A stretch of 64,000 bases of DNA, taken from contig QKAW01000006.1 in the NCBI GenBank assembly GCA_003247135.1, positions 1 to 64,000 of the forward strand. Direction: 5' to 3'. Shown piece by piece: positions 1-64,000 of this stretch (its first letter is position 1; the number at the start of each line of letters is the position of its first letter). The translations under genes and the position numbers were made by a program. The notes beneath the pieces are model-generated. The model saw only the letters and a list, made by a program, of their open reading frames with translations. It ran no database searches and was not told where the DNA came from. This stretch comes from Spirochaetales bacterium (GTDB taxonomy: Bacteria > Spirochaetota > Spirochaetia > DSM-2461).

Positions 1-1688
1 TGCAGGACATGGAATTTACAATTGAGAAAGGAAAACTCTATCTTTTACAAACCAGAATTGGAAAAAGAACAGGTCAGGCTGCTGTTAAAGTAGCTGTTGA
101 TCTGGTAAACGAGGGTTTAATTACTAAAGAAGAGGCCTTAATGAGGGTAACTCCTTCCCAGTTGGATCAGCTTCTTCACCCAATGATAGATCCTAAAACA
201 CTAAATGATTTAAAACCTATTGCTAAAGGATTAAATGCATCCCCAGGGGCTGCTTGGGGGGAAATTGTCTTCAATCCGGAAGATGCTGAGGCTCAGGCTG
301 CTAAAGGGAGAACAGTACTTTTAGTACGTCGAGAGACTTCACCAGAGGATATTGGTGGTATGAATGTTGCACAGGGAATTTTAACAGCCACAGGTGGAAT
401 GACAAGCCATGCAGCGGTTGTTGCCAGAGGGATGGGTAAACCATGTGTCGCAGGTTGTAAGGATATTGAAATATCCGGGCAGGCAATGAAGGTTGGTAAA
501 GATTATTTTAAAGAAGGTGATATAATAACTATAGATGGAAGCAGTGGTTATGTATATAGCGGAAAATGCTCTCTTGTATTTCCTGAATTAACTGGAGATC
601 TGGAGGAATTTCTAGGCTGGAGTGATGCTGTTCGATTAGAAGCTAAAAGAGATGGAGTAAAGGATGGTTTCCAAGTAAGAGCAAATGCTGATCTGCCTAT
701 AGATGCCAAAAGAGCCAGAGAGTTTGGAGCTGTAGGAATTGGGCTTTGCAGAACTGAGCATATGTTTTTTGACGAAGAGAAGCTGGAACATTTTAGAAGA
801 ATGATTGTAGCTGACAGCTTGAAAGAACGAATTGATTCCCTTGAATCAATTAAAAAAATGCAGATTAGTGATTTTGAAGGAATCTTTGAGGTTATGGATG
901 GTCTTCCTGTAACAATACGTTTACTGGATCCTCCTCTTCACGAGTTTGTTCCAGGGGATGAGTTTGACGGCTTGGCAAAGATGCTGCATAAGAATGTTGA
1001 TGAGTTAAAATTAAGAATAGAGTCTTTAAAAGAGCAGAATCCAATGCTTGGACATAGAGGATGCAGGCTTGGTATTACCTATCCTGAAATCTACGACATG
1101 CAGGTTGAAGCCATTATTTCAGGTGCAGTGAACTGTAAGAAAAGAGGAATTGATGTCTACCCTGAAATAATGATTCCACTTGTTGGAACTGTAAATGAAT
1201 TAAAAATCTTGAGAGAGCGATCACTGGAAATTATAAATAGACTTTTTAAAGAATTTGCTGAAGAAGTGCCTTATAAAATTGGAACTATGATCGAAATTCC
1301 AAGAGCTGCCTTAACAGCTGACAAAATTGCTGAATATGCAGACTTCTTCTCTTTTGGTACTAACGATTTAACACAGATGACATTTGGTTATTCAAGAGAC
1401 GATGTTGGTTCATTTGTTCCTGAGTATTTAAGCAAGAAAATTCTAAAAGAGGATCCATTCCAGGTCTTGGATGAAGAGGGTGTTGGTCAGCTAATTAACA
1501 CTGCTGTACAAAAAGGACGAATGGTTAAAAATGATCTTAAAATGTCAATTTGCGGTGAACATGGAGGTGAAGCAAAATCAATAGAGTTTGTATATAAAGC
1601 CGGGTTAAATCTCGTCTCATGCTCTCCATTTAGAGTACCTCTTGCTAGATTGGCAGGAGCACAATCTGTGATAAGGAATAGAAAATAG
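1..1688 (+). CDS. ppdK: pyruvate, phosphate dikinase, C-terminal part (5' end outside window)
   Basis: Interconverts pyruvate, ATP and phosphate with PEP, AMP and pyrophosphate; cytoplasmic, often a glycolytic enzyme in anaerobes. The reading frame is open to the window edge (codons run from base 3), so the N-terminal ATP-grasp domain is missing and the first ATG at base 9 is internal. Visible parts are the end of the nucleotide-binding region (LLQTR), the phosphohistidine swivelling domain with the TSHAAVVARGMGKP signature near residue 130 of the visible part, and the PEP/pyruvate TIM barrel with GHRGCRLG, FGTNDLTQMTFGYSRDD and the catalytic Cys in SICGEHGG near residue 513. The C-terminus is complete. 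PEP synthase and enzyme I share the fold, but these signatures fit PPDK best. Confidence 0.95.
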   Translation, partial: QDMEFTIEKGKLYLLQTRIGKRTGQAAVKVAVDLVNEGLITKEEALMRVTPSQLDQLLHPMIDPKTLNDLKPIAKGLNASPGAAWGEIVFNPEDAEAQAAKGRTVLLVRRETSPEDIGGMNVAQGILTATGGMTSHAAVVARGMGKPCVAGCKDIEISGQAMKVGKDYFKEGDIITIDGSSGYVYSGKCSLVFPELTGDLEEFLGWSDAVRLEAKRDGVKDGFQVRANADLPIDAKRAREFGAVGIGLCRTEHMFFDEEKLEHFRRMIVADSLKERIDSLESIKKMQISDFEGIFEVMDGLPVTIRLLDPPLHEFVPGDEFDGLAKMLHKNVDELKLRIESLKEQNPMLGHRGCRLGITYPEIYDMQVEAIISGAVNCKKRGIDVYPEIMIPLVGTVNELKILRERSLEIINRLFKEFAEEVPYKIGTMIEIPRAALTADKIAEYADFFSFGTNDLTQMTFGYSRDDVGSFVPEYLSKKILKEDPFQVLDEEGVGQLINTAVQKGRMVKNDLKMSICGEHGGEAKSIEFVYKAGLNLVSCSPFRVPLARLAGAQSVIRNRK

Positions 1689-1712
1689 TTTCGATATGTG
1701 TATAATGTTAAT

Positions 1713-2408
1713 ATGAACAATTTTTTGACAATTAAAAAGATTTTAGTTGATAGTGTGGCTCTTTACAAGTCACACTTTTTATTAATGACAATAATGATTA
1801 GTGCTGTATTATTACCCTATAGTTATATGATGAAATTTGATAATCTTCCAGATTTTTTTATAGTGCTAATACCTGTATTTATTATAGCTTTTTTATCAGT
1901 TGAAATAATTTCCACAAGGCTTGTTGCAACAAGTTATATGGAAATGGAGTTTAATCTAAAAAGTGAAATTATATATAGTATAAAAAGATCTATACCATAT
2001 CTGTTTGTGATTCTTGTTGGGGGTATTATATCCTTTATAGGTTACTCTATGCTGGTTATACCTGGTGTAATAATTTCAATGATTGTTAATTTAGTTAAGG
2101 TCGATTTTTTAACCTACAATTTTTCTTTGATCTCATCATTAAAGAATATTTTTACACTTTTAAAAGAAGGAGCTTTTAGTAAGTTATTTATAATTTACAT
2201 TTTACCAACTCTACTGCAATTTCTGTTTGCACTCTTTCTTAATCCATACTTAGCTAAAGGTGGCCTTGAAGAGAGTCTCTACAATATATTTCCTTATTTA
2301 ATAGGTTTTTTAATAGTAATATTCCCTGTATCTATCTGTTTCAGAGATTCAGTTTACTTTAATCTACTTAAATATAAACACTCAAATCCTACCGACCAGC
2401 TCGTATAG
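1713..2408 (+). CDS. polytopic membrane protein of unknown function
   Basis: About 231 residues with several strongly hydrophobic segments, for example around residues 22-40, 43-65, 90-130, 155-180 and 195-215, so an inner-membrane protein with about six helices. I do not recognise the family. A GTG at 1698 would add five residues, but neither start has a Shine-Dalgarno sequence. TATAAT at 1701-1706 lies exactly six bases before the ATG at 1713, so a leaderless transcript starting at this ATG is the best reading. It follows ppdK by 24 bases, and its last 27 bases overlap the 3' end of mutL on the other strand. Confidence 0.7.
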   Translation: MNNFLTIKKILVDSVALYKSHFLLMTIMISAVLLPYSYMMKFDNLPDFFIVLIPVFIIAFLSVEIISTRLVATSYMEMEFNLKSEIIYSIKRSIPYLFVILVGGIISFIGYSMLVIPGVIISMIVNLVKVDFLTYNFSLISSLKNIFTLLKEGAFSKLFIIYILPTLLQFLFALFLNPYLAKGGLEESLYNIFPYLIGFLIVIFPVSICFRDSVYFNLLKYKHSNPTDQLV

Positions 2409-4127
2409 CTCTTTTTTGGTAAGTTCAAACCATATAGGCCTACCATGTGGACATCTTGCTTCATCAAGATCAAAAGCTGCATCAATAATCTCTCTTGCAG
2501 CTACACTATCTATTGGATCTCCCTCTTTTATTGCACTTTTGCAGGCAAGGGAGTCAAATAGTTCTCGTTGAATATCATTTTTTGTCCCTCTTTGGCTTTT
2601 GACAAAACTAATAATCTCTGAGTCTGAAAGTTTACAAAAGCTTGGAAGATCCGTAATTCTGGCATTGTCATTGTTTAAAAATTGAATCTGAATACCCAAT
2701 TCATTATAAGTATTCATATTATTCCTAATTAGATTTATCTCCTCTTGTGTAACTTCAAAGTCTATTGGCAACAGCAGTTTCTGAGAATTTACTTTTTGAC
2801 CAGATATTTTATTATACAAAATTCTTTCATGTGTGGCATGCTGATCTATTATATATAGAGTATTATTCATCTCTACAAGTAAAAACAGATCCATAATCTG
2901 TCCCAGATATCTATAGTTATATTTACTGTCTTTTTTACTGTATAGTTGTTTTTTGTCAGAAAATATTGGTGCTTTTTCAAGAAATGATTCCATTTTTTCC
3001 TTGTATGCGACTTTTTCTATTACTGGTGTTGATGGTCTGTAATTACTGAATGAAACCCTTTTTTGTTCACTATCCTTATAATTAAGACCTTCAATAAAAT
3101 TTTCTTTTATTTCAATATCCCTGTTTTTAATAATGCTATAGTGATACTGATTTAAAAAAGTTTTAACCAGTTCAACCAATCTATGGTGGATGGTTTGGAG
3201 GTTTTTAAATTTTGCCTCCTTTTTCGCAGGATGTATATTAAAGTCTATAAGTGAGGGATCTACATCTATGAATATAAATGCAATGGGAAAATTTCCACCT
3301 GGAAGTACTTCATTATAACCATACTGGAGAGCCTGTATAAAGGCAAATTCTGTAATTCTCCTTTTATTAGTATAGATATGCATATATTTTCTATCTTTCC
3401 TGCTTAATTCAGGTCTGCCTAAAACAGCAGAAATAGAGAAACCATCTTCAACGCAACTTATTTCTCCAATAAGTGAACTGTTGAATTTACCTTTAAAACA
3501 GTTTAAAACCCTCTCTTTTAGGGAAGATGATGGTAAAAAAAGATCCATTTTATTCTCATTATAGAGTTTAAAATTTATTTCAGGAAAGGGTAGTGCTTTT
3601 TCTATAAATGTATTTCTGCATAGGGACATCTCTGCCGATGGTTTTTTTAAAAATTTCCGCCTTGCAGGTATTGAGTAAAAAAGGTCAGAAGCATCAATTA
3701 TTGAACCCTTAGTTCCCCTATACTCTTCAAGAGATAAGAGTTCTCCTCCATGAACTACAAGTTTATATGCAGAACCTTCTTCCTGTTTACTAACAATTGT
3801 TAGTTTTGTACAGGTCGAAATACTGGATAATGCCTCCCCACGAAATCCAAGACTCTTTAAAGTTAGCAAATCATCTTCAGTAGTTATTTTGCTGGTTGCA
3901 TGGGGTAAATAGCAAAGTTCCAAATCTTCTTTACTCATACCACTACCATTATCTACAATTCTGATATTTGAAACTCCACCACTTTCAATATAGAGGGATA
4001 TATCTCTGCTTCCTGCATCAATTGAATTATCCAGAAGTTCACGTACAACGGAGTAGGGTCTATCTATAACTTCTCCTGCAGCAATTTTCTTTGCTACCAG
4101 GTCATTTAATTTTTTTACGGGTTTCAT
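2382..4127 (-). CDS. mutL: DNA mismatch repair protein MutL
   Basis: Couples MutS mismatch recognition to strand incision and excision. The N-terminal GHKL ATPase is plain: NSIDAG (N box), DNGSGM and GFRGEALSSI within about the first 100 residues. The C-terminal dimerisation/endonuclease domain carries DQHATHER (near residue 428), ACKSAIK and the terminal CPHGRP motif. The Asp, His and first Glu of the endonuclease motif are kept; the second Glu of the DQHA-X2-E-X4-E pattern is Asn. This suggests a nicking-type MutL as in MutH-less bacteria. At 581 residues it is of ordinary length. It lies downstream of the 4195-5586 gene, separated by a strong terminator. Confidence 0.96.
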   Translation of the reverse strand: MKPVKKLNDLVAKKIAAGEVIDRPYSVVRELLDNSIDAGSRDISLYIESGGVSNIRIVDNGSGMSKEDLELCYLPHATSKITTEDDLLTLKSLGFRGEALSSISTCTKLTIVSKQEEGSAYKLVVHGGELLSLEEYRGTKGSIIDASDLFYSIPARRKFLKKPSAEMSLCRNTFIEKALPFPEINFKLYNENKMDLFLPSSSLKERVLNCFKGKFNSSLIGEISCVEDGFSISAVLGRPELSRKDRKYMHIYTNKRRITEFAFIQALQYGYNEVLPGGNFPIAFIFIDVDPSLIDFNIHPAKKEAKFKNLQTIHHRLVELVKTFLNQYHYSIIKNRDIEIKENFIEGLNYKDSEQKRVSFSNYRPSTPVIEKVAYKEKMESFLEKAPIFSDKKQLYSKKDSKYNYRYLGQIMDLFLLVEMNNTLYIIDQHATHERILYNKISGQKVNSQKLLLPIDFEVTQEEINLIRNNMNTYNELGIQIQFLNNDNARITDLPSFCKLSDSEIISFVKSQRGTKNDIQRELFDSLACKSAIKEGDPIDSVAAREIIDAAFDLDEARCPHGRPIWFELTKKELYELVGRI

Positions 4128-4142
4128 AAGATAATTGTAGCA

Positions 4143-4178
4143 AATAAAAGCCCCATAAGTAAGTATGGAGCTTTTATT
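4143..4178 (-). terminator. intrinsic terminator downstream of the outer-membrane protein gene
   Basis: A long inverted repeat pairs AATAAAAGC-CCCATA with TATGG-GCTTTTATT around a six-base loop with one mismatch. On the minus strand the stem ends in a T-rich tract. It separates the 4195-5586 gene from mutL. Confidence 0.75.
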
Positions 4179-4194
4179 AATCTAAATAAAACTT

Positions 4195-5586
4195 TTAGAG
4201 TTTGAAATTTACTGCTAATTGAGAGTTAATAATCCACTTCTCAGTTTCAGCTTCATTTACAGGTATTGTTGCCGGGTTATCTTTTGCATCTCTATTATAC
4301 TTTATGTCTACTATGTAGGATATAACCATATTTCCCATATAGTAGCTTAGGTTTCCACCAATTACAGCATTAGTAGGATCAATTAGTGAGTCAATAAACA
4401 TAGATTTATCAAGACCTTCTTTTAAGTAGAAAAAGTCCGCACTAACAATCTTTAATAACTCATTATCAAGATGCAGTGTTCCTTTAAGGCTAGGATATAA
4501 CTGAGGAGCTTCTTTTGCACTTAATGTAGGTTTTTCTGCTAAAAGAGTTAGCAATCCACTAACCTGTGCATTAAATGATACGATTTTTGGTATCTCAAAA
4601 CCAAATATAGCATCCATATCCTTTTTAGCTGGGATATCCATATCAGATGTAGATAAACCTTTGTAAATCTGGTAATTTGTTCCAGTTCTGTTTATATCAT
4701 AACTAGCTTTAAAATAGTTGGAAATATAGTTTTTCTGTTGATCAATATACTGAATTCTATAGTTTAATAGACTGATGATTTTACCACCAACACCAGCTAG
4801 AAATGCATCAGGCTTCATAATATCAACAGATCTCTGATATACAAGATCACTATAAACATCAACTGTGATTATTGGAGTATCAATAAAAGGAATTGTCACA
4901 TCAACACCGTTTATTGTAACTTCGTTTTTAACATCATAAGCTGTTAGAGGATCATAAAAAAACGGATCCCTGTCCATTACTCTTGTTGCACCAATTTCTA
5001 TATTTGATATAACCGGTACAGAAAGAAATTTAAATGGTCTAACATATCCTCTTAAACCAATAACATCAAGTGCCGCAATATTTCCTACAAAAGATTCAAA
5101 TCCAAGGTATGGAAAATCAAACAGGTTCCCATCAAAGTCAAAAGCTAAACCAAATAATCTTTTTGCAGGCATAAACTGCATATTGGAATAATCACTTAAT
5201 ATTGACCCGTTCCCTAGGGTTGCACCACTGAACTGACCAGCTTTCAAATAAAAATTCTCATTTTTATTACCTAATCTTATATAGGCTATTTTAGGAAGAT
5301 AAAGGGAAAGATAGTCCTGAAATGTACCATTCTCAATAATCCAGTCTTTTTCATAAATTGCAAAAGATGGAGTATCACCACTAATCTTAATTGAAAATCT
5401 AAGGTCAACATTTAGACCGATACCGAAAAAGCCTAAATTTAATTCAGGCATTAATGCTACTGATTGATAGCTTGAGCCACCGATAGTCTGATTGCTTAAA
5501 CCAATACCCATTCCAACATCGCTTTCCTGGCTAAATATTGAAAAAGTTACAGATAAGCATAGTAACAAAATAATTATCTTTTTCAT
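4195..5586 (-). CDS. probable outer-membrane protein
   Basis: Has a clear Sec signal peptide: a MKKIIILLLCLSVTFSIFS hydrophobic core with cleavage near residue 19-20. The mature part alternates polar and hydrophobic residues with many Gly/Tyr/Phe and ends in LAVNFKL, as expected for a beta-barrel. I cannot name a family; it is most like lineage-specific spirochaetal surface or porin-like proteins. The ATG is preceded by AAGGAG at a good distance. A TTACTT-17-TATAAT promoter lies just upstream, so it can be transcribed separately from the giant protein gene before it. A terminator follows. Confidence 0.6.
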   Translation of the reverse strand: MKKIIILLLCLSVTFSIFSQESDVGMGIGLSNQTIGGSSYQSVALMPELNLGFFGIGLNVDLRFSIKISGDTPSFAIYEKDWIIENGTFQDYLSLYLPKIAYIRLGNKNENFYLKAGQFSGATLGNGSILSDYSNMQFMPAKRLFGLAFDFDGNLFDFPYLGFESFVGNIAALDVIGLRGYVRPFKFLSVPVISNIEIGATRVMDRDPFFYDPLTAYDVKNEVTINGVDVTIPFIDTPIITVDVYSDLVYQRSVDIMKPDAFLAGVGGKIISLLNYRIQYIDQQKNYISNYFKASYDINRTGTNYQIYKGLSTSDMDIPAKKDMDAIFGFEIPKIVSFNAQVSGLLTLLAEKPTLSAKEAPQLYPSLKGTLHLDNELLKIVSADFFYLKEGLDKSMFIDSLIDPTNAVIGGNLSYYMGNMVISYIVDIKYNRDAKDNPATIPVNEAETEKWIINSQLAVNFKL

Positions 5587-5606
5587 TATTAAACTCCTTA
5601 ATTAAT

Positions 5607-5635
5607 ATTATAACAATATTATAATACAAAAGTAA
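5607..5635 (-). promoter_or_regulatory. sigma-70-type promoter for the outer-membrane protein gene
   Basis: On the minus strand TTACTT (5635-5630) and TATAAT (5612-5607) are 17 bases apart, about 20 bases before the ATG at 5586. The region also holds tandem AATATTATAA units whose role is unknown. Confidence 0.5.
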
Positions 5636-5644
5636 CACTTTTTT

Positions 5645-8600
5645 TTAAAATATAATTTTTATATTGATTCCTGCTTCTAAATTAAGTTTATTTTCTCCAT
5701 AAGTTTTATATCCAATGTCAATAAACATACTTGTCTCATTGGAATCTTTGATCTCTAAAGTTGTTTCATGCTTAAAACCAAACATAAATTTGCTATTAAG
5801 CTCTTCATAGTTAATGTAGACTTTCTCTTTATGTTTGTAGTTGTATGGACTATTAAAGGCTTTGTTTATAAGTGGTATTATAAAAACCGGTCCTGATTTA
5901 CCTACCCAATTATACTGGGAATTAAACTGATTTTTTATTCCCGCATTGGAAAATACTATATCGTTTGTAATATCAAGCAATATATTTGTCGAAAATTCCT
6001 TTAATAAATTACTATACCAGGTAATTTTTTGAGAGTTTTCACTTTTTTCGATATTATATGTATTTGTAAAATTTAATCTGTTTTTAAAAAGTGAGTTCTT
6101 TGTAAAGTCCATACCAACTGATATATCTGTATTTGTAATTTCCTGACTGCTTTTCTTTGAAAATTCCTTTTTATACTCTCCATTAATCTTGTTTGGTATT
6201 ATAAAATTTAATATAAAATCATTTAAATAATTATTCTCTATTTTTAGTTTAATTATGGATTTCAGTAATAAATCAGAGTAATTATAATTATAAAATATAC
6301 TTCTCTGATCTGAGATAAAGATATCATATAAATTCATCATTATAAATGGATTATACATTGTAAAATTATTTATATAGTACTCGGCTGACTCCAGTAATGA
6401 GTTTTTTACTATATTTTCAGAGCCTGTTCTGTATTCAGATGAGATTGTTGGGGTAATTGAAAAATTATCCATTTGCAGCTCTGGTGAAAACAGTAGGGAA
6501 TACAGATTGGAGTTTTTATATGAACTCCTGGTTTGATCAATTTTTCCATTAAGCTCTGTAGTAAATTTCAATAGTGGTATTGTTAGTGATAGGGTGATAT
6601 TTCCATCTATACTATTTTTTTTATTTAGCTCGGCTTCAGGTAATATCTCCAGGTAACTGGTTAGGAGTTCATTTTCAAGGTTATTTAGGCTACCATTTTT
6701 TTCCTGATCCAGAGTCAGTTTGTTCTCAAGTTTAATAAAATTAAAATCCAGAGTTAGGTCCGCTTTAGATATACGGTTTGATACTGTTTCAGTACCGGTA
6801 TTACTTAGTGAAATTTCCATTTTTAATGGTTTGGTTTTAAACTCTAAACTACTAACTCTATAACTGTGTTTGTTATATTCAAAACTATCTTTAACTAAAA
6901 AAGGAGAGTTAAAATTGGGGAATTTAATATAGTAGCTGAGCCCAAGAGAGCTATTTGCAAAAGTAAATGATGTTCCTAGGGAAAAAAGAAGCAGATTAAA
7001 TTGAACTGAGTTAACTCCATAATATGAGTATAAATCTAAATAGTTAATCTTGTTAAAAAGCTCAAATTTTACACTATTTAATATCGGGATAGAAAATATA
7101 TCTATATTAATATTAGGTGAAAAAGCAACATCTAGTGAACTTTCAGCAGTTAGTTCCAGTTTCGGATCATTTAATGAAATTTCAGATATTTCCAGCTTTC
7201 CCGGAGAATAGCTGTTAATAGACAGTTCAATTTGGCTTACACTTCTTTTATTATTAAAGCTAAAAGTACTTTCAATACTGTTCTGATCATTTAAATAGAT
7301 TTGTCTCTCTTCTAATAGTATTTTAACTCTATTTAATCCAGGAACTAAATTTTTTGCAGGTATCGTAAAGCTCCCAATTATTTCATTAAAATTCTTCAAA
7401 TCTATTTTTAGTAAACTTTCTCTGTTTAAAAATTCAGTATTAAACAGTGTAAATTCAATACTGCTATAATTATTCATATCTATACTATTAATTCTTGAAG
7501 ATATTTCCAGGCTCTCACCAGCTTTATCTGAAGTAATTAGAAGATTATCTTCATTTTTTAGTAGGTTGATATCATTTTTGTTAATTGACAGGGTATCTCC
7601 ACTAAAGGAAATATTTTTTATTAGAAACAAGTTTTCACCACCACTTGTTACGGAAACTTTTATACTATCTAATAGTGCAAGTTTTTCTCTATCTGCTCTG
7701 TCAAAAATTATACTGTAAGTTTTAAAGTTATCCAGATGTTGTTTAATTAGTATTGTTTTTTCAAACTCTTTTCCAGCCGCACCAATGAATGTGAATTTTA
7801 TTTCCTGTTCATCTAGTAAATTAGCAATGTCAAAATGTAATAATCCTGCCCATGAGTAATCACCACTATATTCATCAAGTTTTATTGTTAGACTACTGGT
7901 CTCTTCATCTTTAAGTTCATTTGTTTCAAAAAGTATAGTTTTAAAATTTGTTTTCTGAATTTTGCAATTAATTAAATAATTAGAATCAGTACTTATTATC
8001 GGTATCTCATTTATCTTGTCCAAAGTTACTGGCTGATAATCCCCACTTCTTTTAACTAAACTAAATAGAGAATCATCAGGCTCTTTTATTATTAAACTTG
8101 TTAATGGGATAAGTAGTTCATTTGTTTTGTAAGAAAAAAGCTGGTATTTTCCAATAGTGTTTGGGTTTGTTAGCTTTATTGAGTTACTAAAAACAGCTTC
8201 AGTGTTATCATTGGTATAAGAGAGGCTTGTTTTTGAATCAATTAAACCAATACTTTCATTATCTTCAGTTGTAAAGTCTGATGAAGGAATATCCCAATCA
8301 ACAGTATTAGACCCTTCTATTCCAAAATTATCGTTAATTAAAAAATTGCTACCATAAGAAAAAATTGCATTATTTATACCGGGCTGGGCATCAACTTTAT
8401 AATTGATCAAAATTTCATCAAATGGTGTAACTGCTTTATTTAAGTTTAAATCTCCACTTTCTGAATTATAGTCAAAATTGTTGTAATTAAGGCCATTTAA
8501 AGTAACATTTATACTATTTTCCTTTGCTTCTTTGGGTAATATAAAAGATTCTATTTTATCGTAATTCCTATACTCTATAATTTTACTATTGATAATGGAA

Positions 8601-9673
8601 TTTCCTACAATTGAGTAAATTTCACTATCTGTTTGAACAAAAGGATATTTGTCATCAGTACTATCTGAATTTTTAAAAATTAGTAAATTATCTTTTATAC
8701 TGTACTGAAGTGTTTTTTCCCCATTAATGTATATCTCAGATTTTTCTAAATCACCTGATAAAACCTTTTCCAGATCATAACAGCCCAAATGTTCATAGGG
8801 AGTTATTTCTCCTTTTTCAAATAGCTTGATGTATGTAATATTGTTTTTGATAATTGTATTATTTGCAAAATACTCATCAAAATTCTTCCATGGATAAATC
8901 TCTATGGGTATTTCTTTAGTTTCCAGATAGGTTTTAATTAGATCAATATTATCAGTTGATATTTCTAAATAAATATTGTCAAAGGAAGAATTCTCAATTT
9001 TAAGGGAGTTATCATATTTATCATATATATACTCCTGAGAATTTATGATTTTAAAATTATCATCTGAAAAGCTATATAAATCCAGATCAAATCCATTAAA
9101 TGATGGAAGTATAAAATATACACCTCGTTGATAATTATTTAATGGAATTAATTCTTTTTTTACTATGTTGTAACCTCTGTATTCTAAAGATCTTTTTTGT
9201 TCACTTGATACTCTTCCCAGTAATTCATGGGTTGTTTGTTCTGTTTGCAATTTTATACGAAATCCAGGAGATCTGTTTTTATTTATTGGAGGAGTGTAAC
9301 CTGCATACTTGGAAATATTGAGGTCATCATTTCCAACTCTGATCTCGCTAATAATAGTTTCAGGGCTTTGATATCCAAGGAGGAAAATATTTTCCTCCAT
9401 GTTTTTAACTATTTTTGTTTCAAAAAAAAACTTATTAAATAACCAGAGTGATGCAGTTAAATCAGGTAATTGAGAGAATGCTATATTTTCAATTGCAGAT
9501 GATATGTTTCCTTCAGCAAAAGTTGTTAGATTGAACTTCCAGGATCCTTCAAGATTCAGGTACAAATCATTTTTACCAAGAAGATCAACTGAGAATAGTG
9601 TTGTCCCATCTTTTGTCTGTGAATATAAAAGTGATGTTGTTAAAATAATAAACAGGAATAGGATTTTCCTCAT
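5645..9673 (-). CDS. giant secreted/outer-membrane protein, faintly SprA-like
   Basis: 1342 residues with a signal peptide (MRKILFLFIILTTSLLYSQ, cleavage near residue 19). No membrane helix follows, and long stretches alternate polar and hydrophobic residues to an aromatic-rich C-terminal part ending NIKIIF, which suggests an outer-membrane barrel. Residues about 80-230 (pattern Y-x5-IIxEI-x2-GN-x2-L, then ordered beta segments) and repeated short motifs such as FDYNSESGDLNLN recall parts of the Bacteroidetes SprA translocon, but this is recognition by eye and weak. The middle (about 600-780) looks like beta-sandwich domains. It lies between the ComFB gene (8-base gap) and an outer-membrane protein gene on the same strand. 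Composition matches its neighbours. Confidence 0.5.
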   Translation of the reverse strand: MRKILFLFIILTTSLLYSQTKDGTTLFSVDLLGKNDLYLNLEGSWKFNLTTFAEGNISSAIENIAFSQLPDLTASLWLFNKFFFETKIVKNMEENIFLLGYQSPETIISEIRVGNDDLNISKYAGYTPPINKNRSPGFRIKLQTEQTTHELLGRVSSEQKRSLEYRGYNIVKKELIPLNNYQRGVYFILPSFNGFDLDLYSFSDDNFKIINSQEYIYDKYDNSLKIENSSFDNIYLEISTDNIDLIKTYLETKEIPIEIYPWKNFDEYFANNTIIKNNITYIKLFEKGEITPYEHLGCYDLEKVLSGDLEKSEIYINGEKTLQYSIKDNLLIFKNSDSTDDKYPFVQTDSEIYSIVGNSIINSKIIEYRNYDKIESFILPKEAKENSINVTLNGLNYNNFDYNSESGDLNLNKAVTPFDEILINYKVDAQPGINNAIFSYGSNFLINDNFGIEGSNTVDWDIPSSDFTTEDNESIGLIDSKTSLSYTNDNTEAVFSNSIKLTNPNTIGKYQLFSYKTNELLIPLTSLIIKEPDDSLFSLVKRSGDYQPVTLDKINEIPIISTDSNYLINCKIQKTNFKTILFETNELKDEETSSLTIKLDEYSGDYSWAGLLHFDIANLLDEQEIKFTFIGAAGKEFEKTILIKQHLDNFKTYSIIFDRADREKLALLDSIKVSVTSGGENLFLIKNISFSGDTLSINKNDINLLKNEDNLLITSDKAGESLEISSRINSIDMNNYSSIEFTLFNTEFLNRESLLKIDLKNFNEIIGSFTIPAKNLVPGLNRVKILLEERQIYLNDQNSIESTFSFNNKRSVSQIELSINSYSPGKLEISEISLNDPKLELTAESSLDVAFSPNINIDIFSIPILNSVKFELFNKINYLDLYSYYGVNSVQFNLLLFSLGTSFTFANSSLGLSYYIKFPNFNSPFLVKDSFEYNKHSYRVSSLEFKTKPLKMEISLSNTGTETVSNRISKADLTLDFNFIKLENKLTLDQEKNGSLNNLENELLTSYLEILPEAELNKKNSIDGNITLSLTIPLLKFTTELNGKIDQTRSSYKNSNLYSLLFSPELQMDNFSITPTISSEYRTGSENIVKNSLLESAEYYINNFTMYNPFIMMNLYDIFISDQRSIFYNYNYSDLLLKSIIKLKIENNYLNDFILNFIIPNKINGEYKKEFSKKSSQEITNTDISVGMDFTKNSLFKNRLNFTNTYNIEKSENSQKITWYSNLLKEFSTNILLDITNDIVFSNAGIKNQFNSQYNWVGKSGPVFIIPLINKAFNSPYNYKHKEKVYINYEELNSKFMFGFKHETTLEIKDSNETSMFIDIGYKTYGENKLNLEAGINIKIIF

Positions 9674-9681
9674 CTAAACTA

Positions 9682-10365
9682 TTATTCTTTTTTAAATAAT
9701 AGAATATTTTTACAAGTGTGAGTGTTATGAGCCAGAAAAATATCATTAGGTTCTTTTTCGGAATTTAATGTTATCTCAAAAAAATGGTGGGGAGTTTCAT
9801 AAATATCACTATCAATTTTTAGTTGAAAAAGAAATGTCTTCTCTTCATCTACTTTACTTGCAGCTATAGGCTTAGGCCAGAAAAGGAAATTACTGTTTGC
9901 TTTCTCTGTTAATTGAATAGGATTTGGCCATTTATTATCTTTCATGTCTACTATATTACCATCAAGTAACAGGGTAACAGCAGCAGATATGGGACTGAAG
10001 GTCTCTCCGGATAGTATGGAACCAGTAATAGTAGGAAAGTTAAAATATGCATCAGCCTTTTCCACATTGGAAACATATGGCTCAAGATGATGGGCTCTTT
10101 TAGCCTTGGATACCAGATTTATACCTACTTCTATTAATGTTGTTAAATCTGCCAAATCCTGTAAGGAATTAGAGTAACTATCTTTTAAATGGGCAATTCC
10201 TCTCTCAGATAAAACATAGATGGGCTTTGCTCTGTTTAATACATAACAGATTACATCAAGTCTACACTGATAACAGAGACATAGGTCTTTAGGTCTGTCT
10301 TCAGAATCAAAGGCACGATTAACAAGATCAATTACCCTGTCTTTTGTAATGTTATATATCTGCAT
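9682..10365 (-). CDS. ComFB-domain protein
   Basis: The N-terminal 50 residues match the late-competence ComFB family: a short helix, then CLCYQCRLDVICYVLNRAKPIYV, with Cys29, Cys31 and Cys34 as likely metal ligands. Some cyanobacterial members bind cyclic dinucleotides; whether this one does is unknown. Residues about 90-227 form an extra region not usual for the 90-170-residue family, with predicted beta strands and no motif I recognise. The ATG is preceded by TAAGGAG. It is the first gene of a minus-strand run with the giant secreted protein. Confidence 0.75.
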   Translation of the reverse strand: MQIYNITKDRVIDLVNRAFDSEDRPKDLCLCYQCRLDVICYVLNRAKPIYVLSERGIAHLKDSYSNSLQDLADLTTLIEVGINLVSKAKRAHHLEPYVSNVEKADAYFNFPTITGSILSGETFSPISAAVTLLLDGNIVDMKDNKWPNPIQLTEKANSNFLFWPKPIAASKVDEEKTFLFQLKIDSDIYETPHHFFEITLNSEKEPNDIFLAHNTHTCKNILLFKKE

Positions 10366-10465
10366 TTATTAACTCCTTATTAAATCATTATAATGTATAA
10401 TAATAATTTTTTATATAAAAATACAATCTATTTTGTTTTTTCTCTATAACATTTATACTACATAT

Positions 10466-10996
10466 ATGAAAAGAAATCTTTTATTATTTATAATCTTGCA
10501 TATAACTTTATTTTTATCATCTCAGGATAATGTAATCAACTTAAGCAATAAGAATAATTCACTTAATAATGAAGATTCAGAATCAGATTTATTTCATTTC
10601 TCTTCAAGAAAAAACTTGCCAAAATCAGTTCTAATTGGTGAACTTGGAGATTTTTATAGTGAAAATAGGGATTGGGCTGATATTGTAAATGATGTAGATA
10701 GTTTTCTTAAAGCTTTTAACAGTATTAATTATAATTTAATAGATGATGATTATAAATTTATCTATGAAAATTCATTTAAAAACGGAATATTTAAAGGCCT
10801 TATTCTAGAAAAATGGTTTATAGGCATACCTAATGTAGATGATGATAGAGCATATGTACCTGTAGAACTTAACTTTTCAGATAAAATTTATACTGGAGAA
10901 TTCTACTTGAAATATATGGACAAATGGTTAATTAGTGATATTCAAATGTCTGAAACAGAGATGAGGGTTTTTAATCCCTCATCTTCACTCTATTAG
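10466..10996 (+). CDS. small secreted protein of unknown function
   Basis: About 176 residues starting MKRNLLLFIILHITLFLSSQ, a signal peptide. The mature part is acidic, Asn/Ser-rich early, then a compact alpha/beta domain (about 60-165) with a conserved-looking WFIG and LKYMDKWLISDI, reminiscent of NTF2-like folds; this is only a guess. An upstream TTG at 10433 is in frame but would bury the signal peptide. TATACT at 10454-10459 sits six bases before the ATG and there is no ribosome binding site, so a leaderless mRNA is likely. Its stop overlaps the end of the convergent HATPase gene by four bases. Confidence 0.65.
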   Translation: MKRNLLLFIILHITLFLSSQDNVINLSNKNNSLNNEDSESDLFHFSSRKNLPKSVLIGELGDFYSENRDWADIVNDVDSFLKAFNSINYNLIDDDYKFIYENSFKNGIFKGLILEKWFIGIPNVDDDRAYVPVELNFSDKIYTGEFYLKYMDKWLISDIQMSETEMRVFNPSSSLY

Positions 10997-11535
10997 TTAA
11001 TATCAATTCCTCTCTGATTTTTTGGGAATTTTTTACTTACACCAATTTTATTTGCTTTCTCGGTAAAGACTAAACCATTGTTCCAGTATTCAAGTGCAGC
11101 AAACATTGCATTACCACCATCTCTGTCATCACTTTCAGGAGTTCTATATGAAACATAGTTACCTAGCTCTTCAAAGTTCTCTTCGTGAAGGCACTGAAGT
11201 CTTTTTTTATTAAATTCATTCCATTCTCTGATTTTCAGAAAACCTTTACCTTCATCTTCAACAATAATTCTTGCTTCTTCTTTTGAGAAAAAGTACCATA
11301 TTTTAACTTTCTTATTTAAATCACACTTATTTCCGTGCTTAACTGCATTTTTTATTAACTCACTAATTTGCTGTTCAAGTAAATTAAGCTCTTTTATTTC
11401 TGGTGGAGCCTTTTGAACTATTAATAGAGTAAAATATCGAACTTGTCTTAAATCACTTGGAAATTCTTTATAAAAACATCCATCTGTATTAAAAATGTTA
11501 CTCTTATCATCGATTATTATCATTTTATTTGACAT
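10993..11535 (-). CDS. HATPase-type anti-sigma/serine kinase-like regulator
   Basis: RsbW/SpoIIAB-like GHKL ATPase of 180 residues. The N box is EQQISELIKNAVKHGN (about 54-69), the G1 box DEGKGF (94-99) and the G2 box DGGNAMFAA (139-147). Such proteins sequester a sigma factor or other partner and are released by, and phosphorylate, a STAS antagonist. The STAS gene lies 14 bases upstream on the same strand, so the two form a partner-switching pair. The ATG has GGAG seven bases before it. No sigma factor gene is adjacent, so the controlled target is not evident. Confidence 0.85.
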   Translation of the reverse strand: MSNKMIIIDDKSNIFNTDGCFYKEFPSDLRQVRYFTLLIVQKAPPEIKELNLLEQQISELIKNAVKHGNKCDLNKKVKIWYFFSKEEARIIVEDEGKGFLKIREWNEFNKKRLQCLHEENFEELGNYVSYRTPESDDRDGGNAMFAALEYWNNGLVFTEKANKIGVSKKFPKNQRGIDIN

Positions 11536-11549
11536 ATTAGCTCCAATTG

Positions 11550-11882
11550 TTAAAGATTTTTTATAGCGTCATTTACAGTTGCAGCCATTGGAAAATAACC
11601 CATTAATTTGGTTAATTCTATAACCTTTTTTACTGATCCATGAACATTTGTTACTAATAACTGCAGATTCATTTTTTTTATGGTTGAGCAGATATAAATT
11701 AGCGCACCAATTCCACTAGAATCTATATATTCAACTTTATCCAGATTTATTATAAACTTCGTAACCTTCTTTTCAAGCATTTTCATAACAAGATCTTTTA
11801 GTTTATAAGAATTGTATAAATCCATTTCTCCTTGTATATCAATAATATAGATATTAGAGCTTTTACGAATCTTTAATTCCAC
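11550..11882 (-). CDS. STAS-domain anti-sigma factor antagonist
   Basis: 110-residue STAS protein of the SpoIIAA/RsbV class. Residues 11-24 (IYIIDIQGEMDLYN) and the phosphoacceptor loop DSSGIGAL (54-61, Ser55 or Ser56) are typical, and the length matches the family. The frame is open upstream to an ATG at 11981, but I chose the GTG at 11882: it has GGAG at the right spacing, the domain begins directly after it, and a strong promoter lies between the two possible starts, so the upstream ATG would not be transcribed from it. Partner is the HATPase gene just downstream. Confidence 0.85.
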   Translation of the reverse strand: MELKIRKSSNIYIIDIQGEMDLYNSYKLKDLVMKMLEKKVTKFIINLDKVEYIDSSGIGALIYICSTIKKMNLQLLVTNVHGSVKKVIELTKLMGYFPMAATVNDAIKNL

Positions 11883-11925
11883 AGGCTTCTCCAAATATAT
11901 GCAAGTTTTACTCAAATTAAGATAT

Positions 11926-11954
11926 ATCTTAACATCAGAAAAAGTAGACGTCAA
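11926..11954 (-). promoter_or_regulatory. strong sigma-70-type promoter for the STAS/HATPase pair
   Basis: On the minus strand TTGACG (11954-11949) and TAAGAT (11931-11926) are exactly 17 bases apart. Transcription would start near 11919, giving a leader of about 37 bases to the GTG at 11882. Confidence 0.7.
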
Positions 11955-12009
11955 GTTATGCTTTTTTATAATGTTATACACAAAATAAATAATATGATAT
12001 TATTATTAT

Positions 12010-14673
12010 ATGTTTTCTGTATATATAGCAATTAGCCATTATAAATTATTAAAAAAAAGTCGAAGCATAACAAAAAATGAAATTTTGAATCCTATTAAGC
12101 CAATTATTTCGAGTTGTGGAGGATTTGTCAGTGAATATTCTCCTTTTTATTGTCATTTCCCATCCAAATATCACTATTCACAAAGTTTGTTATTTAATTT
12201 TCTTAAGGAGTGTTATAACAATCTGATAAGTAATCATAGCCTGGTAGGTTTCTCAATTATTGTTGATAGTTACGAGCCAAAATCAGAGTTTGATTTTAGG
12301 GAACAGTATGAAAACCTAGTCCTGAAAACAACAGATATAAATTGTGTGTGGATAACCAATGAGGCTAAGAAACTTTTATGTATCGATATTGAGTTAGAAA
12401 AGATTAACAAGCTGAATAAAATAAAATTGTCCTTTTTGGACAGAGACTTTACTATAGAAGATTTCGATAATATAGTTATATCTGACACTATTCAATCAAG
12501 TTTAGATAATAATAGTTCTAAAGTTTGTTATAGCAATTGTGTATTAAACTCGGTTATAAACAGTAATATCTTATATTGGACAAAAAAGAAAAATATTGAA
12601 AAATATCTTTTTCTGGAATTATCAAATTGTCCCGATTATTTAATTTCAATACTTGATTATTTTATCTCTCTTAGTGCTATTTTCGATCCGGTTAAGGATC
12701 TTAGTCAGGATGAGATCTCTATGTGGGGACACCACCTGCTTTTTTTTACTAAAATAAAAAACAAGAATTATAATTTTTTTACACTGGATAACTCTGAAGA
12801 ATATTTACTAGATCTTTTAAATCTCTGGCTTATATCATTTTCAAGAAGGTTTTCATACTCTTTTTTATTAAGTATAGATAGTAGTAATCCGGAATTTGAG
12901 AAGCTTTTGGAGAAAATTGAAGCTAATGATAGAGGTAAAATTTTTGTTTTAAACAGAGAGTTACCCGATAGTATGACTAATCTGGATTTAATTCCCAATG
13001 ATGATAATTTTAATTCAATAAATATTACTGAATATCTTGGAAATAAGTCAGATACATCACTAATGATTCTCTACCACGTTTTGCTCGGTAGGGGTATCGT
13101 TGCTTATTCAGATATTATATTGTTATATAAAACTCTTCCTTATAATAATATTGAAGTAATTGAGGAGATTGACAATTATAGAAGGGAAGGGATCCTTATA
13201 GGTTCTAATAAGATCTATCCTGGATACTCCGAATTACTTAATACAATAACAACTCTTAAAAGGAATTTAATTGACTCCTGGAGAGAGGATTATATCTGTT
13301 CGTTTATAAAAAATGGATTTAACAAAAATTATTTCTATAAATATATTTTTGCCCTAATTACACTAAATACTAAATTTCATGATCAGGGAATTAGAGAACT
13401 CTTCTATTTTGTACAAATTTCTCTTGATCTTGACAGGCATATTTTTCTATCTCTGGAAATAATTGATAACAGTTTTGATGATCAGGAGATAAAAAAAATA
13501 CTGGATTATAAAAGAGTTAGAGAGTGTCGCTTACTGTATCGAGTTGGCAGTAATGAGTCTTTAGATTATGTTAAAAAAGATTACACACTGGATAGTCCTT
13601 TAGAATTGTATAGATTAATGAATTTATGGTCTTTGAATAGTGAGGAGAGTATTGTAAATGATTGCAAGAAGCTCTACTTCTCTTTTCAGAACAGTGGGGA
13701 AGTTTATAGTGAAAGCAGAATTAAAACTCTTTTTGCTCTGGAGCTTTTAAGAATTGGAAATATTTCTGAAGCCATTGATTATTTTGAATTGAATCTTGGT
13801 TATAGTAAAAGTATATTTGATATTTTTTCATGGGTCAGAAATTCCGCATTTTTATCAATGTCTCTTTTTGTAAAGGGAGATTTTAGCGGTAGTTTACGAG
13901 TTTCAAGTGCTTTACTGAAGCAGGACTGGATTTTATTTAAGTCAAGATGGTATCTCTATTCTCTATTTATTAAAATTAGATCTTTAAATGAATTAGGAAG
14001 GGATTCTGAGGCAATAGAGTTGCTTAATGAAGGGCTTAGCTTATGTGAGTATTATAATTACCATGATATTAGTCAGGTATATAATAACTGGAAGGGTAAG
14101 CTGTTATTTAATTGCAATAAGATATCGGAATCCAGAGAGACATTGCAAAAAAGTGCAGATTGTTCTGAAAAAATGTTATTTCTTGCTGAGGTTGAGTATT
14201 ACTCCAATAATATTGATTTGGCTCTGGATTATGTTAATAGAGCTAGTAATCTAATTATTGATAACACCGTTTTTGACGAAAATATACTTTGGCGTGACGG
14301 TTATTTTATATTGGAAGATTTTTATGACAGATTAGACAGAAAAACAGTATTGGAGATTGATATTGAATACTTCTCAAGATTTCTTATAATAAAAAATGGA
14401 GAGATTCTTCAAGTACATAGTTTCTATCAGGATATTAGTGAAAGATATTTTCTTAAAACCGGAATAAATGATTTTAAATATCTTTATTATCTATATACAT
14501 CATTAGAAGATTTAGATGTGGAATTAAACAAAGATAATGTTTTTAATAGAATGATAAAATTACTCCATCAAAAAGCTGCTAATATTAGCGAACATAATCA
14601 GAAGCATTATTATATGAATAATTTTTTTAATAGCAGGATTAATAATATACTTAATAGCAAAAAACTTTTTTAA
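12010..14673 (+). CDS. large cytoplasmic protein of unknown function with helical-repeat C-terminal half
   Basis: 887 residues, no signal peptide or membrane helix. I do not recognise it. Residues about 1-160 look like an alpha/beta domain. About 190-430 has the helix-strand texture of a signalling ATPase, but there is no visible Walker A. About 430-800 is helix-rich with TPR-like phasing (for example ALELLRIGNISEAIDYFELNL and LNELGRDSEAIELLNEGLSL). The shape recalls MalT/STAND-type regulators or spirochaetal TPR sensors without the nucleotide-binding motif; that is inference. No Shine-Dalgarno sequence precedes the ATG; TATTAT lies six bases before it, so it may be leaderless. It diverges from the STAS/HATPase pair. 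Confidence 0.6.
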   Translation: MFSVYIAISHYKLLKKSRSITKNEILNPIKPIISSCGGFVSEYSPFYCHFPSKYHYSQSLLFNFLKECYNNLISNHSLVGFSIIVDSYEPKSEFDFREQYENLVLKTTDINCVWITNEAKKLLCIDIELEKINKLNKIKLSFLDRDFTIEDFDNIVISDTIQSSLDNNSSKVCYSNCVLNSVINSNILYWTKKKNIEKYLFLELSNCPDYLISILDYFISLSAIFDPVKDLSQDEISMWGHHLLFFTKIKNKNYNFFTLDNSEEYLLDLLNLWLISFSRRFSYSFLLSIDSSNPEFEKLLEKIEANDRGKIFVLNRELPDSMTNLDLIPNDDNFNSINITEYLGNKSDTSLMILYHVLLGRGIVAYSDIILLYKTLPYNNIEVIEEIDNYRREGILIGSNKIYPGYSELLNTITTLKRNLIDSWREDYICSFIKNGFNKNYFYKYIFALITLNTKFHDQGIRELFYFVQISLDLDRHIFLSLEIIDNSFDDQEIKKILDYKRVRECRLLYRVGSNESLDYVKKDYTLDSPLELYRLMNLWSLNSEESIVNDCKKLYFSFQNSGEVYSESRIKTLFALELLRIGNISEAIDYFELNLGYSKSIFDIFSWVRNSAFLSMSLFVKGDFSGSLRVSSALLKQDWILFKSRWYLYSLFIKIRSLNELGRDSEAIELLNEGLSLCEYYNYHDISQVYNNWKGKLLFNCNKISESRETLQKSADCSEKMLFLAEVEYYSNNIDLALDYVNRASNLIIDNTVFDENILWRDGYFILEDFYDRLDRKTVLEIDIEYFSRFLIIKNGEILQVHSFYQDISERYFLKTGINDFKYLYYLYTSLEDLDVELNKDNVFNRMIKLLHQKAANISEHNQKHYYMNNFFNSRINNILNSKKLF

Positions 14674-14689
14674 TTATTTGAAACATTAG

Positions 14690-14718
14690 TTGACATATTT
14701 TTTTTTGATTGCTATATT
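14690..14718 (+). promoter_or_regulatory. consensus promoter of the tRNA-Met gene
   Basis: TTGACA (14690-14695) and TATATT (14713-14718) with a 17-base spacer; the tRNA begins 17 bases after the -10 element. Confidence 0.8.
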
Positions 14719-14735
14719 ACAGGAGCAATTAACGA

Positions 14736-14808
14736 GGTGGCGTAGCTCAGTCGGTAGAGCAAACGGCTCATATCCGTTTGGTCAGGGGTTCAAGTCCCTT
14801 CGCCACTA
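14736..14808 (+). tRNA. tRNA-Met (anticodon CAT)
   Basis: Folds as a complete cloverleaf of 73 bases: acceptor GGTGGCG with CGCCACT (first pair G-U), D stem GCTC/GAGC, anticodon stem AACGG/CCGTT with loop CTCATAT, T arm AGGGG-TTCAAGT-CCCTT, discriminator A. The 3' CCA is not encoded. It lacks the three G-C pairs of an initiator in the anticodon stem, so it is an elongator tRNA-Met, although a lysidine-modified tRNA-Ile(CAT) cannot be ruled out by eye. It has its own promoter and terminator. Confidence 0.95.
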
Positions 14809-14812
14809 TAAT

Positions 14813-14846
14813 AAAACCTAAGCATTAGCTTAGGTTTTTGTTTTTT
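14813..14846 (+). terminator. intrinsic terminator of the tRNA-Met gene
   Basis: AACCTAAGC pairs with GCTTAGGTT around ATTA and runs into TTTGTTTTTT. Confidence 0.85.
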
Positions 14847-14883
14847 ATAATTCTGTCCAGTATCAAAAAATAAAGGTAGTTAT

Positions 14884-15780
14884 GTGAATTTAGAAAGATT
14901 ACAAATTTTTTATGCCGTAGCAATAGAAAAGAGTTTTTCTAAAGCTGCTAAAAGAGTGGATAAAACTCAATCCGCTATTAGTCAGTCAATCCGGCTTTTG
15001 GAGAGTGAAATTGGTAATACTTTATTTATTAGAAACAACAGAACAGTTTTACTATCTGAGGCAGGAAAGATCTTATATCAATATGCAATTTCTATTTTTG
15101 AATCCATCGATGAGGCTCAGATTAGGATTGACTCATTAAAACAGATGCAAGAGGGAGAGCTGACAATAAGCTCCAGTATAACTTCTGCATGTTATATGCT
15201 TCCTGAGATACTTAAAAAATTTAAAGATAAATATCCAGGTATTAAAATAATTCTTAAAAATGGTTTATCTGACCAAGCAGCTGATATGGTAGCAAATAAG
15301 GAGAGTGATTTAGGTATTGTTATGCTCCCAATAACAAATCCAAAGCTTGATTGTTATCCTCTAGCTGTTCGAGAGGATGTTATTATAACTTCCATGAATC
15401 ATGAGTTATCAAGGGTAAAAGAGATTAGTGTCAGCGATTTACAGGATTATGAATTTATACTTTTAGATAAAGAAGCACATACAAGACAGTATATAAATAA
15501 CCATTTTGACTCAATTGGGGCCAAACCAAGGGTTGTTATGGAAGTTGGAAATATGGAAATAATAAAACAGATGGTAACATTAAATTTTGGTATATCTGTT
15601 ATTCCCAGAATAGCTGTTAAAGAGGAAGAGGGAAAAACACTTAATGTAATTAGAATCTTTAAAAAAGAGGAGTGCAGAAAAGTGGGTGTTGTTGTAATGA
15701 AAAGGGGAAATATGAAGATGACTACAAAAATCTTTATTGAAATGATTCGAGAGCATTTTAAAAATGTGGATATGATCTAA
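14884..15780 (+). CDS. LysR-family transcriptional regulator
   Basis: 298 residues, normal for the family. The N-terminal winged helix-turn-helix is clear (LERLQIFYAVAIEKSFSKAA, then QSAISQSIRLLESEIGNTLF), followed by the two-lobed effector-binding domain (from about residue 90; TISSSITSACYMLPEILKKF). Effector and targets are unknown; no metabolic gene diverges from it, and the closest neighbour upstream is the tRNA. The start is GTG with AAAGGTAG before it; the ATG two bases earlier is out of frame. The 3' end overlaps the convergent GSCFA gene by 23 bases. Confidence 0.92.
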   Translation: MNLERLQIFYAVAIEKSFSKAAKRVDKTQSAISQSIRLLESEIGNTLFIRNNRTVLLSEAGKILYQYAISIFESIDEAQIRIDSLKQMQEGELTISSSITSACYMLPEILKKFKDKYPGIKIILKNGLSDQAADMVANKESDLGIVMLPITNPKLDCYPLAVREDVIITSMNHELSRVKEISVSDLQDYEFILLDKEAHTRQYINNHFDSIGAKPRVVMEVGNMEIIKQMVTLNFGISVIPRIAVKEEEGKTLNVIRIFKKEECRKVGVVVMKRGNMKMTTKIFIEMIREHFKNVDMI

Positions 15781-16744
15781 TTTTTTGCAATTTACTAACT
15801 TCCGGATAATCTTTTTTTATCTGTTCAATAATGTTGTTCACTTTAATAATATAATTTTTACTTTCCTGACTATCGAAATTCATAATTTTATGATTAATCA
15901 TACTGTTAAGTTTATATACTCTATTTAAATAAAGGGATAAATCATCACTTTGGGATGATTCAATAAATCTGTCAGTAATGTAATTTATTGCACTATTACT
16001 TGGGTGAGTCAGGGATGAATCATACCACCTGTAATCCCTTAATTCATCCATCATTATTTCGTATGAAGGGAAATAGAACCCTCCAATTTTGCTGCATAAC
16101 TCTTCAATACCTACCCTTAAGAGGGCTTTACTGTAGGAATTTTCCTGAGGGCAGTCTCTTAGGTGTCTTACAGGACTTAGGGTAAATAGGATGTTTAATT
16201 GTTTATTTATAGCTTTTATATCCAATAACGGTTGTAGTAAAGAGTCTGTAATCTCGGTTACTGACATAGCTCTTCTATTAAAATTTTTCTTATTAAGTCT
16301 ATGACAGTTATTAATAATAGTTCCATTATATTCATAAATAAATGCTGTTCCAAAAGTGATAACTAACAAATCTGCAGATAAGAGAGATTTTGATGCTTCA
16401 TCTATAGCGTTATTGATATTTTTAACAAATAATTTTAAATCTGGATTTCCTAAAGAGGAGTGAAAATCAAAATGCTGGTATACTTCTCCTGAGAGAAAAC
16501 ACTCTTCTGGCTTAATCTTTTTTGACTTAATTAATCTTGAAATTGAATTCCCAAGTGATTTGGGATTATAAATATTTCCAAAGGGTGATATTGTAGAGTT
16601 TAGAAGTAGGTTATCAAACTTATTATATAGATTAGTTGCAAAGCATGATCCGATAAAAAATGATGTCGATTTAGTCTCTAGCTTGAAAGGGGTTTTTATC
16701 TCAGGCACTGTTGTAATATTGTTCATATAGAATTGAGTTCTCAT
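15758..16744 (-). CDS. GSCFA-family protein
   Basis: 328 residues with the family-naming signature FIGSCFATN at about 31-39, followed by SPFGNIYNP, and later VITFGTAFIY and FTLSPVRHLRD, as in the GSCFA family (SGNH-hydrolase-like fold, biochemical role unsettled). No signal peptide, so cytoplasmic. There is no Shine-Dalgarno sequence before the first ATG, but TATAAT lies six bases upstream of it, so the mRNA may be leaderless; the in-frame ATG at codon 7 is an alternative start. Its 3' end overlaps the lysR-type gene. Confidence 0.85.
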   Translation of the reverse strand: MRTQFYMNNITTVPEIKTPFKLETKSTSFFIGSCFATNLYNKFDNLLLNSTISPFGNIYNPKSLGNSISRLIKSKKIKPEECFLSGEVYQHFDFHSSLGNPDLKLFVKNINNAIDEASKSLLSADLLVITFGTAFIYEYNGTIINNCHRLNKKNFNRRAMSVTEITDSLLQPLLDIKAINKQLNILFTLSPVRHLRDCPQENSYSKALLRVGIEELCSKIGGFYFPSYEIMMDELRDYRWYDSSLTHPSNSAINYITDRFIESSQSDDLSLYLNRVYKLNSMINHKIMNFDSQESKNYIIKVNNIIEQIKKDYPEVSKLQKIRSYPHF

Positions 16745-16798
16745 AACAATATTATATTTTAAAGGAGTTATTAATTAAAGCAGTAAAATTATGAACAC

Positions 16799-16827
16799 TC
16801 GACATTCATAACTCAATTTCATATAAT
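16799..16827 (+). promoter_or_regulatory. promoter of the DEAD-box helicase gene
   Basis: TCGACA (16799-16804) and TATAAT (16822-16827) with a 17-base spacer, about 28 bases before the ATG at 16855. Confidence 0.6.
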
Positions 16828-16854
16828 AAGTGTTGATTAATGTAGGAAGAAATA

Positions 16855-18519
16855 ATGAAATTTAATGATTACGCATTTAGTGCGGAAATTAAAAGCGGGA
16901 TAGAGAAGGCCAAATTTGAAGAGTGCACTCCCGTACAGGAAAAAACTTTCAATTTTATTTTGGAAGGTAGAGATGTATATGCTCAATCTCAAACAGGAAC
17001 AGGTAAAACAGCAGCATTTTTAATATCAATATTCCATCTGTTACAATCAGAAAAGTATTTAAATAGTAAAGCTTTAGTAGTTGTGCCAACTAGAGAACTG
17101 GCTGTGCAGATAAAAGAAGAAGCTGAGTTATTAGGGCAGGATTTAAATTTTAAATATGGTTGTTTTTATGGTGGGACCGGTTATAAGTCCCAGGAAGCCC
17201 AGCTCGATGAAGGTGTTGATATAGTAATTGCAACACCGGGTAGATTACTGGATTTTAAGAAGCAGGGTAAGATAAATTTTAATGATTTTTCAATTCTGGT
17301 TATAGATGAAGCTGACAGACTTTTTGATATGGGTTTTGTCGATGATATTAGAAAGATCTTTGAAGCAACAAAAAAAGTTGAGAACAAAATTACACTGCTT
17401 TTTAGTGCAACTATGAACCCTAGTGTAGGAAATATTTCCTGGGAATATATGAAAAACCCTGGGGAGATTTTTATTGAAGCAGAACAGCTAACTGTAGATG
17501 CTATATCCCAGGAGTTATATCACGTAGGAAAAGATGAGAAGATGAGTTTCTTACTTGGTATTATGAAGAGAGAGAATCCGGATTCAGCAATTATATTTAC
17601 TAATACTAAATATATGGCTCATGAAGTTTCTAAAAGGCTGGAATATAATGGCTATAAAAACGAATATTTAATGGGGGATCTTCCTCAGAAAAAAAGATTA
17701 AATATTGTTAATAGCATTAAAGAAGGGAAATTGAAATTTCTTGTAGCAACGGATGTTGCTGCTAGAGGGCTTCATGTTGATGATCTCTCTTTGGTAATTA
17801 ATTATGATCTTCCTTTGGATTCAGAAAATTACGTTCATAGAATAGGAAGAACTGCCCGAGCAGGAAAAAAGGGTAAGGCAATAACTTTAGCTTGTGAAAA
17901 TTACGTTTACAGTCTTTCAGGAATTGAAGATTATATTGATGCAAAAATTCCTGTATTCCCAATTACAGATGATCTTTTTGTTGAGGATAAAAGTTCTCAT
18001 TTAAGATTTAGCCTTAACGATACAAGAAATAGTGATAAAAAAGGTAATAGTAAGAAAAACTATAAATCCAGAGATGGAAAGAGAACAGGGAATAGTGGAA
18101 ATTATAAGAAAAATAAAGAGAGTGATGCGGAGAGGTTAAACAGGCTTAGAAACAGTGTAATGAATGTTTCAGGTTCAAACTCTTTGGATACTAACTTTGA
18201 AATAGAGAAGAAAGCATCACATAAATCAAAAAGTTATCAGGATAAAGCTGTTAAGCAGAAGAGTGGAAAAAACACCAAGAAGCGAAATGATTTTAAAGTT
18301 AGAAAAAATGATACTCCTAAGTACACTGATAATATTAAAAGAGTTTCTTCTGAGTCAAATATGGAAGATCGTATTGCTTATTACAAAAAGAAATATGGTG
18401 AGGACTTCAAATTTAACGAATCTATTACAAATAAAGTGGCTAAACCGAAAGATAAAGGTTCAGATATTCAAACCAAAAAGAGCTTATTTAATAAAATTAA
18501 GTCAATTTTTAGCAAGTAA
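16855..18519 (+). CDS. DEAD-box ATP-dependent RNA helicase
   Basis: Two RecA domains carry all classical motifs: SQTGTGKT (about 45-52), PTRELAVQI, TPGR, DEAD (near 151), SAT (near 184), the FTNTK region, ATDVAARGLHVDD and HRIGRTARAGKKG (near 327). The last roughly 170 residues form a Lys/Ser/Asn-rich basic tail of low complexity, common in RhlE/RhlB-like helicases and probably RNA-binding. Likely roles are ribosome assembly or mRNA decay. AGGAAG precedes the ATG and a good promoter lies upstream. The stop overlaps the convergent pgeF end by 11 bases. Confidence 0.94.
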   Translation: MKFNDYAFSAEIKSGIEKAKFEECTPVQEKTFNFILEGRDVYAQSQTGTGKTAAFLISIFHLLQSEKYLNSKALVVVPTRELAVQIKEEAELLGQDLNFKYGCFYGGTGYKSQEAQLDEGVDIVIATPGRLLDFKKQGKINFNDFSILVIDEADRLFDMGFVDDIRKIFEATKKVENKITLLFSATMNPSVGNISWEYMKNPGEIFIEAEQLTVDAISQELYHVGKDEKMSFLLGIMKRENPDSAIIFTNTKYMAHEVSKRLEYNGYKNEYLMGDLPQKKRLNIVNSIKEGKLKFLVATDVAARGLHVDDLSLVINYDLPLDSENYVHRIGRTARAGKKGKAITLACENYVYSLSGIEDYIDAKIPVFPITDDLFVEDKSSHLRFSLNDTRNSDKKGNSKKNYKSRDGKRTGNSGNYKKNKESDAERLNRLRNSVMNVSGSNSLDTNFEIEKKASHKSKSYQDKAVKQKSGKNTKKRNDFKVRKNDTPKYTDNIKRVSSESNMEDRIAYYKKKYGEDFKFNESITNKVAKPKDKGSDIQTKKSLFNKIKSIFSK

Positions 18520-19273
18520 GTTTTAAAAAGCAGGAGAATCTACCAGTAGTTTCTCCTTCTTTTCTATATGAGTAAAATTCATCAGTATTGCATGAAGTAC
18601 ATAAATCCATAATTTCAATATTCTGGTGCGGTATATTAACTGATAAAGCCTGATTATAATTAATTCGTTTTAGATCCAGATAGAAATTCTTATTTTTTAT
18701 ATATCCTTCATCTTTACCCGGTGAAAATCTTAAATATAAATCCTCAGATACATTGTAGCAGCAGGAACCTATAGATGGACCAATTCCAATTAAAATATCT
18801 TCAGGTTTTGAGTCGTATTTTTTTGTAAAGAGTGTGACCATGGATTGTAAAAGATTTAATTCTGTTCCTTTCCAGCCACAATGACAAAGACCTCCAATTT
18901 GCTTTCTTCTATCATAAACTGCTATTGGTACACAATCTGCAACATAGATATTAAGTAGAGGTAAGGTTATGTCTGTATAAATTCCATCACATTCTACAAC
19001 ATTGTGACCACAGTTATCTTTATTAATATACTGAATTGTATCGCCATGTACCTGAATCCCATGGGTATATAAATCAGGATCACACTCTAAAATATCACAT
19101 AAAATTTGTCTGTTCTTATTAACATTTTCTTTTGAATCTCCGGTGTGAGTTGCTAAATTAAAGGTTCTATAGCTTTCACTGGAAACTCCTCCATTCCTTG
19201 TTGTTATTCCGGTTTTTACCGGGTAATTTTTAAACAGATTCCATTCAATTATTCTAGAGTTTTGATATTTCAT
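18509..19273 (-). CDS. pgeF: peptidoglycan editing factor PgeF (YfiH/laccase-domain family)
   Basis: 254 residues, typical of the multicopper polyphenol-oxidase-domain family now known in E. coli to correct L-Ser misincorporation in cell-wall precursors. Seen here: TTRNGGVS near the N-terminus, QVHGDTI, VADCVPIAVYD, CHCGWKGTELN and IGPSIGSCCYNV, which hold the His/Cys metal-site residues. It overlaps the end of the upstream TPR gene by 20 bases, so the two are probably co-translated. Confidence 0.9.
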   Translation of the reverse strand: MKYQNSRIIEWNLFKNYPVKTGITTRNGGVSSESYRTFNLATHTGDSKENVNKNRQILCDILECDPDLYTHGIQVHGDTIQYINKDNCGHNVVECDGIYTDITLPLLNIYVADCVPIAVYDRRKQIGGLCHCGWKGTELNLLQSMVTLFTKKYDSKPEDILIGIGPSIGSCCYNVSEDLYLRFSPGKDEGYIKNKNFYLDLKRINYNQALSVNIPHQNIEIMDLCTSCNTDEFYSYRKEGETTGRFSCFLKLTC

Positions 19274-20351
19274 CTATTAAACTCTCTGCTTTAATTTTAT
19301 ATTCAGAATTCTCAATTTTATTAAGATATTTTTTTGAAATTAAATAATCTTTACTGTTAAAGAAATTTACACCTATAGAGTAATATACTAAATCTTCTGG
19401 TGCACCAAGATCCAGTGCCTTTGAAAAATTTGAATATGCTTCATTGTACATTTTTAAATTACTATAGCATGCTGCAATATAGTAGAATGGACTATAGTTT
19501 TTTTCAGATATCTTAGTAGCTTCTAAAAAACTGTTTAGTGAATTATCAAATTCAGACTTATTGTAAAAACTTATACCTTCTGCCATGAATTCACTAAATG
19601 TTTTAATTTCATTTGCATAATTTAGTAATATATTGTCCAGGTCAAACTCTTTAAATCGGGATGTAATTGCTGAGTCTATCATTTCAGGTTCTTCGTACTT
19701 AATTATTGATAATGAATCCCAGAATAGTCGATTATGCTCCTTATTCGTGGCATGAAGAAGATAATCAAATACAATCCAGTTTAAATAATTTTTAGGATCA
19801 CTGTTTACTTGACCGGTTACAGTTGTAAAAATTTTATTTTTGTAATTACTGCTTTTAATAAGTGTCATCATTTTGTCATTATTTATTTTAATATTTTCAT
19901 TATCCTGGAAATAAGTTGCTACACCAGAACTAAACCAGAATGGTGTACCTTGCCCAAAGAATTGGAAATACTGTAGAGTTAAATAGTATGAAAGTGAGGA
20001 AAAAAGTATTAATTCAGAACTGTAAATAATAATTCTTGAATTTCCACTACTGTATTTTAGGAAAATATAGTCATCCCTCTCTGGTATTGTTAACTGATCC
20101 AGATATTTGTTAAATGACTCCTTGTCATTAAGAATATAGATATCTCTTTTTGAATCCATTTTTTTAGAAAGCTTTAATTCTTTATCAATTAATTTGTTAT
20201 AAGTTTCACAGTATTCTAGTATTTTATCAATATTTAAATTTTCATGGTGGAGAAAATTAAAATTTTCACTTTTCGTACTAATAAATTCTTCACTTTGTAA
20301 ATGCAATGCAGTAAAAAGTATTATGTTGAGAGCAAGTAAAATTTTCTTCAT
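19254..20351 (-). CDS. secreted protein with C-terminal TPR repeats
   Basis: 365 residues with a signal peptide (MKKILLALNIILFTALHLQS). Residues 25-230 resemble the layout of peptidase-MA-like domains (YYLTLQYFQFF ... TPFWFSSGVATYF), but no HExxH metal motif is present, so it is probably not a protease. About 260-360 contains two or three TPR-like units (SPFYYIAACYSNLKMYNEAY, PEDLVYYSIGVNFFNSKDYL). Likely periplasmic. TAGGAG precedes the ATG. Part of a minus-strand operon from the pseudouridine synthase to pgeF. Confidence 0.65.
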   Translation of the reverse strand: MKKILLALNIILFTALHLQSEEFISTKSENFNFLHHENLNIDKILEYCETYNKLIDKELKLSKKMDSKRDIYILNDKESFNKYLDQLTIPERDDYIFLKYSSGNSRIIIYSSELILFSSLSYYLTLQYFQFFGQGTPFWFSSGVATYFQDNENIKINNDKMMTLIKSSNYKNKIFTTVTGQVNSDPKNYLNWIVFDYLLHATNKEHNRLFWDSLSIIKYEEPEMIDSAITSRFKEFDLDNILLNYANEIKTFSEFMAEGISFYNKSEFDNSLNSFLEATKISEKNYSPFYYIAACYSNLKMYNEAYSNFSKALDLGAPEDLVYYSIGVNFFNSKDYLISKKYLNKIENSEYKIKAESLIDEISKL

Positions 20352-20360
20352 TTTTAACTC

Positions 20361-21215
20361 CTATTTATGGGAAACCTGATCAATAGTTATATCAACACTC
20401 TCAATGATTAATCCTGTAAGTCTCTCAATACTTTCTGTAATATATTTTTGTAGTGTATGAAAATTCCCTGAAAGTTGTTCACCAAAAGATACATTGACAA
20501 ACAGACTTATGGTATATCCATTTTGAGACTGGGATACAATAATTTTTTTTACTTTTATACTTTCACTGTGTTCATCCACACAGTGGAGAACCATTTGGCT
20601 AAGTGCTGCCTCGGAAATTGATATTGCCCCTTTATCTTTACTATTAAATGTCGGTCTTACAACAGATTTTTCTACATATCTCTTACTTTTCTTTCTAGAG
20701 AAGAATACCTTTATTGAGTCATAAAATATGTGGGAATAATCTCTTTTTACTTCAATAGATGGCACAGGGATAACGTGTTTTCCTTCCTTGGTTCGTGATT
20801 TTATTGCAGTCTCAATCTCTTCTTTACTTGCAATATCCTCTATTTGAATATATGTTGAAATTTCAGGAAGTTCCAGACGTTCAGCAATTTTAGCTACCAT
20901 TTTATTTGATGTTCCTATTAGTAGTATTTTTTTAAACTTTATAGATCTTAGTTTGGTTATAACTTCCTGTTTGTGGGCCGGGTTGTCAAAAAGAGCTGTT
21001 TTTATAGCTCCCATATAAGCATCTTCTTTTTTTGCAGATTTACCAGCAACGATTTTTTCGTTGTGAATTAAGAGACCATCATCTATCATTAAATCGATCT
21101 GATATTTCTTGGAAATTAATCCCGCTCTGAAACTTTTCCCCGTTCCACTACGACCAACTAAAGCATATACTTTAACACCTTTTAAACGCCATTTAAATGT
21201 TTTAAATAGATTCAT
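20361..21215 (-). CDS. P-loop ATPase fused to an Asp23/Gls24-like domain
   Basis: About 284 residues. Residues 13-30 hold a Walker A motif, GRSGTGKS (21-28). The region to about 170 behaves as a small P-loop domain, including KKILLIGTSNKMVAKIAERL. Residues about 195-280 resemble Asp23/Gls24: ISISEAALSQMV at its start and ITESIERLTGLIIESVDITI near its end. I do not know a named protein with this architecture. A TTG at 21224 is possible, but I chose the ATG at 21215 because the domain begins naturally there. It overlaps the upstream pseudouridine synthase gene by 14 bases. Soluble, cytoplasmic. Confidence 0.65.
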   Translation of the reverse strand: MNLFKTFKWRLKGVKVYALVGRSGTGKSFRAGLISKKYQIDLMIDDGLLIHNEKIVAGKSAKKEDAYMGAIKTALFDNPAHKQEVITKLRSIKFKKILLIGTSNKMVAKIAERLELPEISTYIQIEDIASKEEIETAIKSRTKEGKHVIPVPSIEVKRDYSHIFYDSIKVFFSRKKSKRYVEKSVVRPTFNSKDKGAISISEAALSQMVLHCVDEHSESIKVKKIIVSQSQNGYTISLFVNVSFGEQLSGNFHTLQKYITESIERLTGLIIESVDITIDQVSHK

Positions 21216-22206
21216 TATTGTCAAGTTCCTTTTTTAACAATCTGTCCACCAGGTTAATCTCTTCTTGTGACAGAAAACTCTTTAGCATAGAGTAATCTGT
21301 TTGAGTGAAAGGTAAATAAATTTTATTTTTATTAATAATATCATTTTTTTTGTTAATAGATAAAGAGATTGCAGATAAATAATAATCTTTAAAATTTTTA
21401 TTTCCACTATATTTAATGTCTCCCGCAAGAGGTCTATTGTGTAGAGCACATTGAACCCGAATCTGATGAGTCCTACCGGTTTTAATCTCAACAATTGCTA
21501 CTGTAAGGTTGTTCTTGGTGTATATAGGAGTAAAAATAGTAATAGCTTCTTTCCCTGAATTAGAAGAATAGCTTTTTAGGGATTTTTCATCCCTTGATAA
21601 TTTATCAACCCACTTCTCTTTTTTAGTAAATGTTCCTTCAACAACTGTTAAATAAAATTTTTGAGTATACCCCTGTTGCAATAAATCTGTAAAAAACCTG
21701 GCTCCGGCTAAAGAGACACTAAATACAATTAATCCTTGTGTGTTTCGATCAAGTCTGTGTAAGGGTCCAGGTGAAAATGAGAGACTCTCAACAGTTTTCT
21801 GTTTAAGATACTCCTTAACTTTTCTGTCAAGACTGTCATTACTTCCATGGACAAGTTCACCCAGTTTCTTGTTGTAAATTATTAAATGTGCATTTTCAAA
21901 AATTATTCTGTTTTTATCTAGTCCAGAAGTAGACTTATCTTCCCTTCTTTTATGGCTTAGAAATTGATTGTATATAGAAATTATGTCTCCGGTATTAACT
22001 CTGCTATTCTGTTTTACTTTTTTATTATTAACAAGAATATCTCCATTTCTTAAACTTTTAAATATTATTTTTAAGGGAAGATCCGGTAGAAACTTTCTAA
22101 CTACATTATCAACTCTTTTATTATCATCATTAATAGTTATGGTAAAATGTTCAAATTTTTCATTATTCACTATAAAAACATACTTATTACCTGGGACTTT
22201 GGTCAA
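21202..22206 (-). CDS. RluA-family RNA pseudouridine synthase
   Basis: 334 residues. An S4 RNA-binding domain (about 25-80) precedes the catalytic domain with HRLDRNTQGLIVF (150-162), in which Asp153 is the catalytic residue, and the GRTHQIRVQ signature further on. RluC/RluD-type enzymes modify 23S rRNA; the exact site cannot be told from sequence. The start is a TTG with AAAGG close before it. A GTG at codon 13 is the alternative, which would still leave the S4 domain whole. First gene of the minus-strand run down to pgeF. Confidence 0.9.
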   Translation of the reverse strand: MTKVPGNKYVFIVNNEKFEHFTITINDDNKRVDNVVRKFLPDLPLKIIFKSLRNGDILVNNKKVKQNSRVNTGDIISIYNQFLSHKRREDKSTSGLDKNRIIFENAHLIIYNKKLGELVHGSNDSLDRKVKEYLKQKTVESLSFSPGPLHRLDRNTQGLIVFSVSLAGARFFTDLLQQGYTQKFYLTVVEGTFTKKEKWVDKLSRDEKSLKSYSSNSGKEAITIFTPIYTKNNLTVAIVEIKTGRTHQIRVQCALHNRPLAGDIKYSGNKNFKDYYLSAISLSINKKNDIINKNKIYLPFTQTDYSMLKSFLSQEEINLVDRLLKKELDNNESI

Positions 22207-22262
22207 CTACCTTTTACCAATATCCTATTGACAAATTACTATTCAATAAAGGAAACTAAGTC

Positions 22263-23462
22263 ATGATTAAAACTGGTTTCAAATTATTTATTATTCTTTT
22301 TTTTATTTTAACTTTTGTCTATTTTTATAAGAAAACTCCTCCTGAAAATCCCTGGAGAGATTATACCCCTGTTCTCTTCGATTCAAATGCAGATTTATTG
22401 GAGGGTGTTGAAATATTAAGAAACGATGGCTATCAGGAAATTGTATACAGAGAGGGGATTACTCTTGGTATTAGTAATTTCAGGGACTTAGAAGAGATGA
22501 CTCTCAATAGTATATCTGAAAAAATTGACAACATAGACTTTAGGAATGATCCATATATAAACTCAGTTGATAAAATTTTTAAGAATGACAAATACTTTAC
22601 ACTGTATATTAAAATCCCTCAAAATGATATTTGGCAAATTGTAAAAGTTTATAATAGCCTTAGTAAGAAAGGTCTTTCATTTAAATTAGGGAATTCGGAT
22701 GTTCTAAGAGTTTTGCTGAATTATTTCTCTTTTATACTAGTTATGTTACTTTTTAGTATAGGAAGTAAAACAAGATTTTTTGCTACACTTTTAAGTGGTA
22801 TTGCAATTTATTTTCTGATGAATGTAAATTCTGTATACAGTTTTATAGGTTTTTATTTAATATATTTTCTTATAATAATGATTATTGAATCACTGTCCTT
22901 TAGTAATACATATATAAAAAGAAATAATATTGGTTATTTCAGGATTTTGTTTGCAATAACACTTTTTGTATTACCAACATTTTTTCCTACATTCCTAGAT
23001 TATACTACAAAGATTTATACTCCTGTTTTTTCAGGGGATAAAGAGATCAGTTATACCAGTCTGGAAAAGAACTATGATGAATCATTAGGGAATTTAAGCA
23101 ATTATTTTGCCCATTATGCTTACCAAAAAGTATTTTTATATGAAGCGAAATATTTGTTTCCAAGTTATAAAAATTCTGTTACAATTGAAGAGTTTGAACT
23201 AAATGATTACTATCTTGAAAATAAAAGACGAGAAGTTGCTAGCTATGATGAAAATTTTTTAAGAGATTTTTTATTATATTGTAATTCAACGGCTATAGGA
23301 CGATTCTATCTAGATTTTGATGAACCTTTTAAATTGGAATTGAATTCTCTTCTAACTATATATATAGTAGAAAAAGAGTATATGCAAATTGGCATATTGG
23401 CTGTTATAATGTTTATCACTTCTATTTCTTTTAAGAAGAGATTCAAACGAAAAAATAATTGA
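22263..23462 (+). CDS. membrane protein of unknown function ahead of the rnf operon
   Basis: 399 residues: one N-terminal helix (about 5-22), an extracytoplasmic alpha/beta region (about 25-140), a cluster of four or five helices (about 150-250), a second extracytoplasmic part (250-370) and a last helix (about 375-392) with a basic cytoplasmic tail. I do not recognise the family. It ends 12 bases before rnfC and is on the same strand, so it may be part of the rnf transcript; whether it works with Rnf is unknown. GGAAA precedes the ATG. Confidence 0.6.
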   Translation: MIKTGFKLFIILFFILTFVYFYKKTPPENPWRDYTPVLFDSNADLLEGVEILRNDGYQEIVYREGITLGISNFRDLEEMTLNSISEKIDNIDFRNDPYINSVDKIFKNDKYFTLYIKIPQNDIWQIVKVYNSLSKKGLSFKLGNSDVLRVLLNYFSFILVMLLFSIGSKTRFFATLLSGIAIYFLMNVNSVYSFIGFYLIYFLIIMIIESLSFSNTYIKRNNIGYFRILFAITLFVLPTFFPTFLDYTTKIYTPVFSGDKEISYTSLEKNYDESLGNLSNYFAHYAYQKVFLYEAKYLFPSYKNSVTIEEFELNDYYLENKRREVASYDENFLRDFLLYCNSTAIGRFYLDFDEPFKLELNSLLTIYIVEKEYMQIGILAVIMFITSISFKKRFKRKNN

Positions 23463-23474
23463 TAGGGTTGTTAT

Positions 23475-24803
23475 ATGAAGTTAAAGAGTTTTCCAAAAGG
23501 TGGTATACATCCACCTCATAGAAAGAATTCAAGTTATAGTCCGGATGATTTAAATGCAAGTTTGCCATCTATAGCGACTATACCTCTCTCCCAGCATATT
23601 GGAGCACCTTCCAAATGTATAGTTAAAGTGGGGGACACCGTAAATGAAGAAGATTTGATTGGTGAAGCTTCTGGTTTTGTATCATCAAATATTCACACAT
23701 CCATACCTGGAGAAGTTATTGAGATTAAAGATCTGTTTTTGCCAAATGGTCGAGTATGTCCTGCTGTTGTAATTGAGACAAAAGGTGAATTCAGCCGTAT
23801 AGGGAAGTCTTTAGAAATTTATCCATGGGATGATATTGAAAAAGAAAAACTTATTGAAATTATCAAGGATAGTGGTATTGTTGGTCTTGGTGGAGCAACT
23901 TTTCCTACCCATGTAAAGTTAACACTTCCAGAGGGTTTCGAATTGGAAAACCTTATAATTAATGCTGCAGAGTGTGAACCATATTTATCAAGTGACCATG
24001 TTTTAATGCTTGAGTTTAGCCGTGAAATTACAACAGGATTAAAAATCCTTAAGAAAATCCTGGAGCCTAAAAATATCTATGTTGGAATGGAAGTAAATAA
24101 AAAGGATGCAGGTGACCTTTTAACAAAGACCTTTAAAGAGGAAAATCTGGATGCATCTGTAGTTTTGCTAAAGAATAAATATCCTCAGGGAGCAGAGAAA
24201 AACTTAATCAAAGCTATAATTGGGAAGGAAATACCATCTGGTAAACTGCCATTAAGTGTTGGTGTAATTAATGTAAATGTTTCTACAGTATATGCTATAT
24301 ACGAAGCAGTATGTCTAAAAAGACCTTTAGTTGAGCGATTTGTAACTGTAGGTGGTGGTGCTGTAAAAAATCCGGGAGTTTACAGAGTCAGAGTCGGTAC
24401 TTCTGTTCGATCATTAATTGAAGAGTGTGGTGGTTTTACTGAAGAGCCTGAGAAAGTGATCTTTGGTGGTCCTATGATGGGATTTACAGTTTTTGATTTA
24501 GATGTTCCAGTAACAAAGGGGACTTCAGGAATACTTGCATTAACTAAAAAAGAGGTTAATAGTGCAAGAACAACTAACTGTTTAAAATGTGGTCGGTGCG
24601 TAGATGGTTGTCCAATGGGGTTAGTTCCTTCTAAATTATTCAAATTAATTGATCACAATTTATGTGATGAAGCAGTTGAAAATGGTCTAAATGATTGTGT
24701 CGAGTGTGGTTCATGTGCTTATAATTGCCCGGCACACCTGTTTCTTGTTCAACAATTTAGAGCTGGTAAATCTATTGTTAGAAGAAGTAAAGGAGCTAAA
24801 TAG
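23475..24803 (+). CDS. rnfC: Rnf electron-transport complex subunit RnfC
   Basis: Peripheral NADH-side subunit of the ferredoxin:NAD+ oxidoreductase that pumps Na+ or H+. 442 residues: N-terminal barrel-sandwich region (FPKGGIHPPHRK), the Rossmann-like FMN/NADH region (GIVGLGGATFPTHVK, NAAECEPYL), a SLBB-like segment, and two 4Fe-4S motifs, CLKCGRCVDGCP (about 369) and CVECGSCAYNCP (about 408). It is of the short RnfC type without the long Ala-rich tail of E. coli RsxC. First of six rnf genes in the order C-D-G-E-A-B. Confidence 0.96.
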   Translation: MKLKSFPKGGIHPPHRKNSSYSPDDLNASLPSIATIPLSQHIGAPSKCIVKVGDTVNEEDLIGEASGFVSSNIHTSIPGEVIEIKDLFLPNGRVCPAVVIETKGEFSRIGKSLEIYPWDDIEKEKLIEIIKDSGIVGLGGATFPTHVKLTLPEGFELENLIINAAECEPYLSSDHVLMLEFSREITTGLKILKKILEPKNIYVGMEVNKKDAGDLLTKTFKEENLDASVVLLKNKYPQGAEKNLIKAIIGKEIPSGKLPLSVGVINVNVSTVYAIYEAVCLKRPLVERFVTVGGGAVKNPGVYRVRVGTSVRSLIEECGGFTEEPEKVIFGGPMMGFTVFDLDVPVTKGTSGILALTKKEVNSARTTNCLKCGRCVDGCPMGLVPSKLFKLIDHNLCDEAVENGLNDCVECGSCAYNCPAHLFLVQQFRAGKSIVRRSKGAK

Positions 24804-25834
24804 TGAAAGATAAGTTAGTTATCACAAGTAGTCCACAGTTTCACAACGGTGATTCTACTTTAACAGTAATGTGGAGCGTTTCAATAGCTCTTCTCCCAGC
24901 TGTAATCTGGGGTGTTATTATGTTCGGTTTATCAGCCCTATGGATAATGGTTGTTTCTGTATTATCTGCTCTTTTAGCAGAGTACTTATTAAACAGAGTA
25001 TATAATAAAAGTACATTATGGGATGGTAGTGCTTTTTTAACAGGACTATTAATAGGTTTAAATATGCCTCCGGATATGCCTGGTTTAGCCTGGATTTATG
25101 TTCCGCTAGGTGCATCATTCTTTGCAATTCTTATTGTTAAGGGTGCTTTTGGAGGCTTGGGAAATAACTGGATGAACCCTGCTCTTGGTGGACGTGTCTT
25201 TGTATTCTTTTCATGGACAAACCATATGACTGTTTGGGAGAAACCTTTAGTCGATGGAGTTACAGGTGCAACTCCTCTTGGAGGTGTAAAATCCGGTTTA
25301 TTAGGTTATTCCGGAAGTGCATCAAATCCCCTGGATCTATTAAACGATGTTACAAATAGTAATTTAACCTATCTGGATCTTTTTATAGGTAAAATCGGTG
25401 GTTCAATTGGTGAGATTTCAGCTCTTTTACTTATATTGGGTGCAATTTTCCTAATTATCAAAAAGATTATTAGATGGGAGATTTATGTCCCTTATCTGGT
25501 AGTATTTATCCTTCTTGTCTGGTGTTTTGATGGTAATAGATTTGGAACAGGTCTTTTTACTGGTGATATTCTGTTTCATCTTTTTACAGGTGGATTGATT
25601 CTGGGTGTTTTCTTTATGGCAACTGATATGGTAACTTCTCCTATTACAGCTAAAGGGATGCTTATTTATGGTGCTGGATGTGGTTTTTTAACCTTCTTGT
25701 TCAGAGTCTACGGAGCTAACCCTGAGGGTGTTTCATTGGCTATTATTGTAATGAATATTATTGTTCCATTAATTAACAGATATACAAAACCTCAGCTCTT
25801 TGGTCATGCAAAATTGGAGGCTGCAAATGAATAA
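24803..25834 (+). CDS. rnfD: Rnf complex subunit RnfD
   Basis: Integral membrane subunit carrying covalent FMN. About nine to ten hydrophobic segments in 343 residues; the flavinylation motif is TGAT in DGVTGATPLGG. The start is GTG overlapping the rnfC stop (TAGTG) with AAGGAG before it, so it is translationally coupled. The FMN is attached by an ApbE-type transferase; one is encoded at 51432-52448. Confidence 0.95.
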   Translation: MKDKLVITSSPQFHNGDSTLTVMWSVSIALLPAVIWGVIMFGLSALWIMVVSVLSALLAEYLLNRVYNKSTLWDGSAFLTGLLIGLNMPPDMPGLAWIYVPLGASFFAILIVKGAFGGLGNNWMNPALGGRVFVFFSWTNHMTVWEKPLVDGVTGATPLGGVKSGLLGYSGSASNPLDLLNDVTNSNLTYLDLFIGKIGGSIGEISALLLILGAIFLIIKKIIRWEIYVPYLVVFILLVWCFDGNRFGTGLFTGDILFHLFTGGLILGVFFMATDMVTSPITAKGMLIYGAGCGFLTFLFRVYGANPEGVSLAIIVMNIIVPLINRYTKPQLFGHAKLEAANE

Positions 25835-26384
25835 AACTATTAACATGGCTATAAAACTGCTTGTAATTTGCTCAGCAGCGGCTTTTGTGTTGGGGGTTGT
25901 GAATTCTTTAACTGCTCCTGAAATAAAAAAACTTGAAGAAGAAGCAAAAGTTAAGGTGTTGGGTGAATTACTTGTTAAAGGTAAGGCCGACCCGGCAAAA
26001 GAGATTTTTGTTGAAAATAATGAGTATGTTTCTTCATATTTTGAAATTGTAGATAATGGAACCGTTATTGGTGATATTCTCTATTTAAAAGCCAAAGGTT
26101 ATGGAGGGATGATGACTCTAATGGCATCCTACGATAGTAACGGGGATTTAATTGGCTCAGTTTTAATGAATAATAGTGAAACTCCGGGATTTGGTAAAAA
26201 GGCGGAAAAACCTGATTATATGAATAAATTTAAAGGTAGAGGTTCTGACAGTAACCCTTTACCACTGTTTAAATATCAGGTAGAAGAGGAGATAGATACT
26301 GTAACCGGTGCAACCATTACTTTTATGGGTGTCTCATCTGCATTAAAAAAAGGAAGCGATTTTGTGAAAGGAGGACTTAAGTGA
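25827..26384 (+). CDS. rnfG: Rnf complex subunit RnfG
   Basis: Single-pass membrane subunit with an extracytoplasmic FMN-binding domain. The N-terminal helix is about residues 5-25; the covalent FMN motif is TGAT in DTVTGATITF near residue 157. I chose the ATG at 25827 (GGAGG six bases before it, eight-base overlap with rnfD), not an ATG at 25800, which lacks a binding site and would add a hydrophilic extension before the helix. About 185 residues, usual for the family. Confidence 0.95.
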   Translation: MNKTINMAIKLLVICSAAAFVLGVVNSLTAPEIKKLEEEAKVKVLGELLVKGKADPAKEIFVENNEYVSSYFEIVDNGTVIGDILYLKAKGYGGMMTLMASYDSNGDLIGSVLMNNSETPGFGKKAEKPDYMNKFKGRGSDSNPLPLFKYQVEEEIDTVTGATITFMGVSSALKKGSDFVKGGLK

Positions 26385-26992
26385 AAGTTTTTACAAAGGG
26401 TGTATTTAGAGAAAATCCGGTTTTTGCAATAGTTCTTGGTCTCTGTCCAGCTTTGGCTGTAACTTCCATGGTGTGGAACGCTATAGGTATGGGCTTTGGA
26501 GTAATTTTTGTTTTAGTTTGTTCAAATCTATTCATATCATTATTAAGAAATTATATTCCAGATGAAGTGCATATACCTGCATATATTGTTGTTATTGCTT
26601 CATTTGTTACAGTTGTTGAGCTTTTAATGAAAGCTTATCTTCCATCTCTTGCTGCCAGTTTGGGGATTTTTATCCCATTAATTGTTGTAAACTGCGTTAT
26701 TTTAGGTAGAGCAGAAGCTTTTGCCAGCAAAAATGGACCTCTTGATTCTGTACTAGATGGATTAGGAATGGGATTAGGATTTACACTTGCTTTAATAGCA
26801 ATTTCATTGGTTCGTGAAGTATTAGGTGCAGGTCAAATAACACTTTTTGAACAGGGAGAGACTTTGGTTAGAATTAAACTTGGAGCTCTTAACGATAATC
26901 CAATTAGAGTTTTTGCTTTTCCTGCAGGTGCTTTAATTGTAATGGGTTATTTTAAATCACTATTTGATAATATTATGAAAAGGAGTAAGTAA
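26381..26992 (+). CDS. rnfE: Rnf complex subunit RnfE
   Basis: Six-helix membrane subunit of the RnfA/RnfE/NqrD/E family. 203 residues with LGLCPALAVT near the N-terminus (one of the paired Cys motifs that bind the intramembrane iron-sulphur site between RnfA and RnfE) and NCVILGRAEAFA in the middle. Start is GTG within GTGA overlapping the rnfG stop, with AAAGGAGG upstream. Confidence 0.95.
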   Translation: MKVFTKGVFRENPVFAIVLGLCPALAVTSMVWNAIGMGFGVIFVLVCSNLFISLLRNYIPDEVHIPAYIVVIASFVTVVELLMKAYLPSLAASLGIFIPLIVVNCVILGRAEAFASKNGPLDSVLDGLGMGLGFTLALIAISLVREVLGAGQITLFEQGETLVRIKLGALNDNPIRVFAFPAGALIVMGYFKSLFDNIMKRSK

Positions 26993-27597
26993 TGGGTGTT
27001 TTTGCTGAAATAATTGGAATTCTGGTTACTTATGTTTTGGTAAGTAATGTTATATTAACTCAGTTTCTTGGTTTATGTCCTTTTATTGGAGTTTCAAAAA
27101 ACTCTGAATCTGCTATAGGTATGGGTTTTGCAGTAACCTTTGTTATGACTTTAGCTACAATGTTTACATGGATGCTTTATAACTGGTTACTTGTTCCAGC
27201 TGGTCTGGAATTTCTTAAAGTTATATCCTTTATTCTTGTTATTGCTTCTCTTGTTCAATTTGTAGAGATGTTTGTAAAGAAAAACTCTCCAGCACTATAC
27301 AGAGCTTTAGGTATATATTTACCTTTAATAACTACTAACTGTGCTGTAATGGGTATAGCACTTTTGGTAGTTGAAGTTGAAAAAATGTCACTTTTTAACA
27401 GTGTTTTGGCAGGGTTTTCTGCAGGAATCGGATTTTTAGTAGCTATTTTACTTATGTCTGCTATTAGAGAGCAATTAGAGATAGAGTTTGTTCCTAAAGG
27501 ATTAAAAGGTGCTCCAATTGCATTTATATCCGCAGGGCTTATGGCAATGGCTTTTATGGCTTTTGATAAAGCTCTATTAATGAATTTGGTAGGTTAA
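26992..27597 (+). CDS. rnfA: Rnf complex subunit RnfA
   Basis: Six-helix partner of RnfE, 201 residues. LGLCPFIGVSKNSESAIGMG and TTNCAVMGIALL are the family signatures, each with the Cys that contributes to the intramembrane cluster. The stop-start overlap TAATG couples it to rnfE, and rnfB starts two bases after its stop. Confidence 0.95.
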   Translation: MGVFAEIIGILVTYVLVSNVILTQFLGLCPFIGVSKNSESAIGMGFAVTFVMTLATMFTWMLYNWLLVPAGLEFLKVISFILVIASLVQFVEMFVKKNSPALYRALGIYLPLITTNCAVMGIALLVVEVEKMSLFNSVLAGFSAGIGFLVAILLMSAIREQLEIEFVPKGLKGAPIAFISAGLMAMAFMAFDKALLMNLVG

Positions 27598-27598
27598 G

Positions 27599-28423
27599 AT
27601 GGGTTCAATTATATTAGGTATTTTTATAGCAATAATTTCTATAGGTTTGTTGGGAGCAATATTGGGTGCTGTTTTATCCCTAGCTTCCGAAAAACTAAAG
27701 GTTGAAGAGGATTTAAGAGTTAAGGAACTGGAACAGATACTTCCTCAATATAATTGTGGTGCATGTGGTTTTTCAGGTTGTTCTGGTTATGCAAATGCAG
27801 TGATCAACGAAGGTGAGGCCATAAATAAATGTACTCCAGGAGGCCCTGAGCTCTTAGAATCTATTTCTAAATTGTTAGGGGTAGAAGCTGGGAATCTGGA
27901 AAAAATGGTTGCACAGGTCCATTGTCGTGGTGGAGAGAAGAGTTCTGTTGATCAGTATAAGTATAGCGGAATTTCAGATTGTAATGCTAAATATCAACTT
28001 TATAGTGGAGACAAACTTTGTAAGTTTGGTTGTTTAGGTGATGGGAGCTGTATAAAAGTTTGTCCTGTTAATGCAATAAGCTATGATGAAGAAAATCTTG
28101 TATGGGTAGACAAAGAGAAGTGCGTTGGGTGTGAGAAATGTGTTGATATCTGTCCAACAAATGTTATGAAAATGATTCCATATAGTGCAGATTATATAGT
28201 AGCATGTTCATCCCAGGAGAAAGGAAAAGTTGTTAAGAGCAAATGTTCTGTTGGTTGTATTGCATGTTCTATCTGTGTAAAAAAATTCCCTGAAGCAGGT
28301 TTTGTTGTTGACAAAAACTTATCCAGTGTTGATTATACTATAAAGTCTGACAGAGCTCCTGTATCAGAGGCTTGTCCGGTAAAATGTATAATACATCCAT
28401 ATAAAGAGACAAAGGATAATTAA
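27599..28423 (+). CDS. rnfB: Rnf complex subunit RnfB
   Basis: Ferredoxin-accepting subunit. 274 residues: one N-terminal helix, the 4Fe-4S domain with NCGACGFSGC (Cys near 52) ending at the later Cys CTPGGP, then ferredoxin-type clusters CLGDGSCIKVCP (near 144) and CVGCEKCVDICP (near 175) and a further Cys-rich segment CSVGCIACSICVKKFP (near 216) with a late CPVKCI. Five Cys groups in all fit the longer RnfB of anaerobes. Closes the operon. Confidence 0.95.
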   Translation: MGSIILGIFIAIISIGLLGAILGAVLSLASEKLKVEEDLRVKELEQILPQYNCGACGFSGCSGYANAVINEGEAINKCTPGGPELLESISKLLGVEAGNLEKMVAQVHCRGGEKSSVDQYKYSGISDCNAKYQLYSGDKLCKFGCLGDGSCIKVCPVNAISYDEENLVWVDKEKCVGCEKCVDICPTNVMKMIPYSADYIVACSSQEKGKVVKSKCSVGCIACSICVKKFPEAGFVVDKNLSSVDYTIKSDRAPVSEACPVKCIIHPYKETKDN

Positions 28424-28434
28424 TAATAATTAAT

Positions 28435-30441
28435 ATGCGGAAAGTTAAACTAATTTTAGGTACATATAATAGTCAGCCGCCAGGTGAGAACAACTCTGTA
28501 ATAGAAGAGTTCTATCAGAAGGCATATAAGACTTTTTTAACAACCATGTATAACTTTCCCAATTTTAATATCTCCCTTTTCTATAGCGGTTCTCTATTTG
28601 AATGGTTAGAGGAGTATCATCCAGAATTTATAACTGTATTACAGGAGATGATAAATTCTAAACAGGTTGAAATGTTAAGCGGAGGATATTATGATCCCGC
28701 TTTAACCCTGTTACCAATTTCCGATAGAGTCGGTCAAATGGAGACTTTAACGACTTATATACGAAAAACACTTAGTAAAAAACCCCGTGGTTGTTATTTA
28801 ACAGAGAGTGTTTGGGATTCATCACTAATCGGTAGTCTTAAATCATGTGGCTTTGAATATATTTATCTTGATGATAATCAGTTTTTATCCAGTGGTATAA
28901 GTGGGGATGCACTTTTAAAACCGGTAGTTACTGAAGATCAGGGTAAGACTATTACTGTAATTCCGGTAAACTCAAAACTTTCTGAAATGTTTCTAAGGGA
29001 AAAACCTGAGAAATTAATTGAGTATATACAGGAAAATTCCCATTTAGATGGTGTTTTTACAATAATGCTCAAGGGTGAATATATTAATTCCGCAATACAG
29101 GATACTGGAAAAACCAGAGAGTGGCTTGAAACTTTCAACAAACTTATTGAAGAGAATAGTTCCTGGATAGAAAGTATAAATCCCGGCAAGTATGTAAAAC
29201 AGATTCAGGGGACTTTAGAAAGAACCTATTTCCCTCAATATACCATAAATGGTATGCGGAATAAACCTTTACCTATTGTTAGTCAAAGAGAGTTAAACAG
29301 ACTAAACAGACATTTGGGAGCATTGGGAGATGTATCTCACTGGATAAATAGTGGTTTTTTTAAACAATTTATATCCAGATATTATGATTCCTCTCTACTA
29401 TATTCCAAAATGTTGTACATAAATCTTCTAGTAAGTCAGATAAAGGGTGATAGATCCAGAAAGAAAAGTGCAAGAGAAGAGTTATGGCGAGCGCAATCAC
29501 ACTATGTTTACTGGCATGGTTCGCATCTGGGTATTTATGAAAAAAATCTCAGGGAAAGAAGTTATAGTTTTTTAATAGAAGCTGAACGAAGTACTAGAGA
29601 AAAAGGGATCTTTAAGACTGGCATAAACCATTTTGATATAGACTTTGATGGATTAAAAGAGGCTCTTTATCAGGGAGACTACTATAATTCCTACATTTCC
29701 CAGAAGGGAGGAATTCTTTTCCAGCTTGATCATATTAAAAGTAAAAGAAATTTACTTTCAACAGTTATGAGAATCGAAGAGTCCTACCATAATTCTGAAA
29801 ATAGCAGTATGATTTATGACAACTATCCTAAAAAGATGTTTCATGATCACTTTTTACAGGAAAATTTACAATTGTCAGATTTTGATTATGGTAATTATAA
29901 AGAATTAGGAACATTCATAGATTCTATATATGATTACGATAGTTTAAATAGGGAGAATACTACAGTAAATTTAAAATCCAAGGGTAATGTTCTATATTTA
30001 GGAGTTAACCATAATGTTACTTTGGAAAAAAAATATCTTTTTACCGAGAACGGAATGGTATTAACCTATTCTTTGGAAAATCATGACGATTTGCCTTTAA
30101 AAACAACATTCTCCCCAGAGTTTAATCTATCTCTTAGTGATATATCTGGTACTGATTGTGCAACACTCTCTTCCGATAGAGATCACTTAGTATTAAACAG
30201 CTCTAAGGAAGCATTACAAATAAATCATTTTGTAATTAACGATATACTCTATAATGTAAAGTTGAATTTCTCATTTTCCCAGAATTCTGAAAGACTTTGG
30301 ACAATCCCTCAATTTTCAGACTCAATGTCTAATGGAGAGATTAATAAATTATATCAGTTTACAACCTTTTTACCTCAATGGGATATAAAAATTAATCCAA
30401 GGTCTGTATGGACCTTAGCAATAAATTTAACTCTTGGTTAG
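28435..30441 (+). CDS. GH57-family glycoside hydrolase/4-alpha-glucanotransferase-like
   Basis: 668 residues with the layout of GH57 4-alpha-glucanotransferases: an N-terminal catalytic barrel (about 1-300), a helical segment (about 310-390) and C-terminal beta-sandwich domains. The nucleophile region reads YLTESVWDS with Glu124, at nearly the same position as Glu123 of the Thermococcus enzyme. The later region that commonly reads DGE is KGE here (Lys213), so activity is open to question. Cytoplasmic, no signal peptide. It starts 11 bases after rnfB, but the ribosome binding site is weak. Confidence 0.75.
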   Translation: MRKVKLILGTYNSQPPGENNSVIEEFYQKAYKTFLTTMYNFPNFNISLFYSGSLFEWLEEYHPEFITVLQEMINSKQVEMLSGGYYDPALTLLPISDRVGQMETLTTYIRKTLSKKPRGCYLTESVWDSSLIGSLKSCGFEYIYLDDNQFLSSGISGDALLKPVVTEDQGKTITVIPVNSKLSEMFLREKPEKLIEYIQENSHLDGVFTIMLKGEYINSAIQDTGKTREWLETFNKLIEENSSWIESINPGKYVKQIQGTLERTYFPQYTINGMRNKPLPIVSQRELNRLNRHLGALGDVSHWINSGFFKQFISRYYDSSLLYSKMLYINLLVSQIKGDRSRKKSAREELWRAQSHYVYWHGSHLGIYEKNLRERSYSFLIEAERSTREKGIFKTGINHFDIDFDGLKEALYQGDYYNSYISQKGGILFQLDHIKSKRNLLSTVMRIEESYHNSENSSMIYDNYPKKMFHDHFLQENLQLSDFDYGNYKELGTFIDSIYDYDSLNRENTTVNLKSKGNVLYLGVNHNVTLEKKYLFTENGMVLTYSLENHDDLPLKTTFSPEFNLSLSDISGTDCATLSSDRDHLVLNSSKEALQINHFVINDILYNVKLNFSFSQNSERLWTIPQFSDSMSNGEINKLYQFTTFLPQWDIKINPRSVWTLAINLTLG

Positions 30442-30458
30442 AAATTGATTATTAAGGT

Positions 30459-30488
30459 TTGACAGAAACACTGTTTTTAAAATAGATT
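30459..30488 (+). promoter_or_regulatory. promoter for the Cas2-like gene and prfB
   Basis: TTGACA (30459-30464) and TAGATT (30483-30488) with an 18-base spacer. The -10 element ends six bases before the ATG at 30495, so the mRNA is probably leaderless. Confidence 0.55.
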
Positions 30489-30494
30489 ATAACA

Positions 30495-30785
30495 ATGTAT
30501 GTAACAGTAGTTTGTGATTTCAATAGTGAAAGTAGCAGAAAAATAGTAGATTCTATATTAATGCAGTATGGATTTACCCGTTGTCAACGTGATCTTTATG
30601 AAATAAATTCTATCACTGACAGTTCTGTATCAAAATTAAAGTTAGAGATCGATAGAAATTGTGACTCTTTCGATAAAATTAGAGTTTATCAATATCCTCT
30701 GGAGCATAAACTTGTCATTTCCTACTTAACTGATAAAAGATGGAAAAAGAAAGTTATACAAGATAAATCAATAATTAAAGGATAA
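30495..30785 (+). CDS. orphan Cas2-like small protein
   Basis: 96 residues with the texture of Cas2/VapD ferredoxin-fold proteins: MYVTVVCDFNSESSRKIVDS at the start with an Asp at position 8 (the Cas2 metal-binding place), YGFTRCQRDLYEI for the next strand and DKIRVYQYPL for the later strand. There is no Cas1, no other cas gene and no repeat array in the window, so adaptation is unlikely. It ends two bases before prfB, and the two are probably co-transcribed. No Shine-Dalgarno sequence; see the promoter entry. A different ferredoxin-fold family is possible. Confidence 0.5.
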   Translation: MYVTVVCDFNSESSRKIVDSILMQYGFTRCQRDLYEINSITDSSVSKLKLEIDRNCDSFDKIRVYQYPLEHKLVISYLTDKRWKKKVIQDKSIIKG

Positions 30786-30787
30786 AT

Positions 30788-31886
30788 ATGTTAGAAGATT
30801 TAAATTCAGTTATCAAAAAGTTATATAATGAAATTCACGAATCATGGAGGCGTCTTTGACGTTACTTCTATAAAAAAAGAGGTAAAAGAGTTGGAACTTC
30901 TATCTGGAGCTCCGGATTTCTGGAATGATAGAGAACAGGCTGAGAGCCAGATGTCTAAGATAAACAGGTTAAAAAGTATCTACGAACCCTGGGAAACTCT
31001 GTTACAATCAATTGAAGATTTAAAAGAGTTATACTCAATTGCAGTTGAAGAAAAGGAAGAGTCATATTATGAAGAGATTGATGACTCTATAAAATCCATT
31101 TCTGCAGTTTATGAAAAATTGACAGTTATGGAACTTATGAGTGAAGAGACAGACTCTTGTGGTGCCTATGTTACAATTCATTCCGGTGCAGGGGGAACTG
31201 AGGCTTGTGATTGGGCTAATATGCTGTATAGAATGTATTTTAGATGGATAGAAAAATCAGGGTTTTCATACAATCTTATTGATTTACAAGACGCTGAAGG
31301 TGGTATTAAATCTGTTTCATTTGAAGTAAATGGTGATTTTGCCTATGGAATGCTTAAAGGTGAGACCGGTATACATCGTTTGGTTAGAATATCACCTTTT
31401 GACTCAAATGCCAGAAGACATACATCATTTGCATCAGTTTATGTTTCACCTGTAATTGATGATAGTATTACAGTAGAAATTAAACCTGATGATATTCGTG
31501 TAGATACATACAGAGCTTCTGGTGCCGGTGGACAGCATGTTAATAAGACTTCCAGTGCTGTTCGATTAACACATTTTGAATCCGGTATAGTTGTGCAATG
31601 TCAGAATGAAAGAAGCCAACTTAAGAACCGTGAACTTGCTATGAAAGTTCTAAAATCCAGACTTTATGAATACTATAAGCAAATTCAGGATGCTAAAAAT
31701 GCTGAAAATTCAGCAGAAAAAAGAGAGATCGGTTGGGGAAACCAGATAAGAAGTTATGTTTTTCAACCCTATAGAATGGTTAAGGATTTAAGAACTCGGC
31801 ATGAAACAGGTAATATACAAGCTGTTATGGATGGAGAACTAGACCCGTTTATTGAGAGTTATTTAAGGTACAATGCTGGAATATGA
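30788..31886 (+). CDS. prfB: peptide chain release factor 2 (programmed +1 frameshift)
   Basis: Releases nascent chains at UGA and UAA. The gene is read in two frames. Translation starts at ATG 30788, runs 23 codons and meets TGA at 30857 in the context GGAGG-CGT-CTT-TGA-C; a +1 shift on CTT continues at GAC 30858 to the stop at 31886, giving about 365 residues. Beyond the shift are the RF2 marks: SPF in RISPFDSNARRH and GAGGQHVNKTSSAVR with the catalytic GGQ. An ATG at 30828 is in the second frame but would miss the conserved N-terminus. The frameshift lets RF2 regulate its own level. Confidence 0.95.
30847..30860 (+). promoter_or_regulatory. RF2 programmed frameshift site
   Basis: GGAGG (internal Shine-Dalgarno-like element), then CGT, CTT and the in-frame TGA followed by C. 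This is the classical RF2 autoregulatory slippery site. Confidence 0.93.
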
Positions 31887-32242
31887 GTAGAGTAATAATA
31901 GTTGACGACATACCGTTTATTAGATCTGTAATAAAGGATATTTTAATTGCTGCCAATTATAGTGTTGTAGGAGAGGCATCAGATGGGGCACAGGCTTTAG
32001 CACTATATAAAGCTGTTAAACCTGATGTTGTTCTTCTGGATATAAATATGCCAGTTCTTGACGGAATTGAAACACTAAAAAGGATAAAAAAAATAAACCG
32101 GGATGCAATTATTATTATGTGCTCATCTTTGGGAGATCAGGAGAATATTGTTAATGCAATATCACTGGGTGCCAAGGATTTTGTTGTTAAACCTTTTCGG
32201 AAGGAGAGAATCCTCTCGGCTATAAAGAAAGCTTTACGTTGA
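31883..32242 (+). CDS. CheY-like single-domain response regulator
   Basis: 119-residue receiver domain without an output domain: acidic pocket Asp8/Asp9 (IIVDD), phosphoacceptor Asp53 (VVLLDINMP), switch Ser in CSS and Lys in VVKPF. Stand-alone receivers of this type act on flagellar motors or relay phosphate. The ATGA overlap with prfB couples them. The partner kinase is not in the window. Confidence 0.9.
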   Translation: MSRVIIVDDIPFIRSVIKDILIAANYSVVGEASDGAQALALYKAVKPDVVLLDINMPVLDGIETLKRIKKINRDAIIIMCSSLGDQENIVNAISLGAKDFVVKPFRKERILSAIKKALR

Positions 32243-33555
32243 AAAAAACTACCTATATATGCCTTTTGTTACTTATTTTCTCAATCAACTCACAGGAAAT
32301 TAGAAAAGAAAATCTAAAGATAGAGTGGGGAGAGTTTATTGGCCATGATCTTTCCCTTAGCAATCAGTTGTTAAAAAATTCTATTCCTTATTATCTTTTG
32401 GAGAATTTTGATTCATCTTTAGGACATTTTAGTGAATTAGATGAAAAATTAGAAATTTTTGAAGATGCTAAGAGAGAGTTAATCAGCAAAACAGAAGATG
32501 AGATAAAGGATTTAATCACAAAAAGAGATTTGCTAATATTTAATTCAGAATTAGATAAGGAAAAAATAAAAGGGTTGGAATCTGATATTGAGTTAAAAAA
32601 AAATACAATAGAAAAAATTAAAAATAAGCGTATTTCAGATTTTCAATACAGTGATCCTATTCCATTTTATACCAATGAAAAAAAACTACTAACATTAAGT
32701 AGTCCTATGGAAATAAAACATTATCTGAATAAAAATAAAAAGGATTATTTTATCTCAGGTTCTATTGAAGAAATCTCTGATAATCTTCTTGTTATAGTAA
32801 AATTATACTCAAAATTTACTGATGAAGTAAAAGTCGTCTGGAGAGGAATTGGAGATAGTGAGGATATTCTTAATTATAGGGATGAAATGTTACTCGCTTT
32901 AAGTAAAGTACTTATCTCAAGTAAAGTAGTGAGATTTACTGTAATTACAGAGCCTGAAAATTCTAAAATCTACATAAACAATAACTTTAAAGGGCTTGGT
33001 CAATACAGTGGCTATTTTCTAAATAAGAGTTTTCTAAATTTATCTGTAATAAACGAGGGTTATTTAAAAAAAGAGTTAATAGTTATGGCTGAGTCTGAAG
33101 TTTCTAAGAAGATTGTACTTGAACCTGAAGTAGCAAAACATATAAATGTAATATCAATACCTTCAGGGGCATCGATTTATTATGGATCTGTATTTTATGG
33201 TACAACACCCGCAACACTTCCGGTCTACTCATACCCTTTAAAATTAAGAATTTCTCTTGAAGGGTATAATGATAAACATTTTACAGTAGATAATAAAACC
33301 AAAGAGATTAAAGTCAAACTTGTTGAAGGTTTAATAGATAAGTCAGAGAATTTTGTTAAACATAAAGAAAATTTCTACGTAGCAACTGCAGTTTTTTCTT
33401 TTTCCCTGGCAATTCCACTATTTTTAAATACACAACCTAATAATATTGAACCGGTTTTATTCAATATTTCTATTGGAAATGCTATAGTATGGGGTGTAAA
33501 TTTATTTTATCAGTTATACAGCTATTTAACCGCTGCAGAACAAAGTGTTGAATAA
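32239..33555 (+). CDS. secreted PEGA-domain protein
   Basis: 438 residues: signal peptide (KTTYICLLLLIFSINSQ), a helical coiled-coil stretch (about 60-125), an alpha/beta part (150-215), then two PEGA-type beta modules (about 220-290, PENSKIYINNNFKGLG; and 295-360, IPSGASIYYGSVFYGTTPA) and one or two hydrophobic C-terminal segments (about 380-425). PEGA modules occur on surface or periplasmic proteins; exact role unknown. Start is TTG within TTGA overlapping the stop of the response regulator. Confidence 0.75.
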   Translation: MKKTTYICLLLLIFSINSQEIRKENLKIEWGEFIGHDLSLSNQLLKNSIPYYLLENFDSSLGHFSELDEKLEIFEDAKRELISKTEDEIKDLITKRDLLIFNSELDKEKIKGLESDIELKKNTIEKIKNKRISDFQYSDPIPFYTNEKKLLTLSSPMEIKHYLNKNKKDYFISGSIEEISDNLLVIVKLYSKFTDEVKVVWRGIGDSEDILNYRDEMLLALSKVLISSKVVRFTVITEPENSKIYINNNFKGLGQYSGYFLNKSFLNLSVINEGYLKKELIVMAESEVSKKIVLEPEVAKHINVISIPSGASIYYGSVFYGTTPATLPVYSYPLKLRISLEGYNDKHFTVDNKTKEIKVKLVEGLIDKSENFVKHKENFYVATAVFSFSLAIPLFLNTQPNNIEPVLFNISIGNAIVWGVNLFYQLYSYLTAAEQSVE

Positions 33556-33565
33556 TGGAGGAGTA

Positions 33566-34435
33566 ATGTTAAAAAGTTTTAGTCAGAAACTTAAAAATAT
33601 ATTTAGTTCAGAAATTGATGAATCTTTTTATGAAGATATGGAGGACCTATTAATTGAATCAGATATAGGTGCTGTGTTGGCAATTCAGATAACTGATCGT
33701 TTAAAAGAGCAGGTTAAAAAAAAGAAGATCAAAACTCTTGAAAATGTAAAGTTAGAGTTAAAGGATATAATTGGGGATTATATCATAGAAGAAGAGCTAA
33801 TTCCTGATAGAGATAAACTTAATATTTTTCTGTTTTTAGGAGTAAATGGAGTTGGAAAAACTACAACTATAGGTCGTCTGGCAAACTATTACAATAAACA
33901 GAAAGGTATTGAAAATATTGTTCTTAGTGCAGGGGATACCTTTAGAGCAGCAGCTATTGATCAGTTAAAGATTCATGGGGAGAGAACAGGACACAGAGTT
34001 GTTTCCCAACAACATGGAGCTGACCCCGGTGCTGTAATTTATGACAGTATTAAATCTGCTCAAGCAAAAGGTGATGAACTTATTCTAGCAGATACTGCAG
34101 GAAGAATGCATAATAAGTCTAACCTTATTAAAGAGTTGGAAAAAATTAATAAAATAGTTCTAAATGCTGTTGCTCAGGAGAATTATAAAAAAATTCTAGT
34201 AATTGATTGTACAACGGGACAGAATGGTTTAAACCAGGCTTTACAATTTAATGAAGCAGTAAAAATAGATGGTGTAGTTTTAACCAAGTATGATTCAAGT
34301 GCAAAGGGTGGTATAATTCCATCAATATGTAACAAATTAAAGATTCCATTTTATTTTATTGGAGTAGGAGAAGGTTTGGAGGATATTAAACCTTTTAATA
34401 AAGAGCTTTATATAAATGAACTATTAGGAATTTAA
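33566..34435 (+). CDS. ftsY: signal recognition particle receptor FtsY
   Basis: SRP-type GTPase that docks SRP-ribosome complexes at the inner membrane. 289 residues: a short N domain (about 1-80), then the G domain with GVNGVGKTT (92-100), DTFRAAAIDQLK, DTAGRM and TKYDSSAKGG. The acidic A domain of E. coli FtsY is absent, as in many bacteria. I start at ATG 33566 because GGAGGAG sits three bases before it; the in-frame TTG at 33545 lies inside the previous gene. The stop overlaps the next gene by one base. Confidence 0.95.
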   Translation: MLKSFSQKLKNIFSSEIDESFYEDMEDLLIESDIGAVLAIQITDRLKEQVKKKKIKTLENVKLELKDIIGDYIIEEELIPDRDKLNIFLFLGVNGVGKTTTIGRLANYYNKQKGIENIVLSAGDTFRAAAIDQLKIHGERTGHRVVSQQHGADPGAVIYDSIKSAQAKGDELILADTAGRMHNKSNLIKELEKINKIVLNAVAQENYKKILVIDCTTGQNGLNQALQFNEAVKIDGVVLTKYDSSAKGGIIPSICNKLKIPFYFIGVGEGLEDIKPFNKELYINELLGI

Positions 34436-35499
34436 TGAGATTTTTTTATATATGTCTTTTAACCCTGCAATTTATGTTATTTGCAAATGATACATACTAT
34501 AAGTCCAACAATTCAGGTATAATTCTTGATGAGATAACTTTGGATAATTTAACAGAGTATTTTGTTGTAAAAGAGACAGACCTTGATAAGAAAGAGACAA
34601 TATATAAATTATACAATAATGATAATTTACTAAAAACTACAATAGAATATTATAACCAAAACTTTACCTCACTGGTAAAAATTGAAATTATAAAAGAAAG
34701 CTCTACTGAAATAGAATTTTATGATAATAACCGATTAACTAAGTTAGAAAGTTATAAAAAGGGAGAGTTGAATAGCTATATAGTTTTTTATTATGATAAA
34801 AATTGGAATTTATCCCAAAAAGAGTATTTTAACTCAAATAGTGAAATAAATTATACAGATATTTATCATCGTAAAAATGATGGTGGTTTAAGAAAGCTGG
34901 AGAGAATAAATTCAGAAAACTTTATTCAGCAATGGATTTATAATAATGGTTTAATAGTAGAAACCTGGTTAATTGAAGGGAGTATTAAAACTAGAAGCCT
35001 TTTAAACAGCGATGGTAAGGTTAAATCTGAAATTGTCTATAGAGAGGATGAACTTGTTTCAATTGAAGAGTTTGAATATTCATCAATTGGAAATATTAAG
35101 AACCGTATAAAAAAGATTGGTAATGAAAGAGTAGAGAATTTTTATGGTCAAACTGGGTTACTATTAGAAAATAAAGTTTACATAGAAGATATACTGCAAA
35201 AGAAAACCGCATACAGTTATTTGGATAATTTAATCAAGGAAATTATTATTACCGGTCATGGAAAAAGAGAGAGAGTAGAGTACATGTATATTAGCGGTGA
35301 AGATGAACCCTACATTAAGAATTTTTATATTAATAATCTCCTTGACAAGAAAATTATGACTGATAAAGAGAATGAAATTATTGAGTATTATAAAAATGAT
35401 ATGATTTTTCTTAAAGAGTACTTTGCAAGTGGTGAGAAGGTAAAAAAAGATTTTTACCTGGATGGGAAACTATTTAAAAGTGAGAATTATAGTGAATAA
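34435..35499 (+). CDS. secreted protein with repetitive beta-strand motifs
   Basis: 354 residues beginning with a signal peptide (MRFFYICLLTLQFMLFAND). The rest is a run of about a dozen short strand-turn units rich in Tyr, Asn, Lys and Glu, like YD/MORN-like sheets (for example EFYDNNRLTKLESYKKGELN and IVFYYDKNWNLSQKEYF). I do not recognise a named family. It sits between ftsY and the Lol-type permease with coupled starts (TAATG; GTG inside the last codons), so it may be a periplasmic partner of that ABC system; that is inference from context. Confidence 0.6.
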   Translation: MRFFYICLLTLQFMLFANDTYYKSNNSGIILDEITLDNLTEYFVVKETDLDKKETIYKLYNNDNLLKTTIEYYNQNFTSLVKIEIIKESSTEIEFYDNNRLTKLESYKKGELNSYIVFYYDKNWNLSQKEYFNSNSEINYTDIYHRKNDGGLRKLERINSENFIQQWIYNNGLIVETWLIEGSIKTRSLLNSDGKVKSEIVYREDELVSIEEFEYSSIGNIKNRIKKIGNERVENFYGQTGLLLENKVYIEDILQKKTAYSYLDNLIKEIIITGHGKRERVEYMYISGEDEPYIKNFYINNLLDKKIMTDKENEIIEYYKNDMIFLKEYFASGEKVKKDFYLDGKLFKSENYSE

Positions 35500-36760
35500 C
35501 TGGATACTGTTTGTTTCATGGCGACATTTAAAAAGCAAAAGAAAGGAGAAGGGTGATACCTCAACATTTCTTTCAATAATAGGTATTCTTTCCGGGGTAA
35601 TGACAATGATTACTGTAATTGGGGTAATGAACGGTTTTCAGGGGAATAACATTGATAAGCGGGTTGAGATTGAGTCTGGTCACATAGTTTTAGAAAAAAA
35701 TAACTCCTTAGCATCAGTTTCTGATAACTATTTTAATAATATTGCTAAAATTAAATCACACTACCTTAGTTCTGATTTTATAACAGCTGCTTCTGATGGG
35801 ATTGATAGTGAAGTTATCGGATTAAGAATCAACTCTTTACCTGATAATATACTGGAAATTGATTCCTCTTTTAAAGATTGGGTTATAATAAAAAGTGGAG
35901 ATTTTGATCTGACAGATGATAATAGCATTGTAATTGGTCAGTCATTTGCTTTTAGCAGATATTTGCAAGTTGGGGATAGTATTAACCTGATCTCATTGCA
36001 AAATGGTGAGTCAAACTTTAAGCCTGAACTTGTTGAGTATAGAATTACAGGGATTTTTTATACAGGAAGTCTTGAATATGATGAAGGGTTGGCATTCATT
36101 TCAAATAAAAGTGCAGAAATAAATTTTGTAAAAAAAGATGATTTTTTTTATAAGTTAAAAATTGAGAATAGAAATAGATATCTTGATGTCATAAATATAT
36201 TAAATGAAAATGCAGATATTAAAAGGGATTTTAATATTAAAAGCTGGAAAGATTTTAATGTCAGTTACTATAATGCCTTAAAAAACGAGAAAGATCTAAT
36301 GACTATTCTAATAGGATTAATTTTCCTTGTTGTTGGAGTTAATATCTATAACTCACAAAGAAGGGCGGTTTATTTAAGACTAGAGGAGATATCTGTATTA
36401 AAAACAATGGGAGCAACATCCTTTAATATTAAATTTGTCTATATTCTTGAGAGCCTTTTTATTGGAATTATAGGTGCAACTGTGGGAGTTTTATGGGGAT
36501 TATGGATAGTTAACAATATTAATTTTATATTTGATGTACTTGAAGATATTATGAATTTTTTATTTTCATTAATTAATGGAACTACCGTTTCTCTTTATGG
36601 ATCCCAGTTTTTCTATATTAGTAAAGTACCTGTTAAAGTCTACCTTTCTGAGTCAATATATGTATATCTGTCAGCAGTTTTTACATCTGTTATTGCAGCC
36701 TTTGCTGCCTCAAGAAAGATCTCTTTAATAAAACCCGGGGAGGTAATTAGAAATGAGTAA
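35492..36760 (+). CDS. LolC/LolE-family lipoprotein-releasing ABC permease
   Basis: FtsX-like/MacB-type permease of about 422 residues: an N-terminal helix (about 20-45, SIIGILSGVMTMITVIGVMNGFQ), a large periplasmic domain, then three helices (about 265-290, 315-345, 385-405). The N-terminus NNWILFVSWRHLKSKRKEKG is typical of LolC/E. I chose the GTG at 35492, directly followed by that sequence; the upstream ATG at 35462 has no ribosome binding site. It overlaps the next gene, the LolD-like ATPase, by eight bases. Confidence 0.85.
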   Translation: MNNWILFVSWRHLKSKRKEKGDTSTFLSIIGILSGVMTMITVIGVMNGFQGNNIDKRVEIESGHIVLEKNNSLASVSDNYFNNIAKIKSHYLSSDFITAASDGIDSEVIGLRINSLPDNILEIDSSFKDWVIIKSGDFDLTDDNSIVIGQSFAFSRYLQVGDSINLISLQNGESNFKPELVEYRITGIFYTGSLEYDEGLAFISNKSAEINFVKKDDFFYKLKIENRNRYLDVINILNENADIKRDFNIKSWKDFNVSYYNALKNEKDLMTILIGLIFLVVGVNIYNSQRRAVYLRLEEISVLKTMGATSFNIKFVYILESLFIGIIGATVGVLWGLWIVNNINFIFDVLEDIMNFLFSLINGTTVSLYGSQFFYISKVPVKVYLSESIYVYLSAVFTSVIAAFAASRKISLIKPGEVIRNE

Positions 36761-37430
36761 AGTATTGGAAGTTGAGAATATTTTTAAAAATTACTCATCA
36801 GAAGGGGAAGATCTTCATGTCCTTCAGGATATCAGCTTCTCTTTAAATAGTGGTGAATCATTAATTATTACCGGAGAGAGCGGCTGTGGAAAAAGTACAC
36901 TTTTAAACATTATTGGTGGGTTGGATTCTGCCACATCTGGAAATATACTCAGTTGCGGGAATAATATAACTTCCATGAATGAGACAAAACTTACTGAATA
37001 TAGAAAAAGGTCAGTTGGTTTTATATTTCAGTTTCACTACCTTTTAAAGGATTTTTCAGCATTGGAAAATCTTATGCTACCTTTATTAATAAATGGAGAA
37101 TCAAAAAAGAGCGCAAGGGAGCATGCCCTGAAACTTATTAATGATGTAGAGCTTTTTGATAGAAAATCTCATTTCCCTTCCCAGTTATCAGGTGGAGAGA
37201 GACAGAGAATTGCAATAGCACGAGCTTTGGCTAACAGACCGGAATTAATTCTAGCAGATGAACCAACAGGGAATCTTGATGAGAAAAACTCACGAATGGT
37301 TCAGGATATTTTGTTTAAAATTGTTGACGATTATAAAAGAAGTTTAATACTTGTAACCCACGATTCATCAATTAAAAATAAAGGTAATTTTCATTACACA
37401 ATAAAAAGCGGCAGGTTTGTAAATTTATGA
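36753..37430 (+). CDS. lolD: LolD-family ABC transporter ATPase
   Basis: 225-residue ABC ATPase with Walker A GESGCGKST (41-49), Q-loop, signature LSGGERQR (about 146), Walker B LILADEPTGNLD and the LVTHD switch His. FxsA/MacB/LolD-type subfamily by sequence. It lies between two permease genes, overlapping both (eight and four bases), which is the lolC-lolD-lolE arrangement. It should power lipoprotein transfer from the inner membrane to the outer membrane. Confidence 0.9.
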   Translation: MSKVLEVENIFKNYSSEGEDLHVLQDISFSLNSGESLIITGESGCGKSTLLNIIGGLDSATSGNILSCGNNITSMNETKLTEYRKRSVGFIFQFHYLLKDFSALENLMLPLLINGESKKSAREHALKLINDVELFDRKSHFPSQLSGGERQRIAIARALANRPELILADEPTGNLDEKNSRMVQDILFKIVDDYKRSLILVTHDSSIKNKGNFHYTIKSGRFVNL

Positions 37431-38728
37431 GTTTGAAAACTGTTTTTTATCTTGGAATACGACCTTTTTCTCCTAAAAAACATGGAATAAAAGGTATAAT
37501 ATTGCATACTATTTTTGTTGTAGCTTTAGCTATGTTACCTCTGGTGGTTGTTATAGTTGTAGCAGATGGTATGATCCAGGGTATAACTAACAGATACATT
37601 GAGACATCAAGTTATCATTATAGAGTATTTTCAAGACAACCGGCGGAGGTTATTGATTTTGAAACTTATAGAGATACAGTTGAGGAACTAAAAAATAATA
37701 ATCAAATAAAAACCGCAACAATAGAGAGGACAGGAGCCGGGGTTGGTGTATTCAAGGAGTTTAAAAGCGGCATTTATATAAGAAGTGTAGAACCGGGAAT
37801 CATGAAAAGTGATGTCGGGATGAAACAATTCATGGAGGTTGAATCCGGAGAATTTAAACTTGATGATAATAGTATAGTTATCAGTAGTTATTTAGCCAGT
37901 AAATCAGGTATCTCTATAGGGCAGGAATTTAGCGTAGTTACCGGAAAAATATTGCAGAATGGAAAAATATTACCAAAAGTGACAAGCTATAAAGTCTCTG
38001 GAATTATTAAAACCGGTTATGAAGAACTGGATAGACTTTGGGTCTTTATATCTCTGGACCAGGGGGTAAAAATCCTTCCAAACAGGAGTTCCTATACTTT
38101 TATTGGGATTAAGGTTGATGATGCCTACTCTGAAAACAGTGAAATATATAGAAATATAAAAAAAGTTATGCCAAGTGGATGGATTATTAGAGAGTGGAGT
38201 CAGTTAAACAGAAATACCTATGAGAATTTTAAAACAACTAAAATGGTTCTCTCACTTATTATGGGATTAATTGTAATTGTAGCGGCAATTAATATTTCAT
38301 CTTCTCTTATTATGCTGGTTCTGGAAAAAAGAAGAGATATTGCGATATTAAAAAGTATGGGGCTTTCCCCCGGGGATGTTATGGGTGCATTTCTGTTAAC
38401 CGGAGTTTTAATAGGTATCATTGGAACCGTAATTGGTGTAATTTTTGGGATTCTTATATCTTTAAATATTAATGAGCTTATACTCTTTTTTGAACAGCTA
38501 ATTAACTACGTTCTCAGATTTATAAACTTTATTTTTAATATTTCAAGTGACAAAAGTTTTATTCTTCTTGAATCTGAGTATTATCTTGATGATATTCCAG
38601 TTGATCTTGACCTCTCGAAATTAATATTAATGACTATTTTTTCTATAAGCACAACAGCAATAGCATCTTTCTTCCCAGCTAAAAAAGCGGGTTTAATAAA
38701 GCCTTTAAAAATAATGCAAAAATATTAA
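37427..38728 (+). CDS. LolC/LolE-family lipoprotein-releasing ABC permease (second)
   Basis: 433 residues, FtsX-like architecture: helix about 25-45 (TIFVVALAMLPLVVVIVVADGM), periplasmic domain, then three C-terminal helices (about 275-300, 318-345, 400-420). SLKTVFYLGIRPFSPKKHGIKG precedes the first helix. It pairs with the first permease as the likely heterodimer LolC/LolE. Its start overlaps the lolD stop by four bases (ATGA). Which of the two is functionally LolC and which LolE cannot be settled by eye. Confidence 0.85.
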   Translation: MSLKTVFYLGIRPFSPKKHGIKGIILHTIFVVALAMLPLVVVIVVADGMIQGITNRYIETSSYHYRVFSRQPAEVIDFETYRDTVEELKNNNQIKTATIERTGAGVGVFKEFKSGIYIRSVEPGIMKSDVGMKQFMEVESGEFKLDDNSIVISSYLASKSGISIGQEFSVVTGKILQNGKILPKVTSYKVSGIIKTGYEELDRLWVFISLDQGVKILPNRSSYTFIGIKVDDAYSENSEIYRNIKKVMPSGWIIREWSQLNRNTYENFKTTKMVLSLIMGLIVIVAAINISSSLIMLVLEKRRDIAILKSMGLSPGDVMGAFLLTGVLIGIIGTVIGVIFGILISLNINELILFFEQLINYVLRFINFIFNISSDKSFILLESEYYLDDIPVDLDLSKLILMTIFSISTTAIASFFPAKKAGLIKPLKIMQKY

Positions 38729-38780
38729 TTGATTTTTATTTTTTTGATTTATGTCCTACAATAAAAGTAAGGAGATTATT

Positions 38781-41240
38781 ATGATCAGAGGTTTTACTCC
38801 AGAGTTTCAGCGGATTCTGACAAATTCTGTACAGAGAATTGGAAAAATAAATAATTCTGTAAAAATTGAACCAGAACATATTGTTCTTGCTATATTAGAA
38901 GACAGGGATTGTCTTGCATATAAGGCTTTAACTGCAATGAGTGTGGATATAGAAGATATGCACAGCGAAATTGTTGAAAATATTAAAAGGAATGAAAAGG
39001 CAGTTTTTTTACCTGACGAAATACCTCAATCAAGAAGAACGAAATGGTTATTGGAAGCAGCCACAAAGGAAGCCAGAAATTTTAACAAGGATCTGGTAGG
39101 CACAGATCATATTCTGTTTGCATCCATATCTGAGGTTGGTAGTCCATCTAATGAATATATAACTTCTATAAAGCTAAACCTGGACATTCTTAGACGGGTA
39201 ACATTTGAATTAAATAAAAAGACAGAGAAATTTCCAGCATTTAATAATTCATTGTTTAATGAAACAGCAACAGCAACAGAGATTGCAAAACCATCTTCTC
39301 TTAAGGATTTCTGTATAGATCTAACCGCAAAAGCGAGAGACGGTTTTATAGATCCTGTGTTTGGCAGAGATTTTGAAATTGAGAGAATAATAAGAATATT
39401 GTCCCGAAGAAATAAAAATAACCCTGTACTGGTTGGTGAACCCGGTGTTGGTAAAACAGCTATTATTGAAGGGCTAGCAACCAGGATTGTTAATGGTGAT
39501 GTCCCTGAAAAGTTTATAAATAAAAAAATAATGACGCTGGATATCGCTTCCATGATAGCCGGGACAAAGTATAGAGGTGAATTTGAAGGCAGATTTAAAA
39601 AGCTTATAAAGGAGACTGTAGACAGTGGCGATGTTATTCTATTTATTGATGAGCTACACTCCATTGTAGGTGCAGGGGGAGCAGAGGGAGCAATAGATGC
39701 GTCGACAATTTTAAAACCCTCATTATCCCGTGGAGAAATCAGATGTATTGGAGCAACAACACTTGATGAATTCAAGAAACATATAGAGAAGGATAGTGCA
39801 TTAGAGCGAAGATTCCAGCAGGTCTATGTTGAAGAGCCTGATAGTTCTACAACAGTTAAAATTATTAAAGGTCTGGCAAGTAAATATGAAATCCACCACA
39901 ATGTTCATTATAGTGATGATGCACTCTTGGCAGCAGTTAATCTTGCTGAGAGATATATTACCGAAAAATTTCAACCGGATAAAACAATAGATTTGATTGA
40001 TGAAGCTGGAGCAGTTAAATCCCTCCAGATTGTTAAACAGCCGGAGGAACTGAAATCCCTTGAAAACAGAGTTGAAGAGTTAATAAAAGAGAAGACTGAG
40101 TTAGTTAGAAGTCAAAATTATGAGAGGGCTGCAAGTATCAGGGACGAGGTAATTTCAGTTAGAAGAGAGATTGACGATCTTAAAACTACATGGCAGAAGA
40201 GTCTTGCTGTTCAGGTAAATGAAGTAACCCAAAATGATATATACGATTTAATCTCTAAAATTACAGGTATTCCTTCTGTTAAATTTGAGCAGAATGAAAA
40301 AACAAAGTTGCTTCAACTTGAGGATTATTTAAAAGAGAGGGTAATTGGACAGGATGAGGCAGTAAAAGCTATAACTGCATCTGTTAGAAGAGCTAGGGCC
40401 GGAATTTCCAATCCAAATAGACCCCTAGGTTCATTTATATTTCTTGGTCCGACAGGTGTAGGAAAAACCCTTCTAGCAAAAACTCTGGCTACATTTCTCT
40501 TCGGTGATGATAAATCTCTAATCAGAATTGATATGAGTGATTATATGGAAAAACACAATGTTTCAAGACTTGTTGGAGCTCCTCCGGGATATGTAGGATA
40601 TGAAGAAGGAGGCTTTTTAACTGATAAGATACGAAGAAAACCTTACAGTGTTATTCTTTTAGATGAAATAGAAAAAGCCCACAGTGATGTATTTAATATT
40701 CTTCTTCAAATTCTTGAAGAGGGAGAGTTACAGGACAGTAGTGGTAGGACAATATCATTTAAAAACTGTGTTATAATAATGACCAGTAATGCAGGAGCCA
40801 GGGATATTATTAATGTAAATAAATTTGGATTTGTTGCCCAGAGTAGTGATCAGGATCAGAAATCAATTAAATCATCAGCTTTAGGTGAACTAAAAAGAAT
40901 ATTCAGGCCTGAATTTTTAAACAGGATTGATGAGACAGTTGTATTTAGAGCTTTGAATTCTGATAATCTGAAAAATATTATTGATATCGAGATTAAAGAG
41001 TTGAAAGAGAGATTATCAAAACTTGGTATAACAATAGATATAAGCGATGAAGCTAAACTTTTCTTGCTTCATGAAGATCATTATGATAAAAATTATGGGG
41101 CAAGACCTTTAAGAAGAATAATTCTTACCCAGTTAGAAGATCCATTATCCTTGGAAATATTACAAGGTAAGCTTGATCAAGGTGGATATGTTTCTGTAGT
41201 ATTGGAGGATGGAAAATTACAGTTTAATTATGGAGAGTAG
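38781..41240 (+). CDS. clpC: ClpC-type AAA+ protease ATPase/chaperone
   Basis: Unfolds substrates for ClpP. Domains: Clp N repeat (about 1-145), AAA1 with GEPGVGKT (about 219), central helical region with a UVR-type motif (about 430-455, RSQNYERAASIRDEVISVRR), AAA2 with GPTGVGKT (about 556) and the D2 small domain. ClpC rather than ClpB because of the short middle domain with UVR. I start at ATG 38781 (AAGGAG six bases before). An in-frame ATG at 38751 would add ten residues and lacks a good site. The TPR gene starts right at its stop. Confidence 0.92.
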   Translation: MIRGFTPEFQRILTNSVQRIGKINNSVKIEPEHIVLAILEDRDCLAYKALTAMSVDIEDMHSEIVENIKRNEKAVFLPDEIPQSRRTKWLLEAATKEARNFNKDLVGTDHILFASISEVGSPSNEYITSIKLNLDILRRVTFELNKKTEKFPAFNNSLFNETATATEIAKPSSLKDFCIDLTAKARDGFIDPVFGRDFEIERIIRILSRRNKNNPVLVGEPGVGKTAIIEGLATRIVNGDVPEKFINKKIMTLDIASMIAGTKYRGEFEGRFKKLIKETVDSGDVILFIDELHSIVGAGGAEGAIDASTILKPSLSRGEIRCIGATTLDEFKKHIEKDSALERRFQQVYVEEPDSSTTVKIIKGLASKYEIHHNVHYSDDALLAAVNLAERYITEKFQPDKTIDLIDEAGAVKSLQIVKQPEELKSLENRVEELIKEKTELVRSQNYERAASIRDEVISVRREIDDLKTTWQKSLAVQVNEVTQNDIYDLISKITGIPSVKFEQNEKTKLLQLEDYLKERVIGQDEAVKAITASVRRARAGISNPNRPLGSFIFLGPTGVGKTLLAKTLATFLFGDDKSLIRIDMSDYMEKHNVSRLVGAPPGYVGYEEGGFLTDKIRRKPYSVILLDEIEKAHSDVFNILLQILEEGELQDSSGRTISFKNCVIIMTSNAGARDIINVNKFGFVAQSSDQDQKSIKSSALGELKRIFRPEFLNRIDETVVFRALNSDNLKNIIDIEIKELKERLSKLGITIDISDEAKLFLLHEDHYDKNYGARPLRRIILTQLEDPLSLEILQGKLDQGGYVSVVLEDGKLQFNYGE

Positions 41241-43985
41241 GTGAAAAGGCTACTCATAATACTGAATCTTATATTTATACCATTAACCATATTCTCTGAT
41301 GAAAGTTTGCAACTCTATGAAGCAGGCAAAAAGGCATTCTCTGTCGGTTTGTACTCTATAGCTTTAGAGAATTTTGAACAGTATCTCAATACTGGTGAGG
41401 GAGAAAAACATCTAGAATCCCTGTATTTAAGCGGTATTTCATCCTATTATTTAAAGAAATACAGCAAATCTATATCCTATTTAACCGGTATAGAGAAAGA
41501 GTATTTTACATCAGTATATTATAAAAAATCATTATACTGGTTGGCATTAAATAACTATTATCTGGGGAAATATTCTGAATCCAGAGATTTATTTAAGAAA
41601 AATATAGATATTGGCAAGGATTATCTAGATATCTCACTGCTTTTTCATGGATTAGCCTCTCTGCAGCTTGGGGATGATGTTAGTGGTATTGAAAGCTTTA
41701 AAAGAGTTATTGAAGACAACTCATTTAATCAAAGATACAGAGTTGAAGCAATTTACAGGCTTGGTACTCTTTATCTGGAGAAAAAAGAATTTAATAATGC
41801 TTTAATAACTCTCTACAAAATTGTTTATGATTATCCAAGCTCCAAATATTATAATGATTCCATCAGAATCGTAGCTGACATTTACTTTGTTCTGGAAGAG
41901 TGGGAAAATGCTTTAAGATTTTATGAACAAATTCTTGATACAAATATTGATTCAAGGAGTGTTATAAAAAGATTAGCCACTATTTATACTAAAATCGGAG
42001 AGAAGGAGAAATCTGCAGACTATTTAAGTAGATATCTTAGGGAGTTTGGTCCTGACTTGGATGTAGTTTTAAATCTTGCTGATATATATTCTGTTTCTAG
42101 CAGGCCTTATGATGCAATAGAACTATACAAAACTGCCAATTTGAACAGTGAAGTCAGTGCTGGGCAAATTGAGGAAAATCTCTTCAGGATCGGTAATCTT
42201 TATTACAATAACAAAGATTATAAAAATGCATATATCAATTTTTCCATGGTTGATCGAAAAGAGAGTCTTTATCTTACAGTTTTATCCGGAATTCAATCCG
42301 GGGGTGAAGTCTTAAGCTATATAAAAAAATTGAATAATAGATACTATGATACAGATTTTGCCAGAGATAGTATTAATAGGTATGTAAACTTTCTGCAGGA
42401 TAAGGGAGATATGGAATTGATTGAGGAATTTCTCCTTTATATAACAGATCTTTATCCGGAAAATATTGAATATTCACTAACCTATGGGGAATTCCTCCTG
42501 GTACATAATAGATTAGATGATAGTATTAAGTATCTATCAAAGGGTTATGTAAATAACTCCGGGTATTATTCAAATATTGTTTATAAGCTTGGTTGGATTT
42601 ACTATCAGAAGGAAGAGTATGCCAGGTCTATCGAATATTTTGACAAAATTTCTTTAGCAGATAGTGAGTACACAAAAGCACTTTATTCCAAGAGTATGGC
42701 AAATTATAAATTAGGAAATTACATTGAAGGAAAACAGGGTTTTCTCAATCTTCTTAATCTTGACACACCTTATAACAGTGAGATTAACTTTTTCCTGGGC
42801 CTTATAGAAAAAAATAATTACAACTATCAGCTAGCAATGGAGTATTTTTCTGAGTCTCAATCTGATAGCAAGCTACACTTTGATTCTTTAGAGAATATAG
42901 CCTGGTGTTATTACTATTTAAAAGATTATATAAATGCATTGGACATTTATACCCAGCTATGGGAACTTGAACCAGATATTACATATAAATTTAATATAGG
43001 AAACTGTTATTACTACTTAATGGAGTATGAGAAGGCTTTGAAGTCTTATAATGAAGTTACAAGAGTAAGTGGAAAAATGCAAAATAGTGCCTTTTATAAA
43101 TCCGTTGAAATTCTATTTTTACTGGAGAGAGATGAGGAAGGTTATGCAAAAGTAATGGAATATATAAAGACTTTTCCAGATTCTGAACTTCCCGGGGAAT
43201 TATTGATTTCATTGGCAGATAATAATTTTAATAATAACAAAATTGATAAAGCTATAGTTAACTATTTAAAAATAATTGATATTTTTAAAAAGAATAAATT
43301 TGGCTTAAAAGCAAGATTCAAATTGGCTCAATGCTACTCTTTAAAAGGTGATTACAAAGCCTCTCTGGAATACTATATTGGTTCAATTAAAGATAGAGAT
43401 ATATACTTTGATCAAAGTGTAAGTGAAGTTGTTGTACTACTCTCTGAAATTGAAAATCCTGAGTTTACTTTTAATGCAAAAGAGTTTATTGAGAGTGAGA
43501 ATATTGATAAATCAACTATTATACCAATATACATAGAGTTTATAAAACAGGGAATATATAAAGAAGATACTCAAAATAATATTGAGAAACTTATTGAGAT
43601 ATCAAAATCCAGGGAGGAAATAGACTGGCTTATATATTATAAATCACTATTCTTTTTTCAGAATAATTTTGTTGACCAGTCCCAACAAAGTCTAGCCCCA
43701 CTTTTAATAAGACCTGAAGTCGGGGACAGGGTAAAGATTAATGCTACTATGCTTCAGTGTGAAATTTACACTGTTCTTAACAGAAATCAGGATGCTGTTG
43801 ATCTATATTTAAAACTCTATATAACTTACAATAAATACAAGGATGAGTCAGCCTATGCTCTGTACAAAGCTCTTTTATTAAGTAAGAATTTTGAAGATAG
43901 AACTCTATACAGTAAAATTCTGAAAATATTAAAAGATGAGTTTAGTGATACAACTTGGGGAATGAGAATTATAGATGAAAAATAA
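41241..43985 (+). CDS. secreted/periplasmic TPR protein
   Basis: 914 residues; signal peptide at the start (KRLLIILNLIFIPLTIFSD) followed by TPR-like helical repeats over nearly the whole length (for example ALENFEQYLNTGEGEKHLESLYL, SEYTKALYSKSMANYKLGNY, DKAIVNYLKIIDIF). Such solenoids scaffold protein complexes, often at the envelope or flagellum. Start GTG follows the clpC stop directly (TAGGTG). No catalytic motif seen. It overlaps the next gene by 11 bases; the two probably act together. Confidence 0.7.
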   Translation: MKRLLIILNLIFIPLTIFSDESLQLYEAGKKAFSVGLYSIALENFEQYLNTGEGEKHLESLYLSGISSYYLKKYSKSISYLTGIEKEYFTSVYYKKSLYWLALNNYYLGKYSESRDLFKKNIDIGKDYLDISLLFHGLASLQLGDDVSGIESFKRVIEDNSFNQRYRVEAIYRLGTLYLEKKEFNNALITLYKIVYDYPSSKYYNDSIRIVADIYFVLEEWENALRFYEQILDTNIDSRSVIKRLATIYTKIGEKEKSADYLSRYLREFGPDLDVVLNLADIYSVSSRPYDAIELYKTANLNSEVSAGQIEENLFRIGNLYYNNKDYKNAYINFSMVDRKESLYLTVLSGIQSGGEVLSYIKKLNNRYYDTDFARDSINRYVNFLQDKGDMELIEEFLLYITDLYPENIEYSLTYGEFLLVHNRLDDSIKYLSKGYVNNSGYYSNIVYKLGWIYYQKEEYARSIEYFDKISLADSEYTKALYSKSMANYKLGNYIEGKQGFLNLLNLDTPYNSEINFFLGLIEKNNYNYQLAMEYFSESQSDSKLHFDSLENIAWCYYYLKDYINALDIYTQLWELEPDITYKFNIGNCYYYLMEYEKALKSYNEVTRVSGKMQNSAFYKSVEILFLLERDEEGYAKVMEYIKTFPDSELPGELLISLADNNFNNNKIDKAIVNYLKIIDIFKKNKFGLKARFKLAQCYSLKGDYKASLEYYIGSIKDRDIYFDQSVSEVVVLLSEIENPEFTFNAKEFIESENIDKSTIIPIYIEFIKQGIYKEDTQNNIEKLIEISKSREEIDWLIYYKSLFFFQNNFVDQSQQSLAPLLIRPEVGDRVKINATMLQCEIYTVLNRNQDAVDLYLKLYITYNKYKDESAYALYKALLLSKNFEDRTLYSKILKILKDEFSDTTWGMRIIDEK

Positions 43986-45048
43986 AATTCTATTCTGGTT
44001 ATTTCTTTTATTAACAACTCTGAATTTATACTCTAATAGTGAACTGGTTCAGGAGTATAATGCCAGAGCTGAAGAATCTATTATTAATGACCCTTTCATG
44101 GCCATTTACTATGGTTTTAAAGCTATTGATGAAAATAGGGATATTGTTAAACCAATATTAAAAGGAGTTAATACTGAAGATTCTGAGGAAGAACAGATAA
44201 ATTATAATAATTATATAAACTCTTTACTTATTTTATCAAAGGCATATGGAAATATTGAAGAGTTTGATAAACAGTTCAATTATATAGAAATGGCTTTTCC
44301 CGGAGTTAATAATAATGAGGATCTGATTTATATAGCTGAGTCCTTATATAATCTTGGAAAACTTGATGATCTAAAAAGTATGCTAACTAATGGTGATATA
44401 GTTAATAATCTGGATGAAAGGGCACTTGTTGTTTTCAATTTATTAAAAATTAAATTAAATGCTTCTAATGTTTCTAAAACCGAGTTTGATCTTTTAGATA
44501 GAACTGTAAATATCTGTATAAATAAAAATTATACTGATCTTTTAGCTAAAGTCTATTCTCTATATGGTGATCTGCTTTTTACTGTAAATACCGAGAGATC
44601 AATGGAGTATTATTACAAAGCTTCCGAGCTAAATGGTTATTATTCTGCTTACTCTCTTCTTAAACTGGGGTTATACTATAAAAGTGTTAATTACCTAACA
44701 GAAGCCTATCTATTTTCAGAAGGTTTATCAGATTACAAGTTGTCTAAAGATATTATAGCTGCATTAATTGAGAGATATGACAGTTTAAAGGATTATAAGA
44801 GTAAATCTCAATATTTGGACCGATTACTGTATCTGGAAAAAAATTATTCAAATTTTCTATTAATACAAAGAATAAAAAATGAAAGATACTCCTTTGAGAG
44901 AGAAAAATTTCTTTTTGATAAAGAGGAGCTAAAAAATAAAAACAGACTCTATTTTACTGTAATAGTAGCATCAGGTATTGTTATCCTGATGCTAATTGTT
45001 CTACTCTCTGTTCAAACCTTTAGGTTAAGACATTACAAGTTACATTAA
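43975..45048 (+). CDS. membrane-anchored protein with TPR-like helices
   Basis: 357 residues: signal peptide or anchor (KNKILFWLFLLLTTLNLYS), helix-rich TPR-like middle, a charged coiled coil (about 285-325, RIKNERYSFEREKFLFDKEELKNKN) and a C-terminal membrane helix (about 328-348) with a short basic tail. So the soluble part is probably extracytoplasmic. It is coupled to the preceding 914-residue TPR gene, and is a likely partner of it. Convergent with the next gene (one base between them). Confidence 0.65.
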   Translation: MKNKILFWLFLLLTTLNLYSNSELVQEYNARAEESIINDPFMAIYYGFKAIDENRDIVKPILKGVNTEDSEEEQINYNNYINSLLILSKAYGNIEEFDKQFNYIEMAFPGVNNNEDLIYIAESLYNLGKLDDLKSMLTNGDIVNNLDERALVVFNLLKIKLNASNVSKTEFDLLDRTVNICINKNYTDLLAKVYSLYGDLLFTVNTERSMEYYYKASELNGYYSAYSLLKLGLYYKSVNYLTEAYLFSEGLSDYKLSKDIIAALIERYDSLKDYKSKSQYLDRLLYLEKNYSNFLLIQRIKNERYSFEREKFLFDKEELKNKNRLYFTVIVASGIVILMLIVLLSVQTFRLRHYKLH

Positions 45049-45049
45049 T

Positions 45050-46684
45050 TTAGTACTTAAAGTAGCTTTTACCAATAAACTCTCTTAACAAGGAGTCTGT
45101 TGGTACCAAATCTTCAGGGATTGGGGCAAAATTATTAAGTAAATTAAGCATTCTAACCGCTTCATTATAATTAACATTATCTGGTGTAATTGTTTTTAGT
45201 AGAGGTTCCGCGTAAATTTTTAAAACAGCAATTTCATATGGCAGGGCTGAGTTAAATGCAACATCTGCTGTACTCTGATATGGAAAGATGTACTTTTTCT
45301 CCCCTCTGTTAACACTTGGCCAAATATCAAATGTACTGTTTGCAGAGTATCTTCTAAAGTTGTAATCTCTAACCATTCTTCTTAATAGCCGGTTATCTGT
45401 AGATGATATTCTATTATTGTCATCCAGGTTAAGTCCTGTTAAAGCTGAGATATAAATTTTAAATTTAGCAGATTTTGGAACTCTTTCTGTTAATTCATCA
45501 TTTAAAGCATGAATTCCTTCAATAATAAGAATGTTGTTAGGTTTTAACTGAAGTTTCTTACCTTCAAGGATCTGTACACCGTTTTTAAAATCATTAATTG
45601 GTAGAAAGGTCTCTTTTCCATCCATTAGATCGATAAGATTCTGGTTAAGTAATGGGATATTTAGTGCATGGACTGTTTCAAGATCTATCTCTCCAAATTC
45701 ATCCAGTGGAACCTGGTCCCTAGGCAGATAATAGTCATCAAGGGAAATATTAATTGGTTTTATTCCATTGATTTCAAGTGCCAATGCCAGTTTTTTGGAG
45801 AATGTTGTCTTTCCTGAAGATGATGGACCTGCAATTAAAACAGCTTTTAACCTATCTTTATGATCAAATATTTTTGATGCAATATTTACTATCTGTCTAT
45901 CATGCTCTGTTTCGGATAGCTTAATAAAATGTCTGATATTTTTTGTCATGGAAAGTTCATTAAGCTTTCCTACACAGTGTACCTCCTGAATCTTTACCCA
46001 CTCCTTATAATCCTGAAAAACCTTAAATATAATAGGCATATCACAAATTGGTGTTAGAACATCCGGATGAAGGGAGTTGGGAAAATGCAAAAGAAAACCT
46101 GTACTTTTATTTATCAGGTTAAAAAGTTTAATATAACCTGTGGATGGGGCTAAAGGCATGTGATATAGCTCCTTAAAAGAGTTACATTCAACTATTTTGA
46201 CAGTATCCTTTGTCTTGTATTCCAGCAGTTTAGCTGTATCATGCTGTTTTATTGTATTAAAATATTTTACAGCTTCCATCCAGGAAATGTAGGTTTCAGT
46301 TATTGGTAGATCCTTTTCAATAATCTCCATCATTTTTATTTTCAGTTTATCCAGGTCATCTTTTTCTACCTGTTGATCCAGAAAGTAGTAGTAAAATGAG
46401 TGCCCCAAAGAGTGGCCAATAATCAGCTTTTTATGGGGGAAAAGCTCTTTTGCTGCCATTGAGAGTATAAAACAAAGTGTCTGTCTGTATACCCTGGCTC
46501 CTGGTATTGTATTGCAGTAAACAGGTTCAATCTTACAATTGTTTTTTACACTGGAATTTAAAGAGACAATTTTATTATCAGTTTTAGCTGCTATTACAAA
46601 TTTATCTTTAAAAATATTCCTAAGGTTTGAGTACTGATCCACTTCTATGCTACTGTTTTCTAAGTCTAATTTGATCTTTTTCAT
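45050..46684 (-). CDS. uridine/nucleoside kinase with N-terminal TGS/threonyl-tRNA synthetase-like region
   Basis: About 544 residues. The C-terminal half is a phosphoribulokinase/uridine-kinase-type P-loop domain: GPSSSGKTTFSKKLA (about 287), SLDDYY and a catalytic GIHALN segment. The N-terminal half has a TGS-like strand region (about 1-60) and a threonyl-tRNA synthetase second-domain-like part (HSLGHSFYYYF), the common two-part kinase of spirochaetes and Firmicutes. Substrate is predicted, not shown. I chose ATG 46684 because GAGG lies five bases before it; a GTG at 46690 would add two codons. Confidence 0.85.
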   Translation of the reverse strand: MKKIKLDLENSSIEVDQYSNLRNIFKDKFVIAAKTDNKIVSLNSSVKNNCKIEPVYCNTIPGARVYRQTLCFILSMAAKELFPHKKLIIGHSLGHSFYYYFLDQQVEKDDLDKLKIKMMEIIEKDLPITETYISWMEAVKYFNTIKQHDTAKLLEYKTKDTVKIVECNSFKELYHMPLAPSTGYIKLFNLINKSTGFLLHFPNSLHPDVLTPICDMPIIFKVFQDYKEWVKIQEVHCVGKLNELSMTKNIRHFIKLSETEHDRQIVNIASKIFDHKDRLKAVLIAGPSSSGKTTFSKKLALALEINGIKPINISLDDYYLPRDQVPLDEFGEIDLETVHALNIPLLNQNLIDLMDGKETFLPINDFKNGVQILEGKKLQLKPNNILIIEGIHALNDELTERVPKSAKFKIYISALTGLNLDDNNRISSTDNRLLRRMVRDYNFRRYSANSTFDIWPSVNRGEKKYIFPYQSTADVAFNSALPYEIAVLKIYAEPLLKTITPDNVNYNEAVRMLNLLNNFAPIPEDLVPTDSLLREFIGKSYFKY

Positions 46685-46782
46685 AAACACCTCTTACTTA
46701 TATCATAATCTTAGAATTAAAAATTTTGTAGTAATTAATAATTTTAAGTGTTAATATATCAAAAAAATAAAATGGAGTTGTT

Positions 46783-47214
46783 ATGAAAAAGCTTTTATTA
46801 ATTTCTTTGGTGCTAATAGCATCAAGTTTTTTCACAGTTAGTGCTGTAACAGTTGGTGGTTTAGGTAAATTTTATCCATCAGGTTTTTCTGGAACATTCA
46901 GCATGGATAAAGTTGAAGTTGAGTTAAGTATTACTGATCTATTTAGTGGTAAACTTGATTTAAGTGCTGACTATTCCTTGTTTACAAAAGGGTTAGGTTC
47001 AAATTTCTTTATGGATTTTGGAGTAGGAGCAGGAATTACCTTTAATCAGTCAGGTTTTGGATTGAATGTAATTGCACCTTTTGAATTTGGATTTAAAATT
47101 AAAGAGATTCTAAAAGGTATGGATATCTATCTTCAGCCTAAGGTTGTTATTCCTTTATATCCAAAACCATCTTTCAGTTTTGAAGCGGGTCTTGGAGTTA
47201 GAGTAGGACTTTGA
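46783..47214 (+). CDS. small envelope protein with signal peptide
   Basis: 143 residues: signal peptide (KKLLLISLVLIASSFFTVSA), then a glycine-rich, alternating beta segment (GLGKFYPSGFSGTFSMD, FFMDFGVGAGITF) ending GVRVGL, suggesting a small outer-membrane barrel or periplasmic beta protein. ATGGAG precedes the ATG. Its last four bases overlap the TTG start of the next gene; both products are alike in style and may form one unit. Family not recognised. Confidence 0.6.
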   Translation: MKKLLLISLVLIASSFFTVSAVTVGGLGKFYPSGFSGTFSMDKVEVELSITDLFSGKLDLSADYSLFTKGLGSNFFMDFGVGAGITFNQSGFGLNVIAPFEFGFKIKEILKGMDIYLQPKVVIPLYPKPSFSFEAGLGVRVGL

Positions 47215-47693
47215 GTCTAAAAAGATCTATAACCATAGTATTTATTACACTCCTGGCTGTAGGGATTTCTGCTGCTGAACCTAAATATTTCCAATTTTCT
47301 CCTAAGGAAAAGGGAAACAGCTATATTAGTGCAGATGTAGGAACCCAGGCAGGATTGTCATTAATTTCCGGGAGTATGCAACTTGGGTTTGCATACTCCC
47401 TTGTTGAAAAAAACAGTTTTTATATTACTACTGATTTCCTACCAATAACTCTTACACTATTTGAAACACTGAATTTTAAGTGTGGAGTAGGGGGAGGAAT
47501 ACTCTTTATTCCTAATATTGATAATTTTGAATCATTTGCAATTTTAAAAATACCTTTTATTTTAGAATATAAAAATTTCTTTTTAAAATTTTTCCCTGTT
47601 ACCGGAGCTTCCATGTTCGAAAGGAATTATAAGCTGATATTGAGTAGTTCTGTCTATATTGGATATAAATTTGATCTTTTTATAGAGAAATAA
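47211..47693 (+). CDS. second small envelope protein with signal peptide
   Basis: 160 residues starting at TTG inside TTGA of the previous stop, with AGGA just before. Signal peptide SLKRSITIVFITLLAVGISA, then beta-strand alternation (SISGSMQLGFAYSLVE-like, ITTDFLPITLTLFE, GVGGGILFIPN) to a C-terminal strand GYKFDLFIEK. It resembles the preceding gene in plan and could be a distant tandem relative. Function unknown. It converges on asnS and shares a terminator hairpin with it. Confidence 0.55.
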   Translation: MSLKRSITIVFITLLAVGISAAEPKYFQFSPKEKGNSYISADVGTQAGLSLISGSMQLGFAYSLVEKNSFYITTDFLPITLTLFETLNFKCGVGGGILFIPNIDNFESFAILKIPFILEYKNFFLKFFPVTGASMFERNYKLILSSSVYIGYKFDLFIEK

Positions 47694-47716
47694 AAAAGGC
47701 CCCCTAAGGAGCCTTT
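47690..47716 (-). terminator. terminator shared by asnS and the convergent envelope gene
   Basis: AAAGGC-CC pairs with GG-GCCTTT around a short loop. On the minus strand it runs into TTTTTTATTT, the best-formed side; the plus side has a weaker AT-rich tail. Confidence 0.75.
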
Positions 47717-47718
47717 GA

Positions 47719-49095
47719 TTAAAATTTTAAGTTTTTAGTTGTTCTTGGGAAAGGAATAACATCTCGAATATTTTCCATACCTGTTACATACATAATTAAT
47801 CGGGCAAAACCAAGTCCAAACCCTGAGTGTGGAACAGTTCCATATTTTCTTAAGTCTAGATACCAGTAATACTCTTCGGGATTAAGGCCAACATCTACAA
47901 TCTTTTTGTATAGTGTATCATAATCATCCTCTCTTTGAGCTCCTCCAATAATTTCACCCAGTCTTGGAACAAGTACATCCACGCCTCTTACAGTTTTCCC
48001 ATCATCATTTAACTTCATATAGAAGGCTTTAATATCTTTTGGATAATCTGTAACAGCTACTGCACCATTAAAGTGTTTTGTTATATATTTTTCATGCTCA
48101 GTCTGAAGATCAATACCCCAACTTACCGGGAATTGGAATTCCTCATCAGCATTTTCAAGTATACTAATTGCTTCTGTATATGTGATTCTCTTAAATGTAC
48201 TATTAATTACATCCTGAAGTTTTTTAATTACGCCCTTTTCAATTCTGGAATCAAAAAACTCCATATCTTCCTGACAGTTGTCAAGAACATATTGAAATAC
48301 ATATTTAAGGAAGGATTCAGCTATATCAATATTAAGATCCAGATCACAAAATGCCATTTCAGGTTCTATCATCCAGAATTCTGCCAAATGTTTTGTAGTG
48401 TTTGAGTTTTCAGCTCTAAAAGTTGGTCCAAATGTATAAATATTACCTAATGCTGTTGCATAGGTCTCTCCACACAACTGTCCACTAACAGTTAACGAAG
48501 CTTTTTTTCCAAAAAAATCTTTTGTATAGTCTAATTCACCAGTTATTTTGTCAATTGGAAGAGTTGTTACCTGGAACATCTCTCCGGCACCTTCACAATC
48601 ACTCTCAGTAATTATAGGTGTATTAACATATAAAAAGCCATTTTCCTGGAAATATTTATGTATTGCATAGGCCATTGCATTTCTAACCCTGGCAACAGCT
48701 GCAAATGTATTACTTCTTGGTCTTAAGTGGGCAATGTCTCTTAAAAATTCAAATGAGTGTCTCTTCTTCTGTAATGGGTAGTCATCGGGAGCTTCTCCAT
48801 AAACTGTTATATCTGTAGCCTGAACTTCAACAGTTTGACCTTGCCCTAGTGATTCTACTAAAATTCCTGAAACAGCGCAGCTGGCACCTGTATTTAGCTT
48901 ATTTATTGTATCTAGCAAAGTATTATTAGCTGTCTCTTTATCAATAATGATCTGTATATTATTCATACAAGACCCGTCATTTAAAGCAATAAAGCATACT
49001 GATTTAGAATCTCTTTTTGTTCTAACCCAACCTTTTACTGTAATTTCCTGTCCTGTTGCAGGGGTTTGTAGTATCTCTTTTATTCGTTTTTCCAT
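47719..49095 (-). CDS. asnS: asparaginyl-tRNA synthetase
   Basis: Charges tRNA-Asn with asparagine. 458 residues, normal length: N-terminal OB-fold anticodon-binding domain (VKGWVRTKRDSKSVCFIALNDGS), then the class II core with LRPRSNTFAAVARVRNAM and the C-terminal motif GFGLGFARLIMYVTGMENIRDVIPFPR. The Asn rather than Asp type follows from the overall match and the FPRTTKNLKF end. TTGCCA-17-CATAAT ends only nine bases before the ATG and no Shine-Dalgarno is present, so the mRNA is nearly leaderless. Confidence 0.93.
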   Translation of the reverse strand: MEKRIKEILQTPATGQEITVKGWVRTKRDSKSVCFIALNDGSCMNNIQIIIDKETANNTLLDTINKLNTGASCAVSGILVESLGQGQTVEVQATDITVYGEAPDDYPLQKKRHSFEFLRDIAHLRPRSNTFAAVARVRNAMAYAIHKYFQENGFLYVNTPIITESDCEGAGEMFQVTTLPIDKITGELDYTKDFFGKKASLTVSGQLCGETYATALGNIYTFGPTFRAENSNTTKHLAEFWMIEPEMAFCDLDLNIDIAESFLKYVFQYVLDNCQEDMEFFDSRIEKGVIKKLQDVINSTFKRITYTEAISILENADEEFQFPVSWGIDLQTEHEKYITKHFNGAVAVTDYPKDIKAFYMKLNDDGKTVRGVDVLVPRLGEIIGGAQREDDYDTLYKKIVDVGLNPEEYYWYLDLRKYGTVPHSGFGLGFARLIMYVTGMENIRDVIPFPRTTKNLKF

Positions 49096-49104
49096 AATGT
49101 TGTT

Positions 49105-49133
49105 ATTATGTTGAAAATTTTATTAAATGGCAA
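49105..49133 (-). promoter_or_regulatory. promoter of asnS
   Basis: Minus strand TTGCCA (49133-49128) and CATAAT (49110-49105), 17 bases apart, nine bases before the ATG. Confidence 0.6.
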
Positions 49134-49212
49134 TATATATATCTGACTCTTGTTCTGGGAAAAACTTTTTTTACTTAATTTATTTTCTCTGGGTATATAT
49201 AACTTGTTTAAG

Positions 49213-49995
49213 CTACCAAGTTATAAGTTTATCTGTAAATATTTTCTTATTTTCATCCCAAAAAGTTAAAAAATAGTGTTGGATGTCTAGAAAATACTTT
49301 TTTTGTATCAGTGCAGCTGTAGTACCTATATATCTGTAGTGCCATGGTTCCCACATATAGGTTGTTTCACTCTCCATTCCCTCTGGATATGAAAGTGTAA
49401 AACCATATTTCCAGCTATTTTTGTATAGCCATTTTCCTGCATCTGTGAAAGCGTAGGAAGGTTTTATTGAACCAAAATCTATTGCGGTTGCCAATTGGTG
49501 TTGACTGGCTCCAGGATATGCCACCCTTTTTGATGCTTCCTCTTCTCCATGATAGTTTTTCATGTTTGTAAAAATTTGATCCTGAAATTTATAATCTCTG
49601 TATGTTGAAGCTATAAATATATCTATACCCTCCTTTTTTGCATCATTGGACATGTTTATTAAATCATCCAAGCCTGTTTTTGCAAAAAGCATGGTTTTAT
49701 ACCTGGTGTGTAAATTATAATCTGAAAGATTAATCATCTCTTTAGGAATATAATTACTGGATAATCGATGGTTTTTGTCCACCAGTTCAAGAATTGTGGT
49801 GTCTGAAGCAAGTAGTTCATCTATTAATTCCAGGAAATTATAACTATCTTTAAGAATTGAAGTTTTAATTTGATTATTCTGGTTACTAAGAATATTTTCC
49901 ATAAGTTTAATATCTATATCAAATTGGGGATGAATATTTTGAGTATATAAATTAAGGCTAATTAAAAAAAATAGTGTGAGATATAAAAATTTCAT
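49213..49995 (-). CDS. VanY/M15B-type D-alanyl-D-alanine carboxypeptidase
   Basis: 260 residues; signal peptide MKFLYLTLFFLISLNLYTQ, so periplasmic. The LAS-family zinc motifs are present: SQHQLATAIDFGS (His and Asp ligands of the SxHxxGxAxD pattern, with Ala for Gly) and EPWHYRYIG (second His). It should trim or recycle D-Ala-ended peptidoglycan peptides. Nine bases follow the stop of the EcfT-like gene to its start on the same strand, so it belongs to the same minus-strand operon. Confidence 0.85.
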   Translation of the reverse strand: MKFLYLTLFFLISLNLYTQNIHPQFDIDIKLMENILSNQNNQIKTSILKDSYNFLELIDELLASDTTILELVDKNHRLSSNYIPKEMINLSDYNLHTRYKTMLFAKTGLDDLINMSNDAKKEGIDIFIASTYRDYKFQDQIFTNMKNYHGEEEASKRVAYPGASQHQLATAIDFGSIKPSYAFTDAGKWLYKNSWKYGFTLSYPEGMESETTYMWEPWHYRYIGTTAALIQKKYFLDIQHYFLTFWDENKKIFTDKLITW

Positions 49996-50003
49996 ACTAA
50001 AAA

Positions 50004-50579
50004 CTAAAAAGTTAACAGGTATTTGTCAATAAGCAAGATTAAAGTGGTAGCAATTAATAGAAAGAATTTATTTGTATTATTGGTTTTAATATTGGTATTA
50101 GTAGTTTTTTCATCTTTTATATGGGTTAATTCCATAAGTTTAGTGTCTATCTGATCCATGAAATTTTTAAAAACAACTCTATTTCCTGATGTTAACTGAT
50201 TAAAATAAAAAAAAGTATCACTTATTATCTCTCCGGCAACACCTCTAAACTTTACTGATTTTAGAGAAATGTTTTTTGATATATAAAGAAGCCCTATTAA
50301 GATACTGGCTCTGTTAATACCAGATAATAATGCTCCTTTAGTTATTGCCTGTGGTCCAATTTTAAATAGAATTAATCCTTGGGGAGATAACAAATTTATC
50401 AAAATAATTGAAAAAAGTAGAATAATATTGGGAAGAAGTTTTACCCTGAATCCTGAAAAAATAGAGTAAATAATATATATTACAGCCATTAATAATTTAA
50501 GGAGAGGATTTGTTATTAATAGAAAGAGTAATATAGGAAGCAGCCCTGTAATCAGTTTAATAAAATACTCCTTATCCAT
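50004..50579 (-). CDS. EcfT/CbiQ-like membrane protein
   Basis: 191 residues with about five hydrophobic segments, then a charged cytoplasmic tail (about 130-170) and a final helix. The texture, with GALLSGINRASILIGLLYISKNI, recalls the T component of energy-coupling factor transporters, but the family's Ala-Arg-Gly motifs are not clear, so this call is tentative. It overlaps the upstream Gx gene by 28 bases. Context (Gx, NusG-II, ApbE) suggests a part in moving a flavin or similar cofactor across the membrane. Start ATG at 50579 has no good ribosome binding site. Confidence 0.45.
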   Translation of the reverse strand: MDKEYFIKLITGLLPILLFLLITNPLLKLLMAVIYIIYSIFSGFRVKLLPNIILLFSIILINLLSPQGLILFKIGPQAITKGALLSGINRASILIGLLYISKNISLKSVKFRGVAGEIISDTFFYFNQLTSGNRVVFKNFMDQIDTKLMELTHIKDEKTTNTNIKTNNTNKFFLLIATTLILLIDKYLLTF

Positions 50580-51067
50580 TTAGATGATGAAATAAATTTA
50601 TTTGTTAGGTGCCCAATTATAGAGCCTGTAATTAACCCGGATATGAGAAGTGGAAGTCCAATAAATTTGGCTCCGCTACCTAAAAGTATAGTCGCAAGGT
50701 AAATTTGTACCAAGTTGCTGCAAAGAGCTCCTGCAACACCTAAACCAATCATAGATACACTCTCTTTTAAGACTCTTTTTAAAAGAAGCATAACCAGGCC
50801 ACTGGATAATGAACCTGAAATAGAGTATAAAAAGACCCAACTAAATATTGTTCCTCCAATAAGTGATGCACCAACAGATTTAACACAGATTAAAATAATA
50901 GTCTCTTTAGGTGTAAGAAGTATTAGTGATATCATTATCGGAATATTGGCTATTCCTATTTTTAGAAATGGTATAGGTTTAGGTATAACATATTCAATTA
51001 ATGATAAAAATAGTGCTAAAGCACCAAGAATTGATATTATTTTATTTCTATTAATATGCAAGGACAT
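50552..51067 (-). CDS. Gx transporter family protein
   Basis: 171 residues with five or six hydrophobic segments. ALALFLSLIEYVIPKPIPFLKIGIANI is the hallmark of the Gx family, often annotated as heptaprenyl diphosphate synthase component I but related to ECF-transporter S components. GAGG just precedes the ATG. It overlaps NusG-II by 17 bases and the EcfT-like gene by 28. The substrate is not known; with ApbE next door, flavin is a reasonable guess. Confidence 0.85.
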   Translation of the reverse strand: MSLHINRNKIISILGALALFLSLIEYVIPKPIPFLKIGIANIPIMISLILLTPKETIILICVKSVGASLIGGTIFSWVFLYSISGSLSSGLVMLLLKRVLKESVSMIGLGVAGALCSNLVQIYLATILLGSGAKFIGLPLLISGLITGSIIGHLTNKFISSSKWIRSILLN

Positions 51068-51416
51068 CTACCTCACTATTCTCTTTACCTATTATGGTTA
51101 CTAGGACTCTATTGGGAAGACAGGCGGAACTCTCTCCATTTTTATTAATTTCTCCAATCTGAATACAGGTTTTATTTGTACAGGCTGAGTCAATTATTGC
51201 TGCACTTCCATCCTTAATTTCTACAGTTGTTGTTCCCAAAGATCCATTAAAAACTTCTGTTTCATCTCTATCTAATGGGTACAAATACTCTTTACCCTCT
51301 ACTTCAACCTTAACATAACTGATACTATTATCACTACTTAATGTATTAATAAAAAAAAGAGTAATCGTAATTAGTGAAACAAAAACAAGAACCACATCAA
51401 AGGGTTTTAATATCAT
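51051..51416 (-). CDS. NusG domain II-containing protein
   Basis: 121 residues: N-terminal signal anchor (about 8-27) and a small beta domain containing SACTNKTCIQIGEI and ACLPNRVLVTI, the NusG-II (DUF1312) pattern with three Cys. Membrane-tethered, facing outward. No Shine-Dalgarno; TTAACA-18-TATACT lies seven bases before the ATG, so a leaderless mRNA is likely. It is the first gene of a minus-strand operon with Gx, the EcfT-like and VanY genes and diverges from apbE, with which the family usually occurs. Confidence 0.85.
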   Translation of the reverse strand: MILKPFDVVLVFVSLITITLFFINTLSSDNSISYVKVEVEGKEYLYPLDRDETEVFNGSLGTTTVEIKDGSAAIIDSACTNKTCIQIGEINKNGESSACLPNRVLVTIIGKENSEVDVLAY

Positions 51417-51423
51417 ATTTAGG

Positions 51424-51453
51424 AGTATATATTGTTCAGGCTTATTTTGTTAA
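51424..51453 (-). promoter_or_regulatory. promoter of the NusG-II/Gx operon
   Basis: On the minus strand TTAACA is followed after 18 bases by TATACT, seven bases before the NusG-II ATG at 51416. It overlaps the apbE ribosome binding site on the other strand. Confidence 0.5.
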
Positions 51454-52448
51454 GGAATTTTTTAATAATAACTTCACTATTTATTTTATACAGCTGTTCA
51501 AATATAAAAGTTAAACAAAACAGGGATTTTATAGCTTTAAATACTACTTGTAAAATTACGATTTTCGATTTTGAAAGGATCAATTACGATGAGATAATAG
51601 ATTTGATTGATAAGTATGAATCCCTGTTAAGTGCCCACAGAGTTGGTAGTGATATCTATATAATAAACAGTTTAGCAGGAGAGAAATTTTATACTCCCGA
51701 CAGATTAACATTGGAATTGATTAAAAAAGGAATAGAGTTTTGTGAATTATCCAGGGGAGAGTTTGATATTTCTATTGGTCCTTTAGTCAATTTATGGGAT
51801 GTGGGGGAGAGATCATCAGTTCCTGATAGTAATAAAATTAAATTACTTACTAATTTAGTTAACTATAAAAATATCATAATTAAAGATGATGGTAGTGTTA
51901 TGTTGGAAAGGGCAGGTATGGCAATTGATTTGGGAGCAATAGCAAAAGGGTATATAGCTACTTTGGTTAAGAAACATTTAATTGAACTTGGTGTAAAATC
52001 AGCAATTATCAATTTAGGTGGAAATATTGATATTATCGGGATGCGGCCAGATGGTAAAAACTGGAATATCGGTATACAACACCCGAGAAAACCACATGGG
52101 GAGTTTGTCGGGATATTAAGTACAAACAATTTGTCCATTGTCTCCAGTGGAGATTATGAGAGGTTTTTTGAGGGTGATGGTGTTAGATATCACCATATTT
52201 TAGACCCTTTTACAGGTTATCCAAGGGATGGGGATATTATCGGATCAACTGTTATTACATCAGACTCATTAGATTGTGATGGGTTATCAACTATAACCTT
52301 TGGAAAAGATATTAGATATATTAAAGAACTCAGGAGTAGAAAAGATTTTGAAGGTGTATTTGTTTTAAGGGATAAAACTGTTTATATTACTCCAGGACTG
52401 GTTAACTCCTTTACTCTTAAGGATGAAACCTATAAAATTATCCCATGA
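51432..52448 (+). CDS. apbE: FAD:protein FMN transferase (ApbE), lipoprotein
   Basis: Attaches FMN from FAD to Thr/Ser of flavinylation motifs outside the inner membrane. 338 residues: signal peptide ending in the lipobox LYSC (Cys22), so membrane-anchored; then GEFDISIGPLVNLW, AIDLGAIAKGYIA, INLGGNIDIIG and HILDPFTGYP, all ApbE signatures. Start is TTG with AGGAG six bases before. Natural targets here are RnfD and RnfG. The stop overlaps the next gene (ATGA). Confidence 0.95.
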   Translation: MFRLILLRNFLIITSLFILYSCSNIKVKQNRDFIALNTTCKITIFDFERINYDEIIDLIDKYESLLSAHRVGSDIYIINSLAGEKFYTPDRLTLELIKKGIEFCELSRGEFDISIGPLVNLWDVGERSSVPDSNKIKLLTNLVNYKNIIIKDDGSVMLERAGMAIDLGAIAKGYIATLVKKHLIELGVKSAIINLGGNIDIIGMRPDGKNWNIGIQHPRKPHGEFVGILSTNNLSIVSSGDYERFFEGDGVRYHHILDPFTGYPRDGDIIGSTVITSDSLDCDGLSTITFGKDIRYIKELRSRKDFEGVFVLRDKTVYITPGLVNSFTLKDETYKIIP

Positions 52449-52780
52449 ACATACAGGTAATTGGTACAAAGAAATGCAAGGACACTCAGAAAACTGAGAG
52501 ATTCTTAAAAGATAGATCAGTTAAATATCATTTTGCAGATTTAAATGAACGTGGAATAAGCGTTGGAGAGCTGACAAAAATTGCATCTGGACGTGACCCT
52601 GAAGATTTAATTAATAAAAACTCCAAAATATATAAACAGAAAGGCTTTATGTATATGGAGTATAATCCTCTGGAGGAGATTCTGGAAAACCCTGATCTAC
52701 TTATAACACCAGTTATAAGAAGTGGTAATAAAGTTATTATTGGTTTTAATGAAAAATCTTTAAAAGAGTTAATTTTATAA
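52445..52780 (+). CDS. ArsC/Spx-like thioredoxin-fold protein
   Basis: 111 residues, ArsC/YffB family: IGTKKCKDTQKTERFLKDR with one N-terminal Cys (Cys11) and the later ITPVIRSGNKVIIGFN motif. It lacks the second Cys of the CxxC found in Spx. Probably a glutathione- or thioredoxin-dependent reductase or a non-enzymatic regulator; substrate unknown. Coupled to apbE by a four-base overlap, and the MBL gene follows at once. Confidence 0.85.
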   Translation: MNIQVIGTKKCKDTQKTERFLKDRSVKYHFADLNERGISVGELTKIASGRDPEDLINKNSKIYKQKGFMYMEYNPLEEILENPDLLITPVIRSGNKVIIGFNEKSLKELIL

Positions 52781-53542
52781 ATGAGATATGCGGTAATTGG
52801 TTCTGGTTCTTCTGCTAACTCATATATTTTTGAATCAGGGAGTAGTCTCTATGTGATAGATAATGGTTTCTCATTAAGGGAGTTTAAATCCAGAGTCTCT
52901 AACCTCGGTTTTAAATATACTGATATAAAGGCTATATTTTTAACCCACATTCACTCAGATCACTCAAAGGGAGTAGGGGCTTTATCCCGTGATTTGGAAA
53001 TTCCTGTTTATGCACACCATGAAACAAAAGGTGATTTTTATCAGCATAAACCTGTTGAACCTTTTAAACACTATGTAATTGACGACTTAAATATTATGCC
53101 ATTTGAACTATCCCACGATGCTGAAAATTCAATAAGTTACTATTTTAAAATAGGGGAGACCAGGTATACACTTATTACAGATACAGGGGTTGTTACTCCC
53201 GAGATGTATAAACTTGCAAAGCGGTCAGATATTCTCTTTTTAGAAGCAAACTACTCAGAAGATATGCTTGAAAATGGACCTTATCCTCAATTTTTAAAGA
53301 GAAGAATCAAATCTGATTATGGACATCTCTCTAATTTAGCAGCAATTAATCTTCTGAATGAACTATCTGACGATGTAGAGAGTTCAACGTCCTATGTCTA
53401 TTTGTGCCATCTCTCAAAGAATAATAATAGTATCGATGCGGTTAAATCAGATTTTAATGAACACTACATAGGTGATATTCCATATAGAATTTGTAATAGA
53501 GATGAGTCCGTCTCTTTTTCCGAAAGATTATTGGTTAATTAA
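52781..53542 (+). CDS. MBL-fold metallohydrolase (YycJ/WalJ-like)
   Basis: 253 residues; dinuclear metal motif HIHSDHSKG (about 56-64), then GSSANSYI at the N-terminus, LITDTGV and YLCHLSKNNN. The pattern fits the YycJ/WalJ subgroup linked to cell-wall and replication control, possibly a nuclease. Third gene of the apbE operon, starting one base after the previous stop, with no good ribosome binding site, so it depends on coupling. Confidence 0.85.
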   Translation: MRYAVIGSGSSANSYIFESGSSLYVIDNGFSLREFKSRVSNLGFKYTDIKAIFLTHIHSDHSKGVGALSRDLEIPVYAHHETKGDFYQHKPVEPFKHYVIDDLNIMPFELSHDAENSISYYFKIGETRYTLITDTGVVTPEMYKLAKRSDILFLEANYSEDMLENGPYPQFLKRRIKSDYGHLSNLAAINLLNELSDDVESSTSYVYLCHLSKNNNSIDAVKSDFNEHYIGDIPYRICNRDESVSFSERLLVN

Positions 53543-53567
53543 ACACAATTGTGGTATTTTTAACCAA
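53531..53567. promoter_or_regulatory. nested inverted repeats upstream of the sigma-54-like promoter
   Basis: TTGGTTAA (53531-53538) and TTAACCAA (53560-53567) enclose the perfect palindrome CACAATTGTG (53544-53553), nearly concentric. It lies about 65-100 bases before the predicted start, the usual place for a sigma-54 activator site. It also spans the end of the MBL gene, so a weak terminator is the alternative. Confidence 0.4.
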
Positions 53568-53606
53568 AATTTATTTAAATATTAACATTTTATTATTATA
53601 TTTTAA

Positions 53607-53622
53607 TTGGCATAAAAAATGC
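53607..53622 (+). promoter_or_regulatory. sigma-54-like (-24/-12) promoter
   Basis: TTGGCATAAAAAATGCA has GG (53609-53610) and GC (53621-53622) with exactly ten bases between, as in RpoN promoters. Predicted start is near 53634, about 12 bases before the ATG at 53646, next to GGATAGGAGG. Confidence 0.5.
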
Positions 53623-53645
53623 ATTAAAAGGGATAGGAGGCTTGT

Positions 53646-53906
53646 ATGCTTAGTTTATTATTCTTTGGTTTATTGTTGTTTTTTGGTGGTATGTTGCTGT
53701 TTAAAGTATTTTTCTTTATTTTAGGTGTTCTTTTTTGTGGTGCAGGTTTTATAATTAAAACAGTTGTATTCTTTATTCTGGTTCTGCCTGTATTACTTCT
53801 GTTTACACTTATAGTTGGTAATGTTTTCTCTCTATTCTGGATTATTATGATTCCAGTTTTCGGGGGGATTAGTTCTTTATTCAGAAATAAAAGAGGCTCC
53901 TTTTAG
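53646..53906 (+). CDS. small hydrophobic membrane protein
   Basis: 86 residues, almost wholly hydrophobic (two or three helices, about 2-30, 35-58, 60-78) with a basic C-terminal end RNKRGSF. Phe/Leu/Val-rich. Size and character recall PspG, the sigma-54-dependent phage-shock membrane protein of enterobacteria, but no family signature can be shown by eye. Excellent ribosome binding site (TAGGAGG). It has its own sigma-54-like promoter and is followed by a hairpin shared with convergent folA. Confidence 0.65.
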   Translation: MLSLLFFGLLLFFGGMLLFKVFFFILGVLFCGAGFIIKTVVFFILVLPVLLLFTLIVGNVFSLFWIIMIPVFGGISSLFRNKRGSF

Positions 53907-53939
53907 GCGTGAGCCTCCTTTAAGGAGTGAGTCTCTTTA
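53891..53939. terminator. complex hairpin between the small membrane gene and folA
   Basis: GAGGCTC (53894-53900) can pair with GAGCCTC (53912-53918), and AAAGAG with CTCTTT further out; CTCCTTTAAGGAG is also self-complementary. It lies between convergent genes, so a bidirectional terminator is likely. Confidence 0.5.
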
Positions 53940-54407
53940 TTTTCTTAAATATGTATTATATGAAAAAGTAAAATCACCTTTATCTGTAACTTTTTCAGAT
54001 TCTGAAAGTAACCAGTTATCATTTAGCTGGGGAAAGAATGTATCAGCTTCAAACTCTTTATCTATTTGAGTAATTAAAAGTTTATCCGCAATATTGATTG
54101 TCTGATTATAGATTTCTCCCCCACCAATAATAAAAATTTCTTCATTAGAAGGGTTATCAATCTCATCTATTGAGCTTATTACTTTTGCACCAGGGATTTC
54201 CAGATTTTTATTTCTGGTTAACACTATATTTTTTCTTTTTTTTAGTGGTCCATTTGGCAAGGATTCATAGGTTTTTCTCCCCATAACAACAGTATGACCG
54301 GTGGTAATTTTTTTAAATCTTGGGAGATCCCCGGGAATATGAACTAACAGGTTTCCACTCTTTCCAATACCTCGGTTTAAATCCATTGCAACTATAAGGG
54401 TAATCAT
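53937..54407 (-). CDS. folA: dihydrofolate reductase
   Basis: Reduces dihydrofolate produced by thymidylate synthase. About 156 residues: [34 protein letters not shown] and [12 protein letters not shown] are family hallmarks, with [11 protein letters not shown] later. The longer open frame to 54440 lies within thyA; I start at ATG 54407 with AAAGGAG upstream. It overlaps thyA by four bases (ATGA), the usual thyA-folA coupling. Confidence 0.93.
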
Positions 54408-55198
54408 ACAGATATCTCTCCTTTGATTGTTGGATGGCACTCATAATTTTCCAGCTTAAAATCATCATATTTAAAATCAAAAATATTGGTAATTTCAGGG
54501 TTTAATTTCATTTGTGGAAGTTGTTTTGGTTCTCTGGTTAACTGAAGTTTTATCTGTTCAATATGGTTGTTATAAATGTGGGCATCACCAAGGGTGTGAA
54601 TAAACTCACCAGGGATTAAACCTGTTACCTGGGCTACCATCATTAATAGTATGGAGTAGGATGCTATATTAAAGGGTACTCCAAGAAAAATATCAGCACT
54701 TCTTTGGTATAGCTGCAGGGATAACTTCCCGTCATTTACATAAAACTGAAACATTGCGTGGCATGGAGGAAGTGCCATCTGCTCTATCTCTCCTACATTC
54801 CAGGCACTAACTATTAACCTTCTTGAGTTTGGATTATTTTTAATAGCCTCTATAACTTCTGTAATCTGGTCGATATGTTTACCGTTGGCTGTAGGCCAGC
54901 TTCTCCACTGATATCCATAGACATGTCCCAGATTTCCTTTTGAATCTGCCCACTCATTCCAGATTCTTACTCCATTATCCTGTAGATATTTAATATTTGT
55001 ATCACCTTTTAAAAACCATAAAAGTTCATGGATAATAGATTTTAGGTGTAGTTTTTTAGTAGTTACAAGGGGAAATCCATGGGAAAGGTCAAATCTCATT
55101 TGGTAACCGAAGGTACTAATTGTTCCTGTTCCTGTTCTATCTCCCTTTTGATCTCCATTTTCAAGTACATGATTTAATAAATCCAGATATTGTTTCAT
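54404..55198 (-). CDS. thyA: thymidylate synthase
   Basis: Methylates dUMP to dTMP using methylene-tetrahydrofolate. 264 residues, same as E. coli, with the catalytic Cys146 in [21 protein letters not shown] and [16 protein letters not shown]. There is no Shine-Dalgarno; TATTAT lies six bases before the ATG with TTTGCA 17 bases further up, so it is probably leaderless. folA is translated from its end. Confidence 0.96.
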
Positions 55199-55253
55199 AT
55201 AGAGATAATATATGATTTATAGGATTATGCAAAGTTTTACAGGTTATTTATGA

Positions 55254-55289
55254 GTAAAAAAAAGGAGATGGTTTATTTTCCATCTCCTT
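55254..55289 (-). terminator. intrinsic terminator of the alpha-mannosidase operon
   Basis: Perfect 10-bp stem AAGGAGATGG/CCATCTCCTT around an eight-base loop, followed on the minus strand by a run of seven or more T. Confidence 0.9.
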
Positions 55290-55297
55290 GTATCAGA

Positions 55298-58135
55298 TTA
55301 TTTTTTATTTGGGTCTTTGTACATTTTTATATAATCAAAAACTCTTCGTTGTACTCTGGCTTCGTTTAAACCGTAACCAAGTTCAACTATACGCTTCTCA
55401 TTATATCTATGTTGTGCAAGAATTGTAGATAGTTGAGCTTCCAGTGCTGTTCTTGTCCACATTGGGTTTTCAATCTTCTCTTTTAATTTTTCAGCCCGTA
55501 ATCTCTCACTCTCGATCTCATCTAAAGTTACATAGCTTGCGTACTCAAAATCTGCAAAATTCTCTCTAAAATCCTCTCTTTCAAATATTAAATCAACACT
55601 GTCTGATACATTTAAACTACTTCTGTCTATCTCAATTGAAAGTGTGAAGATTTTCTTTGGTGCAACTTTCAGGTTTATAATATTATCCTGAAGCTTAACC
55701 ATATCCTTGGACTCTTCCAGCAAGTTTGTTGTATGTGCAGATTTAATTTTAAATGATGATGTGAAGCTTAAATCAGTAGGTTTGGTACTTGAGTTGTAAC
55801 CACGAACAATAAGAGTTTTACCATCTTCACTTCTCTTAGTTGCAGTTATTTTAATACTGTTTAAACTATCCATAGCAGTAAAGAAAGAACTTTCGGAGTT
55901 TAATTGGCCTTTATGTCTGTCTGTTGTAAATTTTAATACTGATGTATTAAAAAGATCTGATGCCCGGCAAACTTCCCCAGATTCAACATCTCCACTATGT
56001 GGATAAACAGCATATTCAAAACTCATCTCTCTAAGACACTGTGCATCCGGAGTAAAGATCTCAGGACCAGCATCACCAATTCTTGAATTTATCTCTTTTG
56101 CAATCCAGCCAACTGATCTGAAAAGTGTAAGTGCAATCTTGTTGTCAGAATCAATAACCTGATACTCAGGTAGACCTTTAGATAGTACTGCCAATCCTTC
56201 GCTGCCATTGTTAAGATCAACAAACTCCCTGTTTAGGAATATTGTATTCGGTCTGGCCTCTCTTGCTCCTACAATAACTTTCTTAACATCTTCAGGTATT
56301 GAACTCTCATCATAATCCTCTATAAAAATAGGCCGCTTTGTTATATCAAACGGGCTGCCGGCATAGGCAGTATCTGTTTTTATATCAGATGGGAAGAGTA
56401 CTCTCATTAAGTGATCTTTTACTGTATTTTTTAAAACAGTTTTACACTTAACAACAGGTGAGAATGCTTCTACAGTAATATATGTTATTATAGGCATTTT
56501 TCTCAGTTTTGTACTTCTTACTGTATGTTTTTTGTCATCAGATTCGGGAAGATCCATAACAATTGATACTTTAAATCTAACAAACTCTTTACTCTGCTTA
56601 TCAATTGATATATCTGCTACTATGTTTTCTGAAGTATAAATTGTATCAATGTCAGGGTAAGAGTAGTTGTACTCATCTCCTGTGTCTGCTCTATCTTCAA
56701 TAAGACCAAGATTTTTATAAGTTTTCCCACTTTTTTTGAATTCGACATTAAATGAACCATTTGTATTTAGGTTGAATTTAATAAAATCGTTTTCAGCACT
56801 ATTATTAGTAAATTTGAAATTTCTGTTTGAAGAATCACTATTTTCAACAACCTTATACCCCATGGCAGGAATATCTTTTACAAAAAGAGTATCATTTTCA
56901 AACTCAACAATCTCACTTCTTGTGTTAAAAGATGGGTTAAATACAACTTTTACCTGTTCACTTGAACATCTGGATGTATCTATTAAAGAAGATAGCTCTT
57001 TAAGTTTCTGCTCTATTAAGGATATAGATAACTGGTTAACAACTCTGGATCTATTCTCCATATCTGTGTGTACATCATCTATACTTACGCCACAAATACT
57101 GTCGTGTGGATGATTTTTAAGAAGAGTTTTCCAAGCTTCTCTGATCTGGGTATTCTCATACTCACCACCTAAAAGCCAAACTAATGATGATAGAGGTTCT
57201 ACATTTTTTTCAAGATACTTTTGCTGAGCATCATTTTGTAGTTTTAGATACATTCTTGATGACATAACTCCAGGAAAAACTGAAATAAACCTTCCACTAT
57301 ATAGAGCTCCTGAAAGTGTTTTCAGTTCAGGATTTTCTGACATTACTGACTGAATGAATTTTTCAGGATTACTCTGAATAACTTTCATGTGATCAGTATC
57401 GATACCACCATTTTTAATGTAAGGTTGTATGTCATCAGGCACCATCTCCTGGTCATAACCGTTCATAAGAAGAATATGGCTTGTAGTCATAAATGGTTTT
57501 AATTTTTCAAGCTCATCATATACTCTTCTCTCCATTATTTCTGAGTGTTCAGCCAGACGCATAACATTTCTGTAACTGTCAAGAAGGTACATTGAGGGTA
57601 ATTTTGTTCCATCTGGGGACTCCCATAAAAATTCTGCCTGAACATCTGTAGGATCCATCTCTACACCACGCCAGACATAGAGCCCTTCTAAGTTAAATTC
57701 CTTGTGCAGTTGTGTTGTTTGGGATATTTGTCCGAAGTTATCCAGCATCCAGCCAACACTCATGGAACCACCTAGTTCACTTGCTAGTTTATTTCCAAGA
57801 AGCATATTCCTTACCAGAGACTCCTCGCTTAACAGTTGCCAATCCGGTTGCAGGTAGTATGGACCAATGAATAATCTCTTTTCGGAAACATATTTTTTTA
57901 TTTTTCTTTTGTATTCACTAACATTGAAACCGTTTTTATCAAGTTCCTCAAAATAATCTTCAACCATGGCCATCTGACCATCTAAAACAAAGACGTAATC
58001 CTCTTCTTTTTCAAACATTGCAAAAAGTGAATTAAAGAAAGGAATTAACCATTGGTTGGTATACTTACTGTTTAAATACCACTCCCTGTCCCAGTGTGTA
58101 TGGGAAATAATGTGTGCTGTATAGTTTTCTTTCAT
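55298..58135 (-). CDS. GH38 alpha-mannosidase
   Basis: 945 residues, cytoplasmic (no signal peptide). Glycoside hydrolase family 38: zinc-site motif HTHWDREW (12-19), nucleophile Asp132 in WMLDNFGQ, and the later HDSICGVSIDDVH with a zinc His. The C-terminal beta domains reach to residue 945. It should cleave alpha-mannosides taken up by the ABC transporter just upstream on the same strand. Some family members act on mannosylglycerate; substrate specificity is not decided by sequence here. An unpaired-tail hairpin lies between it and the ATPase gene. Confidence 0.92.
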   Translation of the reverse strand: MKENYTAHIISHTHWDREWYLNSKYTNQWLIPFFNSLFAMFEKEEDYVFVLDGQMAMVEDYFEELDKNGFNVSEYKRKIKKYVSEKRLFIGPYYLQPDWQLLSEESLVRNMLLGNKLASELGGSMSVGWMLDNFGQISQTTQLHKEFNLEGLYVWRGVEMDPTDVQAEFLWESPDGTKLPSMYLLDSYRNVMRLAEHSEIMERRVYDELEKLKPFMTTSHILLMNGYDQEMVPDDIQPYIKNGGIDTDHMKVIQSNPEKFIQSVMSENPELKTLSGALYSGRFISVFPGVMSSRMYLKLQNDAQQKYLEKNVEPLSSLVWLLGGEYENTQIREAWKTLLKNHPHDSICGVSIDDVHTDMENRSRVVNQLSISLIEQKLKELSSLIDTSRCSSEQVKVVFNPSFNTRSEIVEFENDTLFVKDIPAMGYKVVENSDSSNRNFKFTNNSAENDFIKFNLNTNGSFNVEFKKSGKTYKNLGLIEDRADTGDEYNYSYPDIDTIYTSENIVADISIDKQSKEFVRFKVSIVMDLPESDDKKHTVRSTKLRKMPIITYITVEAFSPVVKCKTVLKNTVKDHLMRVLFPSDIKTDTAYAGSPFDITKRPIFIEDYDESSIPEDVKKVIVGAREARPNTIFLNREFVDLNNGSEGLAVLSKGLPEYQVIDSDNKIALTLFRSVGWIAKEINSRIGDAGPEIFTPDAQCLREMSFEYAVYPHSGDVESGEVCRASDLFNTSVLKFTTDRHKGQLNSESSFFTAMDSLNSIKITATKRSEDGKTLIVRGYNSSTKPTDLSFTSSFKIKSAHTTNLLEESKDMVKLQDNIINLKVAPKKIFTLSIEIDRSSLNVSDSVDLIFEREDFRENFADFEYASYVTLDEIESERLRAEKLKEKIENPMWTRTALEAQLSTILAQHRYNEKRIVELGYGLNEARVQRRVFDYIKMYKDPNKK

Positions 58136-58157
58136 TCTGTTTCCTTAAAATATAGTA

Positions 58158-58179
58158 CCCGCATAACTACTTATGCAGG
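58158..58179 (-). other. intercistronic hairpin between ABC ATPase and mannosidase genes
   Basis: CCTGCATAA and TTATGCGGG (minus strand) form a nine-pair stem with one G-U pair and a four-base loop. No T tract follows, so RNA stability or processing is likelier than termination. Confidence 0.45.
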
Positions 58180-58185
58180 AAATAT

Positions 58186-59262
58186 TTATTCATCAAATAA
58201 ATGGATTTTGTTTAGATCCATTTTTACAAATATTTTCTTATCCAACGGATAATTCTCGTCAGGCTGTATACGTACAGTTATTAGATCTTTTACCCCTTCC
58301 AGTTCCATTGCCAGAAAGTCGTCAGAACCTAAAGTCTCTCTAACAACAACAGTCGCAGCAAGGCAATTATCAGCTTCATCTATAGAAATTGATAAATCCT
58401 CTGGTCTAACACCTAGTGTCACCTGTTTATTTAACATACCTTTTGCTTTTTCTGATAATCTCTCAGGTATATTTATTTTGCCCTGTTTGCACTGAAACGA
58501 TATTTTACCGGAATCTTCAACTATATTTCCACTTATAAAGTTCATTGATGGAGACCCAATAAAACCAGCAACAAATTTATTCTTTGGAGAGTTATAGATC
58601 TCATTTGGAGTTCCAATTTGCATAAGTTCTCCAGCATTCATAATAGCTATTCTATCACTAAGGGTCATAGCTTCTGACTGATCATGGGTTACATAAACAA
58701 TTGTAGAACCCAGTTTTTTATGAATTCTTTTTAACTCAACTCTCATTTTTATTCTAAGTTTTGCATCTAGGTTAGATAATGGTTCATCGAGTAGAAGAAC
58801 TTGAGGCTCTAAAACTATTGCTCTTGCTAAAGCTACTCTCTGCCTTTGACCTCCAGAGAGTTCAGATGGTTTTCTATCTCCTAATCCATTTAAATCTACT
58901 AGATCAAGAGCCCATTTTATCTTCTCTTTTCTTATCTCAAGTGGTACTTTTTTTATTTTTAATCCAAAACCAACATTCGCTTCAACAGACATATGAGGGA
59001 ATAGGGCGTAGGATTGAAAAACCATTGCTATTCCCCGATCTTTTGAAGGAAGGTCATTTGCGACTAAATCCCCAATTTTTAGTTCTCCACCTGAAATATC
59101 TTCAAGGCCCGCAATCATTCTAAGTGTTGTAGATTTTGCACAACCTGACGGACCTACCAGAGAGATAAATTCTCCATCTTTAATATCTATATCCAACCCA
59201 TGGACAGCAACGAATCCATTGGGATAAACTTTCTGAATGTTGTTTAACTCTAGTCTTGCCAT
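58186..59262 (-). CDS. sugar ABC transporter ATPase (MsmK/UgpC type)
   Basis: 358 residues: ABC ATPase domain with Walker A GPSGCAKST (37-45), signature LSGGQRQRVALARA (about 135), Walker B VLLLDEPLSNLDAKLR and the MalK-type C-terminal regulatory (TOBE/OB) domain. Walker A has Ala42 in place of the usual second Gly, an uncommon but not unique substitution. It shares a strand and close spacing with two permeases and the binding protein and supplies energy to them. AGGAGG lies before its ATG. Confidence 0.93.
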   Translation of the reverse strand: MARLELNNIQKVYPNGFVAVHGLDIDIKDGEFISLVGPSGCAKSTTLRMIAGLEDISGGELKIGDLVANDLPSKDRGIAMVFQSYALFPHMSVEANVGFGLKIKKVPLEIRKEKIKWALDLVDLNGLGDRKPSELSGGQRQRVALARAIVLEPQVLLLDEPLSNLDAKLRIKMRVELKRIHKKLGSTIVYVTHDQSEAMTLSDRIAIMNAGELMQIGTPNEIYNSPKNKFVAGFIGSPSMNFISGNIVEDSGKISFQCKQGKINIPERLSEKAKGMLNKQVTLGVRPEDLSISIDEADNCLAATVVVRETLGSDDFLAMELEGVKDLITVRIQPDENYPLDKKIFVKMDLNKIHLFDE

Positions 59263-59301
59263 TTAAAATCCTCCTAAAATTCTAAAGCGATACATCTTTT
59301 T

Positions 59302-60153
59302 CTATTTTACAGAACCTGCAGTTGAGCCTGATATCATATACTTCTGTAAAGCAAAGGTAAAAACTATTACCGGTAATGAAACTAAAAGCGATATGGTAGC
59401 AATTCCTACAGGATTTGGTGTAAATGCGCCGAACATACTCTTTAGGTAAACAGGAAGCGGTAACATTGGAACTGAGGAAGTTGCAGTAATAAAATATGAT
59501 AGGGTAAATTCATTCCATGACAGAAGGAATACATATATCGCTCCAGCTGCTAACCCCGGTATTGCTAAAGGTATAACTATATTTAAAAAAGTGTAGAATT
59601 TTCCACAACCCATAACATGTGCCTGCTCTTCCAGATCCTTGGGTATTGATTCAAAAACACCTTGGGCAATGTAGATAACATAAGGCAAACCGAGCAGGGT
59701 ATGGGCCAGGGAGAGCTTTAATACTACCGGAAGATAATCCCATAAACCGTTATTAAAAATAGTTGCGATTGGTACAGCTGAAGAAATATCAGGTATTAAT
59801 CTAATAGAAAGAATAAAAAACAGAATAATGGCTTTACCATTAAATTTACTTCTAGATAGAGAGTAGGCAGCTGGTGCACCAAGAATTATAGATAAAGCAA
59901 CTGTTAAAAGGGCAACATTTATACTCAAAAATGCGTTTGCCCAGAATCTTGTATCTGCCAGATAGTATCTGTACATATCAAGAGTTGGATTAAAAGGAAA
60001 CCATGGAACAGGATACTTCCCACCAGTTATCCAGGAACTTCTATCACTGATAGAATATTTAAACATTACATAAATAGGCAGTAAAACAAGGCTTAAAGAT
60101 ACAATAATTAATATAATCCATGTAATTTTTGACAGTTTTATTTTTTTTACCAT
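59302..60153 (-). CDS. carbohydrate ABC transporter permease (MalG type)
   Basis: 283 residues, six helices, with the EAA loop (EQAHVMGCGKFYTFLNIVIP) that contacts the ATPase. The N-terminal helix and a WFPFNPTLDMYRYY region match MalG-like subunits. Forms the channel with the partner permease nine bases upstream. Confidence 0.92.
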   Translation of the reverse strand: MVKKIKLSKITWIILIIVSLSLVLLPIYVMFKYSISDRSSWITGGKYPVPWFPFNPTLDMYRYYLADTRFWANAFLSINVALLTVALSIILGAPAAYSLSRSKFNGKAIILFFILSIRLIPDISSAVPIATIFNNGLWDYLPVVLKLSLAHTLLGLPYVIYIAQGVFESIPKDLEEQAHVMGCGKFYTFLNIVIPLAIPGLAAGAIYVFLLSWNEFTLSYFITATSSVPMLPLPVYLKSMFGAFTPNPVGIATISLLVSLPVIVFTFALQKYMISGSTAGSVK

Positions 60154-60162
60154 TCTGAGCCC

Positions 60163-61050
60163 CTATACCTTAACCAAAAACTTTGATGCTGCTTCTAAAA
60201 CTACTTTTAGAACCCATGTACAGATTAATATCAGGAAGATTAGCATAATACCTATTGCCGCGGACATTCCTGGATTTAACTGCTGCACATAGAAGTTTTC
60301 TATTAAAACACCCAGTACCGGGAATGATGGAGCAAGAATATACGGAAAAATAAACTCTTTCCATGCCTCTACAGATCTTAACACAAGAACAGATGCTATT
60401 GATGGAATCATTAGTGGTAGGGTTATATAAGTAAAACTCTGCACAAGTTTTGAACCCATGGTTTCTGCTGCTTCATACTGATCCTGTGGTATCTGCTGTA
60501 AACCTGCCAGTAAAATTAACATGGAGATTGGAGTATCTCTCCAAACTTTACCAAATATTGCCAATCCAATAGCAAAGGCTTCATTATTCATAAACGAGAT
60601 CTCTTTTGCCATAACCTGAGGGAAAAATGAGTATTGCCCTGTTAGTAAACTTCCTATATGTCCACCTTTAGAAAACATTAAAACTAGAATAGAAGTTGTT
60701 ACAATTGTTGGTATTGCTAATGGCAGTAATAAAACACTTCTAACAACACCTCTTCCATGAAAACTTTTATTTATCAGCATAGCTGTAATTAAACCTGTGA
60801 TCAGTTGTAATGGTGTAGAAGTTAAAACAAAGATTAATGTTCTCCAGAATGCATCTTTAAAAGCACTACTATTAATTAGTGTTATGTAGTTGGATATAAC
60901 ACCAGTCTCCTGGGGCATTCCACCAACATAGGTCGTTAGTGAAAGTTTCAGTAAGAAAAATGCAATAATCACAAAAAAACCGATTATAAAGATGCAAGCA
61001 GGTGCCAGAGACCAAATAAGAAATGAATTCTTTTTCAGATTTTTTAACAC
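60163..61050 (-). CDS. carbohydrate ABC transporter permease (MalF type)
   Basis: 295 residues, six helices and the EAA loop EAAETMGSKLVQSFTYITLP. The N-terminal part has the LAPACIFIIGFF start of MalF/UgpA-like subunits. GGAGGAGTAAC precedes the ATG. It heads the membrane part of the operon after the binding-protein gene. Confidence 0.92.
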   Translation of the reverse strand: MLKNLKKNSFLIWSLAPACIFIIGFFVIIAFFLLKLSLTTYVGGMPQETGVISNYITLINSSAFKDAFWRTLIFVLTSTPLQLITGLITAMLINKSFHGRGVVRSVLLLPLAIPTIVTTSILVLMFSKGGHIGSLLTGQYSFFPQVMAKEISFMNNEAFAIGLAIFGKVWRDTPISMLILLAGLQQIPQDQYEAAETMGSKLVQSFTYITLPLMIPSIASVLVLRSVEAWKEFIFPYILAPSFPVLGVLIENFYVQQLNPGMSAAIGIMLIFLILICTWVLKVVLEAASKFLVKV

Positions 61051-61080
61051 GTTACTCCTCCAAAAAAATAATGTGAGATA

Positions 61081-61107
61081 TTAGGTAGTGAGGATTTCAC
61101 TACCTAA
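61081..61107 (-). other. stable hairpin between binding-protein and permease genes
   Basis: Perfect 11-pair stem TTAGGTAGTGA/TCACTACCTAA with a five-base loop and no long T tract. Such hairpins behind binding-protein genes protect that mRNA or lower permease expression. Confidence 0.65.
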
Positions 61108-61113
61108 AACTAT

Positions 61114-62532
61114 CTATTTAATTGATGTTGCCTTTTTGTTATATGAATCAAGTACAGCTTTTATGTCTGAATGGTTTCCATCAACAACAATATCATACCA
61201 TGAATCTAGATATAATTGACCAACTTCAGCCCATGTTCCTTCAAGTGGCATCATGTGAACAGTTTGATTTAACTGTCTATCTGCAGTTTTAAATACATCC
61301 TGAATCCACTCTTCCTTAAAGTTATTATTTAAATCTGTAATAATGTCATTTCTTACAGGCATCATACCAAATGTACTAGCTTCTTTACTGTGGTTCTCAG
61401 GATTAGTTATCCATCTTGCTAAAGCATAGGATAATTCTGCATCAGGAGTTGATTTTGGAATACCCCAAACCCAACCACCAAGTTGTGAGCCATGTACTCC
61501 TTCTCTTGCAGGTTTTCCATCTTTAATTTCAAGGGACATTCCCTGAGGCATAATTGCAACTCTCATATCCTCTGGATCAGTTAAATAACCTGTCATACTT
61601 GGGTCTGTACCTCCATGAACAAAGAAAGCATCAATCTGGTGCATAAATGCAAGGTAAACTCCACCACTTGCAAAAGCATTCCATATACCGCCGCCTGACC
61701 ATGCTTCTTCCCACATTCCAGGGTTATATAAACCTTCCTCTTTGAAAAATACTTCCCACTCATAGGCATCAACAACAGGTTGTGTGTTCATAGCCATTAA
61801 GTCTGCAGGTGTACCTCCTGCCTGATATACTTTTGTTACAAGTTCTGTTATAGTTCCACCATATTTTTTACCTCTGTGAGCCATTTTTCCTTCACCTTCA
61901 GTCTCCTTCCAGTAATAGGATACAACAGCTAAATCGTACCAGTCCCATTTGTTTGGATCTGATTCCAATTCATAATTTTGTGGCAATCCTGTACCATTGT
62001 ACTTTGCAAAAATGATATTAATCTGATTCTTATAATTTGACCAACCTTTTACAGCTTCCTGAACTTTGGAGTCCAGGTATAACATAGTATTAGTTTCAAG
62101 TTTTCTTGGTATATAAGTAACTGTATCATCAACAGTTGATAGTGCTACAGCATTTGCTGAATATTCACCTAAATCACTTTTATATCTATCCCCAACTGCA
62201 GCTTCTAAAGACATTATCAGATCTTTTTTTGCCAGTGGGTATGTCATGTTTGCTTCAACTTTAACAAGACCTATTGTATTTTTATCTTTATCAAGTTTAA
62301 GAACATTTTCCAGATCAGCAAGAGCTTCGAATGTTCTAACGTTAATTTTAACGCCATACTCTTTTTCAAACCCAGAAACAATATTTTCTCTAAACCATTT
62401 GTCCTGGGACTCCATCATTCTGATGTACATAGTCATCTCTTTTGTTGTGCTTGCTTTATTCTCATTGTCACCTTTGGAGAAAAGTGAAACTGATAATAAA
62501 AGTAATGCTGCAAGTCCTAAAAATTTTCTCAT
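61114..62532 (-). CDS. extracellular solute-binding protein, sugar type
   Basis: About 472 residues with signal peptide KFLGLAALLLLSVSLFS and no lipobox Cys, so probably a soluble periplasmic binding protein. Family features of the sugar-binding (cluster B) proteins: an N-terminal alternating alpha/beta lobe (IRMMESQDKWFRENIVSGFEKEYGVKINV) and GVHGSQLGGWVWGIPK. I start at ATG 62532 because AAGGAG is close; the longer frame to 62613 adds a charged, non-signal extension. Substrate probably an alpha-mannoside or other oligosaccharide, inferred from the GH38 gene. Confidence 0.9.
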   Translation of the reverse strand: MRKFLGLAALLLLSVSLFSKGDNENKASTTKEMTMYIRMMESQDKWFRENIVSGFEKEYGVKINVRTFEALADLENVLKLDKDKNTIGLVKVEANMTYPLAKKDLIMSLEAAVGDRYKSDLGEYSANAVALSTVDDTVTYIPRKLETNTMLYLDSKVQEAVKGWSNYKNQINIIFAKYNGTGLPQNYELESDPNKWDWYDLAVVSYYWKETEGEGKMAHRGKKYGGTITELVTKVYQAGGTPADLMAMNTQPVVDAYEWEVFFKEEGLYNPGMWEEAWSGGGIWNAFASGGVYLAFMHQIDAFFVHGGTDPSMTGYLTDPEDMRVAIMPQGMSLEIKDGKPAREGVHGSQLGGWVWGIPKSTPDAELSYALARWITNPENHSKEASTFGMMPVRNDIITDLNNNFKEEWIQDVFKTADRQLNQTVHMMPLEGTWAEVGQLYLDSWYDIVVDGNHSDIKAVLDSYNKKATSIK

Positions 62533-62624
62533 TTTTATCTCCTTATATTTGGTCAAATACTCAACGTATTTGAAAAAATTAATTTTCATATTTAATTCTA
62601 ATAAAAAAAACAAACAATTTCCAA

Positions 62625-62638
62625 TAAAAACGTTTTTA
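62625..62638. promoter_or_regulatory. LacI-type operator, site 1
   Basis: TAAAAACGTTTTTA, a perfect 14-bp palindrome centred on CpG, 93 bases before the binding-protein ATG. Identical to sites 2 and 3. Confidence 0.7.
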
Positions 62639-62653
62639 CTGATAATAATATAA

Positions 62654-62674
62654 AAACCTATAATTATTAGGTTT
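62654..62674. other. inverted repeat between operators 1 and 2
   Basis: AAACCTA and TAGGTTT around a seven-base AT loop. On the minus strand it precedes TTTATATTATT. Either a weak lacI terminator or a further binding site. Confidence 0.4.
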
Positions 62675-62730
62675 AATATAGTTTACACAGATAAATTAGA
62701 CTAATAATTAGTTTTCAAAGCTTATCTATA

Positions 62731-62744
62731 TAAAAACGTTTTTA
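62731..62744. promoter_or_regulatory. LacI-type operator, site 2
   Basis: Second identical TAAAAACGTTTTTA, 106 bases (about ten helical turns) from site 1, between the lacI stop and the binding-protein gene. Confidence 0.7.
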
Positions 62745-62812
62745 CTTGTTATTCTTAGAGTATAAGTCAAGATTTTTGATCTGTCATCAAAAAAAATAAG
62801 AAATTTTAAAAT

Positions 62813-63832
62813 TTATATACTTTCCCTTATAATTAACTCTGTTGGGAGTACTACGTGTCGCTCATCAATTTCTTCTTTATTGATGATTTTTATTAGATTC
62901 TCTGCTAACTTACAACCAAGTTCAAAAATAGGAACCCTAACTGTACTTAGTTTAGGTTCTAGTAAAGATGCAAGGTATAAGTCATTATGTCCCATAACAG
63001 CTATATCCTGAGGAATATTTAACCCCATCTCTTTGATTGCTTCATAAGCATAAGCAGCTATAAGATCATCCTTTGCAAAAATAGCCGAAATTTCCGGATG
63101 TTTTTTCAGTTTATTCTTAATATTGTTTACTGTTTCCCTATTATTCTTAGTTTTAATAATAATAAGATCTTCATCAAACTCAATTCCATTAGATATTAAA
63201 GCTTGCTTATACCCATTCATTCGATCTAAATTTACAATATAATTACTCTCTTCATTAATTAGAGCAATTTTTTTGTGTCCCTTATTTATTAATACTGAAA
63301 CAGCATCATAAGTATCTTTTATACTATCTGTATTTACTGTATAAATTTTGTCTTTTAATAGATGGTCACTCTCAACACGACCACTTATTATGAAATTACT
63401 CTCGTTTTTTACTAAATCATATATTAATGGATCCATACATCTACTATAGAGAAGAATTATTCCATCAACTCTTCCACTGGCAAGCAATGTACGTATTTCT
63501 GCTTTTTCTTCTTCTAAAGTATCACAGGCGATTATTTGCATGTAATGGTTCTCTTTTTTTATTATAGTTGAGATTCCTCGTAAAACTTCGCTATAGAATG
63601 GATTAATAAATGCATCCTCAGCTAATCTTGTAAATACAATCCCTATATTATTTAAGGAACCTCGCAGTGCCTGAGCAGCTATATTTGGAGTATATTGTAG
63701 TTTTTTTGCAGCTTCCAAAACAGAATTCTCTGTGTCTTTTGGTACATTACCATATTTTCTAAAAACCCTTGATACAGTCGATATAGAGACATTTGCTTCT
63801 TTAGCAACATCCTTGATTCCAATTTTTTTCAT
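62813..63832 (-). CDS. LacI-family transcriptional regulator
   Basis: 339 residues: N-terminal helix-turn-helix with hinge (IKDVAKEANVSISTVSRVFRKYG ... AAQALRG) and a periplasmic-binding-protein-like sugar domain (IGIVFTRLAEDAFINPFYSEVLRG, VMGHNDLYLASLLEPKLSTVRVP). It probably represses the mannoside uptake genes downstream and the divergent gene at 63995, each having a matching operator. GGAG lies six bases before the ATG. Confidence 0.93.
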   Translation of the reverse strand: MKKIGIKDVAKEANVSISTVSRVFRKYGNVPKDTENSVLEAAKKLQYTPNIAAQALRGSLNNIGIVFTRLAEDAFINPFYSEVLRGISTIIKKENHYMQIIACDTLEEEKAEIRTLLASGRVDGIILLYSRCMDPLIYDLVKNESNFIISGRVESDHLLKDKIYTVNTDSIKDTYDAVSVLINKGHKKIALINEESNYIVNLDRMNGYKQALISNGIEFDEDLIIIKTKNNRETVNNIKNKLKKHPEISAIFAKDDLIAAYAYEAIKEMGLNIPQDIAVMGHNDLYLASLLEPKLSTVRVPIFELGCKLAENLIKIINKEEIDERHVVLPTELIIRESI

Positions 63833-63857
63833 AAAAACTCCAATTAAACACTACACT

Positions 63858-63885
63858 AATATAATTTTACATAAAATAAAATCAA
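63858..63885 (-). promoter_or_regulatory. promoter of the lacI-type gene
   Basis: Minus strand TTGATT (63885-63880) and TATATT (63863-63858) with 16 bases between, 26 bases before the ATG. Confidence 0.45.
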
Positions 63886-63924
63886 ATTTAAAGAAAATAT
63901 TCATAATATTTCTAAAATTAAACC

Positions 63925-63954
63925 TCGACAAAATCTCTTTATATAAACTAAAAT
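63925..63954 (+). promoter_or_regulatory. promoter of the edge gene
   Basis: TCGACA (63925-63930), 18 bases, TAAAAT (63949-63954). Operator site 3 would lie at about +8 to +21, a position suited to repression. Confidence 0.45.
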
Positions 63955-63967
63955 AAATAAAATTCTG

Positions 63968-63981
63968 TAAAAACGTTTTTA
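63968..63981. promoter_or_regulatory. LacI-type operator, site 3
   Basis: Third TAAAAACGTTTTTA, just upstream of the gene that starts at 63995 on the plus strand. Confidence 0.7.
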
Positions 63982-63994
63982 TGAGGATGGTTTT

Positions 63995-64000
63995 ATGAAA
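63995..64000 (+). CDS. start of a gene cut by the window edge
   Basis: ATG AAA with GAGGA nine bases before it, downstream of a promoter and an operator. Only two codons are visible; the product is unknown, but it should be part of the LacI-controlled sugar regulon. Confidence 0.45.

Follow-up and report, generated by a model that had tools for sequence, protein, structure and literature searches.

Proteins of the Asp23 family occur widely and may reach very high abundance, and the parts of two accounts drawn on here describe their molecular function as unclear (PMC6954212, PMC5437119). S. aureus Asp23 forms filaments in vitro, has a cellular distribution compatible with filaments and attaches to the membrane through AmaP, according to the first of these excerpts (PMC6954212), while the second places B. 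subtilis YqhY, a protein linked to acetyl-CoA carboxylase, in the same family (PMC5437119). The family is called exclusively Gram-positive in the one excerpt (PMC6954212), and the phylum list in the other names further phyla, spirochaetes not among them (PMC5437119).

Here we analyse a spirochaete gene that joins an Asp23-type domain to a P-loop domain, encoded in a stretch of 64,000 nucleotides of a Spirochaetales genome (henceforth the window). An earlier note on this DNA had read the gene as a fusion of a P-loop ATPase to an Asp23-like domain and had supposed that no described protein joins the two. The literature that we searched contained no description of such a fusion, in agreement with that statement; on the other hand, a homologue from Monoglobus (WP_158648977.1) already carries the public annotation "Asp23/Gls24 family envelope stress response protein". 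The fusion is thus neither unique nor wholly unannotated, and in the one case seen the name Asp23/Gls24 hides its architecture.

Anatomy of the P-loop/Asp23 protein

The fusion protein of 284 residues is encoded by one uninterrupted open frame on the reverse strand (20361-21215), where the earlier note had placed it, with an ATG at 21215 and homologues that are full-length. An alternative TTG start at 21224, three codons 5' of the ATG, is possible and less likely. The ATG lies inside the end of the gene for an RluA-family pseudouridine synthase (21202-22206, reverse strand; PF00849, 88.3 bits), the two overlapping by 14 nt (21202-21215), which bears out the coupling that had been described. 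Downstream on the same strand, also as described, come a gene for a TPR protein directly behind the fusion (19254-20351; TPR matches below cut-off, an N-terminal signal peptide being likely by eye) and one for a PgeF-type protein (18509-19273; Pfam Cu-oxidase_4, PF02578, 220.6 bits), with 20 nt shared between them (19254-19273). On the forward strand, positions 22263-23462 encode a 399-aa protein, of membrane type as judged by eye, immediately before Rnf genes; it had zero Pfam or NCBIfam matches at E<=10, and its homologues lie upstream of the fusion gene on the opposite strand in 13 of 28 loci.

The C-terminal domain (residues 199-284; 20364-20621, reverse strand) is of Asp23/AmaP type, with a predicted alpha-beta-beta-alpha-beta order. 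Pfam Asp23 (PF03780) matches the window protein over residues 221-281 with 29.5 bits (E 1e-6), above the curated cut-off of 28 bits, and the same holds for the Monoglobus homologue (29.8 bits) and for the protein of genome G110 (29.1 bits). The same model matches each of the 22 sequences of alignment A1 at E<=1, the best at 2.8e-7. The profile of the domain was also compared by hhalign with one built from nine free-standing Asp23-like proteins of other spirochaete classes, giving a probability of 97.2% over 103 columns; the controls, in which the C-terminal profile was set against three P-loop families and the profile of the P-loop half was set against Asp23, stayed below 1%. Profile searches were what the note had said could overturn its Asp23-like half, and they do match Asp23. 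The AmaP model NF033218 likewise reaches E<=0.1 in 72 of the 87 members, with a best value of 9.2e-10; the window protein scores 18.5 bits where the cut-off is 55. In a fold search with the predicted model, the domain resembled the C-terminal domains of CDF transporters (2zzt, Z 10.9, rmsd 2.1 over 77 residues). CDF C-terminal domains dimerise.

The P-loop domain (residues 14-144; 20784-21176, reverse strand) is delimited from an AlphaFold2 model, in which its predicted order is beta1-P-loop-alpha1-beta2(DD)-beta hairpin-helices-beta3-alpha3-beta4-alpha4. The Walker A motif read in the earlier note, GRSGTGKS, is present at residues 21-28 (21132-21155, reverse strand) and is conserved in alignment A2, with G21, G24, G26, K27 and S28 invariant across the 87 rows; so is DDG (45-47), whose D45-D46 lie on strand 2. 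Columns 97-103 are hydrophobic and lead into G-T-S at the end of strand 3, where the A2 columns hold no conserved acidic residue, and hence no Walker B acid as in ABC or AAA proteins. With G-T-S and no conserved acid at this strand end, the label "ATPase" is not supported for this half.

Searches of family models place the P-loop half below every curated Pfam and NCBIfam cut-off. ABC_tran scores 22.5 bits in the window protein (cut-off 25), and the members of A1 match ABC_tran (22 of 22, best E 8.9e-5) and AAA (21 of 22, best E 1.5e-5) weakly. Weak NCBIfam matches are spread over several P-loop families, among them gluconokinase NF008583 (20 of 87 members, best E 0.004), dephospho-CoA kinase TIGR00152 (17 of 87, best E 0.006) and GntK TIGR01313 (12 of 87, best E 0.014); for the last of these the window protein was unreported at E<=10 and G000 gave no match. 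Profile comparison aligned residues 11-49 with GntK (39 columns, 94%; a profile of 6 sequences), residues 19-67 with HprK (PF07475; 48 columns, 82%, an alignment that takes in the DD strand and the hairpin) and 43 columns with CoaE (80%); of 25 loci each, 5 contributed to the CoaE profile and 24 to that of HprK. These different kinase families score similarly among themselves (GntK against CoaE 94%, CoaE against HprK 79%, GntK against HprK 63%), and the alignments therefore show only the shared P-loop. No complete catalytic set of any kinase family was recognised in this half.

Structural comparison gave Era as the top single Foldseek match (7c1o, E 2.1e-5), with an rmsd of 17.6 over the chain; an earlier structure model found another Era at 2.8e-3, and gluconate kinase 1ko4 appeared at E about 8e-3. 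Fold searches of full-length models were dominated by matches to the C-terminal domain. The NKxD GTP motif of Era is not conserved at columns 103-107, which read S-E-K-M-V in most members, nor is it found elsewhere in the protein, as judged from the invariant columns of A2. Searches of solved structures by sequence, with either the protein or A1 as query, were set aside: they returned matches around the Walker A motif, chiefly to ABC transporters, and chance matches such as proteasome subunits and designed proteins. With its G-T-S strand end and invariant D45-D46, the domain looks to us more like small kinases than motor ATPases. We assign it to no family and read it as a small nucleotide-binding domain that lacks a Walker B acid and would be kinase-like in type.

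Conservation was measured over A2, which consists of P0001 and 86 of the 98 collected full-length stretches; the truncated or interrupted copies of G113, G288, G353 and G385 are left out, and the figures refer to full-length copies only. The 87 homologues share 22 invariant columns, 21 of them within residues 21-150 and one in the linker (P188), and the Asp23 domain holds zero. Mean pairwise identity is 0.35 in the N-terminal helix, 0.59 in the P-loop core, 0.76 in a strap that follows this core (residues 145-156, GKHVIPVPSIEV; 20748-20783, reverse strand), 0.31 over residues 157-181, 0.68 over residues 182-190, and 0.41 in the Asp23 domain. An EK-VVRP motif occupies residues 182-188. Given the conserved stretches at 145-156 and 182-190, the inter-domain link is not a loose spacer throughout.

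The strap is the best conserved stretch measured, with H147 and P150 present in all 87 rows, yet its pLDDT is below 50. R141 is also invariant in A2, and R141 and H147 fall about where, we presume, gluconokinase has its lid. In the AlphaFold2 model, computed from 87 sequences, pLDDT averaged over ten-residue blocks runs from 71 to 97 over residues 11 to 140; it is mostly above 80 in both domains and below 50 for residues 145-197, and a pTM of 0.55 means that the relative placement of the two domains is not confidently predicted. High conservation combined with low confidence of the model suggests a binding role for the strap. An amphipathic N-terminal membrane helix was also considered and dropped, since the hydrophobic moment is unremarkable beside that of soluble-domain helices: the N-terminal helix has a mean z of 0.98 (51 of 87 rows being long enough), against 0.89 and 1.88 for internal helices of the soluble domains.

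Distribution of the fusion and of Asp23 genes beside accC

The earlier note had proposed a survey of the architecture across spirochaetes. In a first search the protein was matched in 59 of 61 genomes, its own included, and in all 39 of the quality subset (at least 90% complete, at most 5% contaminated); the two genomes without a match are 74% (G007) and 71% (G021) complete. Matches were unbroken from residue 15 or earlier to residue 279 or later in 58 of the 59, the exception being G046. Across the phylum, 224 of 392 genomes match, among them 210 of the 214 listed members of the window's class, which its named relatives indicate to be Spirochaetia (the exceptions are G361, G404, G405 and G424). 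Two of the 224 matches, both at about 5e-4, are marginal: that in G150 falls on a free-standing Asp23-like gene, and that in G234 covers residues 2-86 only, within a 629-aa frame that we read as an ABC transporter. A few copies are split across contigs or interrupted (G353, G288 and G385). The fusion is therefore not rare, being near-universal in its class and present in 12 sampled genomes of other classes of the phylum and in one clostridial protein. It is old in the class Spirochaetia, and a chance or assembly origin is excluded because so many genomes share it.

The 12 carriers from other classes of the phylum (G061, G063, G074, G075, G086, G096, G097, G104, G110, G118, G124 and G131) all match PF03780 as well, each at the position of the protein match and within a long frame. 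In a tree that was midpoint-rooted for drawing only, six other-class members (f37, f50 and f63) and the Monoglobus protein stand apart from the 81 other rows (98/89), a side that includes f39 and f57; the placement of Monoglobus is unsure because its branch is very long. The Monoglobus pectinilyticus protein, the one Bacillota sequence compared, shows 35.5% identity, with 95% of the query aligned. It was the sole source of relatives among plasmid records with either query, viral contigs held no relative of A2, and phage records held none of the Monoglobus protein. Its gene lies directly behind rex (L120:12013-12882) on a 286-kb record that is named a plasmid and carries central-metabolism genes; because of these genes, the record may be a piece of chromosome or a chromid.

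The two halves of the protein have fared differently within the class. In one 1.1-Mb genome on the Treponema side, which we take for a syphilis-type treponeme (G113, family f25, L077 / L119), the P-loop half is intact up to the EK-VRP motif, and no Asp23 match is recognisable after that motif. Since nothing recognisable as Asp23 accompanies it in this genome, the P-loop half may be able to act on its own. The genomes of f20, which we read as Borrelia-like from genome size and neighbouring genes, encode a full-length but diverged protein: the f20 genomes listed have no PF03780 match at E<=0.001, and one scanned Borrelia-like protein had none at E<=0.1, nor had that of G046. In all, 20 of 51 genomes with the P-loop/fusion protein lack a PF03780 match at E<=0.001. 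The loss in G113, the divergence in f20 and the conservation figures make the P-loop half the constant part of the protein.

A sample of 198 genomes separates two kinds of Asp23 gene. PF03780 matches 43 of these genomes at E<=0.001, each once, a count limited to what this model detects, given the 20 of 51 carriers that it misses at this threshold. The match lies in a long frame in 31 genomes (283-353 aa, the fusion; 22 above cut-off) and in a short, free-standing frame in 12 (101-170 aa; five above cut-off), and none of the 12 short-frame genomes carries the P-loop half, the weak match in G150 being its Asp23-like gene. Each of these 12 genomes contains an AccC match with an E-value of at most 1e-200, and by the listed coordinates it lies about 200 nt or less from the Asp23-like gene in 11 of them. 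Free-standing Asp23-like genes adjoining accC are seen at L200-L205, L207 and L208, all from other spirochaete classes. Family searches of one such operon, from another spirochaete class, gave peptidase M24, EF-P, AccB, AccC, an Asp23-like protein (25.5 bits, cut-off 28) and an AmaP-like protein (53.2 bits, cut-off 55), the counterpart of the last at L208 reaching 56.

The same sample contains 51 carriers of the P-loop/fusion protein, 39 from the class (G113 counted) and the 12 others. No AccC match better than 1e-20 was found in 29 of them, Borrelia-like genomes among these, and the window's own genome, itself only 71% complete, is included in this number. The other 22 each have an AccC-like match with an E-value of at most 9.5e-99; only seven of the 22 exceed the accC cut-off, and in one of the 22 the match is in a 1168-aa frame. 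The best match in these genomes is either on a different contig or 200 kb or more away from the fusion gene. In the window, too, the fusion gene adjoins the RluA and TPR genes and not accB or accC, the neighbours expected of a YqhY-type gene. Because the fusion is never beside accC and 29 of 51 carriers lack such an AccC match, the data argue against a tie of the fused form to acetyl-CoA carboxylase such as B. subtilis YqhY has.

Genomic setting and possible functions

Neighbouring genes were counted in 28 loci, which are not all independent (two near-duplicate pairs; two loci of the window's genus) and in which annotation covers a minority of the neighbours. A homologue of the TPR gene lies downstream of the fusion gene on the same strand in 18 loci and RluA upstream in 12, while RnfC-like genes are nearby in 18 (divergent in 16), a gene of poly(A) polymerase type in 17 (by Pfam on one member), and a DUF212 (divergent PAP2) membrane protein in nine. 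One Borrelia-like locus has a Mur ligase, adjoining, and YicC downstream of the fusion gene. At L210, from a genome of another class (G061), the gene follows a run that by eye resembles ffh-rpsP-KH-rimM-trmD-rplS. A redox link, for which the Rnf genes in 18 of 28 loci and rex before the Monoglobus gene might be cited, was set aside with gene order as its sole basis. The envelope or cell-wall role hinted at in the earlier note has the Asp23 name and the neighbours as its basis. The TPR and DUF212 genes and the one Mur ligase leave such a link possible, whereas the RluA, poly(A) polymerase-type and Rnf genes point elsewhere; the setting is largely one of housekeeping genes.

Two-domain anatomy, its conservation and its separation from accC-linked Asp23 genes are what the analysis shows. 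Our leading reading, to which we give rather less than even confidence, is of a nucleotide-binding protein whose Asp23/AmaP-type domain would serve assembly. It would be a scaffold or switch gated by nucleotide, located probably close to the inner membrane, and would not be a partner of acetyl-CoA carboxylase. In this view assembly or partner binding through the Asp23 domain would be under the control of the P-loop domain's nucleotide state, and the strap (145-156) with EK-VVRP (182-188) could be the moving link between the halves. The invariant Walker A and DDG residues, the conserved link and the CDF-like fold of the C-terminal domain speak for this reading; an N-terminal helix of ordinary amphipathicity, the P-loop half kept by itself in G113, the diverged Asp23 half in f20, the 20 of 51 carriers that PF03780 misses and the low-confidence domain placement speak against it. 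Nucleotide-gated assembly is suggested by analogy with S. aureus, because Asp23 is described there as forming filaments in vitro and attaching to the membrane via AmaP (PMC6954212). The fullest version of this proposal, that of a core spirochaete protein assembling under the inner membrane via its Asp23 domain, under the control of an unfamiliar P-loop switch, and having replaced, in the class ancestor, an Asp23/AmaP pair linked to accC, we consider improbable.

Among the rivals, a true kinase comes before an RNA-linked switch, and a lipid regulator like YqhY comes last. The protein might phosphorylate a metabolite, a lipid head group or a protein, its Asp23 half serving only to bring it to a partner or the membrane. 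The weak matches to gluconokinase and dephospho-CoA kinase models, the Foldseek match 1ko4, the invariant D45-D46 on strand 2 and, if the lid lies where we assume, the invariant R141 and H147 would all fit such an enzyme, as would the better conservation of the P-loop half and its retention in G113. Against this stand profile alignments confined to the Walker A region, scores similar to those between different families, the lack of a recognisable complete catalytic set, and ABC and AAA models that match as many members or more; we regard a kinase as doubtful.

A P-loop switch tied to RNA or ribosome work would resemble Era, in which a P-loop domain is followed by a small alpha/beta RNA-binding domain. 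Era indeed heads the Foldseek matches, and RluA (12 of 28 loci), the poly(A) polymerase-type gene (17 of 28), YicC in the Borrelia-like locus and the trmD-rplS-like genes upstream in L210 are neighbours of a suitable kind; but the Era superposition is poor along the chain, NKxD is not conserved at 103-107, the C-terminal domain is Asp23 by sequence and CDF C-terminal by fold, and housekeeping neighbours are weak evidence, which makes this switch quite unlikely. Less probable still is a regulator of fatty-acid synthesis like B. subtilis YqhY. Membership of YqhY in the Asp23 family and the free-standing spirochaete genes that adjoin accC in 11 of 12 genomes speak for it, yet the fused form departs from precisely this arrangement, through the 29 carriers that lack a good AccC match and the distance of AccC from the fusion gene in the other 22, with few above cut-off. 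We keep the nucleotide-gated scaffold or switch as the tentative first choice.

Comparison with known systems

The analysis adds spirochaetes to the phyla known to have the Asp23 family and separates two kinds of Asp23 within one phylum, accC-linked and fused. A fused nucleotide-binding domain, found across a class that includes Treponema and Borrelia-like members, ties the Asp23 family to a measurable activity.

Set beside gluconokinase, dephospho-CoA kinase and HPr kinase, the window protein can be aligned in the Walker A and strand-2 region, but the alignment ends after 39-48 columns and the protein stays under all their cut-offs. The Monoglobus protein WP_158648977.1 has the same two-domain architecture as the spirochaete fusion; it differs in coming from Bacillota, in the position of its gene behind rex, in its shorter N-terminus and in its plasmid-named record. 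AmaP, the membrane anchor of Asp23, has a C-terminal half that resembles the C-terminal domain of the fusion, whereas the window protein reaches 18.5 of the 55 bits required by the AmaP model and shows no transmembrane segment by eye. The members of the Asp23/Gls24 family (S. aureus Asp23, B. subtilis YloU and YqhY) are like this C-terminal domain by the Pfam cut-off and by profile; the spirochaete form, by contrast, sits behind a P-loop domain, and accC is not adjacent to it in the 22 genomes that list both places.
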